This document shows, piece after piece, positions 1-33,847 of a stretch of 33,847 nucleotides of DNA (position 1 is its first letter; every line of letters begins with the position of its first letter). Made by a program: the position numbers and the translations under genes. The DNA is from Deltaproteobacteria bacterium (GTDB lineage Bacteria; Desulfobacterota; Desulfarculia; Adiutricales; Adiutricaceae): positions 1-33,847 of the forward strand of contig JAIRTO010000180.1 in the NCBI GenBank assembly GCA_031254895.1, written 5' to 3'. Under the pieces are notes generated by a model, which was not told the DNA's origin, did no database searches, and saw nothing but the letters and a program-made list of their open reading frames with translations.

Positions 1-120
1 AACGTCACCTTCACCATCAGTCTGATCATGCCCATCGCCATGGAAAAGGAGCTTCGCTTCGCCATCCGCGAAGGCGGACGGACTGTCGGGGCCGGAGTCA
101 TCTCGGAGATCATCGAGTAA
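1..120 (+). CDS. tuf: Elongation factor Tu, C-terminal end (partial)
   Basis: The first 39 codons in frame 1 encode the end of EF-Tu domain 3, including the family hallmarks [17 protein letters not shown] and [10 protein letters not shown], then TAA. EF-Tu is the GTPase that delivers aminoacyl-tRNA to the ribosome. The 5' end lies outside the window. Its position ahead of rpmG, tRNA-Trp and secE matches the classic bacterial tufB-secE-nusG arrangement, which supports the call. The GTPase domain cannot be judged from this fragment. Confidence 0.97.
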
Positions 121-262
121 TTTCAGAGATATGGATTCAGGTGGGAGATGGGCTTCAATTATATGCCCTCTCCCGCCAGTTTTTTTGTTATAATGAAAAA
201 TGCCTCTTTTCTGAACCCGGGGGAGGGGATATTGTCGGAACGCAAATATCAGGTAGTGACCT

Positions 263-415
263 ATGCCTAGAGAAATCATCCAGCTTCAATGCACCGAGTG
301 CAAGAACAAGAACTATTCCACGACGAAAAACAAAAGGCGCACCCCTGGTCGTTTGGAAATCAAAAAGTACTGTCCCTTCGATCGCCGTCATACCGTTCAC
401 CGCGAAGTGAAGTGA
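263..415 (+). CDS. rpmG: 50S ribosomal protein bL33
   Basis: This 50-codon gene begins [15 protein letters not shown] and ends HTVHREVK, the normal length and layout of bL33, a small protein of the large ribosomal subunit near the E site. It resembles the zinc-binding (C+) form, with Cys10-x2-Cys13 and Cys37, but the usual fourth cysteine at position 40 is Asp (CPFD). The site is therefore incomplete by eye, and zinc binding is uncertain. It sits between tuf and tRNA-Trp, its usual place in many bacteria. The ATG was chosen because it gives the family-length protein. Confidence 0.95.
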
Positions 416-508
416 GCTTTTTTCCTGTTTTGGGGCTTGGCGGCCATTTTTGACAAGTCGGCGACGCCGGTCTTTTGAAGTCTTTGGTTCCGACGAAGCC
501 TTCGAGGG

Positions 509-528
509 GCGACGAAGTCGCGATTTTT
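509..528 (+). terminator. Short terminator-like hairpin after rpmG
   Basis: GCGAC-GAA-GTCGC forms a 5-bp stem with a three-base loop, followed after two bases by five T. It lies between rpmG and tRNA-Trp. The stem is short, so termination is likely to be partial at best. Confidence 0.35.
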
Positions 529-655
529 GGCGAAGTCTTTTTTGCCGCGGCCGGTTAGATTCCCTTTTTGGTTCGCTGCAATTAGCTTCGGCTCCGTTTT
601 GGCGATTCGTCGACCGGACGATTTTTTGATTCAGAAAAATTTGATTTGCTCGCAC

Positions 656-731
656 AGGCCAGTAGCTCAATTGGCAGAGCACCGGTCTCCAAAACCGGGG
701 GTTGGGGGTTCGATTCCCTCCTGGCCTGCCA
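656..731 (+). tRNA. trnW: tRNA-Trp (anticodon CCA)
   Basis: The acceptor arm AGGCCAG (656-662) pairs perfectly with CTGGCCT (721-727), followed by discriminator G728 and an encoded CCA (729-731). The anticodon stem CCGGT/ACCGG (682-686/694-698) encloses loop CTCCAAA with anticodon CCA at 689-691, which reads UGG. The T arm contains TTCGATT. A tRNA-Trp between tuf/rpmG and secE is a common bacterial arrangement, so it is probably co-transcribed with its neighbours. Confidence 0.97.
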
Positions 732-859
732 TGAGTCTTTAAAGTTTTTAAGAGCGAAGCTGCCGAATGGGCGTCGTCTCGCCTTTCTATGCCGCGATGG
801 GCGTTAGTTTTCCGCCAAAAGGAAAACGAATCGGCCAATATCTTCTTTCCGGTGGTTTT

Positions 860-1177
860 ATGTCCAAGCATCGCAAAAATAAGCCCGCCTCCGCTGATAG
901 CGGGCCGATTTCCTCGATCATCGCCGCGTCGTCTTCGGCTCAGGCCCCCAAGAAGACTAAAAAAGAGCAGGAAGAGGTCAAGCCCCCTAACAGCGTGGAA
1001 AAATTCTTCATTTTTCTGAAAGACGCGAAAAATGAACTGACCAGAGTGACTTGGCCCACTCGCAAGGAAACGGTCACCTCCACCGGGATACTTCTAGTGC
1101 TGGTGGGCATATCGGCCGTCTATCTGGCTCTTGTCGACGGCATATTAAATAGGCTTCTTCGTCTGATAGTCGGCTGA
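860..1177 (+). CDS. secE: Preprotein translocase subunit SecE
   Basis: This 105-residue protein is the single-membrane-span form of SecE, the clamp subunit of the SecYEG translocon in the inner membrane. The N-terminal half is Lys/Ser/Ala-rich and cytoplasmic. The conserved amphipathic segment FLKDAKNELTRVTWPTRKE (about residues 53-71) precedes one hydrophobic span (about 77-97). The open frame extends upstream to 767. I chose ATG 860 because it yields the usual length and begins MSKHRKNK; a modest GGTGG lies just upstream. It is followed by nusG, the standard order. Confidence 0.95.
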   Translation: MSKHRKNKPASADSGPISSIIAASSSAQAPKKTKKEQEEVKPPNSVEKFFIFLKDAKNELTRVTWPTRKETVTSTGILLVLVGISAVYLALVDGILNRLLRLIVG

Positions 1178-1203
1178 GCGATACGGCTTTCGTCCCCCAA
1201 AAC

Positions 1204-1220
1204 TTGGGCCTTCGGCCCAA
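1204..1220 (+). other. Hairpin between secE and nusG
   Basis: TTGGGCC-TTC-GGCCCAA is a perfect 7-bp stem in the 102-base secE-nusG gap. A second small stem, GAGTC/GACTC, follows at 1236-1252. Neither is followed by a T tract, so they look like RNA-processing or stability elements, not terminators. Confidence 0.5.
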
Positions 1221-1279
1221 TTAAACAAGTCTGACGAGTCTTCGCCGGACTCTTCAGAACAAATTAGCGAGATCAGAAA

Positions 1280-1819
1280 GTGGCCCATAATTGGTACGTG
1301 GTGCACACCTTTTCCGGGTATGAGAACAGGGTGAAGCAGGCCTTGGAGGAGAACATAAAAAAGCTCCACTTGGAGGAACTGATCACCGACGTCGTGTTGC
1401 CCATGGAAAACGTGATGGAGATGTCAAAGGCCGGTGGGCGCCGCACCTCTTCTCGAAAGCTTTTTCCCGGCTACATTTTCGTGCGCATGGAATTGAACCA
1501 GCTGACTTGGTCGACCATAAAGGAGACTCCCAAAGTCACGGGATTTCTGGGCGAGAAAAATACGCCTATGCCGATCTCTGACGTCGAAGCGGCGACCGTT
1601 CTGACTCAGATGGAAGAGGGCACCAAGAAGCCCAAGCATAAATTTCACTTCGAAGAAGGCGACGAAATCAAAGTCGTCGAAGGCCCCTTCACCAATTTCA
1701 CCGGAGTGGTCGAAGAAGTCAACGAAGACAAAGGCAAGCTCAGGGTTCTCATCAGCATATTCGGCCGGCCGACCCCCGTGGAGCTGGATTTCATACAGGC
1801 CGACAAGACCACCGGCTGA
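1280..1819 (+). CDS. nusG: Transcription termination/antitermination protein NusG
   Basis: This 179-residue protein starts at GTG with (M)AHNWYVVHTFSGYENRV, the hallmark of the NGN domain that binds the RNA polymerase clamp. The GYIFVRMELN segment follows in the middle. The C-terminal KOW domain starts about residue 127 (EGDEIKVVEGPFTNFTGVV) and in the family contacts Rho or ribosomal protein uS10. Length is normal. The GTG start is set by homology, because the Shine-Dalgarno is weak. A terminator about 120 bp downstream separates it from rplK, which is often co-transcribed with nusG in other bacteria. Confidence 0.97.
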   Translation: MAHNWYVVHTFSGYENRVKQALEENIKKLHLEELITDVVLPMENVMEMSKAGGRRTSSRKLFPGYIFVRMELNQLTWSTIKETPKVTGFLGEKNTPMPISDVEAATVLTQMEEGTKKPKHKFHFEEGDEIKVVEGPFTNFTGVVEEVNEDKGKLRVLISIFGRPTPVELDFIQADKTTG

Positions 1820-1862
1820 AGCCTGTCGCCTTCGTCGCGAGCGTCCGCGCGGCGCTCCCCAA

Positions 1863-1890
1863 TCTCGGACAAGACGTCTCGGACAAGGCG
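1863..1890 (+). repeat. Two tandem 14-bp repeats after nusG
   Basis: TCTCGGACAAGACG (1863-1876) is followed directly by TCTCGGACAAGGCG (1877-1890), with one mismatch, and then by a partial TCTAGAGAC. It lies between the nusG stop and its terminator. No function is evident. Confidence 0.8.
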
Positions 1891-1939
1891 TCTAGAGACA
1901 ATAATTGACCGCGCTCATCCATTGACGTAGCATCGCCCG

Positions 1940-1969
1940 ACAGAGAGGCCGACAAGCCTCTCTGTTTTT
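1940..1969 (+). terminator. Rho-independent terminator after nusG
   Basis: ACAGAGAGGC (1940-1949) pairs perfectly with GCCTCTCTGT (1956-1965) around a six-base loop, and the 3' arm runs into a T tract (1965-1969). It closes the tuf-rpmG-trnW-secE-nusG unit and implies that rplK needs its own promoter. Confidence 0.88.
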
Positions 1970-2070
1970 CTTGGGAAGTTCGACTTTTTTGGACTGCCTA
2001 GATCGGCTGGCCAAGAAATTTTTCAAAAAAACCAAGAGTTTGCCGTCATTTTATTTTTTTTGAAAAACTC

Positions 2071-2099
2071 TTGACAAAAACTAGATCTTCTGGCAGAAT
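2071..2099 (+). promoter_or_regulatory. Sigma-70 promoter for the rplK-rpoC operon
   Basis: A perfect -35 TTGACA (2071-2076) is separated by 17 bases from -10 CAGAAT (2094-2099, 4 of 6 consensus). It lies just downstream of the nusG terminator, and the DNA before it (about 2020-2070) is AT-rich like an UP element. A 9-bp inverted repeat (CAAGAGTTT 2033-2041, AAACTCTTG 2065-2073) overlaps the -35 and may be an operator. The predicted start near 2106 would leave a leader of about 415 nt before rplK. Confidence 0.65.
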
Positions 2100-2522
2100 C
2101 AACTATTTGACGGAGGCGTTTCCGGGTGGACTGGACGCTCTATTTTAAAGTCAACGAAAAGCTTATTAAAAGTTGTCCCTGGAATTGCTTTGACCATCAT
2201 TTTTATTTAAGACTTTTTTATTTTAAAAGATAGGCTATATTTGAAACATAATTGGAAACGAACATAAACAGCAAATAAAGAAATGCGCATTCTCGTCATC
2301 GGAGGCGAGGATGCGTCAATGAGGATGGGTCAACGAAGATTTGTCAACGAGGATGAGTCAACATTGATCTTTCCTTTTTGGGATCGAAAACGGCCTTGAT
2401 TTCGCGAGGCCAAAAAGACGGAAAGCGAATCCGTAATTTTTCCAGGCCTCTGGCGTAGACGAGAATGATTTCGAACCTGCTTTGGCCTGACCAGATAGCG
2501 TCATTTTAAGGGAGATGGTTTC
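2100..2522 (+). other. Long gene-free leader of rplK
   Basis: No convincing gene was found here. The first half is AT-rich with several T and A runs. The second half holds four 14-bp tandem repeats (2307-2362). The rplK Shine-Dalgarno GGGAGA sits at the end. In many bacteria L1 represses the rplK-rplA mRNA through a leader site, but I could not identify a convincing L1-binding structure by eye. Confidence 0.5.
2307..2362 (+). repeat. Four tandem 14-bp repeats in the rplK leader
   Basis: The units are GAGGATGCGTCAAT, GAGGATGGGTCAAC, GAAGATTTGTCAAC and GAGGATGAGTCAAC, abutting with no spacer. The consensus is GAGGATGNGTCAAC. They lie about 160 bp upstream of the rplK start, inside the predicted leader RNA. 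The differences between units suggest an old duplication. Confidence 0.88.
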
Positions 2523-2948
2523 ATGGCAAAGAAAGTCGTGGCTCAGGTCAAGTTGCAGCTGCCGGCCGGCAAGGCCGTTCCCGGCCCCCCCGTCGGGCCG
2601 GCTCTGGGCCAGTACGGACTGAATCTAGGCGAGTTCACCAAGGCCTATAACGCCAAAACTCAGGACAAGACTGGGACCATCATCCCGGTGGTCATAACCG
2701 TGTATTCGGACCGAACCTTCACCTTCGTGACCAAGACGCCTCCGGCCTCCATTTTGTTGAAGGACTTCGCCAAGCTGCCCAAGGGCTCCACCACGCCTGG
2801 CCGGACCAAGGTCGGACAGATCACCGAGGCTCAGTTGGAAGAGATCGCCAAGATCAAGATGGAGGATCTCAACGCCTGGAACATGGAGGCGGCCAAAAAG
2901 ATCATCGCCGGCACCGCCCGGAGCATGGGGCTGGAGATCGTCTCCTGA
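2523..2948 (+). CDS. rplK: 50S ribosomal protein uL11
   Basis: This 141-residue protein is the usual length of uL11, which binds the GTPase-associated region of 23S rRNA. It begins [18 protein letters not shown] and contains the proline-rich [15 protein letters not shown] segment (about residues 21-35) typical of the N-terminal domain. The C-terminal RNA-binding domain ends in the conserved [18 protein letters not shown] precedes ATG by seven bases. It is the first gene after the predicted promoter and is followed by rplA. Confidence 0.98.
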
Positions 2949-3138
2949 GCGATTTTCGCGCCGGAAAAATTTCGCCGAAGGGAGGCGGCTTGGAACGTTT
3001 GTAAAACCTTTCCAGTCGTCCCGTTTCCTTTACATTGGTCTTTGGCGCCTCCCAAAAAGAGAGGTTCCAGACCTTCCGACAAAAATGCAAATCCTTTGCA
3101 GCTGACCAAGCTCTTCGAGAGCCTTTGGGAGGAAGATT

Positions 3139-3849
3139 GTGACCGCCAGCAGAAAACATCGCGAAGCCGTCTCCATGGTGGATCGGCTCAAGAAATACAC
3201 TTTTGAGGAGGCCATTGGCCTTCTTTTGGAGTCTCCCAAGGCCAAATTCGACGAGACCGTCGAAATCGCCGTGCGCTTAGGCGTCGATCCCCGTCACGCC
3301 GATCAGATGGTTAGAGGCACGGTGGCCTTGCCCAACGGCACCGGCCGGACGGTCAGAGTGGCCGTCTTCGCCAAAGGCGACAAGGAAAAAGAGGCCCTGG
3401 AAGCCGGAGCCGACGTGGCCGGAGCCGAAGATCTGGTGGAGAGGGTTCAGGGCGGCTTCATCGATTTCGACAAGTCCGTGGCCACGCCCGACATGATGGG
3501 CCTGGTCGGCCGACTGGGCAAAATCTTGGGCCCGCGCGGCTTGATGCCCAACGCCAAGCTGGGCACGGTCACTTTTGACGTGGGCACGGCGGTGAAGGAG
3601 CTCAAGGCCGGCAAAATCGATTTCAGGGTCGACAAAAACGGCATCGTCCATGCTCCCATGGGCAAGGTTTCCTTCGCCAAGGATAAGATCCTGGCCAACG
3701 TCTCGGCCTTTTTGGATCAGGTTCAGCGCCTGAAGCCGACGACTTCCAAAGGCGCCTACGTCAAAGGTATCGCCATGACCACCACCATGGGGCCAGGCGT
3801 CAAGATAGATCCTCTTTTGGTCAAGGAGCTCAAAGCTTATCTGACTTGA
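3139..3849 (+). CDS. rplA: 50S ribosomal protein uL1
   Basis: This 236-residue protein matches uL1 in length. uL1 forms the L1 stalk of the 50S subunit and in many bacteria represses its own operon. The diagnostic [18 protein letters not shown] segment lies near residues 130-147, and the C-terminal [12 protein letters not shown] is typical. Translation starts at GTG 3139, with GGAGG at 3128-3132. The N-terminal residues from this start (ASRKHREAV, then [12 protein letters not shown]) align with the usual family N-terminus, so the internal ATG at 3175 is less likely. Confidence 0.97.
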
Positions 3850-3921
3850 AGCGAAAAATTAACGACTTCCCGCTCGCTCCCGCCTTTTTGGGGACGGGCG
3901 TTTTCACGATCCCCTCTTGGA

Positions 3922-3939
3922 CCGGCGCCTTCGCGCCGG
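3922..3939 (+). other. Stable hairpin upstream of the rplJ leader
   Basis: CCGGCGC-CTTC-GCGCCGG forms a perfect 7-bp GC stem with a four-base loop. No T tract follows, so it is not a classical terminator. It lies just upstream of the L10-leader-like structure and may belong to the same regulatory RNA. Confidence 0.55.
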
Positions 3940-3959
3940 CCCGAGAGAATTTTCGGACC

Positions 3960-4050
3960 AAAGACAACCGGTCGCCTAAGTGTAGGCTTTAATGGCGACG
4001 CCGCCGGTCGAGGTCGTGGTCATGCGCCACCTTGCTTGGGCCGAAAATGC
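3960..4050 (+). ncRNA. L10-leader-type autoregulatory mRNA structure
   Basis: The rplJ upstream region contains nested stems ACCGG (3968-3972)/CCGGT (4005-4009) and TCGCC (3973-3977)/GGCGA (3995-3999). They enclose a GGCTTTAAT-type loop and are followed by TCGAGGTC. This order, including the internal-loop asymmetry on the 3' side and the CGAGGT after the stem, matches my recollection of the bacterial L10 leader, which the L10(L12)4 complex binds to repress rplJL. The ends of the feature are approximate. Confidence 0.75.
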
Positions 4051-4112
4051 GAACCAAAGGTCTCGGCTGGCCGAGCCGGTTCGAAATAGCCTAAGAAAGG
4101 AGGTTAAAGTAG

Positions 4113-4724
4113 GTGGACAAACAAAAGAAAAAGACTGTGGTCTCGGTTCTGCTCGATGATCTTAAGAACGTCAAAGCCATTTACGTGACGGACTTCAATT
4201 CTTTGCCCGTCGACGCCATGGTGAGTCTGCGCAACAAGATCCGAGAGTGCGGCGGCCAGTACAAGGTCGTCAAAAACACTCTCATCAAGTTGGCCGCCAA
4301 AGATCATCCCTTGGAAAAGCTGAACGATCTTCTGGTCGGCAACAACGGCCTTGGCATGACCGATTCCGATCCGGCCGTCTTGGCCAAAGTCATGCAGGAT
4401 TTCGCCAAGGAACAGAGCAAGTTCGTCGTCAAAGGCGGCTTGTTGGACGGCAAAGTCCTAGATCCAGCTCAGGTCAAAGCCCTGGCTTCTCTGCCTTCCC
4501 GGGAGATCTTGCTGTCGACCATGTTGGGCGCCCTGCAAGCCGTGCCCACTTCGTTGGCCAGAGTCCTGGCGGCCGTGCCCCAGAAGCTTCTCTACGCCCT
4601 GACGGCCCTTAAGGACAAAAAAGACGCCGGACCCGAAGCGTCCGCAGCCGCCCTAAGCCCGGCCGAACCGGAAGCCGTCGTCGCGGCCGCGACCGAAGCC
4701 GAAGCCGTCGTCCCGGCGACCTGA
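4113..4724 (+). CDS. rplJ: 50S ribosomal protein uL10
   Basis: This 203-residue protein is uL10, the base of the L12 stalk. The N-terminal domain has AIYVTDFNSLPVDAMVSLRNKIRE and YKVVKNTLIKLAA (about residues 24-63), which bind 23S rRNA. The C-terminal helical segment carries L12 dimers. The tail from about residue 170 is an Ala/Glu/Pro-rich extension, longer than in E. coli L10 (about 165 residues). The start is GTG with an excellent AAAGGAGG (4097-4104). It lies behind an L10-leader-like RNA and ahead of rplL, so autogenous control is likely. Confidence 0.97.
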   Translation: MDKQKKKTVVSVLLDDLKNVKAIYVTDFNSLPVDAMVSLRNKIRECGGQYKVVKNTLIKLAAKDHPLEKLNDLLVGNNGLGMTDSDPAVLAKVMQDFAKEQSKFVVKGGLLDGKVLDPAQVKALASLPSREILLSTMLGALQAVPTSLARVLAAVPQKLLYALTALKDKKDAGPEASAAALSPAEPEAVVAAATEAEAVVPAT

Positions 4725-4823
4725 GCGTTTCCGCCGAGCCGCCGCCCAGTCAATTTCCCGGCTTAGCCGGACTAATTCCTACAAAATATTTCATCAGGCC
4801 GTTTATTGTCGGCTGGAGGAATC

Positions 4824-5207
4824 ATGACCATAACCAAAGCGGAAGTAATTGATTTTTTGAAGAACATGACCGTCCTTGAGCTCAGCGAACTCATCAAGGA
4901 CATTGAAGAGACCTTCGGCGTGACCGCCGCCGCCCCGGTGGCCGTGGCCGCCATGGGCGCCGCTCCCGGCGAAGCCGCCGCCCCCGTCGAGGAACAGACC
5001 GAGTTCAGCGTCGTTCTGACCGCCGCCGGCGCCACCAAAGTGGCCGTCTACAAGGAAGTCAGAACGATCACCTCTCTGGGCCTCAAAGAAGCGAAGGACG
5101 CCGTCGACAATCCTCCCATGGTCGTCAAGGAAGGTCTTTCCAAGGACGAGGCCAACAAGATCAAGGCTCAACTCGAGGGCGTCGGCGCCTCCGTCGAAGT
5201 CAAGTAA
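4824..5207 (+). CDS. rplL: 50S ribosomal protein bL12
   Basis: This 127-residue acidic protein is bL12 (L7/L12), present in several copies on the stalk and needed to recruit translation GTPases. The N-terminal dimerisation helices ([31 protein letters not shown]) lead to an Ala/Pro hinge. The C-terminal domain has [21 protein letters not shown] and [14 protein letters not shown] chose ATG 4824, with GGAGGA at 4815-4820, over the in-frame upstream ATG at 4806 because it gives the normal N-terminus (MTITKAE). Confidence 0.98.
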
Positions 5208-5232
5208 ATCCCGGCCGGACCGCGCCCCTTTT

Positions 5233-5269
5233 TTCCGCTTTTTTGCCGTTTCAGGCAAAAAAAGCGGAA
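5233..5269 (+). promoter_or_regulatory. Hairpin just after rplL (possible attenuator or processing site)
   Basis: TTCCGC plus six T plus GCC (5233-5247) pairs with GGC plus seven A plus GCGGAA (5254-5269), with one bulged A and a six-base loop. The T run lies in the 5' arm and no T tract follows, so on the + strand this is not a standard terminator. The long stem could be an RNase III substrate between the ribosomal-protein and polymerase genes. Confidence 0.55.
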
Positions 5270-5313
5270 TCTCCAAAGAGGCGTCAGTCCGGCTTGACCG
5301 CGTTTTTCGAGCG

Positions 5314-5349
5314 GCCGCCTTTTTGGAGCAGTCCTCCAAAAAAGGCGGC
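5314..5349 (+). promoter_or_regulatory. Second hairpin in the rplL-rpoB gap
   Basis: GCCGCCTTTTTGGAG (5314-5328) pairs with CTCCAAAAAAGGCGGC (5334-5349), with one bulged A. The layout is like the preceding hairpin: GC clamp, T run in the 5' arm, A run in the 3' arm, one extra A. The stem sequences differ otherwise. Confidence 0.55.
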
Positions 5350-5666
5350 GTCCAGCTCGATTCGACATGATGGCCTGATTTTACGCGACGATTTCAGGTC
5401 AGAGGCCGTCTCTAGCCGATCGGACGGTCTGCAATCGGCTTATTTCGGGCGTCGATTCGTTCGGCGTTTTGCGGCAAGCCGGTTATTCAGTCGACCTCGC
5501 CCAAAAAAGGGCGGAGTCGATTCCTCGCGCTTTAGCAGCCAGGTGGTCTTGCCGCTAAAGTTTCGCCTCACAAAGGGCCGCCATTCTTATGGTTACACCT
5601 GCAGCCCCTGGTCGGGTGGCAGACTGGAACTGCCAGTTTTTCCTGCTAAATTTTTTGGCTGTTTTA

Positions 5667-5689
5667 TTTTTGGCCAAGAAGGCCAAAAA
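5667..5689 (+). promoter_or_regulatory. Third hairpin in the rplL-rpoB gap
   Basis: TTTTTGGCC (5667-5675) and GGCCAAAAA (5681-5689) form a perfect 9-bp stem around AAGAA. It again has T in the 5' arm and A in the 3' arm. A weaker stem, GACGAAT/ATTCGTC, follows at about 5693-5718. Confidence 0.5.
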
Positions 5690-5845
5690 GGAAGACGAAT
5701 CCGTCGAAGACGATTCGTCGGAGCGGCTTTGCGCCGACCGTCGAACGCGTCCATGGCCGTTTCGCCTTTTTAGCCCAGCTTCTCGTTCATTTAAAACGAT
5801 CCGGTTCTGCTTTCAGGCAGAAGCCCCATTAGAGGAGGTCGAAAG

Positions 5846-8800
5846 TTGTCTTCTCCCGGCATAGACCTGCGCATCCGCAAAAGTTTCGGCAAGACGCAGC
5901 AAATAACCGAAATGCCAAATCTCATCGAGATGCAGCGCTACTCTTATGAGCGGTTTTTACAGAAAGACACCCCTCCTGAGGAAAGAGGCAACTTCGGCCT
6001 CCAGGCTGTGTTCAACAGCGTGTTTCCCATTCAGGATTCCCAGGGGCATTCGATTCTCAAATTCGAATCCTACGCCTTTGACGACGTCAAAAACGACGTG
6101 GACGAGTGCCTCTCCAAGGGCTTGACCTACGAGGCTCCCCTCAAGATCACCGTTTCTCTGGAGATCTTCAATCAGGACAGGGACACCGGGGCCACCAACA
6201 TCAGGGACGTCAAGCAGCAGGAGATCTATTTCGGCAATCTGCCTTTGATGACCAACCAGGGGACTTTCATCATCAACGGGTCCGAAAGGGTCATCGTCTC
6301 TCAGCTGCACCGCAGTCCGGGCATCTTTTTCGATCACGACCGCGGCAAGACCCATTCCACCGGCAAGATTCTTTATTCCAGCCGGATAATCCCCATGCGC
6401 GGCTCTTGGCTGGATTTGGAGCTGGATCCCAAGGGCTTGATCTTCGTGCGCATCGACAGGAGACGCAAGTTTCTGGTCACCGTGCTTCTGAAGGCTCTGG
6501 GCTACACCTCGCAGCAGCTGCTGGAGTATTTTTACCCCGTTCAGACGCTTCGCTTCAACGAAAGCGGCGTCGCCACCCGCGACGTGACGGGGATGCCCCG
6601 CAAGGAGGCCATAGAGCTTCTGGCGGGCAGCCGTTCCATGCAGGACGTCGTCGATCCCAAGACGAACAAGACCTTGGCCGCGAAGACCAAAAAGTTCACC
6701 AAGCCGGGTCTGGACGGTCTCTTCAAGATGGGCTACACCGAAGTCGAGGTCGATCCGAGGGATTTCTTCGGCGGCTACGCCGCCCGGGACGTTTACAATC
6801 CCGACACCGGCGAGGTCATCCTGGCCATGAACCAGGTGTTCGACGAGGACTCCTACCGTCTGATCCTGCATCACGGCATCGCCGAGGTTCCCCTCTTGTG
6901 CATCGACGACAAGATCAGGGTCAGTCATTCCTTCAGGGACACCCTGGCCGAGGACAAGCTGGAGACGGAAGAAGACGCCATCATCGATCTCTACAAGAAA
7001 AACCGGCCCAGCACTCCGCCGAACCTTGAAGTGGGCAAGGCTTTTTTGAACAATCTGTTTTTCAATCCCGAACATTACGATCTTTCCCCGGTCGGCCGGA
7101 TGAAGCTCAATTACCGGCTTTTCAGCTCCGACAAGCAGCTGGAGGCCGAGCCGACCCTGAACACTCTCCGGCCCATCGACATCTTGGCCGCCGTGAAGGA
7201 GCTCGTTCGCCTGAAAGACACCGACGGCGCCGTCGACGACATCGACCATTTGGGCAATCGTCGGGTCAGGGCCGTGGGCGAGCTTTTGGAAAATCAGTAC
7301 CGCGTCGGTCTGGTTCGCATGGAAAGGGCCATCAAGGAAAGAATCAGCCTTCAGGAAGTCGACACCATGCTGCCGCACGACCTGATAAATTCCAAGCCGG
7401 TCACCGCCGTGGTCAAGGAATTTTTCGGCACCAGCCAATTGAGCCAGTTCATGGATCAGAACAACCCCTTGTCGGAGATCACCCACAAAAGGCGACTGTC
7501 CGCTTTGGGTCCAGGCGGCTTGACCAGAGAGAGGGCCGGTTTCGAGGTTCGCGACGTCCATCCGACTCACTACGGCCGCATCTGTCCCATCGAGACCCCT
7601 GAAGGTCCGAACATCGGTCTCATCGTCTCTCTGTCCACCTTCGCCAGGGTCAACGAATACGGCTTCATCGAGACTCCTTACCGCAAGGTGGAGAACGGCG
7701 TGGCCACCGACGAAATCAACTACCTGACGGCTCTGGCCGAGGAAGACAAGGTCGTCGCCCAGGCGGACGTGGAGTTGGATTCAGGAAATCGTCTTGTTCA
7801 GGATTACGTGCCCTGTCACATCAACGGCGAATTCGTGCAAAAGCCGCCCGAGGAAGTCAAGCTCATGGACGTTTCGCCCAATCAGCTCGTCTCCGTGGCC
7901 GCTTCCTTGGTGCCCTTTCTGGAGCACGACGACGCCAACCGCGCCCTGATGGGCGCCAACATGCAGCGTCAGGCCGTGCCGCTTTTGCGGACCGACGCCC
8001 CCCTCATCGGAACCGGCATCGAGGACGTGGTGGCCCGGGACTCGGGAGTCATCATCACGGCTCAGTACGACGGGGTGGTCGAGGACGCCGACGCTTCCCG
8101 CATCGTCATGCGCTACACCAGTCAAGAGGCCAGCGACAAGGCCGACTGGATCCGCATCTACAAGCTCAACAAATTCCAGCGCTCCAATCAGAGCACCTGC
8201 TTCAACCAGCGGCCCATCGTCAAACCGGGCGACGTGGTCAAAAAGGGGCAGGTCATAGCCGACGGACCGGCCACGGATCTGGGCGAATTGGCTCTGGGCC
8301 GTAACGTCATGGTCGCCTTCATGCCCTGGGGCGGGTACAATTTTGAGGATTCCATCCTCGTTTCCGAGCGTTTGGTGAAAGAGGACATCTTCACTTCCGT
8401 GCACATCGAGGTCTACGACACGGTCGCCAGGGACACGAAGCTGGGCCCGGAAGAGATAACCCGAGACATTCCGAACTTGGGCGAAGAGTCTCTGTCCAAT
8501 CTCGACGAGGCGGGCATCATCCGCATCGGGGCCGAAGTCAAGCCCGGCGACATTCTGGTGGGCCGCATCACCCCCAAAGGCGAAACCCAGCTCACTCCCG
8601 AAGAAAAGCTTTTGAAGGCCATTTTCGGCGAGAAGGCCTCCGACGTGAAGGACACGTCTTTGCGGGTTCCGCCCGGCATCGAAGGAACCGTCATCGACGC
8701 CCGCGTCTTTTGCCGCAAGGGCGCCGACAAGGACAAGAGAAGCCTGGAGATAGAGGAAGACGAGATCAAGCGCATCCTGAAGGATCAGGACGACGAGATC

Positions 8801-10066
8801 CACATCATGGAGAAAAACACCCAGGCCAAACTCTCCGAGTATTTGGTCGGGAAAACTCTGGCCACCAACGTCGTCGACGAGAAAGGCCAAACAATCCTCA
8901 AAAAGAAGGACGCCGTGACGCAGGAGCATGTCGACTCCCTGCCTCCCGACGTCTGGCGCAAGGTCAAATTCAACGAAGACAAGGCCGGCGCGCTGTCCGT
9001 CGAGGTGGAGAATCTCGTTTCCTACTACAAGGAGCAGGTGGAGATCATCCGCCAGGTCTTCGAGAGGAAGAAGGGCAAGCTGCAGAAAGGCGACGAACTG
9101 CCTCCGGGCGTCATCAAGATGGTCAAGGTCTACGTGGCCATGAAGCGCAAGCTGTCGGTGGGCGACAAGATGGCCGGACGTCACGGCAACAAGGGCGTCG
9201 TCAGCCGCATCCTGCCCGAAGAGGACATGCCTTTCTTCGAAGACGGCGTCCCCGTGGACATCGTCTTGAATCCTCTGGGCGTGCCCAGCCGCATGAACGT
9301 GGGCCAGATCCTGGAGACTCATCTTGGCTGGGCCAGCCGCACCTTGGGCCAGCAGATAGGCGCCTTGGTCGACAGCCTCAACCAAGCCTCTCTGCGGGTC
9401 AAGCTGCGGGAAACGCTGGGCGACCGCGATTACGGCAAGTTCTGCGAGTCCTTGTCCGACGACGAGCTGTTTGAACTGGCCAACCGCAGCCGCCGAGGGC
9501 TGCATATGGCCACCCCCGTCTTCGACGGGGCCAGAGAGTCGGAAATCAGGGAAGTCCTTCGCGAAGCCGGTCTCCCGGAAATCGGCCAGGCCAGACTCCG
9601 AGACGGCCGCACGGGCGAAAAGTTCGACAACGACGTCACCGTGGGCATCATGTACATGCTCAAGCTGCACCATCTGGTCGACGACAAGATCCATGCCCGG
9701 TCCATCGGCCCGTATTCTCTCGTCACTCAGCAGCCCTTGGGCGGCAAAGCCCAGTTCGGCGGCCAGAGGTTGGGGGAGATGGAGGTTTGGGCCATGGAAG
9801 CTTACGGCGCCGCCTACAGTCTTCAGGAGTTCCTGACCGTCAAGAGCGACGACGTGGCCGGCCGCGCCCGCATGTACGAAAAGATCGTCAAGGGCGACAA
9901 CGTTCTGGAAGCGGGACTGCCCGAAAGCTTCAACGTTCTGGTCAAGGAGCTGCAGTCGCTGTGCTTGGACGTCGAATTGATCGAAAACGAGTCCGAGGCC
10001 GAGACCGACGAGACGGCTCCGGCCTTGCCGACGCCTGAGGCTTCTTCGGCCGAACAGGCCGTCTGA
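5846..10066 (+). CDS. rpoB: RNA polymerase beta subunit
   Basis: The 1406-residue beta subunit starts at TTG, with AGAGGAGG at 5831-5838 and seven bases of spacing. Protein (M)[15 protein letters not shown] leads into [15 protein letters not shown], as expected. The rifampicin-site segment (about residues 529-560) contains Asp537, His547 and Ser552, equivalent to E. coli D516, H526 and S531, all in the sensitive-type state. [15 protein letters not shown] and the C-terminal [25 protein letters not shown]-type block (here with AMEAYG) are present. The last 25 or so residues are an acidic, Pro/Ala-rich tail, which partly explains a length above the E. coli 1342. rpoC follows after 246 bp. Confidence 0.98.
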
Positions 10067-10099
10067 GACTGCCGTCTGAGACTGCCGTCCGAGACTGCT
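10061..10099 (+). repeat. Three tandem 13-bp repeats across the rpoB stop
   Basis: GTCTGAGACTGCC occurs at 10061-10073 and again at 10074-10086, then GTCCGAGACTGCT at 10087-10099. The rpoB stop TGA (10064-10066) lies inside the first copy, so the repeat arose from the end of the gene. The third copy has two changes. Confidence 0.9.
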
Positions 10100-10129
10100 C
10101 CCTTTGGTCCGTCGCGGAACCAAAGGGAG
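10098..10129 (+). other. Long hairpin between rpoB and rpoC
   Basis: CTCCCTTTGGT (10098-10108) pairs perfectly with ACCAAAGGGAG (10119-10129). Two more GC pairs extend it inward past one unpaired A (10118). No T tract follows. It may protect or process the rpoBC transcript. Confidence 0.6.
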
Positions 10130-10312
10130 AAACCGGAAAAAAACGGGCTTTTTGGCGAATTCGGCTGTCTTTTTCGCCGTCTTTTCGCCAGAAAAGCCTG
10201 AACGCATAGCCATCCCTAGCCAGGTCAGGCCAGGGACGGCGCTTCAGACAGGTTCGACCATCCTGGAGCCTATCTGCCCTCGTCGTCGCCGGCGAGGGCT
10301 TGGAGGGACGCA

Positions 10313-14821
<4,509 letters not shown>

Positions 14822-14930
14822 AAACCAAAAAGGTCGGCCGGAGAGTCGACGGGCGCGTTGGCGAAGGAGGCGTCCAAAAGTCTTTGTTTTTACCTCGTTC
14901 GCCGAAAACGGCTTAATTCCGATTGATTGA

Positions 14931-14970
14931 AAAAAAACCTGCGGCTCCGCTTGGATCCGCAGGTTTTTTT
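14931..14970 (+). terminator. Terminator of the rplK-rpoC operon
   Basis: AACCTGCGG (14936-14944) pairs with CCGCAGGTT (14957-14965), followed by a run of T. The run of A before the stem means it could also act on the opposite strand. It lies 110 bp after the rpoC stop. Confidence 0.9.
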
Positions 14971-14992
14971 ATTGGCTAAGCGGCGCAAAGGC

Positions 14993-15077
14993 GGCGAGCG
15001 AGCGAGAGGGGAGGCGAGCGAGAGGGGAGCGAGCGAGAGGAGAGGCGAGCGTGAGGAGAGGCGAGCGAGAGAGCGGC
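14993..15077 (+). repeat. GA-rich tandem repeat of about 15-16 bp units
   Basis: About five imperfect units based on GGCGAGCGAGAGGGGA follow each other with small length differences. The + strand is almost entirely G, A and C. It sits just after the rpoC terminator. A purine-rich strand like this can adopt unusual structures, but nothing here shows function. Confidence 0.85.
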
Positions 15078-15463
15078 GGAGAAAGGGCCGCGATGCCGTC
15101 AAAGACGCCAAGTCCTTGTCAAGTCAAGTAGTTTGGGGGTTAATTGACTTGGCTTATTTTTTCGGGCATAACTAGAGAATGTTTGGGCTGACGTGGTCTT
15201 GGCCGGAAAACGTCAGGCAGCTTTCTCGCCGTTAGGCGAATATGGCCGCTTCGTCAGGGGACGCCAAAACGATCAGCTTCATGACGCCCTTTTTTTGGAG
15301 ACGAGAGCCCGTTCGATTTAGTTTTGGCGGCGGAACCGAAAAAGGCCCAAAAATAGCCGACGCGGAAGGTAGGCCAAAATCGTCGTCTTTTTTGCCAAAG
15401 CGGGCCTTTTTCGCGACCAGACGCGCGGTTTTTTTTCGTCGTCAAAAGATCCGGAGGCGCGGA
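15078..15463 (+). other. Gene-free leader of the lipoprotein gene
   Basis: No gene is evident. A candidate promoter sits at 15144-15172. The lipoprotein reading frame is open upstream to 15242, but that extension is Arg/Phe-rich and lacks a Shine-Dalgarno. The true gene start is 15464, where GGAGG precedes ATG. Confidence 0.5.
15144..15172 (+). promoter_or_regulatory. Possible sigma-70 promoter for the lipoprotein gene
   Basis: TTGACT (15144-15149) and CATAAC (15167-15172, 4 of 6 consensus) are 17 bases apart. It lies downstream of the rpoC terminator in a locally AT-richer patch. The gene start is about 290 bases downstream. Confidence 0.4.
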
Positions 15464-17368
15464 ATGCCAAGAACCAACAAAGGGACGAACTTGCGGACGA
15501 ATTTGGCCGTCGTCTTTCTGGTCGCCTTCGGTCTGGCCGCCGTTTTTCCGGCCGGCTGCGGCAGTTCCGAAACGGATTCCGGCGCTTCCTCGAAGACGGC
15601 CGAGGGGGCGGCCGAAGGGCGGTCCGGCCCGCCGACTGTTCCTTTCGCCGCCGAGTGGATAGAAAACAGCTTGGCCGAGCACGATCGCGTTTTATACGTC
15701 TACAAGGATTTCGGGGACGGGGTCAATCATTTCACCCAAAAGGCCTGGATGGGCGACAATTTCAGAAAAATTCCGGTCATGAGGGAAGACTCCGTCGGCC
15801 GCGACGGGACGACGGGCCTAGCCTGCGAGATATTCTTCAAAGATCATGCCTGGGGCGGCTTCATGTTTTTGAACGGCGTCCTGAAGGCGGGTTCCGTCAA
15901 GCCTGAGCCGGATTTCGGCCAAGTCGACTCCGGTTTGGATCTCACTGGCGCGGACAAGCTGACCTTTTACGCCAGGGGGGACGAGGGCGGCGAACACGTC
16001 GAGTTTTTCGCGGGAGGACTCGGGCATGTCGGCTTTTTGACGCCGCCGTTTCCCGACTCGACCAAAAGAACCCTAGGTTACGTCGCCTTGACCAAAGAGT
16101 GGCGACGTTACGAGATTCCTCTGACCGGTCAAGACCTCAGTCGCCTCGGCGCCGGCTTCGGCTGGGCGACCAACGGCATGAACAACAGATATAGAGAGCA
16201 TGTCCGCTTCTATTTGGACGACATCCGCTTCGAGTTTCCGAACGGCGAGGCGAGACCGACGTTTTTGACCAGCTACGCCCCGGCCCGCCCGGGCACGGAC
16301 GGCGCGATCATAAACGACGCCGCCTATTTGCGCGACAACGCTTTGGCGATCATGGCTCTGACCAGGGCCGGCAAGCATGAGAGGGCCAGACAGGCGGCGG
16401 ACGCCATCGTCTACGCGCTATACAACGATCGCTTCCACGACGACGGGAGATTGCGCAACGCCTATAGCGGCGGTCGTCCCGAGAGCTTTCCGGGGTGGCT
16501 TTCCGCCAAAGGCGAGCCTTTCGCTCGTTTGCCCGGCTTCTACGATCCGGAGGCCAATGGCTTTTTTGAAGATTATCACGCCGTCGGCGTTTCGACGGGC
16601 AATCTCAGTTGGGCCATCTTGGCTTTGCTGGACGTCGCTCTCCACGCGCCGGAAAGCGACGGCTACCTGGCCGCCGCTCAGAAAATCGCGGATTTCGTCT
16701 TGACTCTGGAGGCTTATCCTTTCGGCTTTGCCGGCGGATACGAGGGGCGGGAAAACCAAGAGATCAAAGTCGGCTATTTGTCCACCGAACACAACGTCGA
16801 TCTGATGCCGGTCTTCACCCGTCTCCACAATCTCGCCGGCAAAGAGGAATATAAGAAGGCCGCCGACGGCGCCAGGTCTTTCGTCTTGTCCATGCACGAG
16901 CCTGAGGCAGGATTTTTTTACGCCGGAGTCGGCCCGGACGGCCGAACCGTCAACCTCGGCGTCGTGCCTCTGGATTGCCAGACTTGGTCTCTGCTCGCCT
17001 TGGGAAAGAACGTCGTGGACGAAGCCAAAGTGATCAGCTATCTGGAAGAGCACATGGCCGTCGACTACGGCTACGATTTTGACGGGGACTCCAAAGACGG
17101 CGTCTGGAACGAAGGCGCGGCTCAGGTGGGCGTCCTGTACGGTCAATTCGGCCAGCCTGAAGCCTTAAAGCGAATTTTGGACGCTCTCGAAGCCAGGCGC
17201 CTGTCTGACGGCAGCCTCGCCGCCGCCGACAGAGACGGCGTCGGCGCCGGGTTCATGGTTTCGGGCACGTCAATTCCCTGGAACTACGACAATCGTCGGC
17301 ATCTTGGAGCCACGGCTCGGCTGTCGTTTCTGCAGCAAGACGGCTTCAATCCCTTGGCCGTCAGGTGA
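15464..17368 (+). CDS. Putative lipoprotein with carbohydrate-binding-like and helical-toroid domains
   Basis: This 634-residue protein has an N-terminal signal (residues 10-31) ending FPAGC, so Cys32 is a likely lipidation site, although the lipobox is not ideal (Pro at -3). A low-complexity Ser/Gly linker follows. Residues about 65-255 look beta-rich, with DLTGADKLTFYARG and WRRYEIPLTGQDLS, reminiscent of carbohydrate-binding jelly-rolls. Residues about 275-620 are repeated helical pairs (YLRDNALAIMALTRAGKHERA, STGNLSWAILALLDVAL, DCQTWSLLALG, NEGAAQVGVLYGQFG), resembling six-hairpin (alpha/alpha toroid) glycosidases or lyases. I cannot assign catalytic residues or a substrate. GGAGG at 15453-15457 supports this start. 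It stands alone, followed by two hairpins. Confidence 0.75.
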   Translation: MPRTNKGTNLRTNLAVVFLVAFGLAAVFPAGCGSSETDSGASSKTAEGAAEGRSGPPTVPFAAEWIENSLAEHDRVLYVYKDFGDGVNHFTQKAWMGDNFRKIPVMREDSVGRDGTTGLACEIFFKDHAWGGFMFLNGVLKAGSVKPEPDFGQVDSGLDLTGADKLTFYARGDEGGEHVEFFAGGLGHVGFLTPPFPDSTKRTLGYVALTKEWRRYEIPLTGQDLSRLGAGFGWATNGMNNRYREHVRFYLDDIRFEFPNGEARPTFLTSYAPARPGTDGAIINDAAYLRDNALAIMALTRAGKHERARQAADAIVYALYNDRFHDDGRLRNAYSGGRPESFPGWLSAKGEPFARLPGFYDPEANGFFEDYHAVGVSTGNLSWAILALLDVALHAPESDGYLAAAQKIADFVLTLEAYPFGFAGGYEGRENQEIKVGYLSTEHNVDLMPVFTRLHNLAGKEEYKKAADGARSFVLSMHEPEAGFFYAGVGPDGRTVNLGVVPLDCQTWSLLALGKNVVDEAKVISYLEEHMAVDYGYDFDGDSKDGVWNEGAAQVGVLYGQFGQPEALKRILDALEARRLSDGSLAAADRDGVGAGFMVSGTSIPWNYDNRRHLGATARLSFLQQDGFNPLAVR

Positions 17369-17429
17369 TTCCGATTTTGGCGGAATCAAGTCCCCCTATT
17401 TGAACCGCCAAAAGGAACTAATTTGGCGG
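17367..17429 (+). other. Two hairpins right after the lipoprotein gene
   Basis: GATTCCG (17367-17373) pairs with CGGAATC (17381-17387), overlapping the stop codon. CCGCCAAA (17405-17412) then pairs with TTTGGCGG (17422-17429). A run of eight T occurs about 20 bases later, too far for a classic terminator. The pair may define the mRNA 3' end. Confidence 0.5.
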
Positions 17430-17574
17430 ATGATCTCTGACGACTCTCTTTTTTTTCGGCGTTCTTCCGTTTTTCCGTCTTCCCCAAAAGGCTAAAGTCG
17501 CGGCCGCCGTCGAAAAAGAGCCTCAAGACGGCCGAGCTGGAAGGACGGCCCTTCCGCCAAAGGAGCCATAAAGC

Positions 17575-19212
17575 ATGATCAAACGGGTTGTCATAATTTT
17601 GTTTGGCTTCGCCGCCCTTTCAGCGGGAGTCGGTCTTAGTCCGGTTGCGGCGGAAGCGGAGGAGGGAGCCCCGGAAGCTCTCCTTGGCGAGGCCTATGCT
17701 TCGGGAGAGCCGGCTTCTCCGGATTTCAGCGCCATTTTGGCTCTGCACCGTCCGGCGGCCGAAAAGGGGAGCGCGTTCGCTCAGTTTTGTCTGGGCCACC
17801 TCTATTCTCTTGGGATCGGAGTTCCGGAAGATTCCGTCGAAGCCTTCAAATGGTTTCGTCTGGCGGCGGAACAAGGCTTCGCCGAAGCCCAGCTCGCTCT
17901 GGGGGCAGCCTATTACGTCGGCGAAGGAACGGAGCAGAATTATTCGGAAGCGGTGAAGTGGCATATTTTGGCCGCCGACCAAGGAAACGTCAAAGCCAGC
18001 AACATGCTTGGCTATATGCATTATTTCGGCGAAGGAGTCGAGCCGGACGTCTTCGAAGCGGTCAGGCGCTTCAGGCTCCCCGCCGAACATGGAGACTCCG
18101 CCGCCCGTTTTTTCCTTGGCCAGGCGCATTTTACCGGACTCGGCGCGGAGCAGGATTATGCCGAAGCCCTAAGATGGTTTCTCCTGGCGGCTGAGCGAGG
18201 CGACTTTGACGCTCAACTGCAACTGGGGAAGATGTATTACTTCGGCCAAGGGACGGAACAGAATTATCCGGAAGCTTTAAAGTGGCTTCTGTTGGCCGCC
18301 GAACGAGGGGTCGCGGAAGCGCAGAAAATGCTGGGAAACATGTATCAGATTGGCGAAGGGGTCGTCCGGAACGAAGCGGAATCGCTCAAATGGACTCATA
18401 TGGCCGCCTCTCAAGGCGATGCCGAGGCCCAGCACAATCTTGGTCTTGCCCTCATGTCCCATTTGCCGCAGGATCGCGGACAAGCGCTGGACTGGCTTCG
18501 CCGGGCCGCCTACCAAGGACACGCCGACGCCCAGGCGACTCTCGGCGATTTTTTGTCCGTCGGCCCCGCAGGTCGCCGCAGTTATGCCGAAGCCTTCAAA
18601 TGGTACAGTTTGGCGGCCGAACAGGGACGTCCCTCCGCCCAGAGAAGTCTGGCCGCCATGTATCGCAACGGGAAAGGCGTCGTTCGTGATTTTGCGGAAG
18701 CCGCCAGGTGGAATCGTCTGGCCGCAGAGCAAGGAGACGTCTATTCTCAGGTTGAACTCGGGAAAGCGTACTCCGCCGGCATAGGGGTGGAACGGGATTA
18801 CGCCGAAGCGATCAAGTGGTTTGAACTGGCCGCCGAGCAAGGCTCTTCCGCCGCTCAGTTGGCTCTTGGTCGGATGAGCGCCGAAGGGAAAGGAAAAGTT
18901 AGAGATTTTTCCGAAGCCGCCAAATGGTACAGATTGGCCGCCGCGCAAAGCGAGCCGGACGCTCAGTTCGAACTCGCCGAAGCGTATGCCAAAGGTCTGG
19001 GCGTCGAGAGAAATGAGGCCGAAGCGTTCAAATGGTACAGAGAGGCGGGCGCGCGTTGGAACGTCATGGCCGAGTTCAAAGTTTGTCAAATGCTCCACGA
19101 AGGAGAAGGAGTAGAGCAAGATGATGCGGAAGCCGGGAAATGGTGCGGCTACGCCGTCAAAAACGCTCTCTCCTATTTGCTGGATTTGCCGAGGCACGTA
19201 ATTTACCGCTAA
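17575..19212 (+). CDS. Exported Sel1-repeat protein
   Basis: This 545-residue protein has a signal peptide (MIKRVVIILFGFAALSAG, likely cleaved after PVAAEA) followed by about 13 Sel1-like repeats of roughly 36 residues. Each has the pattern A-x-A-Q-x-x-L-G-x-x-Y-x-x-G-x-G-V-x-x-x-x-x-E-A-x-K-W-x-x-x-A-A-E-Q-G. Such helical solenoids mediate protein-protein contacts in the periplasm or outside the cell, sometimes with hosts or cell-envelope enzymes. No catalytic domain is visible. AAAGGAG lies nine bases before ATG. One repeat (about residues 297-330) is irregular. Its partner cannot be inferred from the neighbours. Confidence 0.85.
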   Translation: MIKRVVIILFGFAALSAGVGLSPVAAEAEEGAPEALLGEAYASGEPASPDFSAILALHRPAAEKGSAFAQFCLGHLYSLGIGVPEDSVEAFKWFRLAAEQGFAEAQLALGAAYYVGEGTEQNYSEAVKWHILAADQGNVKASNMLGYMHYFGEGVEPDVFEAVRRFRLPAEHGDSAARFFLGQAHFTGLGAEQDYAEALRWFLLAAERGDFDAQLQLGKMYYFGQGTEQNYPEALKWLLLAAERGVAEAQKMLGNMYQIGEGVVRNEAESLKWTHMAASQGDAEAQHNLGLALMSHLPQDRGQALDWLRRAAYQGHADAQATLGDFLSVGPAGRRSYAEAFKWYSLAAEQGRPSAQRSLAAMYRNGKGVVRDFAEAARWNRLAAEQGDVYSQVELGKAYSAGIGVERDYAEAIKWFELAAEQGSSAAQLALGRMSAEGKGKVRDFSEAAKWYRLAAAQSEPDAQFELAEAYAKGLGVERNEAEAFKWYREAGARWNVMAEFKVCQMLHEGEGVEQDDAEAGKWCGYAVKNALSYLLDLPRHVIYR

Positions 19213-19378
19213 TATTTGGCCAGTTCGTCGCGGTCCGCCTTTTTGTCCTGCTTGTCAAAAACGTTTTTTTTCGGTTCGGACGACGAACCTCCCTTTTTTT
19301 TGGCCTGGCCGACGTCCCCGTCGGCCCGAGGGAGGATCGGAAGTTAATCCCGTCAATTAGGATATGGAGGAATTGTCC

Positions 19379-20311
19379 ATGAATATCGCCATATTGGGCG
19401 CAGGGGCCATGGGCAGCGTCTATGGAGCGTTTCTGGCTTCGCAGCCGGAAAACGAAGTCGTCCTCATAAACGTGTGGGCCGAGCACATCGAAGCCGTCAG
19501 ACAAAAAGGGCTGCTCGTCGTCAGCGACGGCCATCCGGACATGCTGATTAGGAACGCCGCCGCCGCTGCTTCAGCTGACGGTCTCCCTCCGCAAGATTTG
19601 GTCATCGTTCTGGTCAAAGCCATGGCCACCGAAAGAGCCATGAGAAGCGGCCTATCGCTGGTGGGGCCCGAAACCATGGTTCTGACTTTGCAAAACGGGC
19701 TGGGGAATCTGGAAAAACTTGGCCGGGCGGTCAATCCGGCCCAAGTCGTCGGCGGCGTCAGTTCTTTCGGAGCTTACGTGAGAGGGCCAGGGGAAATTTT
19801 CCTGGCCGCGCGGGGAGAAACGGTTCTCGGGGAAACGAACGGCCGGATCACCGACAGAATTTTGAAACTGCGGGACGTCTTCGACCGGGCCGGTCTCGCG
19901 CCCGTCGTCTCCGACAACATTCAGGGCCGCATCTGGACCAAGCTTGTCTGCAACGTCGGCATCAACGCTCTCTGCGCTCTTTTAAATTTCAAAAACGGTC
20001 AGCTTTTGGAGAATCCCGAATCGGAAGCCTTGATGACGGACGCCGTGAACGAAGCCGTTCGGGTGGCGAAAGGGGAGGGCATTGTTTTTGAGTCGGAGGA
20101 CGTCGCGGCCAACGCGAAAAAAATATGCCTGCTCACCAAAGACAACGTCTGCTCCATGCTTCAAGACGTCCGGACCGGGCGGCCGACGGAAATATGCGAA
20201 ATAAACGGAGCCGTCGTCGAACTTGGCCGGAAGCTCGGTCTGCCCACTCCGGTGAATATGGTGTTGACCAGTCTGGTCAAAGTCATGCAAACAGGCTATT
20301 TGTCGAAATGA
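19379..20311 (+). CDS. panE: Ketopantoate reductase family protein (2-dehydropantoate 2-reductase)
   Basis: This 310-residue protein has an N-terminal NADP-binding GAGAMGS loop (residues 7-13) and LQNGLGN near residue 105. The family's catalytic Lys188 sits in IWTKLVCNVGINALCAL, and Glu271 in RPTEICEINGAVVE. The family reduces 2-dehydropantoate to pantoate for coenzyme A synthesis, but paralogs act on other 2-keto acids, so the symbol is provisional. I chose ATG 19379, with GGAGG at 19366-19370, over an in-frame ATG five codons upstream that overlaps this ribosome site. It is convergent with the IclR regulator and may not belong to that locus. Confidence 0.82.
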   Translation: MNIAILGAGAMGSVYGAFLASQPENEVVLINVWAEHIEAVRQKGLLVVSDGHPDMLIRNAAAAASADGLPPQDLVIVLVKAMATERAMRSGLSLVGPETMVLTLQNGLGNLEKLGRAVNPAQVVGGVSSFGAYVRGPGEIFLAARGETVLGETNGRITDRILKLRDVFDRAGLAPVVSDNIQGRIWTKLVCNVGINALCALLNFKNGQLLENPESEALMTDAVNEAVRVAKGEGIVFESEDVAANAKKICLLTKDNVCSMLQDVRTGRPTEICEINGAVVELGRKLGLPTPVNMVLTSLVKVMQTGYLSK

Positions 20312-20609
20312 ACGGCTCTTTGAGCGACGGCTGCGTCTCGTCATGAGCTTTGTCGCCGGAAAAGCGGCCCTGGCCTTCGGCCGTCCTTTCGTCAAAAAAG
20401 TTTTCGAACTCCTCTAAATAAGCCGATCAGCCCGGACGCGTCGAACCGCCGATCAAGCCGGAAGGCTCCGTATGGGAAAGAAAAGCGTGAGAAGCTCTGG
20501 CCAACTCTTACAAAAATGAAAGCGCGACGATCCGTCAGGCCGCTCTGATCCGGTTCCCTTCGGCTTGCCGGCCGCCCTTTCGTCCCGTCCTTATGCCGGT
20601 CCCCGGATT

Positions 20610-21392
20610 TCAGACCTTAATATCCGTCAACCCCATGTCTTTCGCCAAAACCTGCTTCACCGTCAACAGCCGATCGATCATGCTCTTCAGCCTCTCTCCC
20701 GTGAACATCCGGGCCATGCCGGAAATGGAGAGGGCATGGGAGCATTCTCCCTGTCGGTTGTAGATCGGCGCCCCAACGCAACGAACCCCTTCGCTCCATT
20801 CCTCGTCGTCAAAGGCGTAGCCTTGGCGACGTATTTTCCTGATTTCCGTCCACAGCTGTTTCTTGTTCATGATGCTCTTTCGGGTATGGGCCTTGAAGAC
20901 TATGCGGTTCATGGTCTCTTCCAGTTCCTCGTCGTCCATGGCGGCCAAAATGCACTTGCCCATGGAGGCGTTGTGCAGCGGAGCCGTGTTCCCGATGTGG
21001 GAGACGTAACGAACCGGCAGACTGCTGCTGACGACGTCTATGGTCAGGACGTGCAGATCGTTGCGCTGTCCGAGACAGACGGTTTCGCCGAAGTCGTCGG
21101 CCAGAGCCCGCATGTGCCGATTGACCAGACGCGGCAGGGTGAGACCGTTCAAAGCCTTGCTGCTCAGACGGAAGAGCTTCATGGTCAGGGCGTAGCGCTT
21201 GTTGTCCAGCCGGGTCAGATAGCCGAGGTCGGTCAGGGTCAGCAAGACCCGATTCACGGCGTTCCGGTCGAGCTTCAAGGTCCGCACCAGGTCGGCCACG
21301 CTCATTTCGTCTTTGGCGGCCACCGTTTCCAGAATGTCCATGGTTCTTTTGACCAGATCGAGAAAATAATAAGGCTCAGGTTCATGCGGCAT
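20610..21392 (-). CDS. IclR-family transcriptional regulator
   Basis: This 260-residue protein has an N-terminal winged helix-turn-helix (about residues 12-75: VKRTMDILETVAAKDEMSVADLVRTLKLDRNAVNRVLLTLTDLGYL). A C-terminal IclR ligand domain follows, with HIGNTAPLHNASMGKCILAAM and YAFDDEEWSEGVRCVGAPI. IclR regulators bind small carboxylates or aromatics and control adjacent catabolic genes. It is divergent from the M24-TRAP-serine dehydratase-M20 run, which it probably controls. An exact 13-bp inverted repeat in the shared gap is a candidate binding site. The 298-bp gap to panE (20312-20609) has no clear gene or strong terminator. Confidence 0.93.
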   Translation of the reverse strand: MPHEPEPYYFLDLVKRTMDILETVAAKDEMSVADLVRTLKLDRNAVNRVLLTLTDLGYLTRLDNKRYALTMKLFRLSSKALNGLTLPRLVNRHMRALADDFGETVCLGQRNDLHVLTIDVVSSSLPVRYVSHIGNTAPLHNASMGKCILAAMDDEELEETMNRIVFKAHTRKSIMNKKQLWTEIRKIRRQGYAFDDEEWSEGVRCVGAPIYNRQGECSHALSISGMARMFTGERLKSMIDRLLTVKQVLAKDMGLTDIKV

Positions 21393-21499
21393 GATCGTTC
21401 ACCATTGGTTGAAGTGGGACGGGTTCGAATTGTCTTCATGGACAGATTATAGACGACATTCTCCCCGGCCGCAACAAAATGGGGCCGAAAATGATTTAA

Positions 21500-21584
21500 A
21501 ATGCTCGCTGAACGAGTGTAAAACATTTTTTTGACTTATTGACAGAACGGGAAGAATGCGATATTTATTCTTTCAGCGAGCATT
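21500..21584 (+). repeat. Exact 13-bp inverted repeat, candidate IclR operator
   Basis: AATGCTCGCTGAA (21500-21512) and its exact complement TTCAGCGAGCATT (21572-21584) flank a 59-base AT-rich core. The core contains the predicted promoter. The spacing between arm centres is 72 bp, about seven helical turns, which would place both arms on the same face of the DNA. Confidence 0.8.
21539..21567 (+). promoter_or_regulatory. Candidate promoter of the catabolic operon
   Basis: A perfect TTGACA (21539-21544) is followed after 17 bases by TATTTA (21562-21567), a weak -10 match. A second TTGACT lies at 21531. The downstream arm of the inverted repeat would overlap the transcription start, which would suit repression. 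Confidence 0.5.
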
Positions 21585-21798
21585 AATGATTGTTGATCGC
21601 CCTAATATGATCGCCTCAGCCGCGACCGGTCTCCTCTCCGCCGCAGGCGGGGACGATCGGCGGCGTTTCTTCTTTTTTGGTCGCCTCCGGTCGATCCGAT
21701 CGCCCGCGAGAGCCGCCGACTCGTCAAGATCCGATTGTCCGGAAGGCTTCCGGTCGTCCAATCATCATCCTCATGGCGCATCGCCGGAAGGAGTCATC

Positions 21799-22959
21799 AT
21801 GTCGATGGATCATCTGCGTCCCTTTCCTCCTGAAGAGCTGGAGGCCCGTTTGGCGCGTCTGCGGTTGGTCATGGCCGAACGCGGCTTGGATGCGGCTGTC
21901 GTCGTCGGCCCGGAGAACATCTACTATCTGACCGGCGTGGATCATTACGGCTATTTTTTTCAGTATTACCTGCTCGTCCCCCTCGAGGGCCAGCCGGTTC
22001 TGATCTGCCGCCGAATGGAGCAGGTGACCATGGACATAATGCTGCAAGGCGTCCGTTTCCATGGGCATCTGGATCATGAGCGCCCGGCCGATTACCTGAT
22101 CGAGGACGTCAAGGCGCTGGGGCTTGAGCGGGGCCGCATAGGTCTGGAGAAGCAGACGCTGTTCGGACCTTTGGAGAATTTCGAGATAATCTTCCAGGGT
22201 CTTCCCCAGGTCGAGTGGCGGAACTTCTCCGAGGCGGTCGACGAACTCCGGCGGGTCAAATCGCCTCTGGAACTGGACTACGTCCGACGGGCGGCCGCCG
22301 TCAGCGTCGCCATGACTAGAGCGGCCGTAGACGCCTGCCGAGCCGGGGCGGCCGAAAACGAAATCGCCGCCGCCGCCTGTTCGGCCATGTGTTCTCAGGG
22401 AGGCGCCTGGCCGGGCTTTCCGCCCTTCGTCCGCTCCACTCCCACCATGGGCATGGAGCACGGCGGCTGAACCACCCGTCGCCTGGAGAAGAAGGACGCG
22501 TTGTTTCTCGAACTGAGCGGCTGCTTCAAGCACTATCACGCCCCTATGGGTCGCCTGATCTTCGTCGGCGAAAAGCCCAAGGAAGCCGATTTCATCGCTA
22601 AAGCGACCATCGACGCCTTCAAGGCCGTGGTCGAAAACCTCAAGGACGGCCTCACCGCCGCCGAAGTGTACGAGAAATGGCAGGCCGTGGTCGACGAAGC
22701 GGGCTTGTCCCATTACACGCGCCACCATTGCGGCTACCTGGTGGGCATCGGCTTTCCGCCCGCCTGGACCGGCGGCAGCCGCGTGGTCGGGCTGCGACGC
22801 TACAGCGACATGACGCTGAAGAAGGGCATGACCTTTCACGTCCTGTCCTGGCTGGTGGGCAGCGGCCGGGGAGACTACCTGGTGACCAACGCCGCCGCTG
22901 TCGGCGAGGACTGCGGCGAGAACTTGATCGATTTCCCGATGGAACCGATCGTCAAATAG
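21799..22959 (+). pseudogene. Creatinase-fold (M24 family) hydrolase interrupted by an in-frame TGA
   Basis: One reading frame encodes a 386-residue M24/creatinase-like protein except for TGA at 22468-22470 (codon 224). Before the stop: a creatinase N-terminal domain (LARLRLVMAERGLDAAVVV, ENIYYLTGVDHYGYFF). After it: the pita-bread fold (FLELSGCFKHYHAPMGR, HYTRHHCGYLVGIGFPPAW, MTFHVLSWLVG). The two Asp that bind metal in true M24 peptidases appear replaced (LELSG, HAPMGR), as in metal-independent creatinase or ectoine-hydrolase-like members that split C-N bonds in small molecules. The stop may be a TGG-to-TGA mutation. Readthrough or selenocysteine are less likely alternatives. AAGGAG precedes ATG 21799. 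It leads the operon ahead of the TRAP genes. Confidence 0.7.
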
Positions 22960-23038
22960 AGCTGGCGTCGCCGCCGACAGGCGAGCGACGCCTCCGCGAC
23001 GGCGAGAACTGGAGCGATTCCCCGATGGGGCCGATCGC
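22915..23038 (+). repeat. Degenerate duplication of the M24 gene's 3' end
   Basis: Bases 22915-22952, inside the last codons of the M24 gene, recur at 23001-23038 with 32 of 38 identical and no gaps, starting GGCGAGAACT and including CCCGATGG and CCGATCG. The offset is 86 bp, not a multiple of three, so the second copy is a non-coding relic. Confidence 0.8.
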
Positions 23039-23164
23039 AAAGGGAACGGGCGTCGTCGTCGAATAAATTTTTGGCGGCGCATCTGATCTGGCCCGCGCCG
23101 AAACCGGCGCGGCGCCTCCGCGTCCGTCTTCGCTGTTTCGCATCTTCAGTCAAAGGAGTTCATC

Positions 23165-24172
23165 ATGAGAAAGTTGTTCGGTCTGGCCGCCATGCTGGCC
23201 TGCTTCTGTTTGGCCTTTTCCGGCCAATCCGCCTCGGCCGCCGACGAGATCAGGCTGCGGCTGTCCTGTCCTGTGGCCACCAAAGGATCCTTCATGGGCG
23301 ATTCGATCGAATTGTGGAAAAAGCTCATTGAGGAGAAATCAGGCGGCCGCATCAAGATTTCCCTGCATTATTCCGGCGAGCTGGGCTCCGAGGGCGAAAC
23401 CTTCGACCAGCACTACAAAGGCACGGTTCCCTTGCTGCTGACCTACTCGACCACCAGATACAGCGAAAAGCTCGGCCTGCTGTCCACGCCCTATCTTTTC
23501 GACGACTGGAACGACGTGCGCGAAGCCTTCGCGCCCGACGGCTGGATGACCGAAGTCTACGGAAAGATCTACGAAGAGGTCGGACTCAAGTTTCTGGCTC
23601 CCTATCCAGGGGGCTTCGGCGGAGTGGACACCAAAGGCAAATACGCCACCAACATCGCCTCCGCCCGGGAGCAAGGCATCAAGGTTCGCTGCGCGGCCAT
23701 CTTCCCCTTGGCCGAGACCATGCAAGCCTTGGGCTACCAGGTCATACCCGTGGACTGGAACGAGACCTACACCGCCATCCAGACCGGGCTGGTGGACGGC
23801 AGCTCCAACAACCCCATCTTCTGGACCTACGACACCTTCCGGGATCTTCTGGAATATTTCGTCGACACCAGCCACACCTTCTCTTCGGCCGACATGACCA
23901 TGAACCTCGACGCCTGGAACAAGCTCAGCCCCGAGGATCAGAAGATCATCTTGGATTCGGCTCTGGAGGTGGCGGCCAAGCAGTTCGAGGACGCGGAAAA
24001 GACCGACTTGCATTACCGCCAGCTTTCCATTGATCACGGCATCAAGTACATCAAGCCTACGCCGGAGGAAATCGCCGAAATGAAGAAGGTCTGCCAGGAG
24101 CAGATCTGGCCGTTGGTGGAAAAGGTGGTCGGCGCCGAACTCATGGCTCTGGTTCGCGCCAACTCCAAATGA
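23165..24172 (+). CDS. dctP: TRAP transporter solute-binding protein (DctP family)
   Basis: This 335-residue protein has a clear signal peptide (MRKLFGLAAMLACFCLAFSG, cleaved after ASA near residue 25) and is periplasmic. The DctP fold is recognisable from ELWKKLIEEKSGGRIKISLHYSGELG, the region around GIKVRCAAIFPLAETMQALGYQVIPVDWNETYTAIQTGLVDG (about residues 175-216), and LSPEDQKIILDSA. The Arg in KVRCA aligns with the Arg that usually binds the ligand carboxylate, so the substrate is probably a carboxylate. AAAGGAG precedes ATG. A hairpin separates it from dctQ, suggesting higher expression of the binding protein. Confidence 0.95.
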   Translation: MRKLFGLAAMLACFCLAFSGQSASAADEIRLRLSCPVATKGSFMGDSIELWKKLIEEKSGGRIKISLHYSGELGSEGETFDQHYKGTVPLLLTYSTTRYSEKLGLLSTPYLFDDWNDVREAFAPDGWMTEVYGKIYEEVGLKFLAPYPGGFGGVDTKGKYATNIASAREQGIKVRCAAIFPLAETMQALGYQVIPVDWNETYTAIQTGLVDGSSNNPIFWTYDTFRDLLEYFVDTSHTFSSADMTMNLDAWNKLSPEDQKIILDSALEVAAKQFEDAEKTDLHYRQLSIDHGIKYIKPTPEEIAEMKKVCQEQIWPLVEKVVGAELMALVRANSK

Positions 24173-24192
24173 AAGAAACGTGTTGAAGCCCC

Positions 24193-24224
24193 CCCAAGGA
24201 GGACGCGTCCGCCTCCTCCTTGGG
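24193..24224 (+). other. Hairpin between dctP and dctQ
   Basis: CCCAAGGAGGA (24193-24203) pairs perfectly with TCCTCCTTGGG (24214-24224), an 11-bp stem with a ten-base loop and no T tract. Such structures after binding-protein genes commonly stabilise the upstream mRNA or reduce readthrough. The 5' arm contains an AAGGAGG that would be hidden from ribosomes. Confidence 0.65.
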
Positions 24225-24271
24225 AACCCGTCCCGGGAGAGTCGCCGGGGCTTCAAAGGGAGGTCGAATCC

Positions 24272-24826
24272 ATGCTGGACAAACTTCTGCGCCTCTTCGA
24301 ACGTCTCGATTCCCGTCTGGTCAAAGTTCAGAGACTCATGGCCATCGCCTTCGGTCTGGTCATGAGCTTGGGCATGACTGCGGCCATCGTCTCCCGGCAG
24401 TTCTTCAAAAATCCCCTCCTGGGGATGGAGGAGATCGTCGTGGTCAGCGGTTTCTGGTTCTACATGACCGGGGTTGCCTTGGCCGCCTCCGAGCGTTCGC
24501 ACTTGCGGGTGGAGGTTATTCCCATGGTCGTCCGGAACAGGCGGGCGGTGGCCGTCATCGAGGTCTTGACGTCCGTTCTGGCCTTGTTTCTGGCCGGATT
24601 CATCCTCTACTGGTGCTTCGATCTGTTGGCCTGGTCGATCGAGAAGAGAGACATTCTGCCGGCCACCAAATTGCCGTCGTACGTTCCCCAAAGCTCCTTT
24701 CCCCTGGCCATGGGGCTGTTGACGCTGTATTTCGCGAGAGATCTGCTGCGGGACGTCAGGAATCTGAGCGACGCCTTCAGGGGCCGCGCCCCGGAGACGT
24801 CGGCTAGGGAAGGAGAAGGCGCATGA
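24272..24826 (+). CDS. dctQ: TRAP transporter small membrane subunit (DctQ family)
   Basis: This 184-residue protein has four predicted membrane segments (roughly residues 23-43, 55-73, 92-114 and 138-156). It carries the DctQ signature of a Glu-rich loop before the second span (NPLLGMEEIVVVSGFWFYMTGVALAASERSHLRVEVI). It pairs with DctM to form the sodium-coupled permease. AAAGGGAGG precedes ATG. Its TGA overlaps the dctM start (ATGA), a sign of translational coupling. The Arg/Glu-rich tail after residue 160 is cytoplasmic. Confidence 0.93.
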   Translation: MLDKLLRLFERLDSRLVKVQRLMAIAFGLVMSLGMTAAIVSRQFFKNPLLGMEEIVVVSGFWFYMTGVALAASERSHLRVEVIPMVVRNRRAVAVIEVLTSVLALFLAGFILYWCFDLLAWSIEKRDILPATKLPSYVPQSSFPLAMGLLTLYFARDLLRDVRNLSDAFRGRAPETSAREGEGA

Positions 24827-26127
24827 CCGCCGTTATAGGCTTCGCTCTTTTGATCGCGCTGATGATTCTCGGGCTGCCCATCGCCTTTTCCTTCGCGGCG
24901 GCCACTTTCTTCATGGCCCTGTCTTACGGCATAGACATCTCCATGGTCATAACCACCGGCTTCTGGTCGCTCAACTCCGTCATTCTCCTGGCCCTGCCCC
25001 TTTTCATCATGGGCGGCTATCTGATGGAAAAAGGCGGCTTGGCCGACAATCTGGTCAATTTCGTCTGCGCTTACGTCGGCCGGATCCGGGGCGGCCTCGG
25101 CGCCTCCATGGTGGTGACCTCGGCCATTTTCGGAGCCATCTCCGGCTCGTCTTCGGCCGCCATCGCCTCCATCGGCACCGTCATGATCCCGCCCATGGAA
25201 AAGATGGGCTATCCCAGGCCTTACTCCAGCGCCATCTGCAGCGCCTCCTCGGTTTTGGGCCTGCTTATCCCTCCCAGTCTGACCATGCTCGTCTTCGCCC
25301 TGGTCACCAGGCTGTCGGTGGCCGCCTGCTTCATCTCCACCCTGGTTCCGGGCCTCCTTCTGGCCGCCTGCTACATCGGGGTGAATCACTTCATGGTCAG
25401 GCGACTGAACATCGCTCCGCCCGAAACGGCGAAGCTGGATTTCCGGGACAGCGCCAGGGCCAAGGCCAAGGCGACTTTCAAGGCCGTTCCTGCCCTGATG
25501 CTGCCGGTGATAATTCTGGGCGGCATCTACGGCGGCGTCTTCACGCCCACCGAAGCGGCGGCCGTGGCTTTCTGCTACGCCCTGCCGGTGGGTTTCTTCA
25601 TCTACAGGGGACTGTCGAAGGCCGTCTTCTGTCAGGCCATGAGCGAAGCGGCGGCCACGACCGGCTCGGTCGTCGTCATCCTGATGTTCTCCTTCGCCCT
25701 GAGCCGCATCATGACCATGGAAGGCGTCCCTCACGCCCTGGCCCAGTTCCTGCTGGACACCTTCCGCAGTCCGGCGCTGATCCTCCTGGTCGTCAACGTC
25801 ATGCTCATCTTCATGGGCATGCTCATCGACGACATGAGCGTCACGGCCATCATGTCGCCCATGCTGCTGCCGGCGATGATGGAGATCGGAGTCCATCCCT
25901 TTCATTTCGCGGCCATCATCGGAACCAACACCATCATCGGCTTCAATTCGCCGCCTGTGGCCTTCGGCCTGTATATGGCCTGCCGCATCGGCAAGGTCAA
26001 GATGCATGAAATAGTTGGCCCCATCATGTATTTTTTGCTGTTCGCCTGCATTCCGGTGATGCTGGCGACCACCTACTGGCCCAAGCTGTCGATGTGGCTG
26101 CCGGATCTTTTGGGCTACGTCAAATGA
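24823..26127 (+). CDS. dctM: TRAP transporter large permease (DctM family)
   Basis: This 434-residue, very hydrophobic protein has about a dozen membrane segments and the DctM family features: ILGLPIAFSFAAATFF, LPLFIMGGYLMEKGGLA, the conserved FGAISGSSSAAIASIGTVMIP (about residues 104-124) and GVFTPTEAAAVAFCYAL (about 232-248). It is the transport subunit of the TRAP system with DctP and DctQ, using a sodium gradient. It overlaps dctQ by four bases. Its stop lies inside the ribosome-binding segment of the serine dehydratase gene. Confidence 0.96.
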   Translation: MTAVIGFALLIALMILGLPIAFSFAAATFFMALSYGIDISMVITTGFWSLNSVILLALPLFIMGGYLMEKGGLADNLVNFVCAYVGRIRGGLGASMVVTSAIFGAISGSSSAAIASIGTVMIPPMEKMGYPRPYSSAICSASSVLGLLIPPSLTMLVFALVTRLSVAACFISTLVPGLLLAACYIGVNHFMVRRLNIAPPETAKLDFRDSARAKAKATFKAVPALMLPVIILGGIYGGVFTPTEAAAVAFCYALPVGFFIYRGLSKAVFCQAMSEAAATTGSVVVILMFSFALSRIMTMEGVPHALAQFLLDTFRSPALILLVVNVMLIFMGMLIDDMSVTAIMSPMLLPAMMEIGVHPFHFAAIIGTNTIIGFNSPPVAFGLYMACRIGKVKMHEIVGPIMYFLLFACIPVMLATTYWPKLSMWLPDLLGYVK

Positions 26128-26138
26128 AGGAGGTCGAC

Positions 26139-27710
26139 GTGAGGAATTCCAGCATTTTCAACGAGGTGTTCGGACCGGTCATGGTCGGTCCCTCCAGTTC
26201 GCACACGGCCGGTCCGGCCAGGATCGGCAAGATGTGCCGACAGGCTCTGCCGGACGAGCCGGAGAAGATCGACGTGAGCTTCGACCGACGAGGCTCCTTC
26301 GCCGCCACCTACGTCGCCCAAGGCTCAAATTACGGTTTCGTCGGCGGAATCCTGGGCCGGGACATCGGCGACGAGAACATCAAGCATAGCCTTTCGGAAG
26401 CCCGGGAAAAAGGGGTGTCGTGCCGCTTCAACGTCGTCGATCTTCCCGGCGACAATCATCCCAACTTCGCCGTCATCGAAATCACCGCCAGAAACGGCTT
26501 CAAGCTTGAGGCGGAGGCGGCCTCCACCGGCGGAGGAATGTTCGAGATCAGTCGTCTGATGGGCCGGGAGGTCTCTCTGAAGGGCGACCTTCACGAGTTT
26601 CTGCTTTTCGAGGAGCCGGCCGAGGGAGCGGCCGAGGCGGTCCGCCGTTTTATGGGCGAGAAGAAAGTGGCCTGTCTTCTCCGTCAATCCCCCGGTCTTC
26701 TGAACGTCAAGACCGACGAGGCCCCGGAAGGTCTGAAGGAAGGCCTGGAAGCCGTTCTGGGTCGCCGGGTGACCCATCTGCTCCCGGCTCTGCCGGTGGT
26801 CAAACGGCTGGATGGGAGACCGCCGTTCGACGACGCCGCCGGGGCGTTGGCGAGCGCCGAGCGCGAGGGGGTGAACGAGCCTTGGCGGCTGGCGGCGGCC
26901 TATGAATCCGCCTTGAGCGGAAAGGACGAACAGGAAATCCTTAGCATGATGGCCTCCCTCGCTAAGGTGATGAGGCGGGCGGCCGAAAGGGGTTTGGCCG
27001 GCGACTACCGGCCTCGGGGCTTTCTGCCTCCCCAGAGCCCGAAGATGCGTCAGGCGGTCGAGAGCGGACGGGTTCGTCAGCTCGATCTCGGGGTTCTGAA
27101 CAGGGCCGCCCTTTGGGCTTGCGCGGCGCTGGACTACGACATCTGTCTGGGGGTGGTCGCCGCCGCGCCGACCGGAGGCTCCAGCGGGGTTCTGCCAGGC
27201 GCGGTGATCGCCGTCGGCGAGGACCTCGGTCTCGGCGAGGACGAGATAGTCAAGGCTCTTCTGGTCGGCGGTCTGGTGGGCGTCTTCATCGACCACCAGG
27301 CCACCTTTGCCGCCGAGACGGCCGCCTGTCAGGCGGAAATAGGCGCGGCCAGCGCCATGGCCGGAGCGGCGGCGGTTCAGCTCTTGGGCGGAACCCCGGA
27401 GCAGGCTTTCAGGGCCGCCGCCTTGTCGCTGCAAAACATGCTGGGGCTGATCTGCGACCCCGTGGCCGGGGTGGGCAACGTTCCCTGCGTCAGCAGAAAC
27501 GCCGCCGGCGCGGCCAACGCTCTGGTCTCGGCCAATATGGTCATGGCCGGCTTTGACCCCTGTCTGCCTCTGGACGAGGTCATCCAGGCCATGATGAGCG
27601 TGGGCGGCATGCTGCCGGCCGAATTGCGCTGCACCGGCCGGGGCGGATTGTGCCTCAGTCCGACGGCTCGGAAAATAAGCCGAGAACTCGATTTGACCCC
27701 GGCGCTCTGA
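26139..27710 (+). CDS. sdaA: L-serine dehydratase, iron-sulfur type, single chain
   Basis: This 523-residue protein joins the beta domain (GPSSSHTAGP, residues 17-26) to the catalytic alpha domain (APTGGSSGVLPG; GLICDPVAGVGNVPCVSRN). The family converts L-serine to pyruvate and ammonia using a 4Fe-4S cluster. Cys397, Cys439 and Cys450 match the three cluster cysteines, with the family's 11-residue spacing between the last two. The protein ends in PAL, not Cys, so a C-terminal Cys ligand like that reported in a Legionella homolog is absent. AAGGAGG (26127-26133) supports GTG 26139 over an ATG at 26124 that lies within this site. It is in the operon between dctM and the M20 gene. Substrate in vivo could be a serine analogue. 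Confidence 0.9.
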   Translation: MRNSSIFNEVFGPVMVGPSSSHTAGPARIGKMCRQALPDEPEKIDVSFDRRGSFAATYVAQGSNYGFVGGILGRDIGDENIKHSLSEAREKGVSCRFNVVDLPGDNHPNFAVIEITARNGFKLEAEAASTGGGMFEISRLMGREVSLKGDLHEFLLFEEPAEGAAEAVRRFMGEKKVACLLRQSPGLLNVKTDEAPEGLKEGLEAVLGRRVTHLLPALPVVKRLDGRPPFDDAAGALASAEREGVNEPWRLAAAYESALSGKDEQEILSMMASLAKVMRRAAERGLAGDYRPRGFLPPQSPKMRQAVESGRVRQLDLGVLNRAALWACAALDYDICLGVVAAAPTGGSSGVLPGAVIAVGEDLGLGEDEIVKALLVGGLVGVFIDHQATFAAETAACQAEIGAASAMAGAAAVQLLGGTPEQAFRAAALSLQNMLGLICDPVAGVGNVPCVSRNAAGAANALVSANMVMAGFDPCLPLDEVIQAMMSVGGMLPAELRCTGRGGLCLSPTARKISRELDLTPAL

Positions 27711-27811
27711 GAGCTGTCGACTAATCGCGTCCCCAGGGCCGGGACGGATCGCGTCTCGGCCGGACGGCTCGGAGAATGAGTCGAGAAATTTATTTGACCC
27801 TGGCGTTCTGA
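27662..27811 (+). repeat. Degenerate duplication of the serine dehydratase 3' end
   Basis: The last 49 bases of the gene, including its TGA (27662-27710), recur at 27763-27811 with 41 of 49 identical and no gaps; most changes are transitions. The offset is 101 bp. The second copy lies just before the M20 gene and cannot extend the dehydratase frame. Confidence 0.88.
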
Positions 27812-27832
27812 ACTCTTCCCACAGGATGAACC

Positions 27833-29092
27833 ATGACCCTATATGCTGATTTGGACGAAGCCGTGGACGAATTGGCCGAAAAAATCGTCGAATGCGCCAG
27901 GGAGATTCTCCGGCGTCCCTCTCTTTCCGGCGGCGAAGCCGAAGCCCAACGCCACGTCGGCGGTCTGATGGAATCGCTTCGGGCCGACCGCGTCGACCGC
28001 TGGGAGCCGGATATCGAGGAATTGGTCAGGCACCCGGCCTTCGTGTCCGGCCGCAGCAGCTTCGTCGGCAGTCCCAACGTGGCCGGGCTCTGGAGAGGAA
28101 CCGGCGACGGGCGAAGCCTGATCCTTTGCAGCCACATCGACGTCGTTCCCGAAGGCGATCCGGCTGAATGGACTCATCCGCCCTTCGCAGGCGAAGTGTC
28201 CGACGGCGTGATCTACGGACGCGGGGCTTCCGACATGAAGGCCACCATGGCCGCCATGTTCGGGGCGATCGAGGTCGTCCGCGCCTTGGGGTTGAAGCTG
28301 CGCGGAGATCTGACCGTCCTGAGCGTCGTCGAGGAGGAGACCGGCAGCGCCGGAGCCTTGTCGGCGGTCCTCCGAGGCTACCGGGCCGACGCGGCCATCC
28401 TGCCCGAGCCCACCGGCTTCGCCGTCTGCCCGGCGCAGCAGGGCGGCGCCCGTTTCCGGGTGGTCGTGAAAGGCAAGTCCGCCCACGCCGGCCAGCGCCA
28501 TCTCGGGGTCAGCGCCGTGGAGAAGACGGATCTGGTGAGGGCGGGGCTGGTCAAGTACGAAGCTCATTTGAACGAGAAGTACAGAACCGAGCTCTACGCG
28601 CATCTGGAGACGCCGTTCACCATCAACATAGGGCTGTTTCAAAGCGGGGACTGGTTCTGCACCGTGCCGGAATCGGCCAGGCTGGAAGGACGGATGGCCG
28701 TGCCGCCGGGCTTGAGCGTCAAGGAGAGCCTGAAGAACCTCGAGTCCTTCATTCTGGCTGAAACCGAGAAAGACCCCTGGTTGCGGAGCCATCCCCCGAA
28801 GGTGGAGATATTCGACACGTATTGGGAACCGGCGCAGATGAGAAGCGATCATCCCCTGATCGATCTGGTCGGAGAGGCCTACGCCAGGCGGACCGGGCGG
28901 CCGCCGAAGGTCCACGGAACTTCCTGGGGCACGGACGGCCGCATGTTCACCGAGTTCGCCGACACTCCGTCCCTCATCTTCGGGCCGGGAGTCAGTGCCC
29001 ATTGTCCCGACGAGTTTCTGCGGGTGGACGATCTTTTGGAATACGCCAAGATGCTGACCCAGATCGTCGTCGACTGGTGCGGGGTCGATTGA
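27833..29092 (+). CDS. M20-family amidohydrolase (ArgE/DapE/acylase-like)
   Basis: This 419-residue zinc peptidase-fold protein has the expected residues: His101 in CSHIDVVP with Asp103, bridging Asp134 in GRGASDMKA, catalytic Glu168 and ligand Glu169 in VEEET, Glu192 in LPEPTG, and a C-terminal His in VSAHCPDE. The family removes acyl groups from N-acyl amino acids (ArgE, DapE, aminoacylase) or cleaves small peptides. The inserted lid domain (about 205-320) includes GKSAHAG. The distance from the preceding gene (122 bp) and the AGGATGAA site suggest co-transcription. In context it probably deacylates a product or substrate of the M24 enzyme or TRAP system; the exact substrate is unknown. Confidence 0.9.
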   Translation: MTLYADLDEAVDELAEKIVECAREILRRPSLSGGEAEAQRHVGGLMESLRADRVDRWEPDIEELVRHPAFVSGRSSFVGSPNVAGLWRGTGDGRSLILCSHIDVVPEGDPAEWTHPPFAGEVSDGVIYGRGASDMKATMAAMFGAIEVVRALGLKLRGDLTVLSVVEEETGSAGALSAVLRGYRADAAILPEPTGFAVCPAQQGGARFRVVVKGKSAHAGQRHLGVSAVEKTDLVRAGLVKYEAHLNEKYRTELYAHLETPFTINIGLFQSGDWFCTVPESARLEGRMAVPPGLSVKESLKNLESFILAETEKDPWLRSHPPKVEIFDTYWEPAQMRSDHPLIDLVGEAYARRTGRPPKVHGTSWGTDGRMFTEFADTPSLIFGPGVSAHCPDEFLRVDDLLEYAKMLTQIVVDWCGVD

Positions 29093-29933
29093 ATCCGGCC
29101 ATGGTTTCGCCGAAACTTTTTGCCTCGCCGCGAGCGCCTTCAAGGCGGTTTGACCTGAAGTCGGCCTGGCGGGCGGCCGATGTCGGGGGGGATGTCGGGG
29201 GAATTGATCGGAAAGGAGGTCAGCTTGCGGAAGAATGAAAGCCGGTCATCGCGTGGCCGCTGAGCCCGTCTAGAGCGGCCGTCAGATCTGCGACAGAGGG
29301 GCGCGTCCGCGAACAGGTCGTCTATGACTCCCCTGTCGGCGAAAGGGCTTTCCGTCAGCGCTGAAGGGTTTTCGTCAGTCCGTTTTTGACTATGAAGCTT
29401 CCCGTACTATTCTAAAATATGTTGAAAGTAAGAAATTTTTAATATTTTTAGGATGTTATAAAACCAAGGGGAGGTTCCTAAGACAATTTTCCGCCGGAAA
29501 CCCAAAAATGCTCCGAATTAAGCGGCTTTGTCTCGGACGCCGGCCGACTCGTTTAACAGACTGATGTCTTTGAATAAAGCGGCCAGGTCGGAACCATTTT
29601 GGCGAAGAATTTGACCGCTCTCCGGCCAAAAGCCGGAGCGATCGCCCAAAATGAAATTCAGGCAGGCTTTGGAATCGAACCAAAAAGGTTCGACCGAAGT
29701 CTGTCTGGATTTTTTTTGTCCGGCCGCCAGATTTTTCTTGACATGGTTTCGTTTTGTGGTATATTGCAATTAGTTCTCAATAGCATTAAGAGTCGATCTG
29801 AGATGCTGAGAAACCGGCCGAAAAATTCGGTCTAGTCAGCCGCCCTAAAAAGCCTGAAAAAATGGCACAGCTTTCGGGACGGAATCAAGGCGCTCCTGCC
29901 GAGCGCGTTAACGTGAGCATAGGAGGCTTTATC
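29093..29933 (+). other. Gene-free 840-bp region before the Feo genes
   Basis: No supported gene. It contains a strong AAAGGAGG (29212-29219) followed by TTG and only a 12-codon frame, possibly a relic of a lost gene start. A possible promoter lies at 29386-29413 (TTGACT, 16 bases, TATTCT), followed by an AT-rich patch (about 29400-29460). Two perfect hairpins occur, CTCCGGC/GCCGGAG (29620-29638) and TCGAACC/GGTTCGA (29675-29693). The feo promoter candidate is at 29738. Confidence 0.55.
29738..29765 (+). promoter_or_regulatory. Sigma-70 promoter of the feo genes
   Basis: A perfect TTGACA (29738-29743), a 16-base spacer and TATATT (29760-29765, 5 of 6) form the strongest promoter match in the window. 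The start would be near 29772, about 160 bases before the first feo gene. An AT-rich stretch with TTAGTTCTCAATAGC follows and could include a Fur site, but I see no good 19-bp Fur palindrome. Confidence 0.65.
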
Positions 29934-30089
29934 ATGGAATACGCCATAGTCGCCGTAATAATAGTCGCCGCTTTAGGAGTGGCCGTTTATAAAGTCGCCT
30001 ATCGCCCCTCGTGCGGATGCGGGTGCGGTTGCAAGGGTCTAAAGAAAGACGGCAAGAAAGATTGCCGGGATCCTTTGGCCGACATTTAG
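29934..30089 (+). CDS. FeoB-associated Cys-rich membrane protein
   Basis: This 51-residue protein begins with one membrane span (residues 3-20, MEYAIVAVIIVAALGVAVYK), then a compact Cys cluster at positions 27, 29, 31 and 33 (CGCGCGC) and one more at 44, in a Lys-rich tail. It fits the small FeoB-associated Cys-rich family found beside ferrous-iron transporters. Its role is not established; delivery or sensing of iron at FeoB is plausible. AGGAGG (29921-29926) precedes ATG by seven bases. It comes before feoA here, whereas in many genomes it follows feoB. Confidence 0.88.
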   Translation: MEYAIVAVIIVAALGVAVYKVAYRPSCGCGCGCKGLKKDGKKDCRDPLADI

Positions 30090-30241
30090 CCAAAAACCAA
30101 AGGCGCTTCGTTTTTTCTTGATCGGAAGCGCTCGAATCTGTTCAAGTCCGCTTGACGGATCCCAAGCGTTTGGTCAAGCTTTTTTCTATAAACATGCCGG
30201 CCGGAGAAGTCCGACCGAAGGAACATGTGGTGGAGAGCAAC

Positions 30242-30478
30242 ATGGATGCCGATGTTTTATCTTTGCGCAGCCTGAAGAAAGGTCAAAAAGGGATCATCAG
30301 GACCATCGACGCCGACGGAGAGTTGGGGCGCCGCATCAGAGACATGGGCTTGGTGCCTGGCATTCAGATTCAGTGCATGGGGCGCGCTCCCCTGAAAGAT
30401 CCCGTGGCTTTGAGGTTGATGGGTTTCACCTTGACCCTTCGCAATCGCGAAGCCGATCACATAAACGTCCAGGTTTGA
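30242..30478 (+). CDS. feoA: Ferrous iron transport protein A
   Basis: This 78-residue protein is FeoA, a small SH3-like cytoplasmic partner of FeoB. The pattern LRSLKKGQKGIIRTIDADGELGRRIRDMGLVPGIQIQCMGRAPLKDPVALRLMGFTLTLR is typical of the family. The frame opens earlier (30152), but ATG 30242 gives the usual length and has GGAGAG at 30232-30237. It lies 152 bp after the Cys-rich gene and 218 bp before feoB, wider spacing than in many feo operons. Confidence 0.92.
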   Translation: MDADVLSLRSLKKGQKGIIRTIDADGELGRRIRDMGLVPGIQIQCMGRAPLKDPVALRLMGFTLTLRNREADHINVQV

Positions 30479-30696
30479 CGGCTTGAACATTTTCCGCCGG
30501 AGGGCTTCGTGGAGGCTGCCCTCTTTCCGGAAATCAGGCATGTCCTGACCTGACACGTCGGCCTGGCGGACTTCCCGACCGCAGAACAGGCTTTATCCGA
30601 GCTATGCTCAGACCATTTGTGGCCTACATTTTTTTTATAAAATTGTGGGCCTTTTATCTTTGTACTGACCAGCCAGATCATCAGGGGCCTTAGTTT

Positions 30697-32874
30697 ATGC
30701 AAAAGGACTTCAGCAACATCGCCATTGCCGGAAATCCGAATTCCGGGAAAACTACAGCTTTCAACCGCTACACCGGGGCGCGTCAGCATGTCGGCAACTA
30801 TCCCGGCATCACGGTTGAAAAAAAGGAAGGCATCGCCCATCTGGACGGGATTGAAGTCACCCTGGTGGATTTGCCGGGGACGTACTCTTTGACCGCCTAT
30901 TCCATGGAAGAGGTCGTGGCCAGAAGGGTTTTGTCGGAAGAACATCCCGGAGCCGTCATCGACGTCGTCAACTCCGGCGTTTTGGAGCGCAATCTTTATC
31001 TCTCGGTCCAGTTGATGGAATTGGGCATGCCCATCGTTTTGGCGCTCAACATGATGGACGAAGCCAAATCCAAAGGGGTGCACATCAACACGGAACGCTT
31101 GGCGGAACTCACCGGCCTCAAATGCGTGCCCATGATCGCTCGCAAAGGCGAAGGTCTGGACGACGCTCTCAGAGCGGCGGTGGAATTGGCGAAAGAGACG
31201 GGCGGTCGGGTGGCTCCCTTGGAAATTTCCTACGGCACGGACATTGATCTGTGTCTCAAGGAGATGGTTCCCTTGATTGAGGAGGCCCAACTTCTGACGA
31301 AGTACTACCCGGCTCGTTGGGTGGCCATGAAATTTTTGGAGCGCGACGAAGAGATCACCGACCGGGCCGCCAAGCTCAACCCGGAATTGGCCGCCAAGCT
31401 GCAGGCGAAAACGGAAACGCTGACCTCGCATCTGCAGAAGACCGCCAAAACCTACCCTGAGGCTCTCATCGCCGACTACAGATACGGCTGGATCAGCTCC
31501 ATTCTGAAAAACGGCGTCATGAAGGGAGCCGACGACATATCCCACGAAGACAGAGTCGCTTTTTCGGACAAGGCCGACCGGATTCTGACCGACGTCGTCA
31601 TGGGACCGGTCATCCTCTTCACCGTCTTGTATCTGATGTATTACGTGACCATCGAGGTCGGGGCCATTCCCAACGAGTGGCTGAGCGGCTTCTTCGACTG
31701 GTTGGGCGGAACCGTCGGCGACTTGATGGGCGACGGCCCGCTGAAGTCGCTGGTGACCGACGGAGTGATCGCCGGCGTGGGCGGCGTTTTGGGCTTCGTT
31801 CCCTTGATCATGATCATGTTCCTGTTCATAGCCGTTTTGGAAGATTCCGGCTACATGGCCCGGGTGGCTTACATTATGGACAGGGTCTTCAGATTTTTCG
31901 GACTGCACGGGGCTTCGATCATGCCCTTCATCATTTCCGGAGGCATCGCCGGCGGCTGCGCCGTGCCTGGGGTCATGGCCACCAGAACCTTAAGGTCCCC
32001 GAAAGAGAGGCTGGCCACCATTCTGACCGTGCCGTTCATGACCTGCGGGGCCAAGATACCCGTCTTTCTCCTTTTGGTGAACATCTTTTTCGAGCACAAC
32101 AGACCTCTGATCATGTTCTGCATAACTCTCGCCGGCTGGGCCGCCGCCCTGCTGGTGGCCAGATTGCTTCGCTCCACTCTCATTAGGGGCGTTCCCACGC
32201 CTTTCGTCATGGAGCTGCCGCCTTACCGCTATCCCACCTTTTCCGGCGTGGTCATCCACACCTGGGAGCGCACCTGGCAATACATCAAGAAGGCCGGCAC
32301 GGTCATTCTGGCCATATCCATTCTGATTTGGGCGGCCATGACTTTTCCCTCCCCTCCGGCTGAGGTGGAAGAGCAGTTCGAGGTCAACAAAGCGGCCATC
32401 GAAGAGAGACAGGCGACAGGCGCCCTGACCGAAGAAGAAGCGGAAGAGCAGTTGACCGAGCTGGAGAACTCCGACTTGCAGCAACATCTGCTTAATTCGT
32501 TCGCCGGTCGTCTGGGCACGGCCATGGAGACCATAACCAGTCCCGCCGGCTTTGACTGGCGCACCAATATCGCTTTGATTGGCGGCATCGCCGCCAAGGA
32601 GGTGGTCATCTCCACTCTGGGGACGGCCTATTCGCTGGGCAGCATAGACGAGGAAGACGTCAGTCTGGCGGACAGCATCCGCAACGATCCCCATTGGTCT
32701 CTGGCCACCGGAGTGGCCTTGATGGTCTTCACGCTCCTCTATTCCCCTTGTTTCGTGACCCTCATGGTCATCAAGCAGGAAACGGCCAAATGGCGCTGGC
32801 TGTTCTTCAGCCTGTTCTTCAATCTGGCTTTCGCCTATGTCCTTTCGGTCATAGCTTTCCAGCTTTTGAAATAA
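30697..32874 (+). CDS. feoB: Ferrous iron transport protein B
   Basis: This 725-residue protein is FeoB, the inner-membrane Fe(II) transporter. The N-terminal G domain has G1 GNPNSGKT (residues 12-19), the switch region with GNYPGITVEKKEG (33-45), G3 DLPG (58-61) and G4 NMMD (118-121). A helical regulatory domain follows to about residue 275. The membrane part includes two Gate motifs, seen as GCAVPGVMATRTL (about 423-435) and the region after FMTCGAKIPVFLLL (about 447-460). A loop near residues 555-600 is charged and Glu-rich. AGGGG precedes ATG by nine bases. A strong terminator follows. Confidence 0.97.
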   Translation: MQKDFSNIAIAGNPNSGKTTAFNRYTGARQHVGNYPGITVEKKEGIAHLDGIEVTLVDLPGTYSLTAYSMEEVVARRVLSEEHPGAVIDVVNSGVLERNLYLSVQLMELGMPIVLALNMMDEAKSKGVHINTERLAELTGLKCVPMIARKGEGLDDALRAAVELAKETGGRVAPLEISYGTDIDLCLKEMVPLIEEAQLLTKYYPARWVAMKFLERDEEITDRAAKLNPELAAKLQAKTETLTSHLQKTAKTYPEALIADYRYGWISSILKNGVMKGADDISHEDRVAFSDKADRILTDVVMGPVILFTVLYLMYYVTIEVGAIPNEWLSGFFDWLGGTVGDLMGDGPLKSLVTDGVIAGVGGVLGFVPLIMIMFLFIAVLEDSGYMARVAYIMDRVFRFFGLHGASIMPFIISGGIAGGCAVPGVMATRTLRSPKERLATILTVPFMTCGAKIPVFLLLVNIFFEHNRPLIMFCITLAGWAAALLVARLLRSTLIRGVPTPFVMELPPYRYPTFSGVVIHTWERTWQYIKKAGTVILAISILIWAAMTFPSPPAEVEEQFEVNKAAIEERQATGALTEEEAEEQLTELENSDLQQHLLNSFAGRLGTAMETITSPAGFDWRTNIALIGGIAAKEVVISTLGTAYSLGSIDEEDVSLADSIRNDPHWSLATGVALMVFTLLYSPCFVTLMVIKQETAKWRWLFFSLFFNLAFAYVLSVIAFQLLK

Positions 32875-32889
32875 GCCGATAGGGCCTCG

Positions 32890-32935
32890 CCGTCTCCTCG
32901 GGCTTTCGCGTCGCCTGGGGAGACGGTTTTTTTTT
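32890..32935 (+). terminator. Terminator after feoB
   Basis: CCGTCTCC (32890-32897) pairs perfectly with GGAGACGG (32919-32926), followed by nine T. It lies 16 bases after the feoB stop and separates the Feo unit from the catalase gene. Confidence 0.92.
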
Positions 32936-33230
32936 GTCGAACGTTTGCCGCTTTTCGTCTTCTATAGCTTTAAATTACATCTAAAGATTATAAAAAATTA
33001 AATTTATAAGTTAATTAAAATAAATATTGTATATAAAGATAAATTGTTTCTGATTTTTATTGTCAATAAACTCGCCCGAAAAAATCTTTTTTAGGCCAAC
33101 ATCCAGAAAACGGCTTGTTTTTCCTGACCGCTTTTAGTAGGATCATGTAGGAGACTTGTCGATTTCGTTTTTGGCTTGTCGGACTCGAAAAGGCGCATCG
33201 AGGGATTGTAGCCATTTTTCCAAAAACGCT

Positions 33231-33290
33231 GTTCAACGATTTTCAACTTTGCTCAACGATTTTTAACGTTGTTCAACGTTGTTCGATGAC
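33231..33290 (+). repeat. Tandem 20-bp repeats in the catalase leader
   Basis: GTTCAACGATTTTCAACTTT (33231-33250) and GCTCAACGATTTTTAACGTT (33251-33270) match at 17 of 20 bases. A shorter related unit, GTTCAACGTTGTTCGATGAC, follows at 33271-33290. Function is unknown. Confidence 0.75.
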
Positions 33291-33315
33291 GAGGATTGGC
33301 CGCTCGATTTCAGTC

Positions 33316-33370
33316 AGCCCCTTTGTGTTCGGAGCCCCTTTGTGTTCAGAGCTCTTTGTGCTCGGAGCCC
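33316..33370 (+). repeat. Tandem 17-bp repeats in the catalase leader
   Basis: AGCCCCTTTGTGTTCGG (33316-33332) and AGCCCCTTTGTGTTCAG (33333-33349) differ at one base. A 16-base variant AGCTCTTTGTGCTCGG (33350-33365) and a partial AGCCC follow. Confidence 0.88.
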
Positions 33371-33502
33371 ATTGGCGCGGCGTTTTTTTCTCGTCTTGCT
33401 CGACTAATGAGCGCTCGTTCATTTTTTTTGGAGAGAAGATCTCTCCCTAAAAATTCGTTTTGAAAGGATTTTTGTTTTTTTTTGCTGACGAGGAGTTTAT
33501 TT

Positions 33503-33847
33503 ATGCCCCATGACAAAAAACTCACCACGATGGCCGGAGTTCCGGTAGTCGACAACACCAACAGCGTTTCCGCCGGCGCCAGGGGTCCCCTGACTCTTCA
33601 AAATCCTTGGCTTATAGAGAAGCTGGCTCACTTCGACCGCGAGGTCATTCCGGAAAGACGCATGCACGCCAAAGGTTCAGGGGCTTTCGGGACCTTCGTC
33701 GTGACCAAGGACATCACCAAATTCACCAAGGCTCAGGTCTTTTCCAAGGTCGGACTCGAAACCGACGTGTTCGTCCGCTTTTCCACGGTGGCCGGAGAAC
33801 GCGGAGCCGCCGACGCCGAGAGGGACATTCGCGGTTTCGCCATAAAG
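33503..33847 (+). CDS. katA: Heme catalase, N-terminal part (partial)
   Basis: The first 115 codons of a catalase that continues past the window end. The start has MTTMAGVPV-like [23 protein letters not shown], then [27 protein letters not shown] with catalytic His55, and [23 protein letters not shown]. This matches small-subunit monofunctional heme catalases, which break hydrogen peroxide into water and oxygen in the cytoplasm. The heme-binding Tyr and any C-terminal extension lie outside. AGGAG precedes ATG by seven bases. Its place after the feo genes suggests shared iron/peroxide control, though a terminator separates them. Confidence 0.95.

Follow-up and report, generated by a model that had tools for sequence, protein, structure and literature searches.

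In prokaryotes, partial gene duplications and pseudogene fragments are known, in which a non-functional fragment lies beside its parent gene. The fragment described here differs from these in being exactly the tail of a gene with its stop codon, placed in tandem. The closest analogue of the pattern around it is found in the archaeal Borg elements. Tandem repeats in the gaps of Borg elements are pervasive, arise independently, are unique to their loci and are nearly absent from the host genomes (PMC9879509). Some Borg repeat regions have their start within an ORF end. The repeats are recent, perfect and rich in A, and ORFs contain about half of them, with unit lengths that are multiples of three (PMC9879509). 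In a survey of prokaryotic satellites, only 18 bacterial species exceeded 4 satellites per Mb (PMC6749651). Furthermore, abundant intergenic TAACTGA direct repeats are described in marine Beggiatoaceae, and a regulatory role was proposed for them (PMC4679880).

We analysed a stretch of 33,847 nucleotides (the window) from the metagenome-assembled genome of a Deltaproteobacteria bacterium, which is fragmented into 376 contigs (3.54 Mb in all, completeness 87.8%). Like the Borg elements, this genome carries locus-unique tandem repeats in its gaps. In contrast to the Borg repeats, the copies are degenerate and mostly intergenic, their unit lengths show little three-base bias, and the genome is bacterial and GC-rich. 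The units are not perfect and SNP-free as in Borg elements: the median is 86% matches, and the sdaA (dehydratase tail) copy has 80%. The short-unit, unique, non-coding arrays scattered over this genome also resemble prokaryotic satellites and VNTR-like minisatellites (PMC6749651). Many arrays of that survey are coding, whereas those here lie mainly in gaps, and the detection methods differ, the densities being not directly comparable (PMC6749651). By one method used throughout, this genome has a satellite-rich density. With so few species above the survey's 4 per Mb, such abundance is unusual but known among prokaryotes. The Beggiatoaceae genomes share the abundance of direct repeats in bacterial intergenic regions; there, one fixed 7-mer is repeated (PMC4679880), whereas here the unit changes from array to array.

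Table 1. Duplicated gene tails, their neighbours and tandem arrays in the window
Feature	Position	Strand	Evidence or remark
Fused beta+alpha iron-sulfur L-serine dehydratase-like gene (SDH_beta + SDH_alpha)	26124..27710	+	Intact 3' end = copy 1
Copy 1, the source unit: final 100 bp of the gene, TGA stop included	27611..27710	+	Gapped self-alignment score 46
Relic copy 2 of the dehydratase tail, one 1-bp indel, decayed frame, ending in the copied TGA	27713..27811	+	
21-bp remainder with AGGA ribosome-binding-like motif before the M20 gene	27812..27832	+	Sequence
M20 (ArgE/DapE-type) deacylase/peptidase, downstream gene	27833..29092	+	Pfam PF01546, E=2e-34
M24 (ectoine hydrolase-like) gene tail, source	22890..22956	+	Local alignment score 30, shuffle maximum 16
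Degenerate M24 tail copy 2	22969..23041	+	Ungapped core 22914-22955 vs 23000-23041, 35/42
13-bp tandem repeat (GCCGTCTGAGACT x 3.2), third tail copy	10058..10098	+	TRF score 75
Intergenic tandem array after rpoC, 16/31-bp unit	14996..15078	.	TRF score ~120
14-bp intergenic tandem array, nusG-rplK gap	2306..2362	.	TRF score 72
Two adjoining degenerate arrays after feoB, 10/20-bp and 17-bp units	33225..33370	.	TRF

The parent gene of the fragment is a serine dehydratase-like gene, as judged by matches to Pfam PF03313 (E=6e-62) and PF03315 (E=2e-6); the NCBIfam models sda_alpha and sda_beta stay under their curated cut-offs. Its start is uncertain, lying at 26094 in the ORF list and at 26124 according to our home-made caller. 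The gene behind it exceeds the cut-off of NCBIfam TIGR01910. An earlier note on this DNA had claimed that the last 49 bases of the dehydratase gene, TGA included, recur downstream without gaps at 41 of 49 positions. This was borne out (27662-27710 against 27763-27811, a shift of 101), and the match is longer than the noted 49 bases: from 27636 onwards, 60 of 75 bases agree ungapped, and with one indel the alignment extends over the units listed in Table 1. Copy 2 begins 0-2 bases past the first stop and finishes at the second, which leaves 21 bp to the ATG of the M20 gene. Thus, of the 122 bp between the dehydratase stop and the next ATG, 101 are a tail copy. The two copies are direct, head-to-tail, in the same orientation and 0-2 bp apart, and are therefore adjacent tandem copies. 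The unit is unique, with one match in the genome, and a dispersed intergenic repeat family of the REP or MITE type was ruled out by this single match. We propose that the copy is, very probably, what remains of a single local event in which about 101 bp over the 3' end of the gene were duplicated in tandem, and that it is part of a genome-wide gap process.

The locus was also compared with an orthologous one. A genome of another genus in the same family (G022) was the sole outgroup found; it carries the DctM-dehydratase-M20 part of the cluster described below. Its dehydratase-M20 pair (60% protein identity) is separated by a gap of 42 bp, which holds no copy. This gap ends AAGGACTCAACC-ATG, with AAGGA at a place similar to that of AGGA here. 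A scan of named genomes with the dehydratase gave only a distant homolog from Geosporobacter and a weak match in Clostridia. Judged from this one outgroup sequence, the duplication would have arisen in the present lineage, unless G022 deleted its copy.

Because copy 2 sits between two genes of an operon, it might have been retained for a function, as an RNA hairpin, attenuator, terminator or spacer that tunes M20 expression. One weak terminator-like match (27768-27785) can be cited for this idea. However, the region folds no more stably than shuffled sequences (z = -0.30), the count of terminators is inside the shuffle range, and the copy is missing from the orthologous gap of G022. No promoter-like site was found in the copy region, and an Rfam family search on the copy gave no match; a conserved RNA element was ruled out by this result together with the ordinary folding energy. 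We therefore regard a retained function as improbable.

The copies could also mark the junction of two divergent homologous operons joined by foreign recombination, in which case copy 2 (GRDGSRLGRTARRMSREIYLTLAF) would once have been the functional tail of another allele. The copies are merely 80% identical, and no ortholog of the dehydratase gene was found in the same-genus genomes searched, by which the operon may have been acquired horizontally. However, functional tails would differ chiefly at synonymous sites, and the 15 differences in 75 aligned bases are distributed 5/5/5 over the codon positions. Furthermore, 11 of 24 residues differ, where 8.7 ± 1.6 are expected under neutral mutation, and a downstream remnant of a second operon is absent. 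Copy 2 thus shows no protein constraint in its codon-position pattern or its residue changes, and for this reason we take it to be a relic, not a tail that once served a functional second allele; the junction is very improbable. Copy 1 retains GRGGLC, the counterpart of which is GGGGLC in G022 and GLGGLC in Geosporobacter, whereas copy 2 reads GRDGSR. The word relic, which the earlier note had used, is therefore supported by the even change over codon positions, the loss of conserved residues and the absence of the copy from the G022 gap. Chance similarity or an assembly artefact, the latter conceivable in a metagenome assembly of 376 contigs, is hardly credible, because the alignment scores 46 against a best score of 18 among about 5,000 random 130-bp pieces of the window, and copies that are 20% diverged cannot stem from duplicated reads of one sequence.

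The dehydratase and M20 genes belong to a cluster (21805-29092) in the order M24 (DoeA-like), TRAP transporter P, Q and M, fused serine dehydratase-like and M20 deacylase; an IclR regulator on the opposite strand and a ketopantoate reductase-like gene lie nearby. The cluster may be an operon for the catabolism of some amino-acid derivative. The earlier note had also spoken of a second gene-tail duplication in the same operon, and this proved to be real: the tail of the M24 gene is copied behind that gene with a score of 30 (Table 1). The M24 gene (21805-22956) contains one in-frame TGA at 22468-22470, and the rest of the frame is open. The position corresponds to a Trp in DoeA of known structure (6twk), and the rest of the window uses TGA as an ordinary stop; the in-frame TGA is due to a nonsense mutation or to an error in the assembly. 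A third tail copy, the 13-bp repeat, starts in the last codons of rpoB and repeats the rpoB stop codon. The remaining arrays of Table 1 lie within gaps, and the one after rpoC is an example of the general gap process. The gap after feoB measures 628 bp here and 508 bp in the sister species. The window also encodes a Sel1/TPR-like repeat protein (17575-19212) with 36-residue units and strong internal DNA repeats; these repeats are coding and were excluded from the gap statistics.

For the genome-wide tests, we used a sample of 903 kb, about a quarter of this genome, with the window included. Genes were called by a home-made codon-usage script. The comparison genomes were the sister species (G003), a member of the same family (G029) and E. 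coli K-12 as an unrelated control, and array density was measured by one program (TRF) for all of them. Intergenic arrays number 993 per Mb here, 182 in G003, 134 in G029 and 33 in E. coli; the corresponding densities of TRF arrays overall are 416, 202, 50 and 25 per Mb. A local duplication was found in 128 of 355 gaps here (36%), 6 of 84 in G003 (7%), 15 of 186 in G029 (8%) and 1 of 98 in E. coli (1%), and in about none of the shuffles. Longer gaps give more room for arrays, yet the contrast persists at equal length: among gaps of 300-600 bp, 48% contain an array here, compared with 11% in G003, 8% in G029 and 5% in E. coli. Among the 66 sampled pieces of at least 5 kb, 63 contain arrays, and every GC class has them, which is a further argument against an assembly artefact. 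Their units are mostly 10-50 bp, with event sizes up to about 150 bp, and nearly all are site-specific (only 13 of 290 arrays have a match at another place in the sample). The identity between copies ranges from about 60 to 100%, around the median given above. Site-specific units with this range of identities are as expected from many independent duplication events spread over time.

Gene tails were then considered separately. The earlier note had proposed a genome-wide comparison of gene tails with the sequence behind them, and we aligned the 60 bases at the end of each gene with the 200 that follow, with a cut-off score of 20 or more. Tail copies were detected at 5 of 545 genes here, where shuffles predict 0.0, and at 0 of 133 genes in G003, 0 of 286 in G029 and 0 of 166 in E. 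coli K-12. Against the other three genomes together (0/585), the difference gives p=0.026; 2 of the 5 copies are those of the window, which had given rise to the test, and a low-complexity repeat underlies at least one (L136). On inspection, several top hits (L136, L045, G029 L092 and G003 L146) were rejected as low-complexity, protein-repeat or paralogous-gene matches. Thus, the excess of tail copies is real against shuffles and modest between genomes. Arrays that cross a stop codon were found at 10 of 553 genes here and 2 of 590 elsewhere (p=0.014). Further arrays of this genome, at L028 9441-9664, L132 6647-6823 and L101 6197-6248, begin inside a gene end and pass the stop, with units of 83, 88 and 17 bp, respectively. 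When 150 bases were compared with the next 300 (cut-off score 25 or more), local copies were found at 9.5% of gap-interior positions, 1.1% of gene tails and 1.4% of positions in coding interiors. Gene tails as duplication hotspots were therefore rejected, the gap interior being about 9 times richer. Gene heads show fewer such copies than tails, in small numbers.

The earlier note had suggested that gene-tail copies may show how the gaps of this genome have grown. We compared 21 gene pairs that are adjacent both here and in G003, adjusting each gap for the aligned protein ends. The gap is longer here at 19 of the 21 pairs (7,533 against 3,847 bp in total; Wilcoxon p = 4e-4). Tandem copies are present in 8 of 9 gaps that are at least 100 bp longer than in G003, and in 1 of the 12 others (p = 4e-4). 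Of the 3,370 excess bases, about 1,270 can be assigned to recognisable copies, a share of roughly 38% (about a third to 40%); such copies cover about 9% of gap sequence. For example, a 27-bp array (L119 9383-9555) fills most of the 231-bp DsbB-DsbA gap, which is 22 bp in G003. In the cluster DsbA-DsbB-LepA-adenine deaminase, other species of the genus have long gaps at some sites too: in G001, G002, G004, G005 and G006, the DsbA-DsbB gap is roughly 150-410 bp as estimated from match coordinates. The LepA-adenine deaminase gap is longest here, with 585 bp against roughly 115-230 bp in the genus by the same kind of estimate. Between rplL and rpoB, all species of the genus have a long gap (428-702 bp); with 638 bp, the gap of this genome falls within that range, and the idea that it is special was rejected. 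Because the copies explain part of the excess and other species of the genus are also long-gapped, tandem duplication is one contributor to gap length and not the full explanation. Some of the difference may stem from a compaction of G003, growth and shrinkage being only partly polarised. Thus, the suggestion of the earlier note stands for tandem duplication in general, which fills many gaps and is found in nearly all of the grown ones. It does not stand for tail copies as the source, which are minor: the arrays mostly arise inside gaps, and tail copies occur at about 1% of gene ends.

A single local tandem duplication would have shaped the dehydratase locus as follows. The duplicated unit would have ended at or just past the stop codon, so that the first copy left the dehydratase gene intact. 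The second copy would have fallen, untranslated, between this stop and the ribosome-binding site of the M20 gene, and the M20 gene would thereby have been displaced from about 21 to 122 bp downstream of the dehydratase stop. Copy 2 would then have drifted without selection on protein, a step that can be read from its substitutions. Over the whole genome, short stretches (10-50 bp, up to about 150 bp) would be duplicated in tandem and diverge, mostly in gaps, and the gaps would lengthen. Duplications that reach into genes would probably persist if the gene is left whole, and stop-spanning duplications leave the upstream gene whole, which may be why a few copies start in gene tails. If a duplication reached the start region, the gene would come to be preceded by a relic start and leader. 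At the molecular level, the duplications most likely arise by replication slippage or by short repeats recombining unequally. As for the repair genes, mutL and sbcD are present, and mutS is found in two non-overlapping pieces, at G000:C135:1913-3463 (model positions 324-839) and G000:C182:5007-5534 (model positions 1-176); the gene may be broken, or a break between contigs may have divided it. Loss of repair genes as the cause was rejected, since mutL and sbcD are present and the split of mutS may only reflect a contig break.

The dehydratase relic itself is an ordinary neutral duplication that has not yet decayed past recognition, in an unusually repeat-filled bacterial genome. It is a well-anchored example: with a duplicated stop and a known parent, the event can be dated and polarised, unlike the arrays that arise inside gaps. 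The density of intergenic arrays is about 5 times that of the sister species, and the growth of bacterial gaps, together with what limits it, can therefore be tested on this natural pair of genomes. Tentatively, the lineage may have a tendency of its own, still at work, to duplicate DNA locally in tandem, for instance through altered replication or repair, which lengthens the intergenic DNA relative to the sister species; this would be a bacterial counterpart of the Borg repeats, a possibility that we hold with some doubt. If such a tendency exists, gene-tail relics would be datable markers of its single events.
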